This document shows positions 1-64,000 of a stretch of 64,000 bases of DNA, piece after piece. The DNA comes from Hymenobacter negativus (GTDB lineage Bacteria > Bacteroidota > Bacteroidia > Cytophagales > Hymenobacteraceae): NCBI RefSeq assembly GCF_016056375.1, contig NZ_JAEDAE010000008.1, positions 124,001-188,000 on the forward strand, written 5' to 3'. Position 1 is the stretch's first letter. The number at the start of each line of letters is the position of its first letter. The notes under the pieces were generated by a model. That model ran no database searches. It had not been told where the DNA came from and saw nothing but the letters and a program-made list of their open reading frames with translations. The position numbers were made by a program, and so were the translations under genes.

Positions 1-37
1 GCGGGAGAGGGGGCCGGGGGTAAGGTGACGCCGGCCG

Positions 38-45
38 TACCTTTG
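38..45 (+). promoter_or_regulatory. Bacteroidota -7 promoter element (TACCTTTG)
   Basis: Exact match to TAnnTTTG, 27 bases before the ATG at 72, giving a predicted leader of about 20 nt. The upstream -33 TTG is not visible in the few bases available. Confidence 0.5.
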
Positions 46-71
46 CGGTCCCATTCACGCGCTCAAAAACA

Positions 72-608
72 ATGTCGGCAACGACCTTCCTGCTGCTTTT
101 CAACCTGCTTTTTGCTCTGCCGCCAGCCCCGAAACCGGCCACCGTATTCCCGGTGCCCAGCGGCGTGCCCAATCAGCTTTTCTACCTGCAGCGCGACCCG
201 AATACTAACACCGTCATCTACCAGCTGAACGTGGACCGCGCCGGCCACCTCAACGAAGACGAGCCCGTGAACGTGTTCTGGATTCGCTACGACGAGCACG
301 GCGAGCGCAAGGACCTCAACTTCATCCAGCGCAAGTTTGCCTACGGCCTCACGGCCGAAAAGCTGGCGACGGATAAGTACGAGCTAAAATTTGCGGCTTA
401 CAACAAGGTCCGGTTCTACCTGCTGCGCTCGCCCACGGACAAGGCGCTCCACGTCTACACCACCATCGCCGGCAAGCAGATTCAGCTGGAACGCGTGTTT
501 TTGCGCATTGAGGGCGGCACGTTCTGGGTGCCGAATGTGAAGTACATCGAATTCAAGGGCCTAAATACGGCTACCCTCCAACCGATAGTGGAGCGGATAA
601 CGCTGTAG
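72..608 (+). CDS. DUF4833 domain-containing exported protein
   Basis: A 178-residue protein of unknown function. The first 17 residues are hydrophobic (LLLFNLLFALPPA) and look like a signal peptide, so the protein is probably exported. The body, beginning FPVPSGVPNQLFYLQRDPNT, resembles the DUF4833 family, which is common in Bacteroidota. It has alternating beta-type segments and no catalytic motif I recognise. The ATG at 72 sits 27 bases after an exact TAnnTTTG box, which supports the start. The next gene has its own promoter, so this is probably a single-gene unit. Family assignment is from recalled sequence character only. Confidence 0.75.
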   Translation: MSATTFLLLFNLLFALPPAPKPATVFPVPSGVPNQLFYLQRDPNTNTVIYQLNVDRAGHLNEDEPVNVFWIRYDEHGERKDLNFIQRKFAYGLTAEKLATDKYELKFAAYNKVRFYLLRSPTDKALHVYTTIAGKQIQLERVFLRIEGGTFWVPNVKYIEFKGLNTATLQPIVERITL

Positions 609-641
609 CGTGCACTCTGCGAGTCCGCGCTTCACTCCGTG

Positions 642-649
642 TATCTTTG
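642..649 (+). promoter_or_regulatory. Bacteroidota -7 promoter element (TATCTTTG)
   Basis: Exact TAnnTTTG match 38 bases upstream of the ATG at 687. It lies inside the longer GTG-initiated reading frame (639), which argues that 687 is the real start. Confidence 0.5.
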
Positions 650-686
650 GCTACGGCCGTGCCCCTTGGCCCGGCCTCTTTTCTGC

Positions 687-3600
687 ATGATTTCGGCCGC
701 TTCTCTGCAAAACCTGTTCGGCATCAAAGCCAGCGAAACCCGCACTGTGGGGCTGTTTTTGCTGCATAATTTCCTGCTTGGCATTGGCTCGGTGCTGGTG
801 TACGTGGCGGCCAATGTGCTGCTGCTCGAGCACAACCCCGAGCACAGCCTGCCGCTGGGCTACATCGTGGGCGCGCTGGCCATGATGGCCGTGGGCAAGG
901 TTTACACCCATTTCGAGCATCATTACCTGCTGAAAAAACTGGCCGTACGCGTACTGCTGGCCGTGGTGGCGCTGGTGGGCGTGCTGGGCGTGCTGGTGGT
1001 GCTGGGGCATTCGGTGGCGGCGGCCGTGGCCATTATGGCCGGCTACCGCGTCATTTACTTGCTCACCAATCTCGAATTCTGGGGCGTTTCGGCGGTGGTG
1101 TTTGATGTGCGGCAAAGCAAGCGCCTGTTCAGCATCATCAGCTCGGGCGACATGCCGGCCAAGGCTCTAGGCGCAGTGCTGGCGGCCCTCATTCACGGCG
1201 ACGCGCAGCTGCCAGTGCTGCTAGGTGTGTCGTTTGTGGCCTACCTGGGGGCGTTGCTCACGCTGCGCGCCACGCTTAGCTCGCACGTGGTGGAGGCTAC
1301 GGCGCGGCCGGTACGGGCGGTGGCCCGGCCCCAGAAGAAACTGGTGCAGCAACTGTTCGGCGGCAGCCAGCTGGTGCTGGCTATGTGCCTGAGCTTGGTG
1401 ACCATCGCGGGGGTGATTACGGCCGTGGAATACATGTTTTTCCTGAACGTGAAGCACAAATTTCATGCTTCGGAGGACGTGATGCAGTCGGTAGGCTGGA
1501 TACTGGCGGCCACGTACTTAGCCGCCACATTCTTCAAGCTGCTGGTGAGTCGGCAGGCGTTGGAGCGCTACGGCGTGCAATGGTCGTTGCGGCTGCTGCC
1601 GGTGGTGGCGCTGGTAGCGCTGGCCGTGTTTGGCGGCTACAAGGTAGCCAGCGGCTACTCGGCCACCGGGCAGCTGGCGTTCTACTGCGGGCTGTACCTG
1701 CTGCTCGAAGTGCTGCGCCGCACCGTATTCGACCCTGTGTTTCTGGTGCTGTTTCAGCCGCTGGCCCCGCCGCAACGGCTAGCTGCTCACACGTTGGCCA
1801 AGGGCTTTTACGAGCCGGTGGGCATGGCGCTGACGGGCGTGCTGTTCTTCGCGCTGCGCTCGTCGGGTTTGCTCGATGGCAGCCTGCCGTTCTTCTGGAT
1901 GGGCGCGCTGCTGCTGTTATCCCTGCTGTTTCTGCGCCGCACTTACTTGAATTATCTGGCCGAGTTGAAGGAAGGCCTAGGCCGCCGCTTCGCCGAAACC
2001 GCCGACCTGGCCCTGCCCGATGCGGCCCGCCACGTGGTGCTGGCTCATCTGCTCAGCCCCCACCCCACCGAGGTACTGAATGCCGTGGCTTGGCTGCGCA
2101 AGCACGAGCCCAAGTCGTTGCCCGAGCACACCCCGCGCCTGCTGGAATATCCCGACGAGCGGGTGCGCCTGGCCCTGCTGGCCACGCCCGAAGCCCGCCC
2201 CCTGCCCGTAGAAGCCCTCCAGGGCCTGGCCCTGCGCGACCCCGCCGCCGCCGTGCGTGAAGCCGCCGCCCATCAACTGGCCGCCGCGATTCCCGACGCG
2301 CCGGCCGTAGCCGCCCTGCTCACCGCCGACGACTTGGCTGCCCGCCAGGGAGCCATTCGGGGCAGTCTGGAAGCAGATTCTCAGCACGAGGCCGCCCAGC
2401 ATAGCCTCTACCGCCTGCTACCGGGTGCGGGAAATAACCCTGGCCCCACGGCCGAACTGGCCGCGCTGGCTTTGCTTCGGTTTTTTCCACTTGATATTCA
2501 GAACGAGTTAATCAAACGCCAGCTAGCCAGTCCCAAAGTGGAAGTAGCACAGGCCGCCCTCCGCGCTATCGGTGCGACGGGGCATCTCGAGCTGGCTCAC
2601 CACCTGCTGACGGCCATCAACGACAAGCACCGCTGGCAAACGGCCGCCGATAGCCTTGTGGCACTGGGCCCCGCCGTGGTGCCGCTGGTGCGCGAGGCCC
2701 TGCTGCACGACGCGGAGCCCGCCCACCCGCAGCGCTTGGCTTCGGTGCTGGAGCGCCTCGATACGTCGGCCAGCCGCGCCGCGCTGGTGGAGCTGGCCCG
2801 GCACCCGCACCTGTTTTCGCGCGGGGTGGCGCTGCGAGCGTTGCGCCGCTTCCCGGCCCGCACGGCCGACCGGCCGGTGTTCGAGCAATTGCTGCGCGAA
2901 GAATTTGCCCTGGCCGCGCAGCTGCTGCAGGGGCTGGTGAATACCGGCGGCAAGCACTTCGCAGCCACTATCGACTACGAGCTGACCTTGCTGCACCAGC
3001 GCGTGTTTGGCCTGCTGGCCCAGCTTTACGATGCCGAGCTGGTGGCCACCGCGCAGCGCAACGTGGCGCACGCCGCCCGCGAGCGCCAGGCCAACGCCCT
3101 CGAAATTCTCGACAACCTTATTCCGCGGCCCATTTATCAGGGCTTGCAGGCTTTGCTTGATGATTCGCCGGTGGCGGAAAAGGCCCGGCTGTTTGCCAGC
3201 CTCACGGCGCGTAGTGCGCCCGCCCGGCCGCACCCGATGGTGGCCATGGGCGCGGCCTCGGCAGCGGGCAGCGCGGTAGCCCCGCCCCCGCACTTGGTGG
3301 CCGAGGTGCCGCCCACCTCCGAGCCCCTGCCCACGCTGCTGCTGCGGCGCGGCCATGCCGCTTTCACGTCGTGGACGCTGAGCGTGGCCCTGCGCCACTG
3401 GCAGCCCACCGAACCCGATGCGCTGGAACTACTGCGCCCCTACCTCACTTCGCATTACCTGCTGCTGCGCGAAAGCGCCCAACTGGCTGCTGCCGCGCTG
3501 GCGGCCCACCGAGGCCAGCCCTTATCCGCCCTCAACCTGCCCGTCATGAGCCATTCGCACGCGACCACTGAGTCTAAAATCTCCGCTCTGGAGCGGGTGG

Positions 3601-4010
3601 TGGTGCTCAAAAGCACCGCCCTGTTTGCCACCACGCCCGAAAACGTGCTCAGCAGCATCGTGCCCATCATGAAGGAAGTGACATTCCGGGAGGGCGAGGA
3701 GATTTTTGCCAAAGGTGACATTGGCACCTCGCTTTTCATTGTACACGATGGCCAAGTGGGCGTATTCAACGGCCCGCAGCAGCTGGCCACGTTCGGGCCG
3801 GGCGACTTCTTTGGCGAGCTGGCCCTGCTCGATGCCGAGCCGCGCTCGGCCACGGCGGCGGCCCTGAGCGAGGTGCTGGCTTTCCGTATCGACCAAGAAG
3901 ATTTCTACGACGTGATGGAGGAGCGCGGCGAAGTGCTACGCAACATCCTGCGGATGCTGTGCCAGCGCATCAGGACGCAAAACGAGAAGATGCGGGATTT
4001 GGTAGGGTAA
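687..4010 (+). CDS. Nucleotide-transporter-like membrane protein fused to HEAT repeats and a cyclic-nucleotide-binding domain
   Basis: A 1107-residue fusion. Residues 1 to about 430 hold many transmembrane helices and resemble the ATP/ADP translocase (NTT/Tlc) or MFS fold. About 440-900 is alpha-helical with repeated HEAT-like units (for example VRLALLATPEARPLPVEALQ). About 965-1095 is a cyclic-nucleotide-binding domain with the phosphate-binding cassette FGELALLDAEPRSAT. It may let a cyclic nucleotide control transport or a scaffold at the inner membrane; the substrate is unknown. The ATG at 687 is chosen because a -7 box at 642 lies inside the longer GTG frame. The gene converges with a receiver-cyclase gene at 4054, a suggestive source of ligand. 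The architecture is visible; the function is inferred. Confidence 0.8.
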   Translation: MISAASLQNLFGIKASETRTVGLFLLHNFLLGIGSVLVYVAANVLLLEHNPEHSLPLGYIVGALAMMAVGKVYTHFEHHYLLKKLAVRVLLAVVALVGVLGVLVVLGHSVAAAVAIMAGYRVIYLLTNLEFWGVSAVVFDVRQSKRLFSIISSGDMPAKALGAVLAALIHGDAQLPVLLGVSFVAYLGALLTLRATLSSHVVEATARPVRAVARPQKKLVQQLFGGSQLVLAMCLSLVTIAGVITAVEYMFFLNVKHKFHASEDVMQSVGWILAATYLAATFFKLLVSRQALERYGVQWSLRLLPVVALVALAVFGGYKVASGYSATGQLAFYCGLYLLLEVLRRTVFDPVFLVLFQPLAPPQRLAAHTLAKGFYEPVGMALTGVLFFALRSSGLLDGSLPFFWMGALLLLSLLFLRRTYLNYLAELKEGLGRRFAETADLALPDAARHVVLAHLLSPHPTEVLNAVAWLRKHEPKSLPEHTPRLLEYPDERVRLALLATPEARPLPVEALQGLALRDPAAAVREAAAHQLAAAIPDAPAVAALLTADDLAARQGAIRGSLEADSQHEAAQHSLYRLLPGAGNNPGPTAELAALALLRFFPLDIQNELIKRQLASPKVEVAQAALRAIGATGHLELAHHLLTAINDKHRWQTAADSLVALGPAVVPLVREALLHDAEPAHPQRLASVLERLDTSASRAALVELARHPHLFSRGVALRALRRFPARTADRPVFEQLLREEFALAAQLLQGLVNTGGKHFAATIDYELTLLHQRVFGLLAQLYDAELVATAQRNVAHAARERQANALEILDNLIPRPIYQGLQALLDDSPVAEKARLFASLTARSAPARPHPMVAMGAASAAGSAVAPPPHLVAEVPPTSEPLPTLLLRRGHAAFTSWTLSVALRHWQPTEPDALELLRPYLTSHYLLLRESAQLAAAALAAHRGQPLSALNLPVMSHSHATTESKISALERVVVLKSTALFATTPENVLSSIVPIMKEVTFREGEEIFAKGDIGTSLFIVHDGQVGVFNGPQQLATFGPGDFFGELALLDAEPRSATAAALSEVLAFRIDQEDFYDVMEERGEVLRNILRMLCQRIRTQNEKMRDLVG

Positions 4011-4050
4011 ACATCTGTCATCCTTCGCTCCGCTCAGGATGACAGATGTT
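4010..4050. terminator. Bidirectional terminator / GTCATCCT-family inverted repeat
   Basis: Two perfect 15-base arms (4010-4024 and 4036-4050) around an 11-base loop, placed between the convergent stops at 4010 and 4054. The arms contain CATCCT...AGGATG and the loop TCGCTCCGCTC, as in the larger dispersed repeats elsewhere in the window. Confidence 0.65.
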
Positions 4051-4053
4051 TAT

Positions 4054-5100
4054 CTACTCCACCACCTCGTAAATCTTCACCGGCAGGGCCTTGTTCTTCA
4101 GCGTTACCTCGCTCACAAACTGGCAGTGGAAAGACTCTTTCACCCGCTCGTACACGGCTTCGCTGATAATAATCTGGCCAGCTTTGGCGGCCGACTGCAG
4201 ACGCTGCGACATGTTTACCACGTCGCCAATAACGGTGTAATCCAAGCGCTTGAGGGAAGCCGAGCCGATGTTGCCGGACACGACTTCGCCGGTGTTTACA
4301 CCAATGCTCACTTGGGGGCGGTAGTCGAAGCCGGGGGGCAGCGGGGCTTGGCTTTGCTGCAGGGCGGTGCGGGCCGAGAGGGCCGCATCGATGGCACGGT
4401 CGAGGTGGTGTTCGCCGCGGAATACGGCCATCACGGCGTCGCCCATGAACTTGTCGACGTGGCCGCCCTGGGCTATGAACTCCTTCACCACCAGGTCAAA
4501 ATAAGTATTGAGCAGGCTTACTACGTCGGTGGGCGGCAGCTTTTCGGCCAGGGCCGTGAAGCCGCAGATGTCGAGGAAAACCACGGTGGCTTCCACGGTT
4601 TCGGAGGCCAGGAGGCGGTTTTCGAAGTCGGGCCGCGTCATGAAATTGAGCACGGTTTCATCCACATACATCTTCAGGATGTTATTTTCCTGGATGGCAC
4701 GTAGGGTGTCGCGCAGCTGGCGTACCTGGTCGGCGGTTTTTTCGATGGTCAGCTCCAGGTCGGCAAAATCGACGGGCTTCACCACGAAATCGAACGCGCC
4801 TCGGTTCATGGCCGTGCGCAGGTTGCCCATGTCGCCGTAGGCCGACACGATGACCGTTTTCATGGCCGGGTGCTCGGTGTGGGTGCGCGTGAGCAGCGTG
4901 AGGCCGTCCATCACCGGCATGTTGATGTCGCTGAGGATGACGTCGGTATCCGGGTTTTCGGTGATGCGCTCCAGGGCTTCTTGGCCGTTGGTGGCGAAGA
5001 GAAACTCGTAGGTACTCTCCCGGATTTTGCGCCGAAACTTCTGCTTGATAAGCAGTTCGAGGTCGGCTTCGTCATCGACCACCAGAATCTTGGTTTTCAT
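4054..5100 (-). CDS. Response regulator with class III adenylate/guanylate cyclase output
   Basis: A 348-residue receiver-cyclase fusion. The N-terminal receiver has the acidic pocket DDE (9-11), phospho-acceptor D58 in LSDINMP, and the KPVD lysine motif. The C-terminal half is a class III cyclase: metal aspartates in FLDICGFT and KFMGDAVMAVF, and the transition-state arginine in VVNMSQR. The lysine of KFMGDAV and threonine of DYTVIGD suggest ATP as substrate, so cAMP is the likely product. Phosphorylation by a histidine kinase, perhaps one of the four at 5.7-13.8 kb, should control it. It converges with a gene for a cyclic-nucleotide-binding protein. A 7/8 match to the -7 box lies near 5128-5135. 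Confidence 0.9.
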   Translation of the reverse strand: MKTKILVVDDEADLELLIKQKFRRKIRESTYEFLFATNGQEALERITENPDTDVILSDINMPVMDGLTLLTRTHTEHPAMKTVIVSAYGDMGNLRTAMNRGAFDFVVKPVDFADLELTIEKTADQVRQLRDTLRAIQENNILKMYVDETVLNFMTRPDFENRLLASETVEATVVFLDICGFTALAEKLPPTDVVSLLNTYFDLVVKEFIAQGGHVDKFMGDAVMAVFRGEHHLDRAIDAALSARTALQQSQAPLPPGFDYRPQVSIGVNTGEVVSGNIGSASLKRLDYTVIGDVVNMSQRLQSAAKAGQIIISEAVYERVKESFHCQFVSEVTLKNKALPVKIYEVVE

Positions 5101-5166
5101 AGGGGTTGGCAGAAGGCGAATAATTGGACGAAAATACGTCAGAAAAGGATGGCACTCATGTGGCCG

Positions 5167-5245
5167 CTGTCATTCCGACGAAGGAGGAATCTGAGGACTG
5201 TTCACTACTTGGTTTTCTCAGATTCCTCCTTCGTCGGAATGACAG
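5167..5245. repeat. Large inverted repeat between the two response regulator genes
   Basis: Two perfect 29-base arms at 5167-5195 and 5217-5245 around a 21-base loop. The core reads GTCATTCCGACGAAGGAGGA. It fills much of the gap between the two minus-strand genes, may act as terminator for the 5642-5265 gene, and has the same GTCATnC...GnATGAC ends as the elements at 17.7, 56.3 and 57.6 kb. Confidence 0.7.
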
Positions 5246-5264
5246 CCTGTGCTCGGATGCTCTC

Positions 5265-5642
5265 TTACGGAAGCAGGTGCTGAAGCTTTTCTTTCAACAC
5301 GGCAAAATCCACGGGCTTGGTCAGGAAATCATTGGCGCCCAGGCTCATGGCTTGCTGGTAGCTGGCGTTGTCACCGTAGGCCGTAATCATCATCATGGTG
5401 GTGGGCGGCATTTCAAACTCCTCCTTGACGTGGCCGAGCAGGTCGAGGCCGCTCATGCCGGGCATGTTGATGTCGGAGAGAATGATGAGGACTTCGGAGT
5501 GGTGGGCGCGCAGGTAGGTCAGGGCTTCCTCGCCCGAAAAGGCGAAACTGAAGCTCATCTCGCCGCTGCGGATTTCGCGGCGGAAGCGCTGCAGAAACAG
5601 GTCGCGCACATCGGTTTCGTCGTCAACAACCAGAATTTGCAT
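5265..5642 (-). CDS. Single-domain (CheY-like) response regulator
   Basis: A 125-residue stand-alone receiver. The acidic pair D7/D8, phospho-acceptor D57 (LSDINMPG), switch T87 and K109 (TKPVD) are all present. With no output domain it probably acts by protein contact or as a phosphotransfer intermediate. It is closely related to the receiver of the cyclase protein downstream, sharing LSDINMP and TKPVDFA-type motifs. An exact TAnnTTTG box at 5671-5678 on this strand gives a leader of about 22 nt, so it can be transcribed apart from the upstream kinase gene, whose stop is only 50 bases away. Confidence 0.9.
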   Translation of the reverse strand: MQILVVDDETDVRDLFLQRFRREIRSGEMSFSFAFSGEEALTYLRAHHSEVLIILSDINMPGMSGLDLLGHVKEEFEMPPTTMMMITAYGDNASYQQAMSLGANDFLTKPVDFAVLKEKLQHLLP

Positions 5643-5670
5643 GGGGCGGAGGCGGGGAAATTAGTCGGGC

Positions 5671-5678
5671 CAAAGGTA
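5671..5678 (-). promoter_or_regulatory. -7 promoter element for the CheY-like regulator
   Basis: CAAAGGTA on the plus strand, which is TACCTTTG on the minus strand. It lies 28 bases upstream of the ATG at 5642, in the gap after the kinase stop codon at 5693. Confidence 0.5.
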
Positions 5679-5692
5679 GGGCGCGGGGCGGC

Positions 5693-7741
5693 TTAGGCCG
5701 GCAGGCCGATGATGAATTCGGTGCCTTCGCCCTCGCGGCTTTGCACGGCCAGCGTGCCACCATGGCCCTTGGTCACAATCTCGTGGCTCATGGACAGGCC
5801 AAGGCCCGTGCCCTCGCCCACCGGCTTGGTAGTGAAAAAAGGCTGGAACACCTTGGCTCTTATCTTCTCCGACATGCCCGTGCCGTTGTCGCGAATACTG
5901 ATTTCAACCTGCCCCGCCACCACCCGGCTGCTCACCGTGAGGGCCGGCTGGTACTCGCCCCCGGTCCCGTCGTGCTGGCGCTGGCGCTGCTGCACGGCAT
6001 GAAAGGCGTTGGTAAACAGATTAATCAGCACTCGGCTCAAGTCCTGCGGCACTACCGATACCGGCGGCAGGGCGGGGTCGAGCTGGGTGATGAGCTCGGC
6101 GGTGAAGTTCTTCTCCTTAGTGCGCAGGCCCTGGTAGGCCAGGCGCAGGCTTTCCTCGATGAGGGCATTGAGGTCAGTGGGCAGGCGCTGGCTGGTGCCG
6201 GTGCGCGAGTGCTCCAGCATGCCTTTAATGATGGACGTAGCCCGCTGCCCGTGCTGACTGATTTGCTTGAGATTCTGCTTCAATCCGTCCAGGATTTCGC
6301 GTTCCAGGGTGGTGTCGCGGGTGGGGTTTTGCGGGTCGCCGTTTATTTCGTCCACCAGCTCGGTGCTGACTTCGGCAAAGTTCTTCACGAAGTTGAGCGG
6401 GTTTTGCAACTCGTGAGCAATGCCGGCGGTGAGTTCGCCCAGAAAGGCCATTTTCTCGCGCTGCACCAGCTGGTCCTGGGCGGTTTTTAGTTCGGCCAGC
6501 GACTGCTCCAGCGCCCGGCGGGCGCGCTCTTCCTGGCGGCCGTGGCGGGCCAGAATAAAGGCCAGCACCAGCAGGCCCACCAGCCCCGCCACCAGCCCGG
6601 CGGTGCGGTAGCGGGCGCGCAGCGCGGCTTGGCTAGCAGCCACTTCCTGCATGCGCTGCTGCTCGCGGTAGTTGAGGCTTTGCAGGCGCATCACCTTCTC
6701 CTGGCCAAACAGCGTGTCCTTCATCACCAGCATGAGGCTCTGGTACTTGAGGGCGCTATCGGGGCGGCCGCGCTGCCGAAAATCCTGGGTGAGCAGGGTG
6801 CTGGCGTTGAGCACGCCGCGCAGGAAGCCGTTGGTCTGAGCTGCCTGGCAGCCCAGCCGGGCGTAGTAAATGCTGGAATCGGCCTGGCCTATTTTCTGAT
6901 ACAATTCGGCCAAACCCACGTAGGCAAAATTGAGGCTGCGCAGGTGGTGCACCTTCTTCGATTCGGCAATGCTTTGGCGGTAGAAGGTGCGGGCCTGCGC
7001 CACTTGCCCGCTTTTGCGGGCCACGTTGCCCAGGCCGTACAGAATGTAGTTGGTGGGCGTGTGCAGGCGGCGGGCCAGGGCATAGGCGCGCTCCTGATAA
7101 ATCCGGGACGAGTCAATCTGGCCGAACAAATCATACGCCAGCCCGATGTTGCTTAGCTCAATCACCATCCGGTGCTCGTCGTGCAGCTGCTCGCCAATTT
7201 TCAGGGCCCGGAAGTAATACCCCAAGCCTTGGCGCTTGTCGCGCAAATACACGTAGATGATGCCGATGCTGCGCAGGTTCTGGGCTATCAGGCCTTGGTC
7301 ATGAGTAGCTTCGGCGATGCGTAGCGACTGCTGGAACACCTCCAGCGAGCGCGCCAGGTTGCTTTCGCGCAGGGCGGCCCCCAGGCGGTTGAGGGCCGCG
7401 CCCTCGCCCTGCTGGTAGTGGATGCGGCGGGCCAGGGCCAGCGCTTTGTTGGCATACACGGCGGCCGAATCGGTGTGCTGGGTCCAGAGCTGGTCACTGA
7501 TTTGGCAAAGCAGCGTCACCCGGTCGTAGTCGGTTTGGGGCAGCGTCAGCAGATGGCGCAGGCTGTCCACGGCCGCGCCAGGCGAAGGGACAAAAGCCGC
7601 CGCCGGCCCTGGGCCAGCCAGCAGCACGGCCAGCAATATGCCCAGCCAGCCGAGCCTGCGAAAAGCTGAAACCCGGGTAATAAGAGAAATCAACGAACCG
7701 GTTCTTAGAAAGACAAACAATGAAAGCCGGCACTTATTCAA
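5693..7741 (-). CDS. TPR-containing sensor histidine kinase (array member 1)
   Basis: A 682-residue membrane sensor kinase. A hydrophobic N-terminus ending PGPAAAF is followed by TPR-type helices to about residue 350 (for example IAQNLRSIGIIYVYLRDKRQ), a transmembrane helix near 380-397 (LVAGLVGLLVLAFILARH), a coiled coil, then the kinase core. The phospho-accepting histidine is H443 in [10 protein letters not shown]. The HATPase domain has GTGLGLS. The TPR part should be periplasmic. The conserved core is very like those of the next three genes, so the four arose by duplication. The adjacent receivers at 5265 and 4054 are the most obvious partners. Confidence 0.92.
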   Translation of the reverse strand: MNKCRLSLFVFLRTGSLISLITRVSAFRRLGWLGILLAVLLAGPGPAAAFVPSPGAAVDSLRHLLTLPQTDYDRVTLLCQISDQLWTQHTDSAAVYANKALALARRIHYQQGEGAALNRLGAALRESNLARSLEVFQQSLRIAEATHDQGLIAQNLRSIGIIYVYLRDKRQGLGYYFRALKIGEQLHDEHRMVIELSNIGLAYDLFGQIDSSRIYQERAYALARRLHTPTNYILYGLGNVARKSGQVAQARTFYRQSIAESKKVHHLRSLNFAYVGLAELYQKIGQADSSIYYARLGCQAAQTNGFLRGVLNASTLLTQDFRQRGRPDSALKYQSLMLVMKDTLFGQEKVMRLQSLNYREQQRMQEVAASQAALRARYRTAGLVAGLVGLLVLAFILARHGRQEERARRALEQSLAELKTAQDQLVQREKMAFLGELTAGIAHELQNPLNFVKNFAEVSTELVDEINGDPQNPTRDTTLEREILDGLKQNLKQISQHGQRATSIIKGMLEHSRTGTSQRLPTDLNALIEESLRLAYQGLRTKEKNFTAELITQLDPALPPVSVVPQDLSRVLINLFTNAFHAVQQRQRQHDGTGGEYQPALTVSSRVVAGQVEISIRDNGTGMSEKIRAKVFQPFFTTKPVGEGTGLGLSMSHEIVTKGHGGTLAVQSREGEGTEFIIGLPA

Positions 7742-7849
7742 TTAAGCAGCAGGCCAAAGCCCAGCCCTAACCGCTAAGTATGCGCCATAGTTCAGCGGCT
7801 TAGCATTGGGGGCTGGTGGTAGAACCAGAAAGAGACAATAGCGAGCAAT

Positions 7850-9247
7850 TTAGCCCACTTGATTAATAGGCAAGCTAATCAGAAACTCTGTAAAGCTGCC
7901 CTCCTGCGACGTGACGGAGAGCGTACCGCCGTGGCCCTGGGTCACAATATCATAGCTCAAACTCAGGCCCAGGCCGGTGCCCTCGCCGGTGGGCTTGGTG
8001 GTGAAGAAGGGCTGGAAGATTTTGGCCCGCACGGCTTCCGGTATGCCTTGGCCGTTGTCGCGCACCCGGATTTCTACCTTGTCGCCCACCCGCCGCGTGC
8101 TGATGCCCACGGTGGGCGCGTAGCCGGCCTCGGCGCCGCGCTGCTGGCGCTGCCGCACGGCGTAAAAAGCGTTGCTGAGGAGGTTGAGCAGCACTCGGCC
8201 CAGGTCCTGAGCAATGGCCTCAACGGGCGGCAGGGCGGGGTCGAAATCGGGCTTGAGCGTGGCGTTGAAGGTTTTGTCCTTAGCGCGCAGGCCGTGGTAG
8301 GCCAGGCGCAGGTACTCGTCGGCCAGCTGGTTGATGTCGGTGGGGGTGCGCTCGCCGGAGCTGGTGCGCGAGTGCTCCAGCATGCCGCGCACGATGCTGG
8401 CCGCCCGCCCGCCGTGCTGGCTGATTTTGAGCAGGTTTTGCTTGAGGTCGGCCAGCAGCTCGGCTTCCAGCTCCAGGTCGCGGGTAGGCTTGGCTTGCTC
8501 TTCTTCGAGCTCCGTGATGAGCTCGGCGCTCACGTCGGCGAAGTTGTTGACGAAGTTGAGCGGATTTTGAATCTCGTGGGCAATGCCAGCGGTGAGCTCG
8601 CCCAGGCTGGCCATTTTTTCGGACTGCACGAGCTGGGCCTGGGTAGTGCGCAATTCTACCAGGGCACTGCTTAGCTCCTGGGCCTGGTGCGTGAGGGCGA
8701 CGGTGCGCTCGGCCACCAGGCGCTCCAGCTCCGCGTTTTGGGCTTCAATGAGGCGCTTGGCTTTTTCTTCTTCTTCGCGCAGCGCCTGCTCTTTTTCGAG
8801 CTGCTTTTTCTGGCTGCGGGCAATGAAAATAAACGTAATCAGCCAGATAATGACGAAGCCCTGCGTGGTATCGAGGAAGGCATCGAAGCTCTTGGGAATC
8901 TTGCCATTGGAGTCTTCGATAATGATTTCGAGCACCTTGTAGACCACAAACGGGGCCATGGCAAACAGCAGCGTGCGCGCCGGGCGGTAGTGCCGCAGGG
9001 CCAGCAGCACGCCCAGCAGCCCAAACAGCACCAGCAACCAGTACACATCGCCCAAAATCGGCGACTTGAAATTGAAGGCCAGGGAGATGACAAACAACAA
9101 CGCCGCCGGCGCCCAGATGTAGTTTAATGCTTTGTTCCAGCGGGGCAGCCGCTGCGGCAGGTCCAGAAACCGGCTCAGGCCGCGTGCCATGCCATACGCC
9201 ATCGGGGCCAGGAAGAAGAGGTCGCCGTAACCAGCCGAGTGAGCCAT
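7850..9247 (-). CDS. Multi-pass membrane sensor histidine kinase (array member 2)
   Basis: A 465-residue kinase without TPRs. The N-terminal 150 residues carry about four transmembrane helices, with no obvious extracellular sensor, so it may sense within the membrane. A long coiled coil ([20 protein letters not shown]) precedes H224 in [12 protein letters not shown]; the HATPase domain has GTGLGLSLS. The start at 9247 has a 7/8 match to the -7 box (CAACTTTG, minus strand, 9303-9310) upstream. A different frame upstream encodes a hydrophobic stretch ([17 protein letters not shown]), so an ancestral longer N-terminus lost by frameshift cannot be excluded. Confidence 0.88.
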
Positions 9248-9384
9248 AGAAAAAGGAGCGCAGAAGCAAGAAAGTAGAGCAGATGGGGCACGCGGGCCGC
9301 TACAAAGTTGGGCAGTGCGGCCGAATTTTCTTCGTATCGGGTTTTGGCTCCGCCCAAGCGGATAGAAATGTACTGCCCCGGCCG

Positions 9385-11580
9385 TTAGGCTTTGCCGCCC
9401 GGCGGCAGGCTGATGATGAATTCCGTGCCTTCGCCTTCCTGGCTTTCCACGGTCAGCGTGCCGCCGTGGCCCTTGGTCACTATTTCATGGCTCAGCGACA
9501 GGCCCAGCCCCGTGCCCTCGCCCACCGGCTTGGTAGTGAAAAAGGGCTGGAAGATTTTTTCGCGAATATGCGCCGGCATGCCCGTGCCGTTGTCGTGCAC
9601 GGTAATTTCGATGGCGCCGGCGGCGGTCTGGCGCGTGCACACCGTCACGGTGGGCTGATAGGCTGCCGCGGCGCCTCCTTCCTGCTGGCGCTGGCGAACA
9701 GCATGCAAAGCATTGGTGCACAGGTTCACCAGCACACGGGTCAGGTCGGACGGCACCACGGGCACCGGGGCCAGATTGGGCGCAAAGTCCTGCACCAGCG
9801 TGGCGTGGAAGGTGGCATCCTGCACGCGCAGCCCCTGGTAGGCCAGCGCCAGGGCCTCGGCTACCAGGGCGTTGAGCTCGGTGGGCACACGCGGGGCGGT
9901 GCCGGTGCGGGCATGGGCCAGCATGTCGGTGATGATGGCAGAAGCGCGCTGGCCCTGCTGGCTGATTTTGAGCAGGTTTTGTTTCAGGCCAGCCATTATT
10001 TCCTGTTCCAGGCCGGCGGGCTGCGCGTTGGGGCTGTGGTCGAGCAGGCCCACGCTCACGTCGGCGAAGTTTTTCATGAACGCCAGCGGGTTCTGGAGCT
10101 CGTGGGCAATGCCGGCCGACAATTCGCCCACGAAAGCCCATTTCTCGGCGGCCACCAGTTGGCTTTGGGCGGCGCGCAGCTCGTCCTGCTGCTGCTTAAG
10201 CAGCGCATAGGCCCGCTGCTTTTCCCGGTTGTTGCGCCAGAGCACGGCGCTCAGGGTGCCCACGGCCCCCAGGCCCAGCAGAGCCCCCAGCAGCAGCCAG
10301 CCCTGCTGACGGTTGCGGGTCTGGATAAGCCGGCTATTGCTGGTGAGTATACCAATCTGGGCCTGTTTTTTGGCCAGCTCGGCGCGGTATTCCAGCACGG
10401 CAGCCTGCCGCTGCAAGTCACTACTGCTAAGGCTGTCACGGTACGCACCAAACAACTCCTCGTAGCGGTAGGCGGCCGCGAAATCACCGCGCCGGGCCGA
10501 GGCCTGGGCTAGTATCTGGCTGGCATCGCGGCTGTACTGCCGGGCCCCGCTGCGGCGCGTTGCCTGCAAACTCCGCAGGGCATAGATAATGGCGCTATCG
10601 GGGCGGCCGGTATGCAGGAACGCGCGGGCCAGTACGATCTGTGCCCGAGGCACTTCGCCCACGGTTTGCAGGCGCTGGGCACGCTGCAGGCTGCGGCGGG
10701 CGTTGGCAAACGCTTCGGGGTAATGGCCCTGGCGCTCCTCCATATCGCCGATGTTAATTTCCTCAAAAATCAACCCGGTTTCGTCATTGGTCCGCCGGAA
10801 GATGCTGGCATCCTGCTCGTAGCTGCGCTGGGCCGCCGCCCACTGGCCCTGCGCACGGTACAGGTTGCCCAGCCCGGTGTAGGCATGCCCGATGCCGTTC
10901 TGGTCGCCCGAGCGCCGGGCCCAGCGCAGGCCCTGCATAAGGTAGCGCCGGGCATCTTCATACTCGTGCAGGTAAGTGCTGGTAATGCCCAGTTGGGTAT
11001 TGAGAAAGGCCAGCCACTTCTGGCTGTGGGCCGCTTTGGCCAGGGCCAGCCCCCGCAGGTTGGCTTGCAACGACTTGGCATACAGCCCTTGCTCCGAGTA
11101 CACGCTCGACTGGTTGTAGAGGCTGCGGGTTTGCCCCAGCCGGTCGCCGCTCAGCTCAAAGTCGTGCCGGGCCTGCTCCGAAAGGCTTTCAGCCAGGGTG
11201 TATTCGCTGCGGTGGCGATGATAAAACCCCAGGCCCAGCTCGGCCTCGGCCGCGCCGGCGGTGTAGCCCAGCAGTTGCGCCAGCTGGCGCGCTTCCTCAA
11301 ATAAGGCTGCCGACTCATCCGGAGCTTTGTTGCGCAGCTCCAGGGCCAGGCCATTGAGGCTTCTGACGCGCGCGGCGTCGGGCTGGGGATTGGCGCGCAC
11401 TTCGGCCCGAAGGCTATCGATAGCGTGGGTTTGGAGTTGCGACTGAGCGTGCGCGGGCACAGACGCGCTCAGCAGCAAGCCGCCGGCCATGACTCCGCAC
11501 AGGCCCCACGCCCGCACCGTGCGGCGCAGGCGGCTGGTCCAGCTGGCGGCACCCCGCGTCCGATTGGCTGACTTATCCAC
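9385..11580 (-). CDS. TPR-containing sensor histidine kinase (array member 3)
   Basis: A 731-residue kinase. It has a basic N-terminus and signal peptide (GLLLSASVPAHAQ), TPR helices across about 50-400 (including AYTGLGNLYRAQGQWAAAQR), a transmembrane helix near 425-445, then H493 in [12 protein letters not shown] and an HATPase domain with GTGLGLSLS. Its start codon lies 3 bases after the stop of array member 4, so the two are almost certainly co-transcribed and translationally linked. The 3' end is strikingly similar in DNA sequence to array member 1, suggesting fairly recent duplication or gene conversion. Confidence 0.92.
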   Translation of the reverse strand: MDKSANRTRGAASWTSRLRRTVRAWGLCGVMAGGLLLSASVPAHAQSQLQTHAIDSLRAEVRANPQPDAARVRSLNGLALELRNKAPDESAALFEEARQLAQLLGYTAGAAEAELGLGFYHRHRSEYTLAESLSEQARHDFELSGDRLGQTRSLYNQSSVYSEQGLYAKSLQANLRGLALAKAAHSQKWLAFLNTQLGITSTYLHEYEDARRYLMQGLRWARRSGDQNGIGHAYTGLGNLYRAQGQWAAAQRSYEQDASIFRRTNDETGLIFEEINIGDMEERQGHYPEAFANARRSLQRAQRLQTVGEVPRAQIVLARAFLHTGRPDSAIIYALRSLQATRRSGARQYSRDASQILAQASARRGDFAAAYRYEELFGAYRDSLSSSDLQRQAAVLEYRAELAKKQAQIGILTSNSRLIQTRNRQQGWLLLGALLGLGAVGTLSAVLWRNNREKQRAYALLKQQQDELRAAQSQLVAAEKWAFVGELSAGIAHELQNPLAFMKNFADVSVGLLDHSPNAQPAGLEQEIMAGLKQNLLKISQQGQRASAIITDMLAHARTGTAPRVPTELNALVAEALALAYQGLRVQDATFHATLVQDFAPNLAPVPVVPSDLTRVLVNLCTNALHAVRQRQQEGGAAAAYQPTVTVCTRQTAAGAIEITVHDNGTGMPAHIREKIFQPFFTTKPVGEGTGLGLSLSHEIVTKGHGGTLTVESQEGEGTEFIISLPPGGKA

Positions 11581-11583
11581 GGC

Positions 11584-13827
11584 TCAGGCGGGTAGTGTAA
11601 TCAGAAACTCGGTGCCCTCGCCCTCGCGGGTTTCCACGGTGAGGGTACCGCCGTGACCCTTGGTCACAATGTCGTAACTCAACGACAAGCCCAGGCCGGT
11701 GCCCTCGCCGGGCGGCTTGGTGGTGAAGAAGGGCTGGAAGATTTTTTCGCGCACCTGCGGCGGCATACCCGTGCCATTGTCCGAAATGAGAATTTCTACC
11801 ACTGGGCTACCGGTGGGCCGGCGGGTGCGCACCGTCACGGTGGGCTGGTAGCTGACGGGCCCGCCGGTTGCCTGCCGGGCCAGGTCGCGCTGGCGCTGGC
11901 GCACGGCGTGCAGGGCGTTGGTGCACAGGTTCAGCAGCACGCGGCCCATGTCCTGCGTCACCAGGGCCACCAGGCCCAGGCGAGGGTCAAGCTCCTTGCT
12001 CAGAGTGGCGTAAAAGTCTTTGTCGGTGGCGCGCAGGCCCTGGTAGGCCAGCGACAGCGAATCGGCGGCCAGGGCATTGAGGTCGCTGGGCACGCATTGG
12101 CCGGTGCCGGAGCGCGAGTGCTCCAGCATGTCCTTGATAATGGACGAAGCGCGCTGCCCGTGCTGGCTGATTTGCTGCAGATTCTGTTTCAGGCCGGCCA
12201 GAATCTCGGTTTCCAGCGCCGGGGCCTGGCCGTTGCTTTCGCCGTTCATGCCCTCCACGAGGTCGGTGCTGACTTCGGCGAAATTTTTCATGAAGGTGAG
12301 CGGGTTTTGCAGCTCGTGGGCAATGCCGGCCGTGAGCTCGCCCAGAAAGGCCATTTTTTCGGCCTGCACCAGCTGGCTTTGCGTTTGCCGCAGCTGGGCC
12401 AGGGTGCGCCGGTTCACCTGTAGCTGGCGGTAGATAAACAGACCCAGGCCCGATACCAGCAGCACGGTTACCAAGGCCCCCAGCAGCAGCCACTGGCCCA
12501 GGCGTAGGCGCACGGCCTGCACGGCCTGCGCCTGTTGTAGGCTGGCAATCTGCGCGTTCTGGGCCTGCTCCGTCCGCTCGCTTTCGTACTGCGCCACGTG
12601 AAAAGTGTTTTGGGCGGCATTCAGCGTGTCGGTCAGGGCTATGTAGGCGCGGGAATAGCGTTGGGCCTCAGCTGGCCGGTTGCGGTCATCATAAAAGGCG
12701 ATAAGCTGCTTCAAATATTCGGGCCGCAGGCGCTCGATGCGGGCGGCCGTGGCCTTGTGGTAGGCTTGCAGCCAATGGCTTTCGGCGCGGGCATCGTCGT
12801 GCCGGGCCGTGTAGTACCTCGCCCAGGCGGCATCCAGCTCAAACTCGCCGGGCTTGCCCGACATGGGGATGTGCAGCGAGTCATCGAGCTGCTGGGCGCG
12901 CTTCAGGAGCTCGCCGGCCGGCCCTACGCGCTGCATCTGCAGCAGCACCCGGCCCTTTTGCACCAGCGCATAGGCCCGGCTGAGCTTGCGCTCGGCGGCA
13001 TCGCCGCCGCGGGTGGCCAGCACCGAGTCCACCATGCGCAGGGCGGTGGTGGGGTGGTCGCCCTCGGCATATAGGCGCGACAAGGCTAGGAAGGTAAACA
13101 CGCGCTCCATGCCCTGGATGCGCCGAAACGCGGGCAGGCGCAGGGCCTGGCCCAGGTACTGTACGGCCTTGGCGCGGTTGCCCCAGTCGGCGTACACGGC
13201 CCCGGCCACCAGCAGCTCGCGCACGTAGAGCGGCCGGTCGTAGGCGCGCACCAGGTCGGCGGCGCGCAGCGCGCTGTTTAGGGTGCGGTTGTAGTCGCCC
13301 ATGCGCCGGTAGTAGCCGCCCTGCGATACATAGCAGGCGGCCACGTTTTCGGTGGCCCCGCGCAGGCGGTAGTACGCCAATTTTTCCTCGTAGTAGCGCT
13401 TGCGGGCGTCCGGGCGGTTCAGGCGGTTGTAGAGCGTCACCAGGTCAATCAGCAGCCACGGAATGGGACGGCCCAGGCGGTCGAACTCCGTCACGACTAC
13501 TTTCATGGTATCCAAGGCAGCCGCGTCGGCGCCGCCCTGCTGCCAGAGCACCAGCCCGTTGCGCAGGTGGCGGTAGGGGGTCGCATCCAGCAGTTGTAGC
13601 TGCTGGTTCAGGCGCAGCAGTTGGTCGAGCAAGGGCAGGGCCTGCACGTTGGTGGGGTGCAGGTCGAGCAGGTGCTGCACCACCCGCAGGCGGGCAGTAT
13701 CGGAGGTTTGTTGCGGCAGGGCGCGGGTCAGCGAATCATAATCGACCTCCCAATAGGATTGCCGAGCAGCCACCGACCCGCACATCACCCAGAAAATCAA
13801 CGCCGTAAAAATCCATCTCATGGGCAA
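11584..13827 (-). CDS. TPR-containing sensor histidine kinase (array member 4, first gene of the unit)
   Basis: A 747-residue kinase. A signal peptide ([16 protein letters not shown]) is followed by TPR-like helices across about 30-420, a transmembrane helix near 445-465 ([20 protein letters not shown]), a coiled coil, then H504 in [12 protein letters not shown] and an HATPase domain with [10 protein letters not shown] second ATG two codons later (13821) is an equally possible start. It is the first gene of the minus-strand signalling run and is followed by a 3-base gap to array member 3. No exact -7 box was found in the 530-base AT-rich gap upstream. Confidence 0.92.
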
Positions 13828-14358
13828 AGCTGGGTTTTGGCGGCGACAGAAAAGCTGATGACCTGCACGTATCGCATTCCGGGGCGCGCCAACGGCGGCC
13901 GGAACGAAAGGCGGTAGGGTTGGCGGGGCATCATCGCGGGTAGAAGCGAGTAAAAAATGGGTAAAATTATGGCCCGACCGCCGGGCCGGCCGTTAGCGCC
14001 AGGCACCGGCTATGCGCCGGTTTCCTTTGTTCCTGTAAAGATGAATTAATTACTCCACTTCCCTTATTATTAGCATCAACCCCAAAGAATACCTGGCTAA
14101 TTTTCAATAAATTACCTTCTCACAAATCCATTATGGCGAGACAGTACACAGCTTCATCGCCAGTTAGGCGAATACGATATTTAATCAAGGTAGCGAATTA
14201 TCTTGCCGCGCAATAAATCATATCTAAATTTATTACAGCGCCTCAATGCTTTAGGAGTGGCGCAGTAGTTGCGGGCGGCTTTCCGCGTGTTGCTTTTTTC
14301 GTTTTTTGGCCGGCGCGCCCGCCGGGTTTCATCGTCTCACCGCGTCCGTTCCCTCCGT
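13828..14358. other. AT-rich divergent intergenic region
   Basis: About 530 bases between the minus-strand kinase array and the plus-strand HD gene. From 14030 to 14250 it is much richer in A and T than its surroundings (for example TTCAATAAATTACC). It should hold promoters for both directions, but I found no exact TAnnTTTG box on either strand and no convincing ORF, hairpin or RNA gene. Confidence 0.5.
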
Positions 14359-14964
14359 ATGCGAGCCCCATCTGCCGAAGCGTTTATCGTGCGCAAGCTG
14401 CGCCAGGGCCTGGCCCCCACCCTTTATTACCACAGCCTGGCCCATACCCTCGACGTGGCGCAGGCGGCCCAAACGCTGGCCGCTGCCGAAGGCGTGACCG
14501 ACGGGGAAAGCCTGACGCTTCTCCGCACGGCGGCTCTGTACCACGATGCGGGCTTCCTGCACACCTATGACGGCCACGAGGCCCGAAGCTGCGACATAGC
14601 ACGCGCCACGCTGCCGGAATTCGGCTATTCGCCGGGCCAGATTGAGAAGATTTGCGCCCTCATTACCGCCACCCAGTACCCGCAGGAGCCTCATTGCCAC
14701 CTGGCCCAAATCCTCTGCGATGCCGACCTCGACTACCTAGGCCGCCCCGATTTTGTGCCCATCTCCACCAGCCTTTTCCGCGAGCTGACGGCCCGCCAAC
14801 TCATCGCCAGCGAGCATGCCTGGTTCCAGCTACAGGAGCGTTTCCTCACGGGCCATCGGTACTGGACGGCCACGGCCCTGACCCTGCGTGCTGCCCCCAA
14901 GCAAGCCCGGCTCGACCACATCCGCGCCCGCCTGGCGGCCTGGCCCAGCCCGGCGACGGCTTAG
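14359..14964 (+). CDS. HD domain phosphohydrolase
   Basis: A 201-residue HD-superfamily protein. Metal-binding residues are visible in order: H in YYHSLAHTLDV, HD in AALYHDAGF, H in YDGHEARS and a distal aspartate in CDADLDYLG. This pattern is typical of metal-dependent phosphohydrolases acting on nucleotides; the substrate is unknown. The frame is open upstream to a TTG at 14269, but those 30 residues are basic and unlike the family, so the ATG at 14359 is preferred. The stop overlaps the stop of the convergent gene at 14961 by 4 bases. Confidence 0.85.
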   Translation: MRAPSAEAFIVRKLRQGLAPTLYYHSLAHTLDVAQAAQTLAAAEGVTDGESLTLLRTAALYHDAGFLHTYDGHEARSCDIARATLPEFGYSPGQIEKICALITATQYPQEPHCHLAQILCDADLDYLGRPDFVPISTSLFRELTARQLIASEHAWFQLQERFLTGHRYWTATALTLRAAPKQARLDHIRARLAAWPSPATA

Positions 14965-16064
14965 TAATCGGCCAGGCCATTCCGAAGCGAGTACACTTCG
15001 GCAAAGCCACTGGCCAGCAGCAGTTGCGCGGCTTTTTGGCTGCGCATGCCGCTGGCACAATGCACCACTACCAGCACTTCGGGTTTCAAATCGGCTAGGT
15101 GCGCGGCCAACTGGCCCAGCGGAATCAACTGCCCGCCAATGCTGCGGCGGGCGTGCTCGTGCGGCTCGCGCACATCCAGCAGCTGGAGCGGCCGGCCGCT
15201 GGCTTGCCAGGTCTTTAGCTCGTCGGCCGAGACTTCGGGGGCGCGGGCCGGGGCCGCTTCGAGCGGCGCTTCGCCGCAAAACGCCGCGTAGTCGGGGGCC
15301 AGCGCGGTGCGCTGCTGGTTGGCCGCCACGGCCCGGAAACGGATGGCCTGGAAGCGCATGCCGAGGGCATCGAACAGCAGCAGGCGGCCGCTCAGCACCT
15401 CCCCTATTTCGAGGATAATTTTTAGCGTCTCGTTGGCCTGCATGGTGCCAATGAGGCCAGGTAGCACGCCCAGCACGCCGATTTCGGCACAGTTGGGGGC
15501 GTCGCCGGGGGCGGGCGGCACTGGGTGCAGGCAGCGGTAGGTGGGGCCGTTCTGGTAGTTAAACACCGAAACCTGCCCCTCAAACTTGAAGATGGCCCCG
15601 AACACCAGCGGCTTGCCCAGCACCACGCAGGCATCGTTGACGAGGTAGCGGGTGGCGAAATTATCGGAGCAGTCCACCACCACATCGTATTCCGCAAACA
15701 GGGCCAGCGCATTGGCCGCCGATAGCACCACCTGGTGCGGCTGCAATTCGATGAAGGGATTCTGGGCGTGCAGTTTTTCGGCGGCCACCACGGCTTTGGG
15801 ACGGCCTACGTCGGCGGTGGTATAGAGCACCTGGCGCTGCAGGTTGCTGTCGTCCACTGTGTCAAAGTCGAGCAGGCCGAGCGTGCCCACGCCGGCGGCG
15901 GCCAGGTATTGCAGCACCGGGCAGCCCAAACCGCCGCAACCTACTACCAGCACCCGCCCTGCTTTCAGCTTCTGCTGGCCGGCCGCGCCAATTTCGGGCA
16001 GCAGCAAGTGGCGGCTGTAACGGTGGGTTTCGGCGGCGGAAAGCGGGGCGGTGGCTGGGGTCAT
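14961..16064 (-). CDS. moeB: ThiF/MoeB-family adenylyltransferase with C-terminal rhodanese domain
   Basis: A 367-residue E1-like enzyme that adenylates the C-terminus of a sulfur-carrier protein (MoaD- or ThiS-type); the rhodanese domain would supply sulfur. The N-terminal half has the nucleotide loop GCGGLGCPV, the E1 motif DFDTVDDSNLQRQ and VDCSDNFATRYLVND. The rhodanese domain has the active loop CASGMRS, with C336 catalytic. The usual paired CxxC zinc motifs are reduced to single cysteines (YRCLHP, FCGEAP), so structural zinc is probably absent. ATG 16064 is chosen over 16160 because the extra residues are not family-like. Whether it serves molybdopterin or thiamine synthesis cannot be decided here. 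Confidence 0.85.
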   Translation of the reverse strand: MTPATAPLSAAETHRYSRHLLLPEIGAAGQQKLKAGRVLVVGCGGLGCPVLQYLAAAGVGTLGLLDFDTVDDSNLQRQVLYTTADVGRPKAVVAAEKLHAQNPFIELQPHQVVLSAANALALFAEYDVVVDCSDNFATRYLVNDACVVLGKPLVFGAIFKFEGQVSVFNYQNGPTYRCLHPVPPAPGDAPNCAEIGVLGVLPGLIGTMQANETLKIILEIGEVLSGRLLLFDALGMRFQAIRFRAVAANQQRTALAPDYAAFCGEAPLEAAPARAPEVSADELKTWQASGRPLQLLDVREPHEHARRSIGGQLIPLGQLAAHLADLKPEVLVVVHCASGMRSQKAAQLLLASGFAEVYSLRNGLADY

Positions 16065-16215
16065 TTTGGTGGCAGATTTTCGGTGCAGGATGTTGATTCG
16101 GTTAAACAATCGGCCGGGACGATTGGCGCGATATATCAGCAAATTTCGGGCAAATGCCACGCATCAGCAGCTATTGCGCTTACGGCTTCGCTCCGGCCAA
16201 CGCTACAGCGGGCCG

Positions 16216-16247
16216 TTGCATTCAGGCCAGCCACCGCCCTACATTTG
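16216..16247 (+). promoter_or_regulatory. Strong Bacteroidota promoter match with no adjacent gene
   Basis: TTG at 16216-16218, a 21-base spacer, then an exact TACATTTG box at 16240-16247. This is among the best promoter matches in the window, yet the next convincing start codon is 340 bases downstream (16592). It may drive a long leader or a small RNA. Confidence 0.45.
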
Positions 16248-16467
16248 CCGGATTAGCCCCAAGCTCGGCCAATTGGAAAACGGAATTTCATACCCGCTTT
16301 CTAGTTAACATAATAATAAAATGGCTTGAAAAACTCGATTTTAAGCCACTGTAGGCTTGTTTGAGGCCCGCATAAATGGCATTCACGCCTAACCATAGCC
16401 TATTACCCGGCCGCCGCTCAGGTCTACTGCTCAAGCAATCGAATCAGCAACCGGCGTCCACATCAGG

Positions 16468-16503
16468 CTCTCCCCTCCAAGAGAGAGGGGTCGGAGGTGA
16501 GGT
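16468..16503. repeat. Pyrimidine/purine dispersed repeat
   Basis: The sequence CTCTCCCCTCCAAGAGAGAG followed by GGGTCGGAGGTGAGGT resembles a small dispersed repeat seen between genes in many bacteria. It forms a short imperfect hairpin (CTCCCCTC/GAGAGGGG). It lies in the gap before the TPR gene; a 68-residue frame across it is probably not a gene. Confidence 0.4.
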
Positions 16504-16591
16504 GTCTTGCCTGGTGCATTATCAGCAGTCTGAAATCAGAAAATCCAATATCTTCGCTACCCACGCTTTCTATTTGCCCTAGCATCTGGCT

Positions 16592-17665
16592 ATGATACAA
16601 AAGACTCTGTTTTTCTTCGTGTTGCTGGGTGCGCCGCTGGCCGGATGGGCCCAGGTCGATACCGTGCGGGCCAGCACGCTGCCCGGCCCGCAGCTGGCGG
16701 AGAAGGCGTATAACAGCGGCCTGGTTAGCTTCAGCAAGCAGAGCTACCCGGCGGCCCTGGCCAGCTTCGACCAGGCCATTGCCGCCAAGCCCGATTTTGC
16801 GGCCGCCTACACCAACCGCGCCGCCACCCACTACGAGCTAAAGGAGTACCCGCAGGCGCTGGCCGACTACGACCAGGCCCTCAAGCTGGAGCCCGGCAAC
16901 TACGCCGGCTATTTCGGTCGGGGCCGCACCCACGAGGCCCAAAACCAGCTCAGCGAAGCCGAAACCGACTATTCCGAAGCCGTGAAAGCCAAGGTCGACT
17001 ACGCGCCGGCTTGGTACAACCGCGCCGTGCTGCGCTTTGAAAAAGGCGACTACCAAGCCGCCCGCGACGATTTCGACGGGGCCATCAAGGCCGACCCCAA
17101 GCTGGCCTACGCCTACCACGACCGCGCCAGCACCCAGCAGAAGCTCGGCAATTACGCCGCCGCCGCCCTGGACTATACCGAGGCGCTGAGCTTGCAGCCC
17201 GAGCTGCTTTCGGCCCTGCTGAACCGCGCCACCGCCGAGCGCCACACCGGCCAGTTGCCCCAGGCCCTGAAAGATTACGACGCTTATTTGGCGAAGAAAA
17301 CGGATAACGCCCTGGCCTACAACAACCGCGGCAGCGCCCGCTTTGAAAATAAGGACTACGCCGGCGCCATTGCCGATTTCAGCCAGGCCCTGCAGCTCGA
17401 CCCAAAGTACGCCTACGCCTGGAACAACCGCGCCGCCGCCCAGCTCAAGCTGGAGAAATACGCCGATGCCGCCGCCGATGCCAGCGCCGCCCTCAAGCTG
17501 AAGCCCGACTACGCCGAGGCTTACCTCAACCGCGGCCACGCCCGCGAAATGCTCCGCCAGGCCGATGAAGCCTGTCAGGACTGGCGCAAAGCCGCCGAGC
17601 TGGGCATTGCCGTGGGGAATAACTACGCCGCTGCCGCCGGCTGCGCAGGCGAGGCGGCGGAGTAG
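16592..17665 (+). CDS. Exported tetratricopeptide repeat protein
   Basis: A 357-residue protein with a signal peptide (FFFVLLGAPLAGWAQ, cleaved near residue 21) and about eight consecutive 34-residue TPRs filling the rest. Repeats are easy to see as AxYNRAxxxxxxGDYxxAxxDFxxAIKxDP, for example AYNNRGSARFENKDYAGAIA. It should be periplasmic and act as a protein-protein scaffold. No enzymatic domain is present. It lies upstream of the PorE-like gene, which also begins with TPRs, but a repeat element separates them, so shared transcription is uncertain. Confidence 0.88.
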   Translation: MIQKTLFFFVLLGAPLAGWAQVDTVRASTLPGPQLAEKAYNSGLVSFSKQSYPAALASFDQAIAAKPDFAAAYTNRAATHYELKEYPQALADYDQALKLEPGNYAGYFGRGRTHEAQNQLSEAETDYSEAVKAKVDYAPAWYNRAVLRFEKGDYQAARDDFDGAIKADPKLAYAYHDRASTQQKLGNYAAAALDYTEALSLQPELLSALLNRATAERHTGQLPQALKDYDAYLAKKTDNALAYNNRGSARFENKDYAGAIADFSQALQLDPKYAYAWNNRAAAQLKLEKYADAAADASAALKLKPDYAEAYLNRGHAREMLRQADEACQDWRKAAELGIAVGNNYAAAAGCAGEAAE

Positions 17666-17694
17666 TGCTGTCAGTTCAGATTATAATTAAGCCC

Positions 17695-17787
17695 GTCATG
17701 CAGAATGCAGCGAAGCATCTTGCCCGCAGCAAGTAATTCCATCGCTCCAACGAAGCGGTAAAGATGCTTCGCTGCGCTCGGCATGAC
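17695..17787. repeat. GTCATGC-family inverted repeat
   Basis: Arms at 17695-17721 and 17761-17787 match at about 23 of 27 positions and carry the core GCAGCGAAGCATCTT. The element runs into the upstream part of the next open frame (17764-17808), which is why the ATG at 17809 is taken as the real start. Confidence 0.6.
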
Positions 17788-17808
17788 GACCTTTTATTCC
17801 TAGCCACC

Positions 17809-19863
17809 ATGTATTTCCGCCTGCTATTCCTCCTGATTCTCGCCAACGCAGCCCGGCCAGTTGCGGCACAAAGCGTGGCCTTCACCAAGGACAACTTTGG
17901 CGATAACAAGGAAGGCTTGCGCGAAGCCAACCGCGAGCTGAAAGCCGGCGACGACGACTACCGCGCCGACCCACCGCGCTACGCCCAGGCCCTGCCGCAC
18001 TTTCTAGCGGCCCAGGAATTTAACCCCAACAACGCGGCCCTGAACGTTAAAATCGGCGACTGCTACCTGAATTCGGCCACCAAAACCGCTGCCCTGCCCT
18101 ACCTGCAAAAGGCGGCCAAGCTGGACGCCACCGCCGATGCCCGCACCCACTACCTGCTGGCCCGCGCCCTGCACCTAAGCGCGAAGTGGCGCGAGGCCAT
18201 GGCCGAATACCAGCTGGCCACGCCCGTGGGCAGCAACACGCGCAACGGCAGCGCCGGCACCATCACGCCCAACGACTTGCAACGCCGCATTCAGGAATGC
18301 CGCAACGGGCAGCAGCTGATGGCCAAACCGACGCGGGTGTTTATTGATAACGCGGGGCCGGAGCTGAATTCGCAGGCGTCGGACTACGGCCCGGTAGTGT
18401 CGGCCGATGAGTCGACTATTCTGATTACGTCGCGCCGCGAGGGTTCGACTGGCGGCAAGAAGGACCCGGAGGGCAACGGCTATTTTGAAGATATTTACCA
18501 GTCGACCTGGAAGGGCAAGGCCTGGAGCCGCGCCGCCAACCTGGGCGCGCCCGTGAACACCGACGACCACAACGCCACCGTGGGCCTGGCCCCCGACGGC
18601 CAGCGCATGCTGGTGTACGTGGGCACCAACGGCGGCGACCTGCTCGAAACCACCCTCAGCGGCACGGCCTGGGACAAGCCCCGCCGCCTCAACAGCCGCA
18701 TCAACACCAACGCCCACGAAACCTCGGCCAGCTATTCACCCGATGGCCGCTACCTCTACTTCGTGAGCGACCGGGAGGGCGGCGCGGGCAGTTCCGACAT
18801 CTATAAAGTCGACCTCGACGGCAAAAACACGCCCGTGAGCCTGGGGCCGGCCATCAATACCGCTTATGGCGAGGAGGGCGCCTTTATGGCCCCCGATGGC
18901 AAAACGCTGTACTTTTCGTCGGAAGGGCACAACTCGATGGGCGGCTACGACATCTTCAAATCGGTGTTTGAAAATGGCAAGTGGAGCACGCCAGAGAACC
19001 TGGGCTGGCCCATCAATACGCCCGATGACGACGTGTTTTTCGTGACCTCGGCCTCGGGGCGGCACGGGTACTACAGCAGCGACCGGCCCGGCGGGCTGGG
19101 GGCGAAGGACATCTACCGCATCACTTTTCTCGGGCCCGAAAAACAGCCTTTGCTGAGCGAGGAAGACCAATTATTGGCCTCGCGCCTCGCGCCCATCAAG
19201 CAGACGGTGCTGGCCCCGGCGGTGGCGGTGGCCACGGCCCAGGTCACGATTCTGAAAGGAACCGTGACCGACGACGCCACCAAGCAACCGCTCGACGCGG
19301 CCATTGACCTGATTGATAATACCAGCGGCCAGACCATTGCCAACTTCCGCAGCAACGCCACCTCGGGCCGCTACCTCGTGAGCCTGCCTTCGGGCACCAA
19401 CTACGGCATTGTGGTGCGACAGGACGGCTACCTGTTTCACTCCGAAAACTTCGACCTGCCCGCCGGCGCAGCTTTTGCCGAAGTGGTGAAGGACATCCCG
19501 ATGAAGAAGCTGGAAGTGGGCACTACCATCGTGCTGCGCAACATTTTCTTCGATACCGGCAAGGCCACGCTGCGCCCCGAAAGCACCGCTGAGCTGGAGC
19601 GCCTGCAAAAGCTCCTCACCGAAACGCCCGCCCTGAAGCTGGAAATGGCCGGCCACACCGACGACGTGGGCGAGGCTGCCATGAACCAGGACCTCAGCCA
19701 GCGCCGCGCCCAGGCCGTGGTGACCTACCTCACGCAGCATGGCATCGCGGCGGCCCGCCTCACGGCCATGGGCTATGGCGAAACCCGCCCCGAAGTGCCC
19801 AACACCAGCAAAGGCAACCGCCAGCTCAACCGCCGCACCGAATTCAAGGTGACAGCAAAGTAG
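17809..19863 (+). CDS. PorE-like outer membrane protein (TPR, PD40 propeller, CRD, OmpA)
   Basis: A 684-residue envelope protein. Order of parts: signal peptide (LFLLILANAARPVAAQ); TPR region about 45-150; beta-propeller of PD40 repeats about 190-435 (ASYSPDGRYLYFVSDREGGA and SDIYKV-type blades); carboxypeptidase-regulatory-like domain about 475-545 (GTVTDDATKQPLDAAI); OmpA C-terminal peptidoglycan-binding domain about 570-684 (AGHTDDVG, NQDLSQRRAQAV, NRRTEF). This is the domain order described for PorE of the type IX secretion system, which tethers the apparatus to peptidoglycan. Unlike PorE it lacks a lipobox cysteine. Other OmpA/PD40 proteins in Bacteroidota share this plan, so the T9SS role is an inference. 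Confidence 0.82.
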   Translation: MYFRLLFLLILANAARPVAAQSVAFTKDNFGDNKEGLREANRELKAGDDDYRADPPRYAQALPHFLAAQEFNPNNAALNVKIGDCYLNSATKTAALPYLQKAAKLDATADARTHYLLARALHLSAKWREAMAEYQLATPVGSNTRNGSAGTITPNDLQRRIQECRNGQQLMAKPTRVFIDNAGPELNSQASDYGPVVSADESTILITSRREGSTGGKKDPEGNGYFEDIYQSTWKGKAWSRAANLGAPVNTDDHNATVGLAPDGQRMLVYVGTNGGDLLETTLSGTAWDKPRRLNSRINTNAHETSASYSPDGRYLYFVSDREGGAGSSDIYKVDLDGKNTPVSLGPAINTAYGEEGAFMAPDGKTLYFSSEGHNSMGGYDIFKSVFENGKWSTPENLGWPINTPDDDVFFVTSASGRHGYYSSDRPGGLGAKDIYRITFLGPEKQPLLSEEDQLLASRLAPIKQTVLAPAVAVATAQVTILKGTVTDDATKQPLDAAIDLIDNTSGQTIANFRSNATSGRYLVSLPSGTNYGIVVRQDGYLFHSENFDLPAGAAFAEVVKDIPMKKLEVGTTIVLRNIFFDTGKATLRPESTAELERLQKLLTETPALKLEMAGHTDDVGEAAMNQDLSQRRAQAVVTYLTQHGIAAARLTAMGYGETRPEVPNTSKGNRQLNRRTEFKVTAK

Positions 19864-20052
19864 GTAGCGCGCACATTTAGTCCTCTGGTCCACTCGAATG
19901 CGCGGACTCGCAGAGCCCACGCTACAATCGAGCAAAACCCCGATTTCACCGAGCCTAACTCTGTGATAACCGGAAAGTACGCCCGCCGCTCATCGGCCCG
20001 TTCTACCTTGCAGTGTCAAACAACTGCCCATTCGGCAAGTGGCGTTTTCTGC

Positions 20053-23000
20053 TTGAAACTACTTCTCCGCTTTCTCTACATTCGCCGGCTGGGCTTCGTG
20101 CTATTGGCGTTGCTCAGCTTCCTATTGCTATGGACGCGGCCGGCCAGCGCCCAGCAGGCATACCTGCGCCAGTTTGGTCCTGCTGAAGGGTTTCGGCCCG
20201 CCTTTGTATATGCCCTGCTGCAGGACCGACAGGGCTACCTCTGGCTGGGTACCGGCGAGGGTCTCGTGCGCTACGACGGCACGCAGTTTACCACCTTCAC
20301 AAAAAAAGACGGGCTGGCCGAGGACTTTGTGGTGTCGCTGCGCGAGGAGCCCGCCACCGGCCGGCTGTGGGTGGGCCATTACCAGGGCGGCATTTCAGTA
20401 AAAAAAATGGCCAGCGGCGCATTCAGCCCCGCTAAGCGCAGCGCCGTGCCCGCCGGCCTTAGACTGCCCGCCGATGGACCGCCCCCCATTGATTCTGCCG
20501 CCATTGGCCGCTACCTGCGCCGCTACCACCTGCGCCTACCCGAAGGCACCGAGGCCACCTGCCTGCTCGAAGACCGCGAAGGCAACGCCTGGCTGGGCAC
20601 CGCCGGCCAAGGCCTGCTGCGGCATTCGGACCGGCACCTGCGGCTGGAACCGTACCCAGCTACCTCGACGGGCCAGCTGCCGGCCCTTGCTACAATGCAT
20701 CAAAAAGGGTTGGCAGAAGCCTGGGCCGCTTTTGGCGGCAATCGGTTTTTTCAGCTTCACGCCAATCGCCTCGCTCCGGCTCATCAGGGTGATTTCGTGG
20801 CCCCGGCTCTGAGCGGCGGCTCGGTGAAAGCGCTGCTGCCACGCCCAGCGCGGCTAGGCGGCGGGTTCTGGATGGGTACCTCTACGGGCCTCTACATGGC
20901 TGCCACGCCTGGTCGTACCCTGCAGGCAGTAGCAGGATTATCAAACAACTCTGACATTAACGTCACGGCCCTGGCCTACGCGCCCGGCTCCGGCCTGTGG
21001 GTGGGCACCGCCGCCGATGGCCTCTACCTGCTGCCCGCCGATTCTTCGCAGCGCATCCGCCATTTCACCACTGCCAACGGCTTGCTGCACAACACTACCT
21101 ACGCCCTGCTGGCCGACCACACCGGACGCATCTGGGTAGCAACGCACGGTACCGGCATTGCCGCTTACGACCCCGTGATGGACGATTTTGTGCATTACCG
21201 TCTCGGTTCTGTGGGGCTCGATGCCAGCAGCCTGGCCGAGGATGCCGACGGTCGCATTTGGGTGGGCACCGAGGGCCAGAGCATCTACTGCCGCCAGCGT
21301 TCCGGGCAGTGGCAGCAGCTCACTGCCGCCAGCCAGCTGCCATCAGACTACGCATACGGGATGCTGCCGCTGCCCGCCGCGCCTGGCCACGTCGGCCCGC
21401 AGCTGCTGCTGGTGCACCGGCAGAGCCTCACGCTGCTCGATTGCCGCACCCGTGCTTTCACCTCCCTCGCCGCCACCGACGACCCGCTGGTGCGCGACTG
21501 CCTCGGCCCGGCTGCTCTGGCCGCCGGCCCCAGCTCCGGCGCGATAGCGTGGCTGAGCACCCGCGCCGGCCTGCTGCGCGTGGACGTGGCCGCCGCCCGC
21601 CGCCTCGCGGCCGCCCGCCAGCCCGGCCTGGCCATTACCGCAGTCGAAGTCGACGGCGAAGCCCGCGTCCTCGATGCCCTGGGCTGGCTCTCGGCCACCC
21701 GCCACCGCGTCAATTTTACCTTTCAGGGTATCAGCCTCAATCCCGGTGCCGCCCTCACCTACCAGCACCGCCTGCGCGGCCTCTCCGACGAATGGAGCCG
21801 CCCCAGCGCCGCCCCCGAAGCCCAGTTCCCGGGCCTCGATGCCGGCCAGTACGTATTTGAGGCGCGGGTGCGGCGCGGCAATTCTGGTCCGTGGAGCCCG
21901 GTGGTAGCCGCTTCATTCGGCGTGGCCACGCCGGTGTGGCGTACCTGGTGGTTCCGCACGCTGGCACTGCTGGTGCTGGCCGGACTGGCCTACGGGGTGG
22001 TGCGCTTCCGCGAGCGCACGCTGCGCCGCACGCAGCTGGTGCTGGAGCGCACTGTGCGCGAGCGCACCGCCGAGCTACGCCAGCAAAAAGCCCATATCGA
22101 AGACATTAACGCCGATTTGGTGGTGGCCCGCGACGCGGCCGAGGCCTCGCGCCGGGCCAAGGCGCAGTTTCTGGCCAACATGAGCCACGAAATCCGCACG
22201 CCGATGAATGCCGTCATCGGCCTCACCAACCTACTGCAAGCCACCCACCCCAACCCCGAGCAGGCCGAATACCTCACGGCCATCGAGTCGTCGTCGCAAA
22301 ACCTGCTGGTCATTATCAACGACATCCTCGACAGCTCGAAGATGGAGGCCGGCAAGCTGACGCTGGAACAAGTGCCCTTCCGCCTGCCCGAAGCCGTGCG
22401 CCGCCTGGGGGCCATGTTCAAGTTTGCCACTGAAAGCAAGGGCCTGTTTTTGAAGGTAAACGTAGCCGACAACGTGCCCGCCGCCGTGCTCGGCGACCCC
22501 GTCCGCCTCAACCAGGTACTGGTGAATCTGGTGGGCAACGCCATCAAGTTCACCCGCGCCGGCGGCGTCACGGTAACGGTGGAAGCAGTGGCCGGGCCGG
22601 ATTCGCCAACCCATCAATCCACCAATCCGCGCATCCGCTTCGCGGTGCGCGACACCGGCATTGGCATCCCGCAGGACAAGCTGGGGGCCATTTTCGAAGA
22701 TTTCTCCCAGGCCAACACCTCCACCACGCGCGAGTTTGGCGGCACCGGCCTGGGCCTGAGCATTGCCCGCAACCTGGTGCAATTGCACGGCGGCCAGCTC
22801 GGCGTGACCAGCGAGGAAGGCCAGGGCTCCGAGTTTTTCTTCGAGCTGCCCTACGAAGTGGCCGACGCCAGCGCCGCTCAGCCCGAAGCCCACGCCGGCC
22901 TGCTCACGCCCTTCGAGCCTGCCCTGCGTGTGCTGGTGGCCGAAGACAACGCCCTCAACCAGCTCGTGGCCCGCAAAACCCTTGAAGCCTGGAACGTGCA

Positions 23001-23757
23001 GGTCGTCATCGCCGACAACGGCCGCCTGGCCGTGGAGGCCGTCACGGACGCGGCCCAGCCTTTCGACGCCATCCTGATGGACGTGCAGATGCCCGAGCTC
23101 GACGGCTACGGCGCCACCCGCGAAATCCGCCGGCACTTTCCCAATGCCGACCAGCTGCCCATCATCGGCCTCACCGCCTCCGTGCTGCCCGAAGACCGCG
23201 CCCTGGCCCTGGCCGCCGGCATGAACGACACCCTCGCCAAGCCCTTCGAACCGGCCGTGCTCTACGCCCGCCTGGCCCACTTCACTTTAGGGCAGGAGGG
23301 TATGGGGGTAAGAAGGCAAGAAGTAACTGATACGCTCATCCAGCACGATGAATCTACTGAGAAACAATCAACTCATACCCTCGCCCCCTCCTACCCTCCT
23401 ACCCTAAAAAACCCTCCTACCTTAATAAAGCCCGACTGGCACCTGCTCGAAGAACTGGCTGGCGGCAACGAAGGCTTCCTGCGTCAAATCATCACCACTT
23501 TCCTGTCCGAGGCCCCGGCCCTGGAGGCGCTGATGGCCGCTACCTGCCCCAGTGACCCCGCCGCGCTGGCCAGCACTGCCCACAAGCTCAAGGGCCAGGT
23601 GGCCTACTTCGGCGTGCCCGTGCTGCACACCCAGCTCGACGAGCTGGAACGCGCCGCCCGCCACCCGGCCCTGCCCTACTGCGAGCCGTTGCTCGACACC
23701 ATCCGCCAGCAGCTGGCTGAGCTGTACCCGCAGTTGGAGGAGCGGGCCGGAACTTGA
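20053..23757 (+). CDS. Hybrid two-component sensor (propeller, Y_Y_Y, HisKA, HATPase, receiver, Hpt)
   Basis: A 1234-residue one-protein phosphorelay. A signal peptide (LALLSFLLLWTRPASA) precedes a periplasmic regulator propeller of about 530 residues with blades such as DRQGYLWLGTGEGLVRYDG, a Y_Y_Y domain, a transmembrane helix (FRTLALLVLAGLAYGVV), HisKA with H712 (NMSHEIRTPMNAV), HATPase (GTGLGLS), a receiver with D1010 (LMDVQMPELDG) and a C-terminal Hpt with H1177 (AHKLKG). The TTG at 20053 gives a clean signal peptide; the frame is open to a GTG at 19963. No DNA-binding output is attached, so the LytTR regulator just downstream is a likely partner. The receiver-Hpt linker contains intergenic-type repeat DNA. 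Confidence 0.88.
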   Translation: MKLLLRFLYIRRLGFVLLALLSFLLLWTRPASAQQAYLRQFGPAEGFRPAFVYALLQDRQGYLWLGTGEGLVRYDGTQFTTFTKKDGLAEDFVVSLREEPATGRLWVGHYQGGISVKKMASGAFSPAKRSAVPAGLRLPADGPPPIDSAAIGRYLRRYHLRLPEGTEATCLLEDREGNAWLGTAGQGLLRHSDRHLRLEPYPATSTGQLPALATMHQKGLAEAWAAFGGNRFFQLHANRLAPAHQGDFVAPALSGGSVKALLPRPARLGGGFWMGTSTGLYMAATPGRTLQAVAGLSNNSDINVTALAYAPGSGLWVGTAADGLYLLPADSSQRIRHFTTANGLLHNTTYALLADHTGRIWVATHGTGIAAYDPVMDDFVHYRLGSVGLDASSLAEDADGRIWVGTEGQSIYCRQRSGQWQQLTAASQLPSDYAYGMLPLPAAPGHVGPQLLLVHRQSLTLLDCRTRAFTSLAATDDPLVRDCLGPAALAAGPSSGAIAWLSTRAGLLRVDVAAARRLAAARQPGLAITAVEVDGEARVLDALGWLSATRHRVNFTFQGISLNPGAALTYQHRLRGLSDEWSRPSAAPEAQFPGLDAGQYVFEARVRRGNSGPWSPVVAASFGVATPVWRTWWFRTLALLVLAGLAYGVVRFRERTLRRTQLVLERTVRERTAELRQQKAHIEDINADLVVARDAAEASRRAKAQFLANMSHEIRTPMNAVIGLTNLLQATHPNPEQAEYLTAIESSSQNLLVIINDILDSSKMEAGKLTLEQVPFRLPEAVRRLGAMFKFATESKGLFLKVNVADNVPAAVLGDPVRLNQVLVNLVGNAIKFTRAGGVTVTVEAVAGPDSPTHQSTNPRIRFAVRDTGIGIPQDKLGAIFEDFSQANTSTTREFGGTGLGLSIARNLVQLHGGQLGVTSEEGQGSEFFFELPYEVADASAAQPEAHAGLLTPFEPALRVLVAEDNALNQLVARKTLEAWNVQVVIADNGRLAVEAVTDAAQPFDAILMDVQMPELDGYGATREIRRHFPNADQLPIIGLTASVLPEDRALALAAGMNDTLAKPFEPAVLYARLAHFTLGQEGMGVRRQEVTDTLIQHDESTEKQSTHTLAPSYPPTLKNPPTLIKPDWHLLEELAGGNEGFLRQIITTFLSEAPALEALMAATCPSDPAALASTAHKLKGQVAYFGVPVLHTQLDELERAARHPALPYCEPLLDTIRQQLAELYPQLEERAGT
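23289..23429. repeat. Intergenic-type word repeat inside the hybrid kinase gene
   Basis: A purine-rich block (AGGAGGGTATGGGGG at 23294-23308) is followed after about 65 bases by pyrimidine-rich reverse-type words (ACCCTCGCCCCCTCCTACCC and repeats of CCCTCCTACC). The 15-base block is identical to 36816-36830 in the non-coding inverted repeat near 36.8 kb. Here it is read in frame and encodes the linker between the receiver and Hpt domains. Confidence 0.55.
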
Positions 23758-23813
23758 AAACTGAGCGGTACGCCCTACATTCGTTACCCAAACTCCCACT
23801 GTTTTGCTTTCTC

Positions 23814-24542
23814 ATGGCTGTTTCAAATCTGCGTTGCTTGGTGGTTGATGACGACCCGCTGTCGGTTCAGATAGTGCTCAACTGCATTAATAACACGCCA
23901 TTTCTGACGGCTGTTGGCAGCTTCACCAATCCCGTCGAAGCCGCCGAAGCGCTGCGCACCGCGCCCGTCGACCTGCTGTTTCTCGACGTGGAAATGCCCC
24001 TGCTCTCGGGCATCGAACTGCTGGGCATGCTCCAGAACCCGCCGCTGGTGGTGCTCATCACCAGCAGCAAAGACTACGCGGTGCAGGCCTTCGAGCACGC
24101 CGTGGTCGACTACCTGGTGAAGCCCGTCAGCTACGCCCGTTTTCTGCAAGCCTCCCAAAAAGCCCTGGAAATGGCCGGGCGCCGCGCCACCACCGCTGGC
24201 CCCGACGGCATTGAAGCGTCCGATGCCGACGCCGATTTCACCTTCGTAAAAGTCGACAACAAGCTCGTGCGCGTTGGCTTCGACGAAGTGCGCTACGTGG
24301 AAGCCCTTGGCGACTACGTACACATCGTCACGGGCCAGAGCAAGCTCATCGTGTACAGCACCATGAAGGCCGTGGAAGAGAAGTTTCCCAGCAGCCGCTT
24401 TGTGCGCGTGCACCGCTCATTTATCGTCAATTTCAACCGCATTCAGGCCCTCGAAGACAATTCGGTCATCGTGGAAGGCAAGCACATTCCCGTGGGCCAG
24501 ACCTACCTGCGCGAGGTCATGCAGCGCCTCAACAAATTCTAG
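23814..24542 (+). CDS. LytTR-family response regulator
   Basis: A 242-residue transcription factor. The receiver (1-120) has D12/D13, phospho-acceptor D58 (FLDVEMP) and the KPVSYARFL lysine motif. The LytTR DNA-binding domain (about 140-242) shows EVRYVEALGDYVHI and RVHRSFIVNFNRI. The ATG at 23814 is chosen over a TTG at 23754, which overlaps the upstream stop codon, because the extra 20 residues are not receiver-like. It begins 56 bases after the hybrid kinase gene, suggesting an operon. Target genes are unknown. Confidence 0.92.
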   Translation: MAVSNLRCLVVDDDPLSVQIVLNCINNTPFLTAVGSFTNPVEAAEALRTAPVDLLFLDVEMPLLSGIELLGMLQNPPLVVLITSSKDYAVQAFEHAVVDYLVKPVSYARFLQASQKALEMAGRRATTAGPDGIEASDADADFTFVKVDNKLVRVGFDEVRYVEALGDYVHIVTGQSKLIVYSTMKAVEEKFPSSRFVRVHRSFIVNFNRIQALEDNSVIVEGKHIPVGQTYLREVMQRLNKF

Positions 24543-24577
24543 CCGCCGCGCCTTTTTTCCTTGCCGAACCTTCTGCT

Positions 24578-25201
24578 ATGCGCTTTTCACCAGCCATTAT
24601 TTCCGCCAAAACTGCGCTGCTGGCCGGCCTGCTCGTCTTAGCGGGCTTTGCCGCCCAGGCCCAGCAGGCCGGCGATACCACCAGCGTGGGCTGCGGTCCG
24701 CCCCTGCCGCGCATGCTGTGCGTCGACCTCGACGGCCGCCCGTCCATCGACGAGCCCGCCGGCCCCTTCACCTACCAGTGGCACATGGGCGACGGCACCA
24801 CCCTCACCGGCCCCACGGTGAGCCACTGCTACAAAGAGCGCAAAAACTACGTGGTCGAGCTCGACGTCATCGTGGACAAAACCGGCGAAATCCGGCGCGG
24901 CCAGAAGTACATCCCCGTCAACCTCGTGCAGCAGGACATCGTAGACTTCACCGCCTCGGCCACCCGCGTGCGCGTGGGCCAGCCCGTATCCTTCGATTCG
25001 CCCGAGGCCCAGCTCCTTACCTGTCGCAACGTGCAGTTCATCTGGGACTTTCGTGATGGCACCATCGTGCAGAGCCGCACGGCGCAGCACGTTTTCCGCC
25101 GGCCCGGCACCTACGCGGTGCGCTTCAGCATGCGCGGCTACGGCTCGCAGGCCTGCGTAGCCAGCCACTGCGTCTCGCGCGAAATCGTGGTTGAGCCCTA
25201 A
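24578..25201 (+). CDS. Exported protein with two PKD-like domains
   Basis: A 207-residue secreted protein. A signal peptide (LLAGLLVLAGFAAQAQQ) is followed by two immunoglobulin-like PKD modules: YQWHMGDGTTLTG ... VSHCYKERKNYVVELDVI and FIWDFRDGTIVQS ... HVFRRPGTYAVRFSM. It also has several cysteines (CGPP, LCVD, SHCY, TCRN, ACVASHCVS) that could form disulfides outside the cell. There is no C-terminal T9SS tail. It starts 35 bases after the LytTR gene and ends 20 bases before the first permease gene, so it may belong to that transcription unit. Confidence 0.8.
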   Translation: MRFSPAIISAKTALLAGLLVLAGFAAQAQQAGDTTSVGCGPPLPRMLCVDLDGRPSIDEPAGPFTYQWHMGDGTTLTGPTVSHCYKERKNYVVELDVIVDKTGEIRRGQKYIPVNLVQQDIVDFTASATRVRVGQPVSFDSPEAQLLTCRNVQFIWDFRDGTIVQSRTAQHVFRRPGTYAVRFSMRGYGSQACVASHCVSREIVVEP

Positions 25202-25221
25202 ATGCCAGTGTGGCGTAGCGC

Positions 25222-26292
25222 ATGGGCCGTTTTATTTTCCGGCGTCTGGTCCGCACCTTCCTCGCAATCTGGGCTCTGGCCTCGGCCGTATTTCTGCTGA
25301 GCCGCCACGACCTCGACACTGCCCTCCGTCTGGCCCTGCCCGATGCCGCCAGCCAAACAGGCACTAGCCCCGCCTTGCTCCCCCAAAGCCAGCAGGCTGC
25401 CCTACAAGCCCTCCGCCAGCGCTTCGGCCTCGATTTACCCGTTTTCTACGTGAGCTACGGGCCGGTTTCGCCCGCTGGAGCACCAGCCTGGCGCTGGAAC
25501 GGCCGCCGCAACCAGTACCACCAATGGCTGCGGGACCTGGCGCGCGGCAATTTGGGTACCTCATTTAGAACGGGACAAGGCGTGGCCGGGCGCCTGCGTC
25601 ACGCCCTGGCTTTCACGTTGCCGCTCACGGGCACAGCGGCCGTGCTTGCGGTGCTGGGCGCGCTGGCCCTGGCCCAGCGCCTGGCCACAACGCCGTGGTG
25701 GCAACGTCCTCTGCGCGTGGTGCTGGTGGCCGTGCACGGGCTGCCGCTATTCGTGGTAGCCCTGATACTGCTGCTGGTGTTTGCCAATCCCGACGTGCTG
25801 GACTGGCTGCCCGCCTACGGCTTCGGCCAGTCCAGCGACCTGGATTTGGACGCGGGCCAGCATCTGGCGGATATACTCCTGCACTTAATTCTTCCCGTGT
25901 CAGCCCTGGTGCTCACGGCCATGCCCGAACTCACGCTTCAGCTCACCGCCGCCATACAGCAGGAATTGGGCAGTGCCTACGCCACTACGGCCCGCGCCAA
26001 AGGCCTTTCCGAAGCGGCCGTAGTCCGGCGCCATGCCCTGCGAAATGCTCTGCTGCCCACCCTCGCCCAGATTGCTGAATTTCTGCCGGCCCTCGTGGCC
26101 GGGGCCGTGGTGGTGGAGGTGGTATTCGCCCTGCCCGGCATGGGCCGCCTGTTGGCCGAAGCCTCCGCCGCCCGCGACTACCCCGTGCTGATTGGCGGCG
26201 TACTGCTCACCGGCGCGGTTCGCCTGCTGGCCCTGCTCCTCGCCGACCTTTGTTACTTTTGGGTCGACCCTCGCATCCGTTGGCAGTCCTGA
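25222..26292 (+). CDS. Oligopeptide/dipeptide-type ABC transporter permease (OppB/DppB-like)
   Basis: A 356-residue inner-membrane permease. It opens with MGRFIFRRLVRTFLAIWALA, typical of DppB/OppB, has about six transmembrane helices, and carries the ATPase-contacting loop AYATTARAKGLSEAAVVRRH. The end, DLCYFWVDPRIR, matches the family. Its pairing with the OppC-like gene that overlaps its 3' end shows that the two form a heterodimeric channel. No ATPase or solute-binding protein gene is nearby, so those parts must be supplied from elsewhere. Substrate is unknown; peptide or nickel import are the usual options. Confidence 0.88.
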   Translation: MGRFIFRRLVRTFLAIWALASAVFLLSRHDLDTALRLALPDAASQTGTSPALLPQSQQAALQALRQRFGLDLPVFYVSYGPVSPAGAPAWRWNGRRNQYHQWLRDLARGNLGTSFRTGQGVAGRLRHALAFTLPLTGTAAVLAVLGALALAQRLATTPWWQRPLRVVLVAVHGLPLFVVALILLLVFANPDVLDWLPAYGFGQSSDLDLDAGQHLADILLHLILPVSALVLTAMPELTLQLTAAIQQELGSAYATTARAKGLSEAAVVRRHALRNALLPTLAQIAEFLPALVAGAVVVEVVFALPGMGRLLAEASAARDYPVLIGGVLLTGAVRLLALLLADLCYFWVDPRIRWQS

Positions 26293-27257
26293 CCACATTC
26301 CGTCCCACCTGGCTGCAACGGCTGGCGCTGGCCTGGCTGGCCTTGCTGGTACTACTGGCAGCAGCAGCGCCCCTGCTTCCCCTGCCCTACCCCCCCGGTG
26401 TGCCCGACTTGGCTTATATGGCCGAGCCACCATTCAGCGCCGCTCGCCACTGGCTCGGCACCGACCCTCAGGGCCGTGATGTGCTGAGCACGCTGGTATT
26501 CGGTGCCCGCACAGCTGTACTGCTCACCTTGCCGGCCGCCCTGCTGGCGGCACTGGTTGGGGGCTTGGCCGGGGCCGCCGCCGGCTTTTGGGGAAATACG
26601 GCCCGGGTTTCCTTGCCCTATTGGTTAATGGGGGCGGGCAGCGTGTGGTGGGGCTTGCAGCTGCCATCTCCCGTACTGGGCCTGGGGCTGATACTCATTG
26701 GCGCCATTCTGGCTACAATCTCACATTTCCAAAGCCGCACACTGCCCACCTGGTCCTTCCCAATCAATGCGTTGGTAATGGGTACGGCCACGGCCCTCGA
26801 TACCGTTCCGCGGCTGATTGTAGTAGTAGCACTCGTCGCCAGCATTGGCCTGTCGGCTTCCGGCCTGCTGGCGGTGCTGGTCCTGACCACCTGGCCCCAG
26901 TTGGCCCGGCTGGTGCGCGCCCAAATGCTGCGCGTTCGCCAGTTGCCGTTTGTAGAAGCCGCACGGGCGGCCGGTCTTTCGGAGTGGCAAGTGTGGTTCC
27001 GGCATGCCCTGCCGCATGCCTTGCACCCGCTCCGCACCGCATTACCGCTGAGCATAGCGGGCCTGCTGGGCCTGGAAAGCACCCTGTCATTTCTGGGCAT
27101 TGGCTTGCCCCCGGAGGTAGCTAGTTGGGGCCGGCTGCTCGCCACTGTGCGCGATGAGCCCAGTGCTTGGTGGGTGTTACTCTTCCCATCATTACTACTC
27201 ACCATGAGCATATTAAGCCTTAATGCTCTGAGCCGCTTCTCAACACCCAAGGCTTAG
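26280..27257 (+). CDS. Oligopeptide/dipeptide-type ABC transporter permease (OppC/DppC-like)
   Basis: A 325-residue permease partner of the OppB-like protein. It has an N-terminal helix (LALAWLALLVLLAAAAPLLP), the HWLGTDPQGRDVLSTLVFGA motif typical of OppC/DppC, and the coupling loop FVEAARAAGLSEWQVWFRHA. The end contains LGLESTLSFLGIGLPPEVAS. No ATG is near the expected N-terminus; TTG at 26280 overlaps the upstream gene by 13 bases and would allow translational coupling (TTG 26250 is also in frame). About 100 internal residues contain extra hydrophobic segments compared with typical OppC. Confidence 0.85.
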   Translation: MAVLTTFRPTWLQRLALAWLALLVLLAAAAPLLPLPYPPGVPDLAYMAEPPFSAARHWLGTDPQGRDVLSTLVFGARTAVLLTLPAALLAALVGGLAGAAAGFWGNTARVSLPYWLMGAGSVWWGLQLPSPVLGLGLILIGAILATISHFQSRTLPTWSFPINALVMGTATALDTVPRLIVVVALVASIGLSASGLLAVLVLTTWPQLARLVRAQMLRVRQLPFVEAARAAGLSEWQVWFRHALPHALHPLRTALPLSIAGLLGLESTLSFLGIGLPPEVASWGRLLATVRDEPSAWWVLLFPSLLLTMSILSLNALSRFSTPKA

Positions 27258-27631
27258 TCGCTTGGCGGTTATAGGTGGCACTTATTTGATGCTTCCGAAG
27301 GGATTAAGCAGGTGAATTGAATGTCACAAACCGTTATTTTTTGTAATGACAAAGCAGCGATTCAATAGCTCAGCATTATAATACAATGGATTGAAAAACA
27401 GAATAATATTACAAATAAAACCTTTTTCCAAATCTTATAATTTAACATTTTATTTATTTAAAATAGAATCAATTCAATAAATACACCTAATTTATCTATG
27501 TCACAATTACCACCAATCTGTCCTTTTCCTGGCGTAGTAGAGGCCGTAACATTGTATTGCTTTTAATAAGAAACCCTCGTTACTCTCCTGAGTATCGCAC
27601 CTTTTCTACCCCTCGTTTTATCTATATCCGT
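27258..27631. other. Very AT-rich intergenic region
   Basis: About 370 bases of sharply lower GC than the rest of the window, with runs such as TTTATTTATTTAAAATAG. No exact TAnnTTTG box is present; TATTTTTTG near 27333 is one base too long. A 22-codon frame (27498-27566, MSQLPPICPFPGVVEAVTLY...) begins with ATG but has no other support. Confidence 0.5.
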
Positions 27632-27835
27632 ATGTATCTGCTCATCTACCCATCGTTAAGCACTCCTCGCCGGCCGAAAGCCCCGAAAGAAGCCGCTCGT
27701 CCTATTTCCGTAGGCATCGATTTCGTCACTCCCGACGGAATGGTAGTGCCCCGGGCCCTGGGCGAAGCTGCGCTACTGGGCCACACCGCAGTTTTGGTCG
27801 GGGGACTTCTGGTTGGAGTATGGCCCCAGGCTTAA
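27632..27835 (+). CDS. Small hypothetical protein
   Basis: A 67-residue frame beginning MYLLIYPSLSTPRRPKAPKE. The centre is basic and proline-rich and the C-terminus is hydrophobic (ALLGHTAVLVGGLLVGVW), so it could be a small membrane-associated protein. The frame continues upstream to a TTG at 27557. Evidence that the region is transcribed in this direction is an intrinsic terminator at 27968. I do not recognise a family, and it could be a chance ORF. Confidence 0.35.
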   Translation: MYLLIYPSLSTPRRPKAPKEAARPISVGIDFVTPDGMVVPRALGEAALLGHTAVLVGGLLVGVWPQA

Positions 27836-27967
27836 GCCGGCATTTTCGCCGCTATTCCGCCTTTCCTGCTTTTTAATTTCCAGTCCCTAACTACCTACCC
27901 TATCTGGTATCATATTCTACCCATAATCCAGTATCTACCGCTCACCGGCTACCCCTGCTGAGCTTCA

Positions 27968-27998
27968 ACCCGCCGTCTGCCCCGGCGGGTTTTTTTTT
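27968..27998 (+). terminator. Intrinsic terminator
   Basis: ACCCGCCG and CGGCGGGT form an 8-base stem with a 7-base loop, followed by eight further T residues. Its T-run is on the plus strand, so it ends a plus-strand transcript coming from the 27.6 kb region, 130 bases beyond the small ORF. Confidence 0.8.
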
Positions 27999-28040
27999 GC
28001 CCGATTCATAGGAGGTTAATACTCGCTAACGGGCTAAGCG

Positions 28041-28952
28041 CTAGCGTGCGCTGATTTCGTTTTGGGCGCTTACCAAGGCAATGCCTTCGGCAAAGGAGCG
28101 GGGCTGGTAGCTAAGGTCACGCTGAGCTTTGCCGATGATGAAGCCGGTGCGGGCAGGCCGCCGGGCCGGCTGCGTAAAGGTGGTGGCATCTACCCGCTCA
28201 ATCAGGCCGGCATCAAGGCCAAAATAATCGGCTACGCGCAAGGCCATGGCATAGGGCGTGAGCATTTCCTCGCCGCTGATGTGGTAGATGCCCTGAGCAG
28301 ACTGCCGGGCCAATAGCCAGCAGCCTTGGGCTAGGTCCTCGGCCAGGGTGGGCGTGCGCCACTGGTCGGCCACTACTTTGATGGGCTTGCCGGCGCGCAG
28401 TGAGTCGCGGACCCAGAGTACCAGATTGGTGCGGCCGTAGTCGTGCGCCACGCCGTACACCAGCACGGTGCGGGCAATGGCCCACGGGCCGGTGCTGGAC
28501 TGCACAGCCAGCTCGGCGGCCAGCTTGCTTTCCCCATAGAAATTGACTGGCCCCGGGGTAGCATCTTCAGCCATTGGGCCGGCTTCGCCACTGAAAATGA
28601 AGTCGGTGCTGAGGTGTGTGAGGTGAATGCGCTGCCGGACGCAGGCCTGCACCAGGTTCTCGACGGCCGTCACGTTGTGCTGCCAGCAGGCTTCGCGGTT
28701 GAGCTCGCACTCGTCCACGTTGGTCATGGCGGCGGTGTGAATGAGGTGCGTGGGCTGCTCCTGGGCCAGCACCTGCTGCACCTGGGCGGCGTCGCTCACA
28801 TCCAGCACCACGAAACGGACGTCAGGATAAAGGGCGGCCAGCTTATTACCCCCCCGCGACGTGGCCACGAGCTCTACCTCGGGCTGCTGCCGCAGCAGGG
28901 CCACCAGCTTCTGGCCCAGCAGGCCATTGGAACCCGTGAGAAGGATTTTCAT
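28041..28952 (-). CDS. RmlD-like NAD(P)-dependent sugar-nucleotide reductase (SDR family)
   Basis: A 303-residue extended short-chain dehydrogenase. The Rossmann motif GSNGLLGQK is at residues 7-15, and the catalytic Ser/Thr, Tyr-x-x-x-Lys residues appear in HLSTDFIFSG and YGESKLAAE. The sequence resembles dTDP-4-dehydrorhamnose reductase (RmlD), including IHTAAMTNVDECE and QWRTPTLAEDLA. No other rhamnose genes are near, so it may act on another nucleotide sugar. It ends the minus-strand block and lies 20 bases after the cyclophilin gene, so the two may be co-transcribed. Confidence 0.82.
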   Translation of the reverse strand: MKILLTGSNGLLGQKLVALLRQQPEVELVATSRGGNKLAALYPDVRFVVLDVSDAAQVQQVLAQEQPTHLIHTAAMTNVDECELNREACWQHNVTAVENLVQACVRQRIHLTHLSTDFIFSGEAGPMAEDATPGPVNFYGESKLAAELAVQSSTGPWAIARTVLVYGVAHDYGRTNLVLWVRDSLRAGKPIKVVADQWRTPTLAEDLAQGCWLLARQSAQGIYHISGEEMLTPYAMALRVADYFGLDAGLIERVDATTFTQPARRPARTGFIIGKAQRDLSYQPRSFAEGIALVSAQNEISAR

Positions 28953-28972
28953 GCGGTGCCCTTTGCAGTCGG

Positions 28973-29626
28973 TTACGGATAGGTGTAGCCGTATTCCTTC
29001 GTGATTTTTTTGCGTTTCAGCTTCTCCACTTTCATGGTCATTTTGGCGTCGCCCAGCGGGTGGTCGCGGCCGTCTTTCGGGAGCTTGGCAATTTTATCAA
29101 TCACGTCGAGGCCCTGGATTACCTGGCCAAATACGGTGTACTGGCCATCGAGGAAGTGGGCGCCGTCGTGGTTTTCAACCAGATAAAACTGGGTGATGCT
29201 GCTGGGCGTGCCGGCCGGGCCGCCCATGCGGGCAGCGGCCACGGCCCCGTAGTTGTGCTTATGGCCGGGGGCGAGCTCGGCCGGGATGGTGCCTTCGTTG
29301 GGCTGGCCGAGGCCGTCGTTGCCGGGGTCGGCATCCTTGGAATTGGCATCGCCGCCCTGAATCATAAAGCCGTCGATGATGCGGTGGAAACTGGTACCGT
29401 TGTAGAATCCGCTCTGGGCTTTTTTCAGAAAATTGGCTTTATGCAAGGGCGTGTCATCAAACAAGACCAGGCGAATAACGCCCTGCGCCGTGGTGATGGT
29501 CACGACTTCATCCTTGCCCTTATGCTTGACGGGCTTGGCTGGCTTATCGGCCGCGAACGAGGGAGAGGTCAGCCACAGCAGGGCCAGAAACACGGTGCCA
29601 GCCCAAGAAAAAAGAAAGGATTTCAT
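28973..29626 (-). CDS. Exported cyclophilin-type peptidyl-prolyl isomerase
   Basis: A 217-residue periplasmic PPIase that speeds proline isomerisation during protein folding. A signal peptide (FLALLWLTSPSFAA) and a lysine-rich linker precede the cyclophilin domain, with FHRIIDGFMIQGGD containing the catalytic arginine and QFYLVENHDGAHFLDGQYTV matching the conserved active-site region. A C-terminal basic tail (KVEKLKRKKITKEYG) follows. An exact TAnnTTTG box lies 35 bases upstream on this strand (29661-29668). Confidence 0.92.
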   Translation of the reverse strand: MKSFLFSWAGTVFLALLWLTSPSFAADKPAKPVKHKGKDEVVTITTAQGVIRLVLFDDTPLHKANFLKKAQSGFYNGTSFHRIIDGFMIQGGDANSKDADPGNDGLGQPNEGTIPAELAPGHKHNYGAVAAARMGGPAGTPSSITQFYLVENHDGAHFLDGQYTVFGQVIQGLDVIDKIAKLPKDGRDHPLGDAKMTMKVEKLKRKKITKEYGYTYP

Positions 29627-29660
29627 AAAAGGATAAATCAGGAATGCGGGGATAAGGCCC

Positions 29661-29668
29661 CAAAACTA
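29661..29668 (-). promoter_or_regulatory. -7 promoter element for the cyclophilin gene
   Basis: CAAAACTA on the plus strand, TAGTTTTG on the minus strand. It lies 35 bases before the start codon at 29626, predicting a leader of about 28 nt. Confidence 0.5.
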
Positions 29669-29711
29669 CACGGATTTGCAGGCCCCGACCAAGCGCCCGG
29701 GCTGCTTGCCC

Positions 29712-30638
29712 TTAACCGCGGTGCTCGCGGATGCTGGCCAGGATTTCGCGTCCGCCGCGTCCCAGCACGGCATCGGCTACCGATACGCCCAAAGCCTGGG
29801 CTTCGGCAGTGGTTTCGACGGTCTGAATTTCCTCCACGTACTCTTCGCCGTTGAGGCTGATGAGGCCGCCATGCAGGCGCAGCCGGCCGCCTTCGAGGGT
29901 GGCCAGGGCGAAGGACGGGATGCTGCACCCGCCCTCCATGGTGTGCAGAAAAGCGCGCTCGGCCAGCAGGCAGGTATGGGTGGCGGAGTGGTCGAGGGCG
30001 GCTTTGAGGCGCGCTTTCAGGGCTTCATCTAGGTCGGCGGCGCACTCGATGGCGATGCTGCCCTGGCCAGTAGCGGGCACAAACTGGTGGGCCGGCAGCG
30101 TATGGCGCACCAGGTGCTCGTAGCCCATGCGGTGCACACCGGCGAAAGCCAGTACCAAGGCATCAAACTGGCCTTCTTCGAGCTTGCGCAGGCGGGTTTG
30201 GAGGTTGCCGCGGGCTTCGGCAGTTTCGGCGTGGGGGTAGAAGCGGCGCAGTTGGGCCTTGCGGCGCGTGCTGCTGGTGCCCAGCACGATGCCCGGCTTA
30301 TCGAGAGAGAAATGCTCGTCGTAGCTCAGCACCACGTCGTTCACTTGCTCGCGCTCCAGGAAGGCCAGCAGCTCCAGCTCGCGCGGGATGCTGCTTTGCA
30401 CGTCCTTGGCCGAGTGCACGGCGAGGTGGGTTTCGCCGCGCAACAGGCTGGCTTCCAGCTCTTGGGTGAACACGCCTTTGGAGCCAATTTTGGCCAGGCT
30501 GCGGTCCTGCACGGCGTCGCCGGTGGTTTGCATGGGCACGATTTCGGTTTCGAAACCGGCTTTTTGCAGCAGGTGGGCAACGTGCTCCGTCTGCCAGAGG
30601 GCGAGGCGGCTGGCGCGGGTAGCAAGGCGGATGGTCAT
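29712..30638 (-). CDS. hemC: Hydroxymethylbilane synthase (porphobilinogen deaminase)
   Basis: A 308-residue enzyme that joins four porphobilinogen units into hydroxymethylbilane in haem synthesis. Seen motifs: RLATRASRLALWQ at the N-terminus, TTGDAVQD, the catalytic aspartate in HSAKDV, GTSSTRRKAQL, ARGNLQTRL and C238 in EGGCSIP, which carries the dipyrromethane cofactor. Length and all motifs match the family. No other haem genes lie beside it, though a YceI/cytochrome cluster is 14 kb away. A word-repeat inverted element occupies the gap to holB upstream. Confidence 0.96.
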   Translation of the reverse strand: MTIRLATRASRLALWQTEHVAHLLQKAGFETEIVPMQTTGDAVQDRSLAKIGSKGVFTQELEASLLRGETHLAVHSAKDVQSSIPRELELLAFLEREQVNDVVLSYDEHFSLDKPGIVLGTSSTRRKAQLRRFYPHAETAEARGNLQTRLRKLEEGQFDALVLAFAGVHRMGYEHLVRHTLPAHQFVPATGQGSIAIECAADLDEALKARLKAALDHSATHTCLLAERAFLHTMEGGCSIPSFALATLEGGRLRLHGGLISLNGEEYVEEIQTVETTAEAQALGVSVADAVLGRGGREILASIREHRG

Positions 30639-30647
30639 GCGGAAAAG

Positions 30648-30741
30648 GTTGGGGGTTGAGGGTTAAGCGTTGAGTGATTCACGCGAGAAGTTGAATCAGC
30701 CACTGCAGCTCATTCACCCCTCAGCATTCAACACTCAAGCC
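30648..30741. repeat. Word-type inverted repeat (TTGAGGGTT...)
   Basis: The block GGGTTGAGGGTTAAGCGTTG is followed by reverse-type words TTCACCCCTCAGCATTCAAC and ACTCAAGCC. The arms share vocabulary with the SecDF upstream repeat at 38263-38411. It lies between hemC and holB and overlaps the last codons of holB. Confidence 0.45.
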
Positions 30742-31865
30742 TTGAGAAAGCCGCCCAGTCGCAGCGAGCTATCCACAAACACCATTTTGGCGTTGGCGTT
30801 GCGCTCGATGTGGTAGTGGGCGTCGGTCAACTCTTTGGTTAATAAATCGGCGTTGCGAGGGGTCACGAATTTCGCGAAACCGGTAACAAACTGCTGCTCG
30901 CCATTGGCCAGGTGCGGCACAAATTTCGGGTCGATGCCGAACAGCAGCACCTTGCGCAGCAGGCCCAGCGAGTAGCTCAGCAGCTCCTTCTGATTTTCGC
31001 GGCCCAGCTTTTGGAACTCTTCGCTTTGCTTGATGATATCGGCCGCTTTTTGGCTGTAGCATTGGCGCATCCACTTCGCGAAGAACTCGAAGTAGTCGTG
31101 GTCGGCATTGGCGTCGCGGCTGGCGATGGCCGCCCCCAGGCTGCCTTCGGCTAGCTGGGCCACTTGGCGGGCTTTCACCTCGGGCACGTGGTAGACATCG
31201 CGCAGGTAGGCCGTGAGGTCGTCTTCCGAAAACGGGCGCACCACCACCGGCTGCACCCGGCTGATGATGGTGGGCAGCAGTTGCTCAGGCGCGTGGCTCA
31301 CGAGCAGAAAGATGGTGGCGGGCGGCGGCTCCTCCAGCAGCTTTAGCACGGCGTTGGCGGCGGCGGGGTGCATGAGCTCGGGCAGCCAGACGATGACGAT
31401 TTTGAAGCGCGCCTCAAAGGCTTTGAGGCTTACCAACTTCAGAATCTGCACGGCCTCGTCCTTGCTGATGTTGCCCTGCTTGTTCTCGGCCCCAATGTGC
31501 TGCATCCAGTCATTGAGGCCCTGGTAGGGATTGTCGAGCACGAAGGCCCGCCATTCTGCCATGAACTTGCTGCTCACCGCGTCCTTGATCACCGTTTTGG
31601 TGGTGGTTACGGGCATGATGAAGTTCAGGTCGGGATGGGCGAGCTTGGCTATTTTGGTGCAGGCCGGGCAGTGGCCGCAGCTGTCATCGGCATCGGCGGC
31701 ACGGGCTTCGCAGTTCAGAAACTGCGCGTAGGCGAGGGCCAGCGCCAGCGCCGCGCCCCCCTCCTGCCCCCGAAAAAGCTGGGCGTGCGCCACGTGCTGC
31801 CGCTGCACCGACTGGCGCAGCAGGGCTTTGACGGCGGACTGGTTGGGAATGTCTTGGAACAGCAC
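30735..31865 (-). CDS. holB: DNA polymerase III delta-prime subunit
   Basis: A 376-residue clamp-loader subunit. The AAA+ core shows a zinc module (C in LNCEAR, then CGHCPAC), KIVIVWLPELMHPAAANAVL with the degenerate Walker B/LLEEPPP region, and SRVQPVVVRPF (sensor/SRC-like motif). The ATP-binding P-loop is not conserved (FRGQEGGAALALALA), as expected for delta-prime. It is the last gene of a tight run, GlmU-like, unknown 179-aa protein, holB, with gaps of 1 and 3 bases. Confidence 0.9.
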   Translation of the reverse strand: MLFQDIPNQSAVKALLRQSVQRQHVAHAQLFRGQEGGAALALALAYAQFLNCEARAADADDSCGHCPACTKIAKLAHPDLNFIMPVTTTKTVIKDAVSSKFMAEWRAFVLDNPYQGLNDWMQHIGAENKQGNISKDEAVQILKLVSLKAFEARFKIVIVWLPELMHPAAANAVLKLLEEPPPATIFLLVSHAPEQLLPTIISRVQPVVVRPFSEDDLTAYLRDVYHVPEVKARQVAQLAEGSLGAAIASRDANADHDYFEFFAKWMRQCYSQKAADIIKQSEEFQKLGRENQKELLSYSLGLLRKVLLFGIDPKFVPHLANGEQQFVTGFAKFVTPRNADLLTKELTDAHYHIERNANAKMVFVDSSLRLGGFLKA

Positions 31866-31868
31866 GGC

Positions 31869-32408
31869 TTAATTGACGCTTGGCTTCAGGAGCTTCTGAC
31901 ACGACTTGTGCTGCCAGAGTAGCTTGAGCGAGTTGGAATAATCAGTATCGAAGCGAAGCAGCTGGATTTCGGAAAGCACGAAGGGTGGGTTGCCATTGTC
32001 GCGCACCCGCACGGTGCAGTTTGGTGAAAACGTATCCATCCACAAATGCACCGCGTCAGCCTCATTCACCCAGCCGAAGAACGTGCATTCTTCCTCATCT
32101 GTGAATTCAACCAAGCCATAATGCTGCTCTACCCAACGCATCATATCAACCAATTCCAAAAAGGCAAAATTCGAGGGCAAGGTTGGCTGAACGCCTTTCA
32201 GCTTTAGCACCTGCTCGACTTGCTTGCGGTCCCGATGCGGCTTACGAGATACAATGTGCTCTTTTACCAATAAAACATAGCCGTCGATTCGGTAATCGTT
32301 TGGAATGGCGCGCAGCAAGAGCCAATCGTCGTTTTCGGCGAGCCACAGGCCTACCTCATCGGTTTCCCAGCCAGCCAGCTGCACGTATTCGACGCGGTAA
32401 GGCTTCAT
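31869..32408 (-). CDS. Hypothetical protein in the glmU-like/holB operon
   Basis: A 179-residue soluble protein I do not recognise. It is rich in aromatic residues (WETDEVGLWLAENDDWLLL) and acidic residues, ends in a basic tail, and has no signal peptide or membrane segment. Its general character resembles immunity-type or small regulatory proteins, but no motif supports that. It begins 1 base after the GlmU-like gene and ends 3 bases before holB, so it is certainly in their operon. Local base composition appears lower in GC than its two neighbours, which may point to later insertion. Confidence 0.7.
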   Translation of the reverse strand: MKPYRVEYVQLAGWETDEVGLWLAENDDWLLLRAIPNDYRIDGYVLLVKEHIVSRKPHRDRKQVEQVLKLKGVQPTLPSNFAFLELVDMMRWVEQHYGLVEFTDEEECTFFGWVNEADAVHLWMDTFSPNCTVRVRDNGNPPFVLSEIQLLRFDTDYSNSLKLLWQHKSCQKLLKPSVN

Positions 32409-32409
32409 C

Positions 32410-33627
32410 TTACTTTGCCTTCTCCCAAATCCGGTCCTCGGCCGTCACCTCAAACACCACCTTCATAATTCCCCGTTCCACCGCATCATACGGCAGATTA
32501 CGCCTGGCCATCACGCGCTCGGCCACCTCGTTCACTTTGGGCAACTGGAAAGTTTCGAAGCCTGCTGCGCCGCCCCAGCTAAAGCTCGGGATGAAATTGC
32601 GCGGGTAGCCGGCCCCGAAGATGTTGGCCCCCACGCCCACCACCGTGCCGGTGTTGAACATGGTGTTGATGCCGCACTTGCTGTGGTCGCCCATCATCAG
32701 GCCGCAGAAAGTCTGGCCGGTGTCGACGAAGCGCTTGGTGGCGTGGCTCCAGAGCTTTACGGGCGCGTAGTTGTTTTTGAGGTTCGAGGTGTTGGTGTCG
32801 GCCCCCAGGTTGCACCACTCGCCCAGCACCGAGTTGCCGAGGTAGCCCTCATGGCCCTTGTTCGAGTAGCCCATCAGGATGCTGTTGCCCACTTCGCCGC
32901 CCACTTTCGAGAACGGGCCCACGGTGTTGTCGCCACGCATGTTGGCCCCGGCGTTGATGTGCGAGCCCTCGCACAACGCCAGCGCGCCTTTGATGATGGC
33001 GCCCTCGTGCACCTGCGAGTTCTTGCCCAGGTAAATCGGGCCGTCCTCGGCGTTCAGAATAGCGGCCCGAATTTTCACGCCTTCCTCGATGAAGATATTT
33101 TCGGCCCCGTACACAATGGTGTGCGCGTCGCCCACGGGCTGCGAGGTGCGGCCTTTAGTGAGCAGCGCGAAATCGCGGCGGATTTCCACGCCATTGCGCA
33201 GAAACAGCTGCCACGGCCGGTCAATCACCGTCACGGGCTCGGCCACCTGCTTTTCCTCTTTCAGCCCATCCTGCACCAGCTCGGCTACCAGCGAGGCATC
33301 GGCAAGGTGGGCCGCCACCAGCAGCTCGTCGCAGTACAGGCCCTGGCCGGGCTGCAGCGCCAGCACCTGCTTCACCAGCACCGCATCGGGGCACACGGCG
33401 CCGTTGATAACCAACGCCGGGCCAGTCACCACGCCATCGGCGCACACCGGGAACTTGGCCTGCAGGTAGGGCTGCGTGAGGTAGCCCACGGTGGGCGCGG
33501 CCAGGTGCCGCTGCCACTTCTCGGCAATGGTGAGAATGCCGCAGCGCAGCGCCCCCACGGGCCGCGTGAAGGTAAAAGGCAGCAGGTGCGGCCGGATGGC
33601 CGGGTCGTCGAACAGGAGAACGTGCAT
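32410..33627 (-). CDS. GlmU-like sugar nucleotidyltransferase family protein
   Basis: A 405-residue protein with an N-terminal nucleotidyltransferase-like domain (LFDDPAIRPHLLPFTFTRPV, a Bacteroidota GlmU-family signature) and a C-terminal left-handed beta-helix of hexapeptide repeats (IYLGKNSQVHEGAIIKGALA; SILMGYSNKGHEGYLGNSVL). By family it is probably involved in activating a sugar or in UDP-GlcNAc-type synthesis, but the classic GlmU pyrophosphorylase loop (GxGTRMxS) is absent, so the exact reaction is unknown. It is the first gene of an operon with the 179-aa protein and holB. An exact -7 box is 55 bases upstream. Confidence 0.85.
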   Translation of the reverse strand: MHVLLFDDPAIRPHLLPFTFTRPVGALRCGILTIAEKWQRHLAAPTVGYLTQPYLQAKFPVCADGVVTGPALVINGAVCPDAVLVKQVLALQPGQGLYCDELLVAAHLADASLVAELVQDGLKEEKQVAEPVTVIDRPWQLFLRNGVEIRRDFALLTKGRTSQPVGDAHTIVYGAENIFIEEGVKIRAAILNAEDGPIYLGKNSQVHEGAIIKGALALCEGSHINAGANMRGDNTVGPFSKVGGEVGNSILMGYSNKGHEGYLGNSVLGEWCNLGADTNTSNLKNNYAPVKLWSHATKRFVDTGQTFCGLMMGDHSKCGINTMFNTGTVVGVGANIFGAGYPRNFIPSFSWGGAAGFETFQLPKVNEVAERVMARRNLPYDAVERGIMKVVFEVTAEDRIWEKAK

Positions 33628-33681
33628 TTTTCTTAAGCGCTTAGCTAATAGCCATTAGCTGTTAGCGTTTGTCAGGAGGTA

Positions 33682-33689
33682 CAAATTTA
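33682..33689 (-). promoter_or_regulatory. -7 promoter element for the GlmU-like operon
   Basis: CAAATTTA on the plus strand (TAAATTTG on the minus strand), an exact match. A TTG for the -33 position lies at plus-strand 33714-33712, 22 bases upstream. Predicted leader about 48 nt. Confidence 0.5.
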
Positions 33690-33716
33690 CGGCTACGGCT
33701 TTCGCCACGGGCAATA

Positions 33717-33750
33717 AAAAACTCCTTCCGGCGAAACCGAAAGGAGTTTT
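33717..33750 (-). terminator. Intrinsic terminator of rpmE2
   Basis: AAAACTCCTT and AAGGAGTTTT pair with an inner CCGG/CCG extension, followed on the minus strand by a T-rich tail. It sits about 50 bases after the L31 stop codon. Confidence 0.7.
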
Positions 33751-33799
33751 CGAAAAGCTAACGGCTAACAGCCAAGAGCTAGCAGCTACTAAATAGCAA

Positions 33800-34066
33800 T
33801 TACTTGCTGGTGCTGTTCTGCTCTTTTTTGGCGTAGCGGCTGCGGAATTTCTCCACGCGGCCGGCCGTGTCGATGAACATGTTTTTGCCCGTGTAGAAGG
33901 GGTGCGAAGCAGAGCTTACTTCAATTTTCACCAGCGGGTACGTTTTGCCGTCTTCCATCGTGATGGTGTCGGTCGGCTTCATCGTCGAGCGGGTGATGAA
34001 CTTAAAGTCCGAAGAGGAGTCCTGGAATACGACTTCCTGGTACTCGGGGTGGGTGTCCTTTTTCAT
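33800..34066 (-). CDS. rpmE2: 50S ribosomal protein L31 type B
   Basis: An 88-residue ribosomal protein. [20 protein letters not shown] and the SHPFYTGK ... [13 protein letters not shown] signature identify L31. It has no cysteines, so it is the zinc-free B type. The ATG at 34066 is chosen over a TTG at 34123, because an exact -7 promoter box at 34121-34128 overlaps the longer start. Single-gene unit with its own terminator. Confidence 0.95.
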
Positions 34067-34120
34067 ATCGAGAGGTCGGTTTTTACCGGTTGAACCCTGC
34101 CGATTTTGCGGAAGGGACTG

Positions 34121-34128
34121 CAAAAGTA
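34121..34128 (-). promoter_or_regulatory. -7 promoter element for rpmE2
   Basis: CAAAAGTA on the plus strand, TACTTTTG on the minus strand; 55 bases before the L31 ATG, leader about 48 nt. Confidence 0.5.
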
Positions 34129-34205
34129 CGGCTTAGCTCGGAAATACCCAACTCTGCGTCCAATATTTTCGCCGCAGCCGGCCGCGCCACCCCGTGCGAC
34201 TGAGC

Positions 34206-34236
34206 TTGTTGACTTTCTGAAAAGGTTGTACATTTG
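34206..34236 (+). promoter_or_regulatory. Promoter (TTG -33 and TACATTTG -7)
   Basis: Exact TACATTTG at 34229-34236 with TTG at 34206-34208, spacer 20. It faces the small exported protein at 34271. Confidence 0.55.
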
Positions 34237-34270
34237 AATTCGGCCCGCACTCAGAGCCGGCCCGTTGCGC

Positions 34271-34726
34271 GTGCTGAAACCTATACCCGTTCGCCGTCTG
34301 TTGCGCCGTTCCGGCCCCGTAGCGCTGCTGCTGGTGCTGTGGAGCGCCGCCATGGTGTACGCAGCCACGCTCACGGTGTTCACGGCGGCCTATTCCGGTG
34401 CCATCGTGCGGGTCGACTGGGAAGTGAATTCTGAAACCGACGTCACGGGCTTCGAGCTGGCCCGCAAAGGCGCTACTGAATCCAGCTACACCGTGGTGAA
34501 TACCACCGCTGCCACCGGCATGCGGCACTACCAGTACCTCGACGCCAACGTGTACCGCACCACCGGCGGCACCACGCCCGCGCCGCCTTCGGCCGGCAAT
34601 GGGCCTTACACCTACCGCCTCACCGTGCGCGGCCCCGGGGCCGACCAGAGCTACCTCACCGTACTGGCCGGCACGCCCAGCGCCGTGCAGCGCTCCTGGG
34701 GCACCATCAAGTCGATGTTCCGGTAA
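34271..34726 (+). CDS. Small exported protein with fibronectin III-like fold
   Basis: A 151-residue protein. A basic start and a hydrophobic helix (GPVALLLVLWSAAMVYAA) form a signal peptide or anchor. The remainder (IVRVDWEVNSETDVTGFELA ... YTYRLTVRGPG) resembles an FN3-like module, as seen in "fn3-like" segments of Bacteroidota surface proteins. No ATG is available; GTG 34271 (or TTG 34265) follows a good promoter by about 35 bases. It ends before an intrinsic terminator. Function unknown; no T9SS tail. Confidence 0.65.
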   Translation: MLKPIPVRRLLRRSGPVALLLVLWSAAMVYAATLTVFTAAYSGAIVRVDWEVNSETDVTGFELARKGATESSYTVVNTTAATGMRHYQYLDANVYRTTGGTTPAPPSAGNGPYTYRLTVRGPGADQSYLTVLAGTPSAVQRSWGTIKSMFR

Positions 34727-34730
34727 ATTG

Positions 34731-34843
34731 CGGATTAATGGATTTGTGAAGTGGTGGATTAGTTCTCATGCAAAAGCCGCGTTATGGCAAACGCGGTTTT
34801 TTTATGCCATTTTTGACAATCCACTAACCCGCCATTCCACTAC
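34731..34843. repeat. Word-type inverted repeat (GTGGTGGATTAG)
   Basis: Left words TTAATGGATTTGTGAAGTGG and TGGATTAG are mirrored by AATCCACTAACCCGCCATTC on the right, bracketing the terminator at 34772-34803. Confidence 0.4.
34772..34803 (+). terminator. Intrinsic terminator
   Basis: AAAAGCCGCGTT and AACGCGGTTTTTTT form a GC-rich stem with a short loop and a seven-T tail, 45 bases after the FN3-like gene. Confidence 0.8.
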
Positions 34844-34844
34844 C

Positions 34845-35426
34845 ATGCGCCTCTGCTTCGCCTCTAATAATGCCCACAAGCTCGATGAAATCCGCCCGCT
34901 GTTGCCGGCCGGCCTTGAGCTGCTGAGCCTGGCCGACATCGGCTGCCACGAAGAGCTGCCCGAAACCCAGGACACGCTGGAAGGCAACGCCCGCCAGAAA
35001 GCCGAATACGTGCGCCAACACTACGGCGTGGCCTGCTTCGCCGATGATACCGGCTTGGAAGTGACCGCCCTGAATGGTGCGCCGGGCGTGTATTCGGCCC
35101 GCTATGCCGGCCCGCAGCGCCTGGCCGAAGACAACGTGGCCAAGCTGCTGCAGGAGCTGGCCGGCCAGCCCGACCGCTCGGCGCGCTTCCGCACGGTGGT
35201 GGCGCTAGCCGGAGCCGACGGCACCATGCACGAGTTTGCGGGCGAGGTAGCCGGCGTTATCACGGAAGACCGGCGAGGCACTGCCGGCTTCGGCTACGAC
35301 CCCGTATTTGCCCCCACCGAGGGCGACGGCCGCACGTTTGCCGAAATGAGCGGGGCCGAAAAAAACCGCATCAGTCACCGGGCACGGGCTGTGGCCGGGC
35401 TGGTAGCTTTTTTGAATGAGGAATAA
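34845..35426 (+). CDS. rdgB: XTP/dITP diphosphatase (RdgB/HAM1 family)
   Basis: A 193-residue housecleaning enzyme that hydrolyses non-canonical purine nucleoside triphosphates to monophosphates. Motifs: FASNNAHKLDEI at the N-terminus, ETQDTLEGNARQKA, ADDTGLEVTALNGAPGVYSA, GFGYDPVF and the C-terminal SHRARA. All catalytic-site motifs are present and length is normal. The frame runs upstream to 34599, but those residues overlap the previous gene and are not family-like, so the ATG at 34845 is used. Confidence 0.95.
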   Translation: MRLCFASNNAHKLDEIRPLLPAGLELLSLADIGCHEELPETQDTLEGNARQKAEYVRQHYGVACFADDTGLEVTALNGAPGVYSARYAGPQRLAEDNVAKLLQELAGQPDRSARFRTVVALAGADGTMHEFAGEVAGVITEDRRGTAGFGYDPVFAPTEGDGRTFAEMSGAEKNRISHRARAVAGLVAFLNEE

Positions 35427-35547
35427 GGAAAAGGGGATAGGGGATACGGGAAGCGGGATACGGCATAGGATAAGGCCCATCGTACCCTAGCGGTGTATCA
35501 ACATACTGCTTCTTCTTCCTCCCTCTCCCATATTCCCTGTCCCCAAA
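35421..35547. repeat. Word-type repeat (GGGATAGGGGATACGGG)
   Basis: Purine-rich words GGGGATAGGGGATACGGGAA and GCGGGATACGGCATAGG are followed by opposite-type words CCCTCTCCCATATTCCCTGT CCCC. It fills the rdgB-udk gap and has the same style as the other word-type repeats. Confidence 0.4.
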
Positions 35548-35548
35548 C

Positions 35549-35556
35549 TACCTTTG
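35549..35556 (+). promoter_or_regulatory. -7 promoter element immediately before udk
   Basis: Exact TACCTTTG ending only 6 bases before the udk ATG at 35563. If the start site is 6-8 bases downstream as usual, the transcript would begin at or next to the ATG, giving a leaderless or near-leaderless message. Confidence 0.5.
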
Positions 35557-35562
35557 CCTGCT

Positions 35563-36186
35563 ATGCAGACCCCCTACTTAATTGGCATTACCGGCGGCAG
35601 CGCCTCTGGCAAAACCACCTTCCTGCGCCGGTTGCTGGAAGCATTCCCGGAGGAACAGATTTGTCTTATCTCGCAGGACAACTACTACCACCCACGCGAA
35701 AAACAGCTGCGCGACGACATGGGGGTGGAAAACTTTGACCTGCCCGCCAGCATCGACGCCGCCGCTTATGCCGCCGATGTGCTCAGCATCAGCCAGGGCA
35801 ATGAGGTACGCCGCAAGGAATACACCTTCAATAATGCCGCCGTGACGCCGCAGGAGCTGGTGTTTCGGCCCGCGCCCATTGTGGTGGTGGAGGGCATTTT
35901 CGTGTTTCACTTCGAGGAAATCGCCAAATTGCTCAACCTAAAGGTCTACATCGATGCTCAGGAGCATGTGAAGCTGCACCGCCGCATCATCCGCGACCGC
36001 GACGAGCGGGGCTACGACCTGGCCGACGTGCTCTACCGCTACACCCACCACGTAGCCCCCACCTACGAGCAGTTCATCGCCCCCTACAAGCACTACGCCG
36101 ACATTGTGATACCCAATAACCGCCATTTTGAGCGCGGATTGGAGGTGCTGGTGGGTTTCCTCCGCACCAAGGTGAACGCGGAATAA
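35563..36186 (+). CDS. udk: Uridine kinase
   Basis: A 207-residue kinase that phosphorylates uridine/cytidine for pyrimidine salvage. The P-loop GITGGSASGKTTF is at residues 8-20; SQDNYYH, NFDLPASID, VVVEGIFVF and the lid RRIIRDRDERGYD follow. All are typical of Udk. ATG 35563 is chosen, although an in-frame TTG at 35554 lies inside the promoter box. A strong terminator lies just downstream. Confidence 0.95.
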   Translation: MQTPYLIGITGGSASGKTTFLRRLLEAFPEEQICLISQDNYYHPREKQLRDDMGVENFDLPASIDAAAYAADVLSISQGNEVRRKEYTFNNAAVTPQELVFRPAPIVVVEGIFVFHFEEIAKLLNLKVYIDAQEHVKLHRRIIRDRDERGYDLADVLYRYTHHVAPTYEQFIAPYKHYADIVIPNNRHFERGLEVLVGFLRTKVNAE

Positions 36187-36207
36187 TAAGGTACTTTGAG
36201 AAGACTA

Positions 36208-36268
36208 AAACGGCTATGGCCGGTCGCGCTGCATAGCCGCGGCCGGCCATAGCCGTTTCATCTTTTTT
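36208..36268 (+). terminator. Strong intrinsic terminator after udk
   Basis: Perfect 16-base arms (AAACGGCTATGGCCGG, 36208-36223, and its complement 36243-36258) followed by TTTTTT at 36263-36268. Confidence 0.85.
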
Positions 36269-36401
36269 GTCAACTTCATCAAAGTAGCAGTTAAAATAGA
36301 TTATATTGGACGCATAAATCGCATTTGCGGCCGTCCGGCTTGAGTTGGCCCAGCGTTGAATTACTCCGTATAACCCTCTTTTACACCCTATTCCTACAAC
36401 G

Positions 36402-36782
36402 ATGAAAGGTTCTTTTTACTTAGTGGTGCTGGCAGTGGCGGGGTTGACCAGCTGTGATAAAAACGGCCAATCGGGCGTGCTGCAGCACCCGCCGGGAAAC
36501 GCCGCCCTGCGCGTGGCCGTGACGCCCGACAAGGAATACGACGAAGCGTTCGAAGCCTCGACCCGCAAGCTCACCGACACCACTTACCTCATCATCACCA
36601 AGGCCGAGCGCGGCAGCGTGTTTGCCGTGCACACCGGCCCGCTGCCCACCGCCGACCACGCCGTGTGCTTTGCCAGCACCTACAATCCCGGCTTCCGGGA
36701 GTGCGTGCAGGAGTATTACCACAACGCCGGTGGCGTGGCCATTCAGAACAACGAAGCCGGCTGGTGGGCCACGCCGCTGTAG
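36402..36782 (+). CDS. Small putative lipoprotein
   Basis: A 126-residue protein with a lipoprotein signal: hydrophobic YLVVLAVAGLTS then cysteine in LTSC (C19). The mature part is short, with no recognised domain (TTYLIITKAERGSVFAVHTG; two more cysteines in HAVCF and FRECV that could form a disulfide). It should be anchored to a membrane in the envelope. It lies between the udk terminator and a long inverted repeat, so it is probably transcribed alone. Confidence 0.7.
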   Translation: MKGSFYLVVLAVAGLTSCDKNGQSGVLQHPPGNAALRVAVTPDKEYDEAFEASTRKLTDTTYLIITKAERGSVFAVHTGPLPTADHAVCFASTYNPGFRECVQEYYHNAGGVAIQNNEAGWWATPL

Positions 36783-36800
36783 TTGTTAGGGCAAGAATTT

Positions 36801-36890
36801 TTAGGGCGTGATGGTAGGAGGGTATGGGGGCGGGAGTTATTACTATTGCAAAAACTCCTGCCCCCATACCCTCCTACCATCACGCCCTAA
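36801..36890. repeat. Long inverted repeat with 38-base arms
   Basis: Arms 36801-36838 and 36853-36890 pair at 37 of 38 positions around a 14-base loop. The arm includes AGGAGGGTATGGGGG (36816-36830), which is repeated exactly inside the hybrid kinase gene at 23294-23308. It may terminate the lipoprotein transcript, but it lacks a T-run. Confidence 0.75.
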
Positions 36891-36893
36891 AGA

Positions 36894-37355
36894 ATGTATA
36901 GCAAAGCAGAAATCACCCAATTGCGCCAGGCGTTCTGGACAACTTTTGGGCAATACATGGCCCCGATTCCTTCGGCCGAGGGCGACACTACTAATTGGAT
37001 AAATTACAAGACGGGCCTCAAGCACGTGTATTTTCGGATGCAGGCCGATAAACGACAGGCCAGTATTGCCATCGAACTCACGCACCCCGACGCGGGCATC
37101 CGCGAGCTGTTCTGGGAGCAGTTTCTTGAGCTGCGCACGCTGCTGCACGAAACCCTCGGCGAAACCTGGACCTGGGAGGCCGACGCCACCGACGCGCAGG
37201 GCCAGCCGCTGAGCCGCATCTACCAAGACTTGCCCGGCGTGAACCTGTTCAGCCGCGACGACTGGCCGGCGCTTATTTCGTTTTTCAAGCCCCGGCTCAT
37301 GGCGTTGGATGCGTTTTGGGCCGATGCGCAGTATTCGTTTGAGGCGCTAAAGTAA
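36894..37355 (+). CDS. DUF4268 domain-containing protein
   Basis: A 153-residue cytoplasmic protein of the DUF4268 type, recognised by LRQAFWTTFGQYM near the start, NWINYKTGLKHVYFRMQAD, and LFSRDDWPALISFFKPRLMA. Family members are compact alpha/beta proteins found alone or fused to nuclease-like domains; no role is established here. It begins 4 bases after the long inverted repeat and is followed 20 bases later by a small membrane protein, so those two may be co-transcribed. Confidence 0.8.
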   Translation: MYSKAEITQLRQAFWTTFGQYMAPIPSAEGDTTNWINYKTGLKHVYFRMQADKRQASIAIELTHPDAGIRELFWEQFLELRTLLHETLGETWTWEADATDAQGQPLSRIYQDLPGVNLFSRDDWPALISFFKPRLMALDAFWADAQYSFEALK

Positions 37356-37375
37356 GCGGGCGCTATATTGCCGGC

Positions 37376-37750
37376 ATGTCTACCAAAATTACTCTTGCGC
37401 TGGGCGTGGTGGCGCTGTTTGCCTACATCGGAGTTTCGTACGGCATCCGGCAACGCTTCCCGCTCACAGAAGTGGCCGCTGATACGGCGCTGAAAGGCCG
37501 CGTCAGCGGTGTCTTTCAGGTTCAGAGTACCCATTTCTTTTTCCTGAACGACAAGACGACCACCCGGTACGATTTCGACGACTTCGCACCGGTTCCGGGC
37601 CAGGAACTACTCCGGCAGGATGGCAGCCTGGGCGAATACCTGCACGTTGGCGACTCCATCAGCAAGCACCCCTATTCCGTGGAGCTGACCGTGCGGCGGG
37701 GCGAGCGCCTGTCGCGGTGGGTGTGCCCGCCGGCAGCCAACGGCCAGTAG
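37376..37750 (+). CDS. Small single-pass membrane protein, unknown function
   Basis: A 124-residue protein with an N-terminal transmembrane helix (TLALGVVALFAYIGVSYGI) and a soluble remainder (VSGVFQVQSTHFFFLNDKTT, SISKHPYSVELTVRRG). No lipobox. The compact beta-rich part recalls small OB-like periplasmic modules, but I cannot name a family. It starts 20 bases after the DUF4268 gene. Confidence 0.65.
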   Translation: MSTKITLALGVVALFAYIGVSYGIRQRFPLTEVAADTALKGRVSGVFQVQSTHFFFLNDKTTTRYDFDDFAPVPGQELLRQDGSLGEYLHVGDSISKHPYSVELTVRRGERLSRWVCPPAANGQ

Positions 37751-37835
37751 ATGCCGATTGGGCAACGGAGGCAAGGGGATTTGCAACCTCATTTCCAGCA
37801 TAATGAGGCAGCTTTTGGAGCTGCCAGCAACCTCG

Positions 37836-37867
37836 TTGCGCCCATTCGCGCCAAATTGGTATCTTTG
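37836..37867 (+). promoter_or_regulatory. Consensus promoter (TTG, 21 bases, TATCTTTG)
   Basis: TTG at 37836-37838 and an exact TATCTTTG at 37860-37867, spacing 21. The ATG at 37886 follows 18 bases later, so the leader would be about 11 nt. Confidence 0.6.
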
Positions 37868-37885
37868 CAGACCCCGTTTGCCGCC

Positions 37886-38260
37886 ATGTCCCAACTGATT
37901 GCTCGTTTTTGGTTTTCGCTCCGCTTCGCCTGGCTTGCCGCCACGGTGCTGCTGGTGCTGGGCCTGAACCAGCGGGCCGTGAGCGTGCTGCGCCCCGTGG
38001 GCAAGGCCGAAACCACCTGGGCCGCCCCCACCCGCGCCACCGTCGTCAAGCAAAAGGTGCTGCTGGAGGCTACGGCCTCGCTCAAGCATTTTGTGGCGCC
38101 GCTGGGCACGGCTTGGCTGCCGCTGCCGGCCACTGCGGCCACCTGGCTGCCCACGCTGCGCTGGCAGCTGGCCGCACCGCGCCCGCTGGCGGGCATTCGC
38201 GCCGGCGAGATTTTCCGGGCGCGGCTGCTGGCCGTGGCCCTGTCGCCGCAGGCCCCATAA
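37886..38260 (+). CDS. Small basic membrane-associated protein, unknown function
   Basis: A 124-residue protein with a hydrophobic N-terminal helix (FAWLAATVLLVLGLNQ), then a segment rich in W, L, P and A (TAWLPLPATAATWLPTLRWQ). It is basic overall. The ATG at 37886 is chosen since a consensus promoter lies within the longer frame that begins at 37751. No family recognised. It is followed by the word-type inverted repeat upstream of secDF. Confidence 0.55.
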   Translation: MSQLIARFWFSLRFAWLAATVLLVLGLNQRAVSVLRPVGKAETTWAAPTRATVVKQKVLLEATASLKHFVAPLGTAWLPLPATAATWLPTLRWQLAAPRPLAGIRAGEIFRARLLAVALSPQAP

Positions 38261-38262
38261 TG

Positions 38263-38411
38263 AAGTGTTGAGTTTTGAGGGTTGAATGTTGAATGACTAT
38301 TCGCCGAATGGCTGATGGCTCACGCAACAGTCAATCCTCTTTTTTTCGCTTCGCTTATTCTCCGCTTTCAAACACGGGAATTCAACCCTCAACATTCAAA
38401 TCTCAACACTT
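38263..38411. repeat. Word-type inverted repeat before secDF
   Basis: Left arm 38263-38293 and right arm 38381-38411 consist of the same words (AAGTGTTGAG, TTGAGGGTTGAA, TTGAATGTTGAA) in permuted order. The ends are complementary; the middle words are swapped between arms. Confidence 0.55.
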
Positions 38412-38418
38412 CTAAATA

Positions 38419-41400
38419 ATGCGTAACAAAGGATTAATCATCGCGCTCACCCTCGTCGTCACGGCGTTGTGCGCGTACTTCCTGTTCTTCACCTACGTCT
38501 CGCGCGGGGTGCAGCAGAAAGCCGTGGCTTATGCCACCAAAAACGGCAAACTCGACGAAGCCCAGCGCCAGCACTACCTCGATTCGGTGTGGCGGGCGCC
38601 GGTGTACGGCCCCTTCACTTACCGAGAAGTGCGCCAGAGCGAGCTCGGCCTCGGCCTTGACCTGAAAGGCGGCATGCACGTGACGCTGGAAGTTTCGCCG
38701 GTGGAAATTGTGCGCGCCATGAGCGGCAACAGCAAGGACCCTGCTTTCAACAAGAGCCTGGCCGATGCCCAAGAAGCGCAGAAGACCAACTCGGGCACGC
38801 CATTCACGGCTCTCTTCGCCCAGGCTTGGCAGCAGAACGCCGCCGGCCGTCCCCTGGCCAGCATCTTCGCTAACACGACGAACAAGAGCCGCAACATCGA
38901 CATCAACTCCTCGAATGAGAAGGTAATTGGCGCGATTGACAAGGAAGTTGAGGAAGCCATCGACCGCTCGTTCAACATCCTGCGCACCCGCGTCGACAAG
39001 TTCGGCGTGAACCAGCCCAGCATCCAGCGCGTGAAAGGCACCGGTCGTCTGCAAATCGAACTGCCCGGTGTGGACAACCCCGACCGCGTGCGCAAACTGC
39101 TGCAGGGCCAGGCCAAGCTGGAGTTCTGGGAAGTATGGAACCAGAACGAAATCGGCCCCTACCTGGTGGCCCTCGACAAGCAGCTGCAAGCCAAGGACGC
39201 CGTTGCGAAAGCCGGCCCCGCTGCTACCACCGACACTACCGCTACCGCCGCCGCTGGCGATTCGACCTCGCTGGCTGCCCAGCTCGCCAAAAAAGACAAA
39301 TCCGGCAAATCGGCCGCTGACTCGGCCACAGCCAACAAGGGCGGTGCCCTCGCCAAGCTCTTCACCATGCCCGGCCGTCTGGGCGTGAACCTGCGCGACA
39401 CCTCGGCGATGAACAAAATCCTGAACTCGGCCGAAGCCAAAGCTACCCTGCCCCCCACCCTGGCCCTGCTCTGGAGCCTGAAGCCCACCACCATCGACAA
39501 GCAGGAGTACCTGGAGCTGATTCCGGTGCGCAAAACCCGCGACGGCGTGCCCCCCCTGGGCGGCGAAGTAGTGAGCGATGCCCGCGCCGACCTCGGCCAG
39601 AACGGCCAGCCCGAAGTGCTGATGAGCATGACGCCCTCGGGTGCCCGCAAGTGGCAGAAAATGACCGCCGCCAACATTGGCAAGCAGGTGGCCATGGTGC
39701 TGGATAACTACGTGTGCTCGGCCCCCGTGGTGCAGAGCGAGATTTCGGGCGGGGGCACCAGCATCACCGGCAGCTTCGCGGTAGAAGACACCCAGGATTT
39801 GGCCAACCAGCTGAAAGCCGGTAAGCTGCCCGCTCCCACGCGCATTGTGGAAGAGGCCGTGGTAGGTCCGTCGCTCGGCAAAGAAGCCATCAACCAGGGC
39901 TTGTATTCGTCGCTGGCCGGTGTGGTGATTATCATGCTGTTCATGGCCTTCTACTATGGCCGCGCCGGTATCGTAGCCGACATCGCCCTCCTCTTCAACA
40001 TCTTCCTGATTCTGGGCGTGCTGGCGCAGTTTGGCACGGCCCTCACGCTGCCCGGCATCGCCGGCCTGATTCTGGTGATGGGCACCTCGGTGGACGCCAA
40101 CGTACTGATTTTCGAACGAATTCGGGAAGAACTGGACCACGGCCTCATCCTCACCGATGCCATCAACAAAGGCTACTCGCGTGCGTTCTCGGCTATTTTT
40201 GACTCGAACGTGACCACCATGCTGATTGCCGTAATCCTCGGCTTCTTCGGCACGGGTCCGGTGCAAAGCTTCGCCGTGACGCTGGGTATTGGCGTGTTGA
40301 CTTCGTTCCTGTCGGCCGTGTTCGTGTCGCGTCTCATCATTGAGTGGATGGTGAAGGGCAACGAAAACCACCCGATGACCTTCAGCACCGCCATTTCGCG
40401 CAACCTGTTCAAGAACCTGAACTTCGACATCGTGGGCAAGCGCAAAATTGCCTATACCTTCTCGGCGGCCTTCATCATCCTCGGCTTCGTGCTGATGTTT
40501 GTGCAGGGCGGCCCGAACCTGGGCGTGGACTTCAAAGGCGGCCGTGCTTACGTGGTGGACTTCAACAAAACGATGGTAGCCTCCGACGTGGCCGACAAAA
40601 TCCGCCCCGTGTTTGAAGGCGCTGGCCTCGAAGTGAAGCAGTACGGCGCCCCCGACCGCCTGCGCATCACCACCGGCTACCTAGCCGAAGATGAGAGCGT
40701 GGCCGCCGACCAAAAGGTAGTAGCCGCCCTCAACCAGGGCTTGCAGGCCTACAGCGCTGATGCCCCGGTTATCAAGTCGACGTCGAAAGTGGGTGCCACC
40801 ATCGCCGACGACATCAAGCGCACCTCGGTGCTCTCTCTGGGCCTCACGCTGCTGGGCATCTTCGTGTACGTGCTGTTCCGCTTCGAGAAGTGGCAGTACT
40901 CGATGGCTGCCGTGGTGGCCCTCTTTCACGATGCCCTGCTCGTGATTGCGGCCTTCCCGATTGCCCGTCTCTTCGGCCTGAACTACGAGATGGACCAGAT
41001 TTTCGTGGCCGCCCTGCTCACGGTTATCGGCTTCTCGATGAACGACACGGTGGTTATCTACGACCGGATTCGTGAGTACCTGCGCGAGAACCCCAAGCTG
41101 ACCTTTGCCCAGGTGGTGAACCCGGCCCTGAACTCGACCTTCTCGCGCACCATGATTACGTTCACCACGGTGTTCCTGGTAGTGTTCGTGATGTACGTGT
41201 TTGGTGGCGAAACCCTCCGTTCGTTCTCCTTCGCCATGATTATCGGCGTGATTTTCGGCACGTACTCGTCGCTGTTCATCGCCACCCCGATTATTCTTGA
41301 CACTTACGGCAAGAAAGAGGAGCGTGAGCGCAAGGCTGCTGGCGAGGACGTGACCGGCCTGCCCGGCGACGCACCCAAGCTGAGCACGGCCAACGTGTAA
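38419..41400 (+). CDS. secDF: SecDF protein translocase fusion
   Basis: A 993-residue fusion of SecD and SecF, which pulls exported proteins across the inner membrane using the proton gradient. The SecD half starts with one helix, then LGLDLKGGMHVTLEVSP near residue 80, the large periplasmic domain and five helices around 490-620, including MGTSVDANVLIFERIREEL. The SecF half begins with LGVDFKGGRAYVVDF near 700 and holds NDTVVIYDRIREYLRE. An Ala/Thr/Lys-rich insertion of about 60 residues lies near 255-315 (ATTDTTATAAAGDSTSLA). Fused SecDF is normal in Bacteroidota. Terminated by a clear hairpin. Confidence 0.96.
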   Translation: MRNKGLIIALTLVVTALCAYFLFFTYVSRGVQQKAVAYATKNGKLDEAQRQHYLDSVWRAPVYGPFTYREVRQSELGLGLDLKGGMHVTLEVSPVEIVRAMSGNSKDPAFNKSLADAQEAQKTNSGTPFTALFAQAWQQNAAGRPLASIFANTTNKSRNIDINSSNEKVIGAIDKEVEEAIDRSFNILRTRVDKFGVNQPSIQRVKGTGRLQIELPGVDNPDRVRKLLQGQAKLEFWEVWNQNEIGPYLVALDKQLQAKDAVAKAGPAATTDTTATAAAGDSTSLAAQLAKKDKSGKSAADSATANKGGALAKLFTMPGRLGVNLRDTSAMNKILNSAEAKATLPPTLALLWSLKPTTIDKQEYLELIPVRKTRDGVPPLGGEVVSDARADLGQNGQPEVLMSMTPSGARKWQKMTAANIGKQVAMVLDNYVCSAPVVQSEISGGGTSITGSFAVEDTQDLANQLKAGKLPAPTRIVEEAVVGPSLGKEAINQGLYSSLAGVVIIMLFMAFYYGRAGIVADIALLFNIFLILGVLAQFGTALTLPGIAGLILVMGTSVDANVLIFERIREELDHGLILTDAINKGYSRAFSAIFDSNVTTMLIAVILGFFGTGPVQSFAVTLGIGVLTSFLSAVFVSRLIIEWMVKGNENHPMTFSTAISRNLFKNLNFDIVGKRKIAYTFSAAFIILGFVLMFVQGGPNLGVDFKGGRAYVVDFNKTMVASDVADKIRPVFEGAGLEVKQYGAPDRLRITTGYLAEDESVAADQKVVAALNQGLQAYSADAPVIKSTSKVGATIADDIKRTSVLSLGLTLLGIFVYVLFRFEKWQYSMAAVVALFHDALLVIAAFPIARLFGLNYEMDQIFVAALLTVIGFSMNDTVVIYDRIREYLRENPKLTFAQVVNPALNSTFSRTMITFTTVFLVVFVMYVFGGETLRSFSFAMIIGVIFGTYSSLFIATPIILDTYGKKEERERKAAGEDVTGLPGDAPKLSTANV

Positions 41401-41444
41401 CGAATTCCCTTATCAGGACGCAAAACGCCCTGCATCATTCTGAG

Positions 41445-41473
41445 AAAGCCCGGCCCTGTGCCGGGCTTTTTTT
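41445..41473 (+). terminator. Intrinsic terminator of secDF
   Basis: AAAGCCCGGC and GCCGGGCTTT form a 10-base stem with a 5-base loop, ending in seven T residues. Confidence 0.88.
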
Positions 41474-41539
41474 GTATCGAAGCAACCGAATTTGCTTACC
41501 TTCCGAGTGGTCTAATAAGAAGCCTGCTACCTGCCATCG

Positions 41540-42151
41540 ATGCTGCACATTTCCCCACCTAATTCTGCCCCACCGCCGCTGTCCGAGCTGCTGGCTGCCT
41601 GCGTGCGACAGGAGCGAGTGGCCCAGCGTCGGCTCTACGGCCAGTTCCACGGCTTTGCGATGGGCATTTGCCTGCGCTACGCCCGCGACCGTGACCAAGC
41701 CCTGGAGGCAGCTAACGACGGCTTCGTGAAAGTTTTCCGCGACCTGTACCGCTTCGATGCCACCCGCCACCCGGACGATGTGCTGGGCTCGTTCCGGGGC
41801 TGGCTCAAGCGCATCATGATTCACACGGCCATCGACCACTACCGCGCCAATGAGCGCCACCAGCACCAGCAGGAACTCGACGACGCTACCCTGAACCAGG
41901 CCGACCAAGGCGCCACGCCCCTCGACTCGCTGAGCTACGACGAACTACTGGCGCTGGTGCAGCGCCTGCCGCCCGCCTACCGGGCGGTGTTCAACCTGAA
42001 TGTGATTGATGGCTTCGGGCACGAGGAAATTGCTGAGCAGCTGCATATCTCCGTGGGCACTTCCAAGTCTAATTTATTTAAAGCCCGGGCCCATTTGCGG
42101 GCCATGCTGGCCCAGATTACCCCCTCTCCAGCAATTCGATATGTGGTCTGA
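41540..42151 (+). CDS. ECF-type RNA polymerase sigma factor
   Basis: A 203-residue sigma-70 family factor. Region 2 is seen in LRYARDRDQALEAANDGFVK and VFRDLYRFD; region 4 helix-turn-helix in LPPAYRAVFNLNVIDGFGHE and EIAEQLHISVGTSKSNLFKA. It should direct polymerase to an envelope-stress or surface-function regulon. Its 3' end overlaps the next gene by 11 bases, an arrangement typical of a sigma factor with its membrane-bound anti-sigma partner. Confidence 0.92.
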   Translation: MLHISPPNSAPPPLSELLAACVRQERVAQRRLYGQFHGFAMGICLRYARDRDQALEAANDGFVKVFRDLYRFDATRHPDDVLGSFRGWLKRIMIHTAIDHYRANERHQHQQELDDATLNQADQGATPLDSLSYDELLALVQRLPPAYRAVFNLNVIDGFGHEEIAEQLHISVGTSKSNLFKARAHLRAMLAQITPSPAIRYVV

Positions 42152-43703
42152 TAACGATATAGATAACGCGTTCCAACGGCTGAACCCGCCGGAGCCGGAA
42201 CCAACACCTTTCCCGCTGGATGCCTGGCTGCGGCTGGAAACCGAGCTGGACAAGGCCGTGATTGAACGCGCCGTCCGGCGGCGGGTGTGGAAGTTTTTTG
42301 TGGCCGAAGTGGCCGTAGTGTTGCTGATTGGACTGGGCTGGATGCTGTGGCCAACCCAGCCCAGCCAGGTAGCTGAAAAGTCTTCGAAACCAATGGCGGC
42401 CGCTGGCAGCACAACGCCTGAGCATGGCTCGAACCAGCAGACCGCAGACCAACCGGATGTTGCCAGCGCAGCGACAGCGGCAGGTAGAAAAGCTCGTAAT
42501 ACTGAAGCAAGCACCAGCGCGCTAGCCAATCCCACGGCGGCGGCCCCAGAAACACAGCCTTTGCAACCGGTAGTGCCTTCGGCTACTGCCAGCACCGCAT
42601 CAGTTGCGACAACATCGGTTCCTGCACCTGCAACGGCAGTTGCCCATCGGCGGCGCAAGCTGGCCGCGCTCCGGCCGGCCTATCTGGCTGGTTTTGCCTC
42701 CCGCAAAGCCCGGCAAGCCCGCGGCTACGAGCGCAGCGCAGCCGAAACGTCAGTACCTGCCGCAGCAACGCGGAAAATCAGTACCATCGCCCCAACAGTT
42801 GCCGGCTCCCCTGGCCAGCAGCCGACGGCGGGCAGTGCCGCCGGGCACGCCGCAGTACCAGTCGAAGCCAACGCGACGGCCGTTGCTTCGGGCCGGCAGC
42901 ATCGCGAAAGCCCCTTGCCTTCGCTAAGCCGGGCGGCCGTTTCCGGCGCGGCAACGCCAGTTGATGCGGCGCCGGAAACGGCCGCTGAGACTGCAGCAGC
43001 AGTTGCGCCGCTGGTGCCCATTGCAACCCGGCTGGAGGTAGCTGCTACGGCTGGCCTGCCAGCCCCGCTGCTGGCCGCCGCCGCGGTGCCCGCCAACTTA
43101 CCCATCCCGCTACGGCAGCCCCATTTCTACGTTGGGCTGGTGGCCGCGCCCGACCTGAGCACAGTTAAATTTGTGGACGTGGAGCGCCCCAAACTCAATG
43201 TTGGCGTGGTGCTCGAATACCGCCTCACCAACCGGCTGCTCGTGAGCACCGGCCTGCTGCGCGTCAACAAAGAATATTACGCCCGCCGCGAAGACTACGA
43301 CTGGAGCGCCTACCCCCGAGCGGCCACCCGCAATTTCTACTGGGTCGACGGTGCCTGTACGGTGCTCGACGTGCCGCTGAACCTGCGCTATGATGCCGTG
43401 GTGCGGCCGCAGGCGCGGCTGTTTGGCGCTATGGGCCTCTCCTCCTTCTTCATGCAGCGCGAGCAGTACAGCTACGACTACACCGAGAACAACTCGACTT
43501 ACCTCTGGGAGCGCAGCTACGTGAACGAGAACCAGCACCTGTTCAGCGTGCTCAATCTGTCGCTTGGCTACGAGCACAGCCTCGGCCCCCACTGGCGCGT
43601 GCAGGCCGAGCCCTACGCCAAGCTGCCCCTGGGCGGCGTGGGAGCAGGCAAGGTGCGCCTGACCAGCGGCGGCATTTTCTTCGGGCTGAAGTACGGCTTC
43701 TAG
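42141..43703 (+). CDS. Membrane-anchored protein with long linker and C-terminal outer-membrane beta-barrel-like domain (putative sigma partner)
   Basis: A 520-residue protein with an unusual layout. Residues 1-50 are a short cytoplasmic-type, charged segment (WSDNDIDNAFQRLNPPEPEP; LRLETELDKAVIERAVRRR) like the N-termini of Bacteroidota sigma-partner membrane proteins. 51-70 is one transmembrane helix (FVAEVAVVLLIGLGWMLW). About 75-325 is low-complexity, rich in Ala, Pro, Thr and Ser. About 327-520 is beta-strand rich and ends in aromatic GIFFGLKYGF, as in outer-membrane barrels (FYVGLVAAPDLSTVKF; LSLGYEHSLGPHWRV). If so, one chain could span inner membrane, periplasm and outer membrane. The start at 42141 overlaps the sigma gene by 11 bases. 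An alternative is a periplasmic barrel-like domain held by the inner-membrane helix. Confidence 0.75.
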   Translation: MWSDNDIDNAFQRLNPPEPEPTPFPLDAWLRLETELDKAVIERAVRRRVWKFFVAEVAVVLLIGLGWMLWPTQPSQVAEKSSKPMAAAGSTTPEHGSNQQTADQPDVASAATAAGRKARNTEASTSALANPTAAAPETQPLQPVVPSATASTASVATTSVPAPATAVAHRRRKLAALRPAYLAGFASRKARQARGYERSAAETSVPAAATRKISTIAPTVAGSPGQQPTAGSAAGHAAVPVEANATAVASGRQHRESPLPSLSRAAVSGAATPVDAAPETAAETAAAVAPLVPIATRLEVAATAGLPAPLLAAAAVPANLPIPLRQPHFYVGLVAAPDLSTVKFVDVERPKLNVGVVLEYRLTNRLLVSTGLLRVNKEYYARREDYDWSAYPRAATRNFYWVDGACTVLDVPLNLRYDAVVRPQARLFGAMGLSSFFMQREQYSYDYTENNSTYLWERSYVNENQHLFSVLNLSLGYEHSLGPHWRVQAEPYAKLPLGGVGAGKVRLTSGGIFFGLKYGF

Positions 43704-43786
43704 CCCCCGCGGCCGTCCAGAACGTGTATCGCATCGGTCCAAAATCACATCACTTTTTGTTGTTTCCACTTTTGTCCCTTCTTGGC

Positions 43787-44185
43787 ATGCCCTTTCTCGC
43801 CTCTTTTTCTGTATCTATCCGGCCGGCTTTGCTGAGCGCCGTGGCCACGGCGCTGCTGGGCATGGCGGCCAGTTGCACATACTCGCACGGCGATCCCGCC
43901 CCGGCCTGCGACGTGCCCAGCGAAACCATCACCTACGCCGGAGTCATTTCTCCCATTTTTGAGGCCAACTGCCGGCGCTGCCACGGCGCGGCGGTGTACG
44001 CCACGCTGGGCGGCGGCAACGACTTCAGCAGCTACGCGGCCATCAGCAGCTACCCGCAGGGCACCCTGCTGGGCTCCATCAAGCACGCCCCCGGCTACGA
44101 TTTTATGCCCAAAGACGGCGGCAAGATTTCGGATTGCGACATCGCCCGCATCGAAGCCTGGTATGCCAAGGGCAAACCCCAGTAA
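43787..44185 (+). CDS. Small exported c-type cytochrome-like protein
   Basis: A 132-residue envelope protein with one haem c motif CRRCH (in EANCRRCHGAAVY) and a likely distal methionine in YDFMPKDGG. The N-terminus is hydrophobic (LLSAVATALLGMAASC) and may be a weak lipoprotein signal at AASC. The fold matches small cytochrome domains found with YceI and DUF5777 proteins in Bacteroidota. The ATG at 43787 is chosen over 43724, since the extra residues add nothing family-like. It begins a three-gene run with gaps of 23 and 41 bases. Confidence 0.82.
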   Translation: MPFLASFSVSIRPALLSAVATALLGMAASCTYSHGDPAPACDVPSETITYAGVISPIFEANCRRCHGAAVYATLGGGNDFSSYAAISSYPQGTLLGSIKHAPGYDFMPKDGGKISDCDIARIEAWYAKGKPQ

Positions 44186-44208
44186 CCCCACTCCCTCCCC
44201 TCTTTGCT

Positions 44209-44799
44209 ATGAAACGCTCCTTCTTTCTGCTATCAGCCTGCTTGTTGTTCTCTGCGCTTGCGGGCGCACAGGCGCAGAGCAAGTACATGACCAAAACGGG
44301 GCGTGTGTCGTTTTTTTCGGCCACCCCGATTGAGGACATCGAAGCCAAAAGCCAGCAAACGGCGGCCATTCTCGATTTTGGGACGAGCCAGCTGGCCTTC
44401 TCCGTACCCATCAAAAGCTTTGTGTTCCGGCGCACCCTCATGCAAGAGCACTTCAACGAGAATTACATGGAGTCGGACAAATTTCCCAAGGCCACCTTCA
44501 CGGGGCGTTTTGTGGGGTTTGATGCCGCTACATTGGCCACTGCCGGCCCGCACAATGTGCCGGTAGAAGGCGACCTCACCCTGCACGGCGTGACGCACCA
44601 CATCCAAGTGCCGGCCAGCGTGGAACTGAAAGGCGGCCAATTGCTGGCCTTTGCTACCTTTCCAGTAGCTTCGGCCGACTATAATATTGAGATTCCGCTG
44701 CTGGTGCGCAACAACATTGCCAAGGTCGTGACCGTGCGCGTGGCCCTCTCCTGCGACCCCGTGGCGGGGGCCGTGGGTGCCGCCACCGCGCCCCGCTAG
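44209..44799 (+). CDS. YceI family lipid-binding protein
   Basis: A 196-residue periplasmic protein. The signal peptide (LLSACLLFSALAGAQAQ) is followed by a YceI-type lipocalin-like barrel: GRVSFFSATPIEDIEAKS, FKNRTLMQEHFNENYMESDK-like segment (FVFRRTLMQEHFNENYMESD), FPKATFTGRF and EGDLTLHGVTHHIQVPASV. YceI proteins bind polyisoprenoid or other amphiphilic lipids. It lies in the middle of a cytochrome-YceI-DUF5777 run, suggesting a shared role in an envelope electron-transfer or quinone-related process. ATG 44209 gives a clean signal peptide. Confidence 0.9.
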   Translation: MKRSFFLLSACLLFSALAGAQAQSKYMTKTGRVSFFSATPIEDIEAKSQQTAAILDFGTSQLAFSVPIKSFVFRRTLMQEHFNENYMESDKFPKATFTGRFVGFDAATLATAGPHNVPVEGDLTLHGVTHHIQVPASVELKGGQLLAFATFPVASADYNIEIPLLVRNNIAKVVTVRVALSCDPVAGAVGAATAPR

Positions 44800-44840
44800 T
44801 TGCCGTCGTTCTGTTCTTCGCTTTCTTTCCTGCTTTCCTT

Positions 44841-45758
44841 ATGACTCAAAATCTTTACCCTTCCCGTGGCTTCCTGGGCTTGTTGGTGGCCGGGCTGCTG
44901 GCACTGGCCAGCCCCGCCCGCGCCCAAACCGACCTGCTGCAGGACCTCGAAAGACAAACCGCCGACTCGACCAAGCGCGAGGTGGTGGCGGCCACGTTCA
45001 AGGGCACGCACATCATCAATGCGCAGTCGGTCGAAACGCCGGGCCAGGGCACACTGGCCTTCCTCATCCAGCACCGCTTCGGCACCCTGAATAGCGGCGC
45101 TTATAATTTCTTCGGCCTCGACCAGGCCGTACTGCGCCTGAGCTTCGAGTATGGCCTGACCAATCGGCTGGCCGTGGGCATCGGCCGCAGCAACATCGAA
45201 AAAACCTTCGACGGCTTCCTAAAATACCGGGCCTTGCGGCAAACCAGCGGGGCGCGGCCCATGCCGGTATCGGTCACCCTGTTTGCCTCGGCAGCCATCA
45301 CCACGCTCAAGTTTGGCACCCTGCCCACGGAGCGCACCACGGCGTCGCGCCTCGACTATACCTACCAGGTGCTGATTGCCCGCAAGGTTAGCTCGGGCCT
45401 GTCGTTGCAGCTCATGCCCACGCTCATCCACCGCAACTACGTGCCCCTGGCCGGCATGCAGAACGACGTGTATTCTATCGGCGGAGGACTGCGCCAGAAG
45501 CTCACCAAACGCATTGCCCTCACCGCCGATTATTTCTACGTGCTACCCGGCTACGCGGCCGACAACTTCCGCAACGCCCTCGGCGCGGGGTTCGACATCG
45601 AAACCGGCGGCCACGTTTTCCAGCTGCACGTCACCAACGCTCAGGGCATGACGGAGAAATTCTTCGTACCCCAGACCAGCGGCGATTTCTTCAAGGGCGA
45701 CATCTACTTTGGCTTCACGGTGGCGCGAAATTTCACGGTCAAGTCGCAGCTAAAATAA
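44841..45758 (+). CDS. DUF5777 family outer-membrane beta-barrel protein
   Basis: A 305-residue exported protein. A signal peptide (LLVAGLLALASPARAQ) precedes a DUF5777-type barrel with HRFGTLNSGAYNFFGLDQAV, EYGLTNRLAVGIGRSN and IYFGFTVARNFTVK at the end. It should sit in the outer membrane. It is the last gene of the cytochrome-YceI-DUF5777 run and ends before a very strong bidirectional terminator. Confidence 0.85.
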   Translation: MTQNLYPSRGFLGLLVAGLLALASPARAQTDLLQDLERQTADSTKREVVAATFKGTHIINAQSVETPGQGTLAFLIQHRFGTLNSGAYNFFGLDQAVLRLSFEYGLTNRLAVGIGRSNIEKTFDGFLKYRALRQTSGARPMPVSVTLFASAAITTLKFGTLPTERTTASRLDYTYQVLIARKVSSGLSLQLMPTLIHRNYVPLAGMQNDVYSIGGGLRQKLTKRIALTADYFYVLPGYAADNFRNALGAGFDIETGGHVFQLHVTNAQGMTEKFFVPQTSGDFFKGDIYFGFTVARNFTVKSQLK

Positions 45759-45768
45759 CTTAGCATCA

Positions 45769-45818
45769 CGCCATCAAAAAGGCCCGCCTGATAATTCAGG
45801 CGGGCCTTTTTGATGGCG
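45769..45818. terminator. Bidirectional terminator
   Basis: Perfect 23-base arms (45769-45791 and 45796-45818) around a 4-base loop. The stem includes AAAAAGGCCCGCCTGA, so both strands get a T-run. It serves the convergent DUF5777 and Nfu-type genes. Confidence 0.92.
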
Positions 45819-45833
45819 TTAAATTGCGAGCAA

Positions 45834-46436
45834 TTACACCGTAATACCTTCGGCCACTACGCTTTGCACCTCCGGCACCATACGCTTGAGCAGGTTCTCG
45901 ATGCCCGATTTCAGGGTAACTGTGGCCGAGGGGCAGCCGGAGCACGAGCCTTGCAGGTTCACGGTCACGATGCCTTCGTGGTAGCTTTTGAAGGTGATGT
46001 TGCCGCCGTCCTGCTCCACAGCGGGGCGCACGTAGTTATCGAGCAGGTCGATAACTTTCTGGGCAATCTGGCCTTCCTGCTGGGTGGGGTCGCCGGCGGT
46101 GGCAGCTTGAGCGGCCTTCTGCTCGGCGGCGGGGTCCACGAGGAAAATGGGGCCGCCGGCCTCCACGTAGCTTTTCAGGAACTGCCGCAGCTCGGGGATG
46201 AGCTGGGTCCAGGCCAATTCGGGCTGCGATTTGGTGACAGTAACAAAGTTCTGGGCGATAAACACGCGGCCTACGTAGTCGAACCCGAACAGCTCCTGCG
46301 CCAGCGGCGAGTTGGCGGCGGCTTCGAGGTTGGGGTAATCCACGCTCACGCCATCCACCAGCAGGTTTTGGTTGAGGACGAATTTCATGCTCTCCGGATT
46401 GGGAGAGGCTTCGGCATAAATGGAAACAGCAGACAT
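45834..46436 (-). CDS. NifU/Nfu-type iron-sulfur cluster scaffold
   Basis: A 200-residue Fe-S carrier. The N-terminal Nfu_N domain (SIYAEASPNPESMKFVLNQN) is followed by a linker and the NifU C-terminal domain with the cluster ligands CSGC (in LQGSCSGCPSATVTLKSGIE). It receives and hands on [4Fe-4S] clusters in the cytoplasm. ATG 46436 is preferred to 46487, because an exact -7 box at 46485-46492 overlaps the longer start. Candidate clients in the window include QueG. Confidence 0.93.
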   Translation of the reverse strand: MSAVSIYAEASPNPESMKFVLNQNLLVDGVSVDYPNLEAAANSPLAQELFGFDYVGRVFIAQNFVTVTKSQPELAWTQLIPELRQFLKSYVEAGGPIFLVDPAAEQKAAQAATAGDPTQQEGQIAQKVIDLLDNYVRPAVEQDGGNITFKSYHEGIVTVNLQGSCSGCPSATVTLKSGIENLLKRMVPEVQSVVAEGITV

Positions 46437-46484
46437 AGTTTCGGGGCTTAAAATCAGGGGGAAGCGCCGCCGTGGCGGCAGCTG

Positions 46485-46526
46485 CAAAGGTACAACCGCG
46501 ACAGGGCCGTAGAGGTTGCAAATGTA
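46485..46526 (-). promoter_or_regulatory. Two tandem -7 elements upstream of the Nfu gene
   Basis: Two exact minus-strand boxes: TACCTTTG (plus-strand CAAAGGTA, 46485-46492) and TACATTTG (CAAATGTA, 46519-46526). The first predicts a leader of about 42 nt, the second about 76 nt. Confidence 0.5.
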
Positions 46527-46541
46527 CCTACATCATTTCAG

Positions 46542-47621
46542 TTATACTCGGTTGGCACGGGCGCGGAGCAGCAAATCGGCCAGCACGAGTTGGGTCATGG
46601 CTTCCACAATGGGCACGGCGCGGGGCAGCACGCAGGCATCGTGCCGGCCCCGGCCCACCAGCGTGATGGCCTCGCCCTGGTCGTTGATGGTTTGCTGGGG
46701 CTGGAGCAGCGTGGCCACGGGTTTGAACGCCACGCGGAAATAAATATCCTGACCGTTCGAAATGCCGCCCTGGCTGCCGCCACTGTGGTTGGTGCGCGTG
46801 CGCACGGCCCCCACTGCGTCAGTATAAAACTCATCGTTGTGCTGCGAGCCGGGCAGTTTCGTACCCTCAAAGCCGGAGCCAATTTCAAAGCCCTTCACGG
46901 CATTGATGCTGAGCATGGCCTGCCCCAGCAGGGCCGGCAGCTTGTCAAACACCGGCTCGCCCAGCCCGGCGGGTACGTGCCGCGCCACGCCCGTAATCAC
47001 GCCGCCCACGGTGTCGTGCGCCGCCTGCGCAGCCCGGATGCGCGCTTCCATGAGGGCAGCCGTTTCGGGGTGCGGGCAACGCACCAGGTTGCTGTCGATG
47101 AGGCTCAAATCAAGCAATTCGTAGCCCACGGGTACTTCCACTTCCCCCACGGCCGAAACGTAGGCTACCGTTTCGATGCCGAAATGGGCCAGCAGCTTGG
47201 CCGCCACGGCGCCGGCGGCTACGCGGGCGGCCGTTTCGCGGGCCGAGCTGCGGCCGCCGCCGCGGTAGTCGCGGCGTCCGTACTTGGCGTCGTAGGTGTA
47301 GTCGGCGTGGCTGGCGCGGTAGGCGTGCGCTATGTGCGAGTAGTCGTCGGAGCGCTGGTCGGCATTGGGGATGAACAGGCTGATGGGCGTGCCCGTCGTC
47401 ACGCCCTCAAACAGGCCCGACTGAATGTGCACGGTATCAGCTTCCTTGCGCGGCGTGGTGAGGTCGGACTGGCCGGGCCGCCGCCGGTCGAGCGCGGCTT
47501 GAATGTGGGCGGCATCCACGGCCACGCCCGCCGGGCAGCCGTCGATAATCACGCCGATGCCCGCCCCGTGCGACTCGCCAAACGTGGTGATGCGAAAGAG
47601 AGAGCCGAAGGTATTGGACAT
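46542..47621 (-). CDS. aroC: Chorismate synthase
   Basis: A 359-residue enzyme for the last shikimate step, EPSP to chorismate, using reduced FMN. Signature motifs: [15 protein letters not shown] at the N-terminus, [29 protein letters not shown], and [15 protein letters not shown]. Length and motifs are normal. An exact promoter box lies 55 bases upstream, overlapping the batD stop codon, so aroC can be expressed on its own. Confidence 0.97.
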
Positions 47622-47675
47622 TTTTTGGTGCTTGGTTTTTGGTGCTTAGTGCGTGGCACCATTCATAAATCCTCG

Positions 47676-47683
47676 CAAAACTA
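47676..47683 (-). promoter_or_regulatory. -7 promoter element for aroC
   Basis: CAAAACTA on the plus strand (TAGTTTTG on the minus strand), an exact match that overlaps the batD stop codon. Predicted leader about 48 nt. Confidence 0.5.
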
Positions 47684-49219
47684 CGCCCGCCGCCCGGCCC
47701 GCCACCAGCCAAAGGCCGCCACGCCCGCCAGCCCGATGAGCAGCCAGTCGGCATAGCGCCGCACGTCGCGGTACACGTCCAGTGGCTGCATGGTGGTGTC
47801 GGCCCCAGCCAGCGCCGGGCCGTAGAACGGGTCATCCGCGGGGCGGGCCAGTGGTTCCACGGCGGCTACCACGCCCTGCACCAGGGGGCGCAAGCCGGGC
47901 CGTAGCACATTGTAGCGGCCCGTATTGGGGTTGAACACTGTCAGGTGCAACAGGCTGTCCAGCGGCAACACGCCGGGCCGCCGGGCCACCAGCCGGTACC
48001 GGAATAGCTTGCGCCCACCGCCCGGCGCAGGCTCCTCGCGCACTTCGGGCCCGTACACGTCGAGGCCAGGCCAGGCGGCCACCGTTGGGGCCAGCACTGC
48101 CGCCAGATTGCCCTGCCCAGCCACGCCAAAGGTGTACGTGAACGACTCGCCCACCCGAAACTTGGTCCGGCTGATGGCTTCCTGCAATTCGAAGCGGCCC
48201 ACGGCCACGGGGCCGCCAGGCGTGGCCTGCGGCAGGGGCTGCACGGCCACCGCCAGGCCGGGTGCGGTATAGGTTTTGTAGCCCGCCAGGCGGTTGTCCT
48301 GGCCGGGCTCGGGCTTTTTCAGGAGCTTGAACTTCACCATCGTCAGGGCCAGGGGCGGGAAGCGCAGGGGCTGGGCGGTGAGGGGGTAGTAGAGGTTTTC
48401 GGCCAGCCGGAAGCGCAGGTATTTCTGGCCCAAGTGCCGCACGGTGTCGGGCGTCACGCTGGGTTCGGGGCCGGGCTCCTGCCAGGCGGTGGGCTGGTGC
48501 AGTTCGTGCAGCAGCGGCGGCAGCTGGTCGGTAAAATCGTGGAAGGCCAGCAGAGCTTGGTCCTCGGGCTTGAGGTAGAAATACAGCCCCACGCGCACGC
48601 CCTCGCCCACGAACACGCGCGACCGGTCGGCCACCACGGCCAGAAAGGCGTGGTCGGCGCGTTCCTCGTAGAGCACCGGCTTGGGCTTGCCAAATAGCTT
48701 GTCGAGGTCGCCCACGGCCTGCAGCGGCGCGGTGGGGTTCACTGGTTTGGTAATGGAACCGGGGTTGGGCAGGGCCGGCCCCACCCGCACGGTGGCGGCC
48801 TTGCTGCGCAGCAGCACCCCGTTCACCGTGAGTTGGAAGGGCTTGATGACGATTTCGCCCTCGCCGTAGGGCACGTAGCGCTGGGTAATGGTGAGGTCGG
48901 AGAAGCGCCGGCCCTGCACAATGCGCGTGGTGGTGGTGCTGGTTTTGCCGGTTTTCTTGAAGCCGTCCAGTTCCGGAAACTCCGAATACTTGTCGAGCAC
49001 GCCCCCGCGCAGCCGGAAAGCCAGCGTGAAAACACCCGTGACGGGCAGCGTGGCCGGCCCGGGCAGCAGTTCTACATCGGCCGGATTAGTGGCGGGGAGC
49101 TTGGGCTGAGCGGCTGGCGCAGCCGGGCCAGGCTTGGCTGGGGGAGCCGGTGGGGCCTGGCCCAATTCGGCCAGCCAAAGCCCCGGCAGCAGCCCCAATG
49201 CCCAAAAAAGTCCTCCCAT
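47681..49219 (-). CDS. batD: BatD family membrane protein
   Basis: A 512-residue protein of the BatD ("oxygen tolerance") family. A signal peptide and a Pro/Ala-rich linker precede an exported beta-rich region (FTLAFRLRGGVLDKYSEFPE; DLTITQRYVPYGEGEIVIKP) and one C-terminal transmembrane helix (YADWLLIGLAGVAAFGWW) with a short cytoplasmic tail. BatD usually belongs to a batABCDE operon with MoxR and vWA proteins, but none is present here, so this is a stand-alone copy. Function in any species is poorly defined. Confidence 0.85.
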   Translation of the reverse strand: MGGLFWALGLLPGLWLAELGQAPPAPPAKPGPAAPAAQPKLPATNPADVELLPGPATLPVTGVFTLAFRLRGGVLDKYSEFPELDGFKKTGKTSTTTTRIVQGRRFSDLTITQRYVPYGEGEIVIKPFQLTVNGVLLRSKAATVRVGPALPNPGSITKPVNPTAPLQAVGDLDKLFGKPKPVLYEERADHAFLAVVADRSRVFVGEGVRVGLYFYLKPEDQALLAFHDFTDQLPPLLHELHQPTAWQEPGPEPSVTPDTVRHLGQKYLRFRLAENLYYPLTAQPLRFPPLALTMVKFKLLKKPEPGQDNRLAGYKTYTAPGLAVAVQPLPQATPGGPVAVGRFELQEAISRTKFRVGESFTYTFGVAGQGNLAAVLAPTVAAWPGLDVYGPEVREEPAPGGGRKLFRYRLVARRPGVLPLDSLLHLTVFNPNTGRYNVLRPGLRPLVQGVVAAVEPLARPADDPFYGPALAGADTTMQPLDVYRDVRRYADWLLIGLAGVAAFGWWRAGRRA

Positions 49220-49493
49220 AGTTGCTAGCGCATTATCACCCGCTAAAAGTAGCTCAAAACGCTGGGTTCAGCCATTCTGGCTAAAACCACAATTCATTAT
49301 TTGCCACCCGGCGGCGGGGGCCATAACAAAAAATACGGGCATAATCAATCCCTATCCCCACCAGTTGCCGTATCTGCTTTCAAATCACCCATACGGTTGC
49401 GGTTTAATCTTATTACAGACGGGCTCCTGGCACCGTCCGGGATTGTATTGCCTTCTCCGTTGGTTCCAATTTCCACCTAACTACTTCACGCTC

Positions 49494-50258
49494 ATGTCTG
49501 ACAACCTCCAGCCCCGCGGCTCCGACGATACTTCGTTCGCTCAGCCGCTCTACACTCCCATCAAGCGTCGTTCGTTCTTTATGTATGCCGGCGCTACGGC
49601 TGGGGCCACGGCCCTGGTACTGGCCGGTTGCTCGAAAGACTCTGACAACGCTACCCCTTCGCTGCCCGCCGGCAACAGCGTTACTTCGAGTGGCGCCATC
49701 AGCCTGGGCTCGGGCGATGTGGGCGTATTGAACTTTGCTTACGCGCTGGAACAGCTTGAAGCTGACTTCTATAGCAAAGTAGCAGCTTTATCCAACGGCT
49801 CAACCCTGCTCGGGTCTGATTTTGCCTACTTCCAACAAGTAGCCAAGCACGAAGCCATTCACCGCGATTTCTTCAAGGCAGCCCTCACCCGCGACGCCAG
49901 CAGCCAGGTACTTCGTGGCCTCACGCCCAAATATCCTGCCCCAACGTTCACTGACCGCACCAACATCCTGGCGACGGCCAAAGCCTTTGAGGACCTGGGC
50001 GTAGCAGCCTACAACGGTGCCGGCAAGCTCATCAAAAAGGCTGACTACCTGGTTATTGCCGGTCAGATTGTATCGGTTGAGGCACGCCACGCCGCTTATA
50101 TCCGCGACCTGATTACGCCCGGCTCGTTTGCGGCCGACGAAATCGTGAACACGACTACAGGCCTGGACGATTCCAAAACGCCCAAGGACGTGCTTGCTAT
50201 TGCCCAAGCTTATATCACGGAAACGCTCGACGGCAGCTACGTTGGGGTTAATAGCTAA
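49494..50258 (+). CDS. Tat-exported ferritin-like lipoprotein, pair 1 member A
   Basis: A 254-residue ferritin-like (Ferritin_2 type) protein. The N-terminus carries a twin-arginine signal, IKRRSFFMYAGATAGATALV, ending in a lipobox LAGC (C46), so it should be exported folded and lipidated. The four-helix part keeps the expected di-metal ligands: E86 (LEQLEADFY), E120 and H123 (KHEAIH), E166 (AFEDLG), E196 and H199 (VEARH). The same family includes plant desiccation-related proteins. ATG 49494 is chosen over 49134 because the signal peptide begins just after it. It starts the first A-B cassette, 34 bases before member B. Confidence 0.87.
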   Translation: MSDNLQPRGSDDTSFAQPLYTPIKRRSFFMYAGATAGATALVLAGCSKDSDNATPSLPAGNSVTSSGAISLGSGDVGVLNFAYALEQLEADFYSKVAALSNGSTLLGSDFAYFQQVAKHEAIHRDFFKAALTRDASSQVLRGLTPKYPAPTFTDRTNILATAKAFEDLGVAAYNGAGKLIKKADYLVIAGQIVSVEARHAAYIRDLITPGSFAADEIVNTTTGLDDSKTPKDVLAIAQAYITETLDGSYVGVNS

Positions 50259-50292
50259 GCGTCCTTTCCATCACTTGTAATTCTCCTTCGCC

Positions 50293-51186
50293 ATGGATTT
50301 CTTCAAAATAATTGACCAGCTTTCGGAAGTAGACGCCGACGTAATGGGCCGCTTCGATTCGCGTCGCTCCGTTTTTAATTCTCTGGGCAGCATGGCCAAG
50401 CGCACCGCGCTGGCTGCCACGCCCTTGTTTCTTGGCTCACTTTTCCAGAAAGCCTACGCCGGCACTACCTCCACTGCGGTAGAAGTGCTGAACTATGCGC
50501 TGACCTTGGAATTGCTGGAAGCCGACTTCTACCGTCAGTTCATCGCCACCGGCTTTATTCCGACGGGTGCTCCGGCCAATGCCATTGCCCAGATTAAGAA
50601 GCACGAAGATGCCCACGTCAAGCTTCTCAGCGGTGCTATCAGCCAGATGGGTGGCAAGCCCGTAGCGGGCACTGACACCACGGGTGTACGCTTCAAGGGC
50701 TTGCCGGCTGGCATCCCCAACACTTACGCGGGCTACCTGAGTGTGGCTCAGCTGCTGGAAGACGCCGGGGTGCGTGCATATAAAGGCCGCGCCGGCGAAC
50801 TCATCGGCACCGATTTGTTGACTACGGCGCTGCAAATCCACTCGGTGGAGGCCCGCCACGCCGCCCACATTCGCACCATGCGCAGCCAGACGCCTTGGGT
50901 AAGCCCCACCGACGACTTGGCTAGCCATCCCGTGTACACCAGCGGCCTTACTTCGGGCAGCACGGCACCCACCTCCATTACCGCCGGGGGCAGCAGCTAC
51001 GGCATTCCTGCTTATTCGGCTGCCAGTCCGGTAGAAAACAACACCACTCAGTCGGGTGTAGCCATTACCACGGCTCTGGCCAACCAGTACACGGCTGCCG
51101 ATGCCGCCGCCTCGTTCGACGAGTACCTGCAAGCCGCCGAAATACTGGACGCTTCGCGCGCTGGTGGTTTGGCATTGTTGTCTTAG
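50293..51186 (+). CDS. Exported ferritin-like protein, pair 1 member B
   Basis: A 297-residue ferritin-like protein. Residues 23-56 look like a twin-arginine signal without lipobox (DSRRSVFNSLGSMAKRTALA ... KAYAG). The ferritin-like domain keeps E73 (LELLEADFY), E105 and H108 (KHEDAH), a glutamate in LLEDAGVRAYKG, and E/H in VEARHAAHIR. It has about 100 extra residues at the C-terminus rich in Ser, Thr and Ala. It likely pairs with member A. Confidence 0.87.
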   Translation: MDFFKIIDQLSEVDADVMGRFDSRRSVFNSLGSMAKRTALAATPLFLGSLFQKAYAGTTSTAVEVLNYALTLELLEADFYRQFIATGFIPTGAPANAIAQIKKHEDAHVKLLSGAISQMGGKPVAGTDTTGVRFKGLPAGIPNTYAGYLSVAQLLEDAGVRAYKGRAGELIGTDLLTTALQIHSVEARHAAHIRTMRSQTPWVSPTDDLASHPVYTSGLTSGSTAPTSITAGGSSYGIPAYSAASPVENNTTQSGVAITTALANQYTAADAAASFDEYLQAAEILDASRAGGLALLS

Positions 51187-51233
51187 AGTCTACAGTGCGC
51201 TGCTTTTTAGCAGCAATTGTTTCAAAGCCGGTT

Positions 51234-51265
51234 CCGCACACGCGGGACCGGCTTTGTGGTTTATA
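51234..51265 (+). terminator. Terminator after ferritin-like pair 1
   Basis: AAAGCCGGTTCCGC and GCGGGACCGGCTTT pair with one mismatch. The hairpin is repeated, with changes, after pair 2 at 53181. Confidence 0.6.
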
Positions 51266-51310
51266 ATATCCGCCGAGGCCGGGGTTTCGTTTCCGGGGTG
51301 TGCAACGAGT

Positions 51311-51318
51311 TAGCTTTG
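51311..51318 (+). promoter_or_regulatory. -7 promoter element before ferritin-like pair 2
   Basis: Exact TAGCTTTG, 140 bases before the ATG at 51451. It follows the pair 1 hairpin, as the corresponding box does after pair 2. Confidence 0.45.
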
Positions 51319-51450
51319 TATCGGCATCTTCTAACCGAATCCGCTTCAGCCTTCGGGAAATGGGCTGGTTGCGGGTTTCGCACCGGCCCGGCCCCGAGCC
51401 AATGGCTTTCGCAGTTGCCCCTCCTTTTGCTCATCAAACGCTATTTTCTC

Positions 51451-52200
51451 ATGTCCGATACGCTTCGGCCCACTGATTCTCAAAGCCCGCAGCCGGTGCA
51501 GCCCTTGCTGGCACGCATCAAGCGCCGGTCCTTCTTTATGTATGCCGGCGCTACGGCCGGGGCTACGGCGCTGGCCCTGGCCGGCTGTTCGAAGGATGAA
51601 ACCACGCCCAGCAGTGCCGCCACCAACGTCAGCTTCGGCACTGGCGATGCCAGCGTGCTCAACTACGCCTACGCCCTCGAGCAGCTCGAAGCTGCCTTCT
51701 ACGCCAAGGTGGCCGCCCTCACCACCTCGCCACTGCTGGCCGCCGAAGTGCCGTATTTTGCCAAATTGGCCACCCATGAGGCCATTCACCGTGACTTTCT
51801 GCGCACGGCCATCAACCGCGACTTCGGCGGCACCATCATTCCCGACCTCACGCCGAAATTCGACAGCATCGACTTCACCAAGCGTGTGAAGGCCGCTACC
51901 GATACCAAGCTGGGCATTCTCGATGCCGCCAAGGCATTTGAGGACCTGGGCGTGGCGGCCTATAATGGCGCGGCCAAGCTTTTCAAAGGCTCGGTGTACT
52001 TGGGCATTGCGGGCCAGATTGTGTCGGTCGAGGCGCGGCACGCCGCCTACGTGCGCGACCTGATTACCCCCGGCTCCTTTGCCACTAACGAGGGAACCGA
52101 TGTGCTCGGCTTCGACCGGCAGCTGACGCCGACCGCCGTATTCGCCATCGCGCAAACCTTCGTGGAGCAAAAGCTCGACGCCAGCACCATCGGCCAGTAA
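51451..52200 (+). CDS. Tat-exported ferritin-like lipoprotein, pair 2 member A
   Basis: A 249-residue paralogue of pair 1 member A. The signal region (IKRRSFFMYAGATAGATALA, lipobox LAGC) is nearly identical. All predicted metal ligands are kept: LEQLEAAFY, THEAIH, AFEDLG, VEARH. The region after the signal is more divergent, which suggests recent duplication followed by change outside the core. ATG 51451; the frame is open upstream to 51217 but that part overlaps terminator and promoter DNA. Confidence 0.87.
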   Translation: MSDTLRPTDSQSPQPVQPLLARIKRRSFFMYAGATAGATALALAGCSKDETTPSSAATNVSFGTGDASVLNYAYALEQLEAAFYAKVAALTTSPLLAAEVPYFAKLATHEAIHRDFLRTAINRDFGGTIIPDLTPKFDSIDFTKRVKAATDTKLGILDAAKAFEDLGVAAYNGAAKLFKGSVYLGIAGQIVSVEARHAAYVRDLITPGSFATNEGTDVLGFDRQLTPTAVFAIAQTFVEQKLDASTIGQ

Positions 52201-52227
52201 TCCTCTTCTTCCGACTTCTTTTTTGCC

Positions 52228-53142
52228 ATGAATTTTTTCAACATCATCGACCTGCTGGCGGAAGCTGACCCCGACGTACTGGACCGTTTCAGCTCGCGCC
52301 GCGCCGTGTTCAACTCGCTGGGCACTGTGGCCCAGCGCGCGGCCCTGGCCACCTCGCCCCTGTTTCTGGGCGCTTTATTCCAGAAGGCCTACGCCGGCAC
52401 GGCCTCGCTGCCCACCGACATCCTGAACTACGCCCTGACCCTAGAGCTGCTCGAAGCCGACTTTTACCGCCAGTTCCTCGCCGCCGGCCAGATTCCGGCC
52501 GGCGCGGCCTTCGATGCCATCACCGTCATCAAAACCCACGAGGACGCGCATGTAGCCTACCTGCACGATGCCGTCATCAAGGCCGGAGGCACGCCGGTCA
52601 CAGGCTCAAGCACAGCCGGCATCCGCTTCAACCCCAGCCTGCTGCCCGCCACCTACGCCGACCAGCTGAAGTATGCCCAGGTGTTGGAAGACACCGGCGT
52701 GCGCGCCTACAAAGGCCGCGCCGCCGAGCTAATTGGCACCGATTTGCTTACGCCGGTGCTCCAGATTCACTCCATCGAGGCCCGGCACGCGGCGCATATT
52801 CGCACCATGCGCGGCCAGCAGCCTTGGGTGAGCATTGGCGACGACCTGGCCGCCGATGCCAACTACAAAGCCGCCTATACCAGCGGCGTAGCCAGCAGCA
52901 CGCGCACCACCGTCGCCCTCGGCGGCACCACCTACGGCATCCCAGCCTTCAACCCGGCCCAGCCCAGCCCCCAGGAAAGTAATTTGCAGCAGGGAGCGGC
53001 CGGCACGAAACTCGCCCTGCTCATCACCACGGGCATCGGCAGCACCACGTACCTGCCCGATGATGCCGCTGCCGCCTTCGACGAGCCCTTGCAGGCCGCT
53101 GAGGTACTGGACTCTTCCCGCGCCGGCGGGCTGCTGGCTTAA
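52228..53142 (+). CDS. Exported ferritin-like protein, pair 2 member B
   Basis: A 304-residue paralogue of pair 1 member B, with the signal SSRRAVFNSLGTVAQRAALA ... KAYAG. Metal ligands LELLEADFY, THEDAH, VLEDTGVRAYKG and IEARHAAHIR are all present. It starts 27 bases after its partner and ends before a strong hairpin, forming the second full cassette. Confidence 0.87.
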   Translation: MNFFNIIDLLAEADPDVLDRFSSRRAVFNSLGTVAQRAALATSPLFLGALFQKAYAGTASLPTDILNYALTLELLEADFYRQFLAAGQIPAGAAFDAITVIKTHEDAHVAYLHDAVIKAGGTPVTGSSTAGIRFNPSLLPATYADQLKYAQVLEDTGVRAYKGRAAELIGTDLLTPVLQIHSIEARHAAHIRTMRGQQPWVSIGDDLAADANYKAAYTSGVASSTRTTVALGGTTYGIPAFNPAQPSPQESNLQQGAAGTKLALLITTGIGSTTYLPDDAAAAFDEPLQAAEVLDSSRAGGLLA

Positions 53143-53180
53143 GCCATAACCACACTCTGAGCGGCACTCTTTCGGCTGCC

Positions 53181-53218
53181 AGCCGGTTCTGCCCCGCGCA
53201 GGACCGGCTTTGTTTTTT
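53181..53218 (+). terminator. Terminator after ferritin-like pair 2
   Basis: AGCCGGTTCTGC and GCAGGACCGGCT pair with one mismatch, followed by TTTGTTTTTT. Related to the hairpin at 51234. Confidence 0.8.
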
Positions 53219-53249
53219 AGGGCTTTGCAACCAATGGATGGGTAGCGAG

Positions 53250-53257
53250 TACCTTTG
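53250..53257 (+). promoter_or_regulatory. -7 promoter element before ferritin-like pair 3
   Basis: Exact TACCTTTG, 54 bases before the ATG at 53312, predicted leader about 47 nt. Confidence 0.5.
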
Positions 53258-53311
53258 TAATGGCTGGAACCCGGCTTCTCGGGTTAGCGGGCTGGCTTGA
53301 ATACTTTACGA

Positions 53312-54034
53312 ATGTCTGACCACACTTTTTTGCCCGCCTGGCGGGAGCAGTCGCTGGGGCGACGCGTGTTTCTACGGGTTTCGGCGGCTTCGGCGGCCTC
53401 AGTGGCTCTGATTGCGGCCGGCTGCTCGGGTACTACTACCACCCCCACTCCTGCCGACCCTTACCAGCTGGCTCTACCAGCCGGCGACTCGGGCCTGCTG
53501 TACTACGCCTACCTGCTGGCCCTGGCCCAGATTACGCTCTACCAGAAAGTAGTAGACGCTCCGCCCACGGACCTGACCACTGCCGAGCGCGCCGTTTTTG
53601 CCGACCTGCGCGACCATGAGGTAGTGCATCAGAAAACCATTAGTTACCTCATCGACACGACGGGCGCTACGCAACTGGTTCCTACCGACTTCGTGTTCAA
53701 TCTCAGCAAATTCACGCTCAGCACCCGCGCGGGTGTGCTGGCAGCCGCTCAGCAGGTTGCCGACCTCGTGGCGGCTGCTTACCCGGTGCTGCTGACGTTG
53801 TTCACCACCAGCAGCGTGCCGCAGCGCACCATTCTGCTCAAGATGTCGTCGGTGCAGGCCCGCCAGGCCGCGGCAGTGCGCGACCTGCTCACGCCCGGCT
53901 CCTTTGCCAACAGCGACGTGGTGGACAGCGCCGGCCAGCTGCTCACCAAAACCCCTACCGAAGTGATGACGGCACTGGCCCCCTACTTCGCTCCTTACGT
54001 TATTTCCGTGGCCAGCCTGGCTGTTCCTGTATGA
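53312..54034 (+). CDS. Degenerate ferritin-like lipoprotein, pair 3 member A
   Basis: A 240-residue diverged paralogue of the A proteins. The twin-arginine lipoprotein signal is kept (GRRVFLRVSAASAASVALIA, lipobox AAGC, C38). Most metal ligands are lost: the first-helix glutamate is A70 (LLALAQITLY), the third-helix glutamate is alanine (QVADLVAAAY), and the last-helix E and H are both Q (VQARQAA). Only E103 and H106 (DHEVVH) remain. It is unlikely to hold a normal di-metal centre. ATG 53312; its stop overlaps the next start in ATGA. Confidence 0.82.
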   Translation: MSDHTFLPAWREQSLGRRVFLRVSAASAASVALIAAGCSGTTTTPTPADPYQLALPAGDSGLLYYAYLLALAQITLYQKVVDAPPTDLTTAERAVFADLRDHEVVHQKTISYLIDTTGATQLVPTDFVFNLSKFTLSTRAGVLAAAQQVADLVAAAYPVLLTLFTTSSVPQRTILLKMSSVQARQAAAVRDLLTPGSFANSDVVDSAGQLLTKTPTEVMTALAPYFAPYVISVASLAVPV

Positions 54035-54879
54035 AGCTGATTTCCATTCTTGACCACCTAGCGGCTGCGCCCGCCACTGCCGCGCCGGCCCCCCGCCGCG
54101 CCCTGCTGGCCCAGCTGGGGCGGGCCGCCGTGGCGGCACTGCCGCTGGGGGCAGCCCTGCCCGCCGCCGCCGCGCCAGCCGATACGTCCTACGATGCCGT
54201 GACGCAGCTGCTCCAGCTCGAACGCACGCAGGTTGCTCTTTATACCCAGGCCCTGGCCGCTACCGGCCTCATCCCGGCGGCGCAAACTGCCGATTTTCAG
54301 CGCCTGTTGGCCCACCAGACCCAGCACGCCGCCCTGTTCCTCAAAGCCCTGCAGGATGCCGGAGCCATTGTACCCGCCCTGCCCCGGTTCGATTTCAGCG
54401 GCAAGCACGGCGTGGCCACCAACCCCGAGCTGTTTCCTAACGTGCTCACGAACTATGACGCCTTCCTGGCCCTGGCCCAGCAACTGGAAGACCTGAGCGT
54501 GCGCCTCTACCAAACACAGTCCATTAATATCAGCGACTCGCAGCTGCTGCGGGCCGCGCTGCGCATTCACGCCGTGGAGGCCCAGCATTCGGCCCACATT
54601 CGCGGGCTGCGCAAGGGCCGGGGCGCAGTAGTGCAAAACTGGCCCAGCGAGGAAGACACCGCTATAGTGCGTCCCGCTGCCGCCCAAGCCTTGACCACGG
54701 CCGCTACGGGCGGCGAAGAAAATGGTGTTCAGTACGTAACGCCGGGGGTGCCAATTCCATTCGCTTCTTTGCTGCTCATCAGCACCAACACGGCCATTCA
54801 CGACCCGGCGCTGGCCGAGGCTTTTGATGAGCCCGTAAGCAGCGCAGCAGCTCAGGCAGCCCTGAATTTGTTCGTGTAA
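54031..54879 (+). CDS. Exported ferritin-like protein, pair 3 member B
   Basis: A 282-residue diverged paralogue of the B proteins. It has a shortened signal (PRRALLAQLGRAAVAALPLG ... AAPA) and keeps most ligands: E in LLQLERTQVALY, E in QLEDLSVRLY, and E/H in VEAQHSAHIRG. The second-helix glutamate is replaced by glutamine (AHQTQH). Translation is coupled to member A through the ATGA overlap, tighter than in the other two pairs. Confidence 0.84.
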   Translation: MKLISILDHLAAAPATAAPAPRRALLAQLGRAAVAALPLGAALPAAAAPADTSYDAVTQLLQLERTQVALYTQALAATGLIPAAQTADFQRLLAHQTQHAALFLKALQDAGAIVPALPRFDFSGKHGVATNPELFPNVLTNYDAFLALAQQLEDLSVRLYQTQSINISDSQLLRAALRIHAVEAQHSAHIRGLRKGRGAVVQNWPSEEDTAIVRPAAAQALTTAATGGEENGVQYVTPGVPIPFASLLLISTNTAIHDPALAEAFDEPVSSAAAQAALNLFV

Positions 54880-54910
54880 CCCGCACTTATAAAATTTTGG
54901 CTTTTTATCC

Positions 54911-54938
54911 AAAAAGAGTGGCCCTGGCTGCTCTTTTT
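54911..54938 (+). terminator. Terminator after ferritin-like pair 3
   Basis: AAAAAGAG and CTCTTTTT form a stem with an inner GGCC/GGC extension, 31 bases after the last stop codon; ends in a T-run. Confidence 0.65.
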
Positions 54939-55091
54939 GCGTATCCGGCCCGCTAGTGTTCCACTTCAGGAGCACCATGGATTGTGAAAATCTTAAGTAT
55001 ATATATTAACTTTAATATCCGACAGCAAGTCTTATCAATTAATATTGCTGCGCTTCTACTTACTATTTCACCGTCCTTTTTTCCCCACCCT

Positions 55092-55298
55092 ATGCTGGAT
55101 TACGTGAAAATGATTCTGACCAAGGTCAGCTTCAACAAAGCCCTGTTTGAGAAAGAACTGCGCAAAGCCCTCAAAATGATAAAGCCCGCCGAACTGCCTG
55201 ACTTCCGCACCTGGTGCTACCGGCAGTTTGTGCGCCTCTACCGCCGGGTGCTCAAGCGGGTATTTGCCAGCACCACGCCGGAAATCGGCCTGGCCTAG
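55092..55298 (+). CDS. Small basic conserved-looking protein
   Basis: A 68-residue, strongly basic protein beginning MLDYVKMILTKVSFNKALFE. It is predicted to be mostly helical (KELRKALKMIKP; WCYRQFVRLYRRVLKRVF) with no signal. I think similar small proteins occur in related genomes, but cannot name the family. It might bind nucleic acid or a membrane. The frame is open upstream to 54984, but that region is AT-rich and not protein-like. It converges with queG, 25 bases apart. Confidence 0.6.
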   Translation: MLDYVKMILTKVSFNKALFEKELRKALKMIKPAELPDFRTWCYRQFVRLYRRVLKRVFASTTPEIGLA

Positions 55299-55322
55299 GA
55301 AAAGCCCCCGCGCGGGCCGACG

Positions 55323-56252
55323 CTATTCGGCCACAAACCTGATGTTGCGTTTCAGCCCTTCGTAACCCGTGCGCTTCACGGCCGACTGACGGAACAGCTC
55401 CGTAAATAATTCGTGGGTGATTTCGCGCCAGTCGCCGGGCGTCAGGTCTTTGAGGCCGGGCGCGGGGTTGAACTGTGGCTCGTTGTGCGGCTTCGCAAAG
55501 CGGTTCCAAGGGCACACGTCCTGGCAGATGTCGCAGCCGAAAATCCAGTTGCCAAACTGCCCGGCCACCTCGGTCGGAATCTGGTCTTTGAGCTCGATGG
55601 TGAAGTAGCTGATGCATTTGCTGCCGTCTACCACGTAGGGCTCGGTGATGGCTTGGGTGGGGCAGGCATCCACGCACTTGGTACAGGTGCCGCAATAGTC
55701 GCGGATGGGGCCGTCGGCGGGTAGCTCTACATCCACAATCAGCTCGGCAATGAAGTAGAACGAGCCCGTGCCGGGTGTTATTAGGTTCGAATTTTTACCT
55801 ACCCAGCCGAGGCCGGATTTCCTGGCCCAGGCCTTGTCCAGCACCGGCGCCGAATCAACGAAACACCGCCCGCCAATGGCACCGATTTCAGCTTCCATGT
55901 CGGCCAGCAACGTTTTCAGCTTGTCTTTGATGACGAAGTGATAGTCGCGGCCGTAGGCGTATTTGCTGATTTTGAGGGTGTCGTCGGGCTGCTGGGTTTC
56001 CGATGCGGGGTAGTAGTTGAGCAGCAGCGAAATCACCGATTTGGCCCCGTCTACAAGCAGGCGCGGGTCGAGGCGCTTGTCGAAATGGTTTTCCATGTAG
56101 CCCATCTTGCCGTTCATGCGGCGCGTGAGCCAGGTTTCGAGGCGTGGGGCTTCTTCCTCCAGGAATTCCGCTTTCGAAATGCCGCAGGCCATAAAGCCGA
56201 GCTCGGCAGCACGGCGCTTGATGAAGGGAGCCCATTGGGACTGGGGAAGCAT
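55323..56252 (-). CDS. queG: Epoxyqueuosine reductase
   Basis: A 309-residue enzyme that makes queuosine from epoxyqueuosine in tRNA, using cobalamin and two [4Fe-4S] clusters. Cluster ligands are in [17 protein letters not shown] and [27 protein letters not shown] and [13 protein letters not shown] are family motifs. ATG 56252 is used; the frame upstream to 56315 reads [11 protein letters not shown], which comes from the repeat element at 56284, not from a real N-terminus. Confidence 0.95.
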
Positions 56253-56283
56253 GGGCAATGGAATTGATAACAGGTAAAAATAG

Positions 56284-56380
56284 GTCATCCTGAGCGCAGC
56301 GAAGGACCTTATCACGCTTAGCCGACTGTGCTGAACAATCTTTTAGGCGTGATAAGGTCCTTCGCTGCACTCAGGATGAC
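56284..56380. repeat. GTCATCCT-family inverted repeat (queG-ruvB gap)
   Basis: Arms 56284-56317 and 56347-56380 pair at 33 of 34 positions. The core GTCATCCTGAGCGCAGCGAA is shared with the element at 57553. It explains the false RSFAALRMT reading frames around it. Confidence 0.8.
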
Positions 56381-56401
56381 GGACAATATAAGGCGACAGC
56401 C

Positions 56402-57457
56402 TTACGAGGTTATCTCATCAAACAAGCTCGCGCCGTTATTGCCGCGCAAGTGGTTTGGCAGCAGGCGGCCGAGGTGCTGGTACGCGGCCTCGGTGGCCTC
56501 ACGGCCGCGCGAGGTGCGCTTGATGTAGCCTTCCTGAATCAGGAACGGCTCGTACACTTCTTCGATGGTTTCGCCTTCCTCACCGCAGGCGGTGGCAATG
56601 GTGCTGATGCCCACCGGGCCACCCTTGAACTTGTCGATGATGGTGGTCAGGATGCGCTTGTCCATGTCGTCGAGGCCGCGGGCGTCTACATCGAGGGCGT
56701 TAAGGGCAAACTGCGCGATTTCGACCGTGATGGTGCCGTCACCCTTGATTTGGGCGAAGTCGCGGGTGCGGCGCAGCAGGTTGTTGGCGATGCGGGGCGT
56801 GCCGCGCGAGCGACGGGCAATTTCAAAGGCCGCGTCCTCGTGGATGGGCGTGCCCAGAATCTCGGCCGAGCGCTGCACAATGCTGGTCAGCAGCTTGGAG
56901 TCGTAATACTCCAAGCGGGCCGAGATACCGAAACGTGCCCGCAGCGGGGCCGTGAGCATGCCCGAGCGCGTGGTAGCGCCCACCAGGGTGAAGGGCGACA
57001 GCGAAATCTGCACCGAGCGGGCATTCGGGCCCGAATCGAGCATGATGTCGATGCGGTAATCCTCCATCGCCGAATACAAGTATTCTTCCACCACGGGGTT
57101 GAGGCGGTGGATTTCGTCGATGAACAGCACGTCGTGTGGCTCCAGGTTGGTGAGCAGGCCAGCGAGGTCGCTGGGCTTGTCGAGCACGGGGCCACTGGTC
57201 ATCTTGATGCCCGAACCCAGCTCGTTGGCAATGATGTGCGATAGGGTAGTTTTGCCCAGGCCGGGAGGGCCGTGCAGCAACACGTGGTCGAGGGCATCGC
57301 CGCGCATTTTGGCGGCGGCCACAAACACTTTCAGGTTCTCCAGAATCTTGTCCTGGCCCGTAAAATCGTCGAAACTGAGCGGCCGGAGGGCTTTGTCGAT
57401 GTCCTTGTCGGTGGCATCAAACCCGTCGGTGCCACCGGTAAGATAGGCTTCGCGCAT
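56402..57457 (-). CDS. ruvB: Holliday junction branch migration helicase RuvB
   Basis: A 351-residue AAA+ motor that moves Holliday junctions with RuvA. Walker [10 protein letters not shown], Walker [10 protein letters not shown], sensor GATTRSGML and the arginine finger region [10 protein letters not shown] are present, with the C-terminal winged helix ([18 protein letters not shown]). Full length. It lies between two repeats of the same family. Confidence 0.97.
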
Positions 57458-57552
57458 AATGATATTGCTAAAATGATTGGTCGGCGCTTGCTAAGCGTAT
57501 GAGTAACTAAATCAGCAGCGAAAAAGCTCCTTGCGTTGAATAAAAATCGGCT

Positions 57553-57636
57553 GTCATCCTGAGCGCAGCCAAGGACCTTATCAGGTTGGAGCGGCTATTC
57601 TGATGTGATAAGTTCCTTCGCTGCTCTCAGGATGAC
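57553..57636. repeat. GTCATCCT-family inverted repeat (ruvB-HIRAN gap)
   Basis: Arms 57553-57583 and 57606-57636 pair at about 28 of 31 positions, with the same GTCATCCTGAGCGCAGC core as the 56284 element but a different loop. Confidence 0.75.
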
Positions 57637-57660
57637 AAAAGGCCTCCAGAGGCCCCGTTC

Positions 57661-58008
57661 CTACTCGTGCAGCAGCACTTCGATGTCGAGGTGCAGCCAG
57701 TCGGTTTCCCAGGATTTGTGGTTGAGGCGGGCCGAAAGGTGCTTGCCGGCATCGAGCAGGCGGGCTACGGTCTCGTTGCGGCCCTCGGGCAGGTAGCCGA
57801 GCCAGACGTTGGCGGGGTCGGTGGCGGGGGCGGTGTGCACCTGCACGGCCCAGTCGTCGTAGTGGTTATCGGCTTCGCGGCTTAGGTGCAGGGCCTGGCC
57901 CACCTTTAGCTTGGGCTCGTATTTTTCCAGGTTGGGGCGGTGCGAGGTGCCGGCCACGAGGCATTCGAGCAGCACAAGGGGTTCGGAAGCAGGGACGACT
58001 TTCATCAT
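57661..58008 (-). CDS. Stand-alone HIRAN domain protein
   Basis: A 115-residue protein consisting of one HIRAN-type domain: VAGTSHRPNLEKYEPKLKVG, LSREADNHYDDWAVQVH and LGYLPEGRNETVARLLDAGK. HIRAN domains bind 3' ends of single-stranded DNA in helicases such as HLTF; small stand-alone versions are common in bacteria with unknown roles. Start may be the second ATG codon (58005). It is 10 bases after the acyltransferase gene, so probably co-transcribed with it. Confidence 0.82.
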   Translation of the reverse strand: MMKVVPASEPLVLLECLVAGTSHRPNLEKYEPKLKVGQALHLSREADNHYDDWAVQVHTAPATDPANVWLGYLPEGRNETVARLLDAGKHLSARLNHKSWETDWLHLDIEVLLHE

Positions 58009-58017
58009 GGGGCCAAA

Positions 58018-59181
58018 TTACGGCACCGGGATGGCTTCTGCTACCGGCACGGCGGCCACAGCCGGCGTAACAAGCGGCGGAACCGGCCCGAAACGACTCC
58101 GCTTGTACCGCGCCTTGATGTAGTGGTTGCTGGGCATTTCCACGAAGCGGTGCAACAGGTAGCTCAGCACCATGCTCAGCACGAAGATGAGAGCGGCCAG
58201 CACGTACATGTTATCGAAGAGCCCGCGGTGGTCGTTCTCATACTTCAACCAACGGATTACCAGCTGGTGAATGAGGTAGAAGCTGAAACTGATTTCGCCC
58301 AACAACACCATCGTCCGGCCAGACAGTAGCGTCGAAAGGTAGCCCCGCTGGTAGGAAAACGAGAGGATTACGAAGGCAATGGGCAGCCAGTAGTAGCACG
58401 AATACCGGTACACGATGGCAAAGTCGCGGTGAAAGTGAAACACCGTGACGAAAGCCGCTAACGACAACACTTCGAGCGCGGTAGCACCCAGGCGGGAACG
58501 GTAGGCCCGGCCCACAAAGCCCTGCTTGTAAACCTGATGCAGGGCAATGCCCAGCAGAAAGTCGACCAGCCGGAAGAACGGATTGATGTAGAACAGCTTG
58601 TGGTACTCGTCTTCCTGCGATACCTGCATCAGAAACGGCACCGCGAGAAACAGTACCCACCCAAAGCGGAGCAGCAGCTTGTTGCGGACCAGCAGAAACA
58701 CCACGAACGGGAACGTGAAGTAGAAGAACATTTCATCCGAAATGCTCCACGACGGCCAGTTGTAGGAGAAATAGTACGGCATCTCCGGAATGAATGCCTG
58801 CAACAAGGTGGCGTTGGTGAACAGCACGTTGAGCCCGGTGGCCATGTTCTGGAAAGGGCCCGCGTATTCCTCGGCCGAATACAGCATAAGGCCCAGGGCC
58901 AGCAGCATGGTGACGAGGTGCAGCGGGTACACCCGGGCAATGCGGGCCACCCAGAATTCGCGAAACGACACCCGCCGGCTCAGCAGCCGCTCATCGTAGT
59001 TCAGCGACAGAATGAAACCGCTCAGGATAAAGAAGAAGCTGACCCCAATAAAGCCCTCGCCCATTACCAGCTCGTACCAGTGGGCATACCGGGGGTAGGT
59101 GGCCGCATCGAAGAACTGGATGTGGCTGGCAAACACCATGAAGGCAAACAGAAACCTCAGCGAGGTGAGCGGCTTAATCAT
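58018..59181 (-). CDS. Acyltransferase 3 family membrane protein
   Basis: A 387-residue integral membrane O-acyltransferase. It starts LTSLRFLFAFMVFASH with the conserved catalytic histidine, then GVSFFFILSGFILSLNY and about ten helices, with the family loop RIARVYPLH. Such enzymes acetylate or succinylate cell-surface glycans. A Pro/Val/Ala-rich tail (GPVPPLVTPAVAAVPVAEAI) ends the protein. ATG 59181 is chosen over 59439, because the upstream frame overlaps a transposase remnant. Confidence 0.9.
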   Translation of the reverse strand: MIKPLTSLRFLFAFMVFASHIQFFDAATYPRYAHWYELVMGEGFIGVSFFFILSGFILSLNYDERLLSRRVSFREFWVARIARVYPLHLVTMLLALGLMLYSAEEYAGPFQNMATGLNVLFTNATLLQAFIPEMPYYFSYNWPSWSISDEMFFYFTFPFVVFLLVRNKLLLRFGWVLFLAVPFLMQVSQEDEYHKLFYINPFFRLVDFLLGIALHQVYKQGFVGRAYRSRLGATALEVLSLAAFVTVFHFHRDFAIVYRYSCYYWLPIAFVILSFSYQRGYLSTLLSGRTMVLLGEISFSFYLIHQLVIRWLKYENDHRGLFDNMYVLAALIFVLSMVLSYLLHRFVEMPSNHYIKARYKRSRFGPVPPLVTPAVAAVPVAEAIPVP

Positions 59182-59315
59182 TGAGCTGTGCGTAACGGGA
59201 CTGCGCCCGCATGGGTTAGTGATTGGGTGATTTATCTGCCGGCCACTGGGGTAGAGAGGCGCTGGCAGGACGTGAATACCCTGGATTACGGGGCCGATGC
59301 CGTGCGTGGGAAAGA

Positions 59316-59519
59316 TTAACTGTGAAGCGCCTGCCCCAACAGACAGTTCTGGTTGAAACTGTACATCAGATAGCTGAACTGCTCGCTGACATTGCTGTTC
59401 GCACTGCCGCTGACTAAGTTCGTTACCGAAGTTTTGCACCGATAACGCTGCTTAACAAGAAGTAAAACTACGGTACGGATGGGAGTTTTACAGTGCAGAC
59501 ATAGTTGGGCAGGGCGCAT
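59316..59519 (-). pseudogene. Remnant resembling an IS1-family transposase N-terminus
   Basis: A minus-strand frame begins MRPAQLCLHCKTPIRTVVLL and continues VKQRYRCKT, resembling the zinc-ribbon start of IS1-type transposases (CxxC ... KQRYRCKxC). The second CxxC is broken (CKTSVTN), the spacer is shortened, and no catalytic part follows, so this is a decayed fragment. I saw no terminal inverted repeats. Confidence 0.4.
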
Positions 59520-59578
59520 TTTCAGGTTTTCTTCCCAATTTACCGTAGCCATCGTGCGTGGCAGCCCAGCCCTTCCCC

Positions 59579-60715
59579 ATGGCCGATTTTGATGACGACG
59601 ACTTGGATGCAGCTTCTGAAGAAGAGCATGCTGCCGAGCAAGCCGCACAGTTTGAAGCCGAATTGCAACGGCAAATTGCCCTGCTGCCGCCCCAACTCTA
59701 CGAAACCATGCAGCCGCTGCTGCTGCTGGGCAGCGTGGCCAGCTACATGCTGCTGGGCCACGACGACGACCCGGTGCCCCTGGCCCTGAAGGAGCTACTT
59801 AGCTACGACCTCGACACGCTGCAGCTGGTGGTGGCCGCGGCCGACAACCACAGCCTGGCCCGCCTGATGGCCGCCCACACCCTCCAGCTGTTCGACTTTG
59901 TGGTAGTGGGCCGGCTGGTGTTCGAAAGTGCCCTGGACGAGCCCCTGCGGGCCTACCTGTCCCGCCACCAAGCCCCAGAAGGGGGGTTCGCCGGGCCGCG
60001 CCAGTACATGCTCACCTTCGGCGAGTCGCTGCTGGAAAACATTGCGCAGTACCTGGCCGGGACCGATGCCGAGCTACGCGAGGAGTTGCACCTGCGCCGC
60101 CTGCAAACCGAAAGCATCTTCGCCCGCCTCGACGACACGCTGCGGCCCTACTATCCGCCCGGCCACTCGCCCGAAGAAATCCAGGCCGAGGCGCTGGACG
60201 CGGCCGACGAAGCCGAAGACGCGGAAGAGCCGGCCGTGCACGTCACCTTCAACGCAGGCCAGCGCGTGACGCTGAGCACCGCCCTGCGCCTGCCCTACAT
60301 TTTGGCCGAACTGGGCGAAACTGCTTTTGGCCGGGCGCTGGGCGGGGTGCGCCGCCTGCGCCGCAAGGCCCTGGAGCGGCTGGCCGCCCGCCTGGCCGCC
60401 TCCGATGCCGAGGAGCCGCTCAGCCTCAGCCGCTCGGAGCTGCTGCGGCTGTACCAGGCGGCGCAGGTGTGCGCCCTGAGCACCGTGACCGACGTGATGG
60501 CCACCGGCAGCCTGGAAGACGTGATGCGCAACGCGGCGGCCAGGAGTGAAGAAACCGCGGAAGAAATAGCCGCCTCGGCCCACCATGCCCGTGAAGTGCT
60601 GCTGCTGCTGATGGCCGGCTTCGTGGAAGTGGTCGAAGTCAACCACCCCGATGATGAGGAAATAGCCGAGGCGAAAGCCGAAATCTCGCAGCTAGCCGAG
60701 CTGCTGGCCGAGTGA
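59579..60715 (+). CDS. Acidic hypothetical protein
   Basis: A 378-residue, mostly helical cytoplasmic protein I do not recognise. It opens with an acidic stretch (ADFDDDDLDAASEEEHAAEQ), has a hydrophobic helix near 50-62 (MQPLLLLGSVASYMLLG), an acidic linker near 205-220 (DAADEAEDAEEP), then LGGVRRLRRKALERLAARLA and an acidic end (PDDEEIAEAKAEISQLAELL). No signal peptide or catalytic motif. ATG 59579 is preferred to GTG 59558. It is followed 70 bases later by the FG-GAP gene, but nothing shows that they act together. Confidence 0.7.
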   Translation: MADFDDDDLDAASEEEHAAEQAAQFEAELQRQIALLPPQLYETMQPLLLLGSVASYMLLGHDDDPVPLALKELLSYDLDTLQLVVAAADNHSLARLMAAHTLQLFDFVVVGRLVFESALDEPLRAYLSRHQAPEGGFAGPRQYMLTFGESLLENIAQYLAGTDAELREELHLRRLQTESIFARLDDTLRPYYPPGHSPEEIQAEALDAADEAEDAEEPAVHVTFNAGQRVTLSTALRLPYILAELGETAFGRALGGVRRLRRKALERLAARLAASDAEEPLSLSRSELLRLYQAAQVCALSTVTDVMATGSLEDVMRNAAARSEETAEEIAASAHHAREVLLLLMAGFVEVVEVNHPDDEEIAEAKAEISQLAELLAE

Positions 60716-60785
60716 TGATTCGGCCGCCCGCAGCCAAGCTTTACGCTTGCTAAAATTGTAGCACTCCTTTCCAACCACATTCCCT

Positions 60786-62537
60786 ATGACAAACTTTTAC
60801 TCACTCCCCCGCTGGACACTGCGCACCGGCTTGTTGCTGGCCCCGGCGGGCGTGGCGCTGGCCCAGGCTCCCGTCATTACCTCGGTTATTCCGATGGCTA
60901 ATGCGCGGGCGGCGGCTCGCAGCGGCCCCGTCACGGTTAACTTTAACCAACCGCTCACGGCCGCTTCGGCGGGGTCGCTCAAGGTGTTCTCGGCCCAGCA
61001 GGGCGGGCTGCGCTCGCGTGGGGCCACGCCGGCGGTGGCGAGTGGTAGCACGCTGAGCTTTGCGCCGACGGCCTATGATTTTCGGCCCGGCGAGACGGTG
61101 CAGTACACCGTGACCACGGCGGCGGCTGGCAGCGGCGGGGCGCTGGCCCAGGGCCGGGTGGGGCAGTTTACGGCGGCGGTTGGCGGCACGGGGCGGGGAT
61201 ATTTTCAGCCCGGTAATGAGCCTGCCGTGGGCGGTATGCCTGCTTTTATGACAGCGGCCGATGTGAATAGCGACGGTGCCCTGGACCTGCTCCTGTGTAA
61301 TATGGGCAGTGCTGCCGCCCCAGGTTCAACAGTAAGCATAAGGCTGAATATGGGCAATGGGACTTATAGCGGCACGCTAAATGTGCCAGTAGGCAACATG
61401 CCGAGCGGTATAAATACAGGTGATGTAGACGGAGATGGCGACATCGACTTCGTGGTGGCCAATCAGCTCAGCAACACCGTAAGCGTGCGTCTGAATGATG
61501 GCAGTGGGGGGTTCACGGGTGGCCAGGAAATAGCCGTGGGTCCTGCTCCCTACTCGGTGACGCTGGGCGACGTGGACGGGGACGGCGACCTGGATTTACT
61601 GGTCCCCAACTCGGGGGCGAATTCTGGCACTACCACCGGTAGCGGCACTGTAAGTCTATGTCTCAATGCTGGCAACGGCACTTTTGGTGGTGGCCAGAAC
61701 GTGCCCTCGGGCGGCTTCAGCCCATGTAATGTAGTAGCCGCCGATGTGGACAATGACGGCGACCTCGACCTGCTGATAGAAAACTATGGTGGTAACAACG
61801 TGAGCGTACGCCTGAATAACGGCACCGGTAGCTTTAGCGGCACCCAGAACGTGGCGGTTGGCAGCATTCCGCTGAGCATGGTGGCCGGCGACGTGGACGG
61901 CGATGGCGATGTAGACTTGCTCACGGCTAACTTTTATGGCAATACCGTGAGTGTGCGCTTAAACGATGGCAGCGGCATATTCTCAGGGAGCCAAGAAGTG
62001 AGTGTAGCAGGCGGTCCGCTAGGCATGGCTTTAGGCGACGTGGACAGCGACGGCGACCTAGACCTGCTTGTGCCTATTGCCACTACCACTCCTTACTCCC
62101 CCAATAATCCGGTGAGCTTACGCCTTAACAACGGCAGCGGCATCTTTGGCGGCAGCCAGGAGATGGCCGTAAGGGGTATACACTCTTTTATAACAATTGG
62201 CGATGTAGACAGCGACGGCGACCTGGATTTCATTACCGATAACGGCACCAATACGGTGAGTGTGTATCTAAACGGTGCTACGGCCTTGGCGACTAGTAAT
62301 GGCCTGCCCACGCTGCAGCTACTAACCCTCTACCCCAACCCCGCCTATGGCGCAGTAGCCCTCACCGGCGCCGCCCCCAACGCCCCGCTCACGGTGCTCG
62401 ATGCGCTGGGCCGGGTATTGCTCACGGCCACGGCTGATGCGGCTGGCGCGGCGCGGCTGGTGCTGCCCGAGGGTCTGCCGGCTGGCGTGTACTTAGTGCG
62501 CAGCGGCGGGAAGGTACGCCGCCTAACCGTGGAGTAA
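60786..62537 (+). CDS. Secreted FG-GAP/VCBS repeat protein with T9SS sorting tail
   Basis: A 583-residue cell-surface or secreted protein. A signal peptide ([13 protein letters not shown]) is followed by an Ig-like domain about 28-125 ([20 protein letters not shown]), about seven FG-GAP/VCBS repeats with calcium-binding loops such as [14 protein letters not shown] and [14 protein letters not shown], and a type A T9SS C-terminal domain from about 510 ([14 protein letters not shown] ... [19 protein letters not shown]). It should be exported by Sec, passed by T9SS, and folded as a calcium-stabilised propeller. Confidence 0.92.
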
Positions 62538-62603
62538 GCCCAGGCGGAATCCTGACGCTGCGTAAGTTGCGGGGGCATTCATTTCCTCCTCCCCTCCCTT
62601 TTT

Positions 62604-62972
62604 ATGAAAAAATTCCTTCTCCTGGCTTCTTTGTCGCTGGCCGTGGCTGGCTCGTGGGCGTTTTATCCCAACGCAGCGCCCGCCCCTACGGGCTACCTGA
62701 TGGTGGTGGGCAGCGGCCGCCCGGGCAATGAGTCCTATGTGCCCGAAATCATTACCATTCAGCCCGATGGCAAGCAGCAGGTGCAGCGCCTGACCAACGT
62801 GAAGCCCGGCACCGACCGCACCAGTACCGACGTGGCCGTGGCCCTGCATCATGCCGAGGTATTACAGGTGAATGCCTTGGCCGCCAAAGGCTGGCGGTTG
62901 GTGAGCGTGGCCCAGAGCACCGTGGGCGTGGGGGCTACCACCGAAACCGTGTACATGATGGAGCGGCGCTAA
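62604..62972 (+). CDS. Small exported hypothetical protein
   Basis: A 122-residue protein with a signal peptide (FLLLASLSLAVAGSWAF) and a short mature domain (YLMVVGSGRPGNESYVPEII; ALAAKGWRLVSVAQSTVGVG). The GWRLVSV segment is reminiscent of DUF4177-like small proteins, where a "KGWELVSV" motif occurs, but the rest does not clearly fit. It ends before a bidirectional terminator. Confidence 0.65.
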   Translation: MKKFLLLASLSLAVAGSWAFYPNAAPAPTGYLMVVGSGRPGNESYVPEIITIQPDGKQQVQRLTNVKPGTDRTSTDVAVALHHAEVLQVNALAAKGWRLVSVAQSTVGVGATTETVYMMERR

Positions 62973-62989
62973 CACGTTCTGCTAAAACA

Positions 62990-63025
62990 AGAACCGGCCG
63001 CCTCAGCAATGAGGCGGCCGGTTCT
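62990..63025. terminator. Bidirectional terminator
   Basis: Perfect 16-base arms (AGAACCGGCCGCCTCA and complement) around the loop GCAA, placed between convergent stops at 62972 and 63053. Confidence 0.85.
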
Positions 63026-63052
63026 ATTACCGCTGTTCGGCTAAAACGGGCC

Positions 63053-64000
63053 CTATTTAAATGCCTGAATACCCGTAATATCCGCACCCGTAATGAGCAG
63101 GTGAATGTCGTGCGTGCCCTCGTAGGTAATCACCGATTCGAGGTTCATCATGTGGCGCATGATGGAGTACTCGCCGGTGATGCCCATGCCGCCGTGAATC
63201 TGACGGGCTTCGCGGGCCACGTGCAGGGCCATGTCGACGCTGTTGCGCTTGGCCATCGAAATCTGGGCGCTGGTGGCTTTGCCTTCGTTTTTGAGCACGC
63301 CCAGGCGCCAGGCCATGAGTTGGGCTTTGGTGATTTCGGTGAGCATCTCGGCCAGCTTCTTCTGCTGGAGCTGGAAGGCACCGATGGGCCGGCCGAACTG
63401 CTCGCGCTGCAAGGAGTATTTCAGGGCCGACTCATAGCAATCAATGGCTGCGCCGATGGCGCCCCAGGCAATGCCGAAACGGGCCGAATCGAGGCAGGAC
63501 AGCGGGCCTTTCAGTCCATCTACGTTGGGCAGGATGTTCTCTTTGGGGATTTTCACGTCCTCAAACACCAGCTCGCCGGTGCAGGAGGCGCGCAGGCTCC
63601 ACTTGTTGTGGATTTCGGGCGTGCTGAAGCCTTCCATGCCGCGCTCCACAATCACACCTTTGATGCGGCCCTGCTCGTTTTTGGCCCACACCACGGCCAC
63701 TTGGCACTCGGGCGAGTTCGAAATCCAGAGCTTAGCGCCGTTCAGCAGGTAATGGTCGCCCATGTCCTTGATGTTGGTAGTCATGCCGCCGGGGTTCGAA
63801 CCGTGGTCGGGCTCGGTGAGGCCGAAGCAGCCCAGCCACTCGCCGGAAGCCAGTTTGGGCAGGTACTTCTTGCGCTGCTCTTCGGAACCGTAGGCGTAGA
63901 TGGGGAACATTACCAATGAGCCCTGCACCGAGGCCGTGGAGCGCATGCCGGAGTCGCCGCGCTCAATTTCCTGCATGATGAGGCCGTAGCTGATGTAGTC
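63053..64000 (-). CDS. gcdH: Glutaryl-CoA/acyl-CoA dehydrogenase (C-terminal part, cut by the window edge)
   Basis: At least 315 residues of a flavin-dependent acyl-CoA dehydrogenase; the N-terminus lies beyond base 64000 (the frame stays open, reading DYISYGLIMQEIERGDSGMR). Motifs: CFGLTEPDHGSNPGGM (FAD and substrate region), KLWISNSP, and the catalytic glutamate in YEGTHDIHLLITGADITG. The YEGTHDIH...ITGIQAF end fits glutaryl-CoA dehydrogenase, which makes crotonyl-CoA in lysine and tryptophan breakdown. A related acyl-CoA dehydrogenase is possible. Confidence 0.88.
   Translation of the reverse strand, partial: DYISYGLIMQEIERGDSGMRSTASVQGSLVMFPIYAYGSEEQRKKYLPKLASGEWLGCFGLTEPDHGSNPGGMTTNIKDMGDHYLLNGAKLWISNSPECQVAVVWAKNEQGRIKGVIVERGMEGFSTPEIHNKWSLRASCTGELVFEDVKIPKENILPNVDGLKGPLSCLDSARFGIAWGAIGAAIDCYESALKYSLQREQFGRPIGAFQLQQKKLAEMLTEITKAQLMAWRLGVLKNEGKATSAQISMAKRNSVDMALHVAREARQIHGGMGITGEYSIMRHMMNLESVITYEGTHDIHLLITGADITGIQAFK

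Follow-up and report, generated by a model that had tools for sequence, protein, structure and literature searches.

A predicted Dma/Reo-type trans-envelope anti-sigma factor and its ECF sigma factor, linked to a candidate envelope redox module in Hymenobacter and other Bacteroidota

Anti-sigma factors that seem to extend from the cytoplasm as far as the outer membrane are already known from a few members of the Bacteroidota. The accessible text of PMC9308784 (2022) describes an anti-sigma factor of Phocaeicola vulgatus that is predicted to span the periplasm and to bear a C-terminal β-barrel. According to the available part of PMC13088901, the Dma family of Bacteroides thetaiotaomicron shows the same four-part layout, with Dma1/Das1 and Dma2/Das2 each comprising a sigma-binding N-terminus, a transmembrane helix, a long disordered tether and a barrel, next to the gene for an ECF sigma factor; the name Dma derives from a 2024 PNAS paper, as cited in later literature. 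The output of these pairs is described there as vesiculation (nigD1 in the case of Dma1) and polysaccharide loci, and an unknown glycan has been proposed as the signal for Dma (PMC13088901, in the part available). Similarly, in the EcfO-Reo systems of Bacteroides fragilis and P. vulgatus the sigma gene is followed by that of a large anti-sigma factor predicted to cross the periplasm and to end in a barrel. These respond to antibacterial toxins acting on the outer membrane and in B. fragilis also to oxygen, and their regulon includes nigD genes, which code for surface lipoproteins, and an LPS glycosyltransferase gene acting on the LPS glycan (PMC9308784, PMC13114119, as far as their text is accessible). 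In the same excerpts the Phocaeicola pair is induced by BcpT and reportedly also by a bacteroidetocin that inhibits BamA, and outer-membrane stress is suggested as the signal.

The locus analyzed here lies in a 64,000-nucleotide stretch of the genome of Hymenobacter negativus (hereafter the window) and encodes, on the forward strand, a das-like ECF sigma factor of 203 residues (41540..42151) and a dma-like anti-sigma factor of 520 residues (42141..43703). Profile searches with the sigma protein recovered Sigma70_r2 (41 bits; cut-off 24) and Sigma70_r4_2 (63.4 bits; cut-off 25.7) in Pfam and TIGR02937 (66.2 bits; cut-off 42.9) in NCBIfam; it thus combines Sigma70 regions 2 and 4 and lacks region 3, as is typical of the ECF class, and its sequence matches in the PDB are likewise ECF sigma factors, e.g. 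6in7 and 1or7. The 11-base overlap of the two genes reported in the initial annotation is exact (42141..42151, + strand), extending from the ATG of the partner at 42141 to the stop codon of the sigma gene.

The partner begins with a segment of about 50 residues (42141..42290, +), which we propose to be the sigma-binding domain based on the AlphaFold2 model and the profile linkage described below; helices are predicted at residues 4-14 and 25-35, with a pLDDT of only 48-71 in the corresponding blocks. It is followed by a single strongly hydrophobic segment at residues 52-70 (42294..42350, +; mean Kyte-Doolittle hydropathy 2.18), which corresponds to a helix at residues 38-68 in the model. Arginine and lysine residues (DKAVIERAVRRRVWKF) precede this helix and TQPSQ follows it, consistent with a positive-inside arrangement with the N-terminus in the cytoplasm. 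Residues 71-325 (42351..43115, +) form a periplasmic linker of 255 residues that is rich in Ala, Pro, Thr and Ser (69% A/G/P/S/T/N/Q) and is predicted to be disordered, with a pLDDT below 50 throughout residues 70-325. Thus, the charged N-terminal segment, the lone inner-membrane helix and the Ala/Pro/Thr-rich linker of about 250 residues that had been recognized from the letters alone are all recovered by these analyses.

The remaining residues 326-520 (43116..43700, +) are predicted to constitute an outer-membrane barrel of about eight strands. In Pfam this domain matches OMP_b-brl_2 (PF13568) with E 2.4e-5 but 25.0 bits, short of the cut-off of 27, and a whole-genome search placed the same stretch marginally above it (27.4 bits). 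In the AlphaFold2 model of the partner (14 sequences; mean pLDDT 53, pTM 0.39) a β domain occupies residues 329-519, where ten-residue blocks mostly have a pLDDT of 70-90 and the lowest 49-62; of its nine strand segments two may be taken as one bent strand, which would give eight. Foldseek places this domain with OmpA, OprF and OmpW (E 1.8e-10), and structural alignment with VIA-align gave Z 17.5 for OprF (4rlc; rmsd 2.0 Å over 132 aligned residues) and Z 16-17 for OmpW and OmpA. Prediction of the full-length partner had been set beforehand as a test of the proposed C-terminal outer-membrane barrel, and the domain returned was not a soluble fold. An even number of strands would leave both the end of the linker and the C-terminus in the periplasm, as a trans-envelope topology requires. 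To our knowledge, OmpA-, OprF- and OmpW-type barrels share the fold but possess neither an N-terminal cytoplasmic or transmembrane part nor a sigma partner. No related entry was found when a profile of the dma family was compared with the sequences of the PDB (best E 0.056). The aromatic C-terminal residue of the window's protein is not universal, as one sub-group in Hymenobacter has other short tails.

By these features the Hymenobacter protein can be classified as a Dma-type member, its likeness to Dma1 and Dma2 being drawn from their description. The initial annotation had inferred that such a single polypeptide would be an unusual one-step route for surface sensing. The layout stands, with an N-terminal segment genetically tied to a sigma factor, a helix, a linker and a predicted barrel in one chain, but the claim of an unusual new route falls, because the same design is already presented in the accessible parts of PMC9308784 and PMC13088901, the architecture having been in print since 2022 (PMC9308784).

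Relatives of the partner were recovered at E ≤1e-5 in 59 of 101 Hymenobacter genomes, including that of the window. In all 43 loci inspected from 30 of these genomes (30 fetched and 13 more from the same genomes) the sigma gene is the immediate upstream neighbor, in the same orientation, and overlaps the partner by 11-32 bases, a range biased by the rule for choosing the start, which favored the ATG whose overlap came closest to 11 bases. Among the Hymenobacter relatives the N-terminus and the barrel can be aligned, the barrel residues being well conserved, whereas the linker is present but its sequence is unalignable, a pattern that fits a tether constrained in length rather than in sequence. 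The linker measures 201-326 residues in the 30 Hymenobacter genomes and 127-305 residues in 26 of 27 loci from other genera; in the 27th (L064) the barrel begins near residue 277. A profile built from 18 relatives detected matches in 44 of 395 genomes of the phylum (E 0.001), and in 30/30 fetched loci, 27 of them outside Hymenobacter, the sigma gene precedes the partner. The search for the same arrangement in other Bacteroidota that had been recommended at the outset hence recovers the gene and domain order, with the qualification that several of these 30 pairs abut within 9 bases instead of overlapping. Recurrence of the layout in 43/43 loci of the genus and 30/30 of the phylum argues against a chance juxtaposition.

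A profile restricted to the N-terminal segment and the helix, run at E 0.01, detected matches in 300/395 genomes of the class. Of 40 loci examined with it, 36 were matched (the other four being weak hits without a match), and each of the 36 follows a same-strand ECF sigma gene, which it overlaps or abuts in most cases; several of these loci are already among the 30 phylum loci and one place occurs twice. This invariable genetic coupling is the best evidence in our data for the N-terminal segment being the sigma-binding part, and we infer from it that this segment probably binds the sigma factor. Mirror-tree analysis does not single out the N-terminus, since the correlation of its first 48 residues with the sigma distances (0.78) does not exceed that of the barrel (0.84). 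The window's genome encodes six pairs of a sigma factor and this N-terminal segment, of which one is matched weakly by the profile (E 5.3e-4). Two of the six, the window's own pair and L087/L092, have a barrel match above the Pfam cut-off in the whole-genome search; L095 has a sub-threshold match (23.9 bits), L090/L093 gave 20.6 bits in one search and none in another, and L094 and L096 are pairs without any barrel match.

Downstream of dma, on the same strand, lie three genes that form a recurrent set. The first encodes a c-type cytochrome lipoprotein (43787..44185), whose heme motif (CRRCH), lipobox and start were taken from reading of the sequence and whose match to PF13442 (25.7 bits) is under the cut-off of 27. 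The second codes for a YceI family protein (44209..44799; PF04264, 61.4 bits, cut-off 23.7) and the third for a DUF5777 membrane β-barrel protein (44841..45758; PF19089, 306 bits, cut-off 23.1), whose structure prediction with 13 closely related sequences had a mean pLDDT of 28. With the chosen starts the successive gaps from dma to the DUF5777 gene are 83, 23 and 41 bases. Homologs of all three follow dma in 13/13 Hymenobacter loci with longer flanks. In these loci secDF is present upstream in 10/13 (the upstream stretches of L032 and L035 are devoid of it, and L036, which stops at a contig end, is counted among the three without it) and NifU downstream in 11/13. A DUF5777 gene lies 1.9-3.7 kb from dma at 56 of 59 Hymenobacter dma places; in two of the exceptions, from draft assemblies with some 400 and 910 contigs, none is found on the dma contig, and in the third (G091) it is 557 kb away. 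All 59 Hymenobacter genomes having dma also possess DUF5777 as against 22/42 of those without it, and in the phylum the figures are 41/44 versus 107/351; these counts were read off lists by eye, and Fisher tests on them overstate the independence of what are related genomes.

The same linkage is apparent beyond the genus. We collected 40 places in 37 non-Hymenobacter genomes (E ≤2.6e-42; about 7 kb on each side, some regions being cut by contig ends), leaving out second partial matches and four genomes whose matches were all weak and partial, and compared them with 20 sigma/anti-sigma places from the N-terminal profile search that were chosen for long open frames. The 40 loci contain das in 39 cases, YceI in 29, DUF5777 in 27 and a match to the cytochrome profile in 17, versus one YceI, one DUF5777 and two cytochromes in the 20 controls. 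Every one of the 29 YceI and 27 DUF5777 genes is on the dma strand. The single control with YceI and DUF5777 (L190) itself scores as a member of the family (E 3e-44), with the set divergently oriented, and another control (L188) is a further family relative (E 1e-40) without the set. All-against-all clustering of the proteins of the 40 loci yielded no other sense-strand family in at least eight loci; the single additional cluster runs antisense to das.

The commonest gene order is das-dma-cytochrome c-YceI-DUF5777 (16/40), followed by das-dma-YceI-DUF5777 (7/40), YceI-DUF5777-das-dma (4/40) and das-dma-YceI (2/40), the remaining 11 having other orders. In all four loci where the set comes first, the gene preceding YceI encodes a cupredoxin (PF00127, over its cut-off), and in one locus of the das-dma-YceI-DUF5777 type (L170) a cupredoxin gene, read from the sequence, is placed between dma and YceI. 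An electron-carrier gene is thus found in 21 of the 29 YceI loci, 16 with cytochrome c and five with cupredoxin; none was detected in the other eight. Of six cytochrome-profile proteins examined with Pfam, five are over a cytochrome cut-off and one (L173) is not. A CxxCH regular expression finds a heme motif near YceI in only 5/29 loci, because the motif has the form CxxxxCH in 11 cytochrome-profile proteins and CxxCH in no more than six of the 17. DUF5777 occurs in 148/395 genomes of the phylum and this type of dma in 44/395, implying that the module mostly exists without the dma regulator.

Upstream of the sigma gene we identified a conserved ECF promoter-like element, GCAACC-N16-CGAGT (41482..41508, +), which is probably a Das-dependent, autoregulated promoter. 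The sigma upstream regions of 19 close relatives are unalignable apart from this one element, and AACC-N16/17-CGAGT is present upstream of sigma in 30/30 Hymenobacter genomes (shuffles, mean 0.09), with no other occurrence in the 136 kb of these 30 loci and a single match in the window. Outside the genus GCAACC-N15-17-[CT]G[TA] precedes sigma in 34/39 regions (shuffles, mean 0.2, maximum 2/39), and the stricter element precedes das in 21/40 loci and none of the 20 controls. The relaxed pattern is also seen before 5/20 control sigma genes, and the GCAACC block alone in 37/39 non-genus upstream regions and 8/20 controls, so these looser forms may mark the sigma family rather than this branch. 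Where the set precedes das, the strict element stands before the cupredoxin gene in three loci (L172, L174, L181) and the relaxed one in the fourth (L169). A scan of the window's genome with the short element gave no enrichment (15 matches versus 29 for the reversed control), and the longer pattern with up to three mismatches finds the das site (two mismatches) and one other (three mismatches). A terminator-like hairpin with a T-run follows the upstream secDF (41452..41477, +; consensus scan), the scan being weak by itself as it found three sites in the region against a mean of 5.7 in shuffles; it detected no terminator-like site on the + strand between the genes from dma to DUF5777. The hairpin after secDF, the short gaps and the lack of an internal terminator-like site suggest that the das-dma pair through the DUF5777 gene is likely to be one transcription unit.

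These contextual observations are best explained by an autoregulated Dma/Das switch, consisting of a Dma/Reo-type trans-envelope anti-sigma factor and an ECF sigma factor, that controls an envelope redox module, a reading to which we assign a probability of roughly 0.7. At rest, Das would be held at the inner membrane by the first 50 or so residues of Dma, whose chain would pass that membrane as one helix, bridge the periplasm with its disordered linker of about 255 residues and end in an outer-membrane barrel of the OmpA kind. If the outer membrane changes, be it through damage, failed assembly of the barrel or a bound ligand, Dma might be altered or cut, perhaps by regulated proteolysis, and release Das, which would transcribe from GCAACC-N16-CGAGT its own pair and the downstream genes for the cytochrome c, YceI and the DUF5777 barrel. 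As to the module itself, a YceI protein of Shewanella encoded beside a cytochrome has been proposed to be a periplasmic electron mediator (PMC8981235, in its accessible portion). Together with the replacement of cytochrome by cupredoxin this makes a role in electron transfer the simplest guess. The Shewanella YceJ-YceI chain resembles the present set in placing YceI with a cytochrome; it differs in that the cytochrome there is a b561, as against a cytochrome c or cupredoxin lipoprotein with a DUF5777 barrel here (PMC8981235, same portion).

With respect to the signal, it is conceivable, at somewhat less than even odds, that the barrel monitors its own assembly, such that loss of BAM or LPS function rather than a surface ligand frees the sigma factor. 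This would be a variant of the release step and is compatible with the Dma/Das switch. The predicted barrel is small and OmpA-like and lacks an additional ligand domain, which would suit such a role, as would the induction of the Phocaeicola pair by BcpT and reportedly by the BamA-inhibiting bacteroidetocin (PMC9308784, PMC13114119, in the text available); the conservation of the barrel within Hymenobacter is expected under assembly and ligand sensing alike. It appears unlikely that the Dma-type anti-sigma factor instead runs a general envelope-stress regulon located elsewhere, in the manner of EcfO-Reo, with the cytochrome, YceI and DUF5777 genes as mere long-standing neighbors. The toxin-induced regulon of EcfO-Reo, with its nigD and LPS glycosyltransferase genes (PMC9308784, PMC13114119, within the accessible text), offers a precedent for this, and YceI is absent nearby in 11/40 non-genus loci. 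However, the linkage spans several families and is on the same strand every time, the element stands ahead of the set where the set precedes das, and the long element does not recur convincingly elsewhere in the window's genome. Finally, Bacteroidota use many FecI/FecR pairs, and an ECF sigma factor with a single-helix partner might recall three-protein cell-surface signaling of the FecA-FecR-FecI kind, but this reading is rejected as highly improbable, given that the partner matches neither FecR nor a TonB-dependent receptor in Pfam up to E 1, in agreement with the departure from that path noted initially, and that no receptor family is among the neighbors conserved in at least eight of the 40 loci.

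Returning to the Dma/Das switch, what looks new is its surroundings, i.e. a conserved electron-carrier and outer-membrane gene set, and not the architecture. Unlike the vesiculation and polysaccharide outputs of the B. thetaiotaomicron pairs, the Hymenobacter pair is linked to cytochrome or cupredoxin, YceI and DUF5777 genes; narrow term searches of a literature in which subscription papers are mostly uncovered returned no description of a linkage of dma to yceI or DUF5777, and no papers on DUF5777. On the broadest reading, which we regard as tentative and rather doubtful, this phylum-wide branch of anti-sigma factors would be a dedicated one-protein outer-membrane sensor for an undescribed envelope electron-transfer module made up of a cytochrome c or blue-copper lipoprotein, a YceI carrier and a DUF5777 barrel in the outer membrane. 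Were this true, the state of the outer membrane would directly set the supply of redox carriers there.

The present branch of Dma/Reo proteins offers a candidate output that is compact and conserved, is probably autoregulated and has a defined promoter-like element; in it the exchange of cytochrome for cupredoxin points to electron transfer. It thereby provides a first functional lead for DUF5777, and brings the signal, the release step and the output within reach of a single reporter in non-gut Bacteroidota.

Further sigma/anti-sigma pairs of the dma type are encoded in the window genome at L092 (contig C11), L093 (C1), L095 (C14) and L096 (C17), with C-terminal barrel matches, either over or under threshold, in L092, L093 and L095, and none in L096. 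The same genome also encodes L094, a sigma-linked membrane protein (C11:774911-775228, minus strand) that lacks the barrel and in which the putative sigma-binding N-terminal motif is duplicated in tandem. Going by coordinates, the reading frame for a distinct barrel protein (L089) opens no more than a few bases from where L094 ends, on the same strand. L094 and L089 together look like a split form of the fused anti-sigma/barrel system.

In 11 of the 17 cytochrome-profile proteins found at dma loci outside Hymenobacter (e.g. L152 and L160) the usual CxxCH heme motif is replaced by CxxxxCH. At loci L168 and L173 the gene in the cytochrome position is longer, with repeats N-terminal to the CxxxxCH motif; those of the L173 protein match Pfam SprB, and the L168 protein is similar in appearance.

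The linker of the partner anti-sigma factor carries a K/R-rich patch near its middle (residues 169-197; window 42645-42731), and several relatives in the alignment likewise possess basic stretches. Such basic stretches might contact peptidoglycan.
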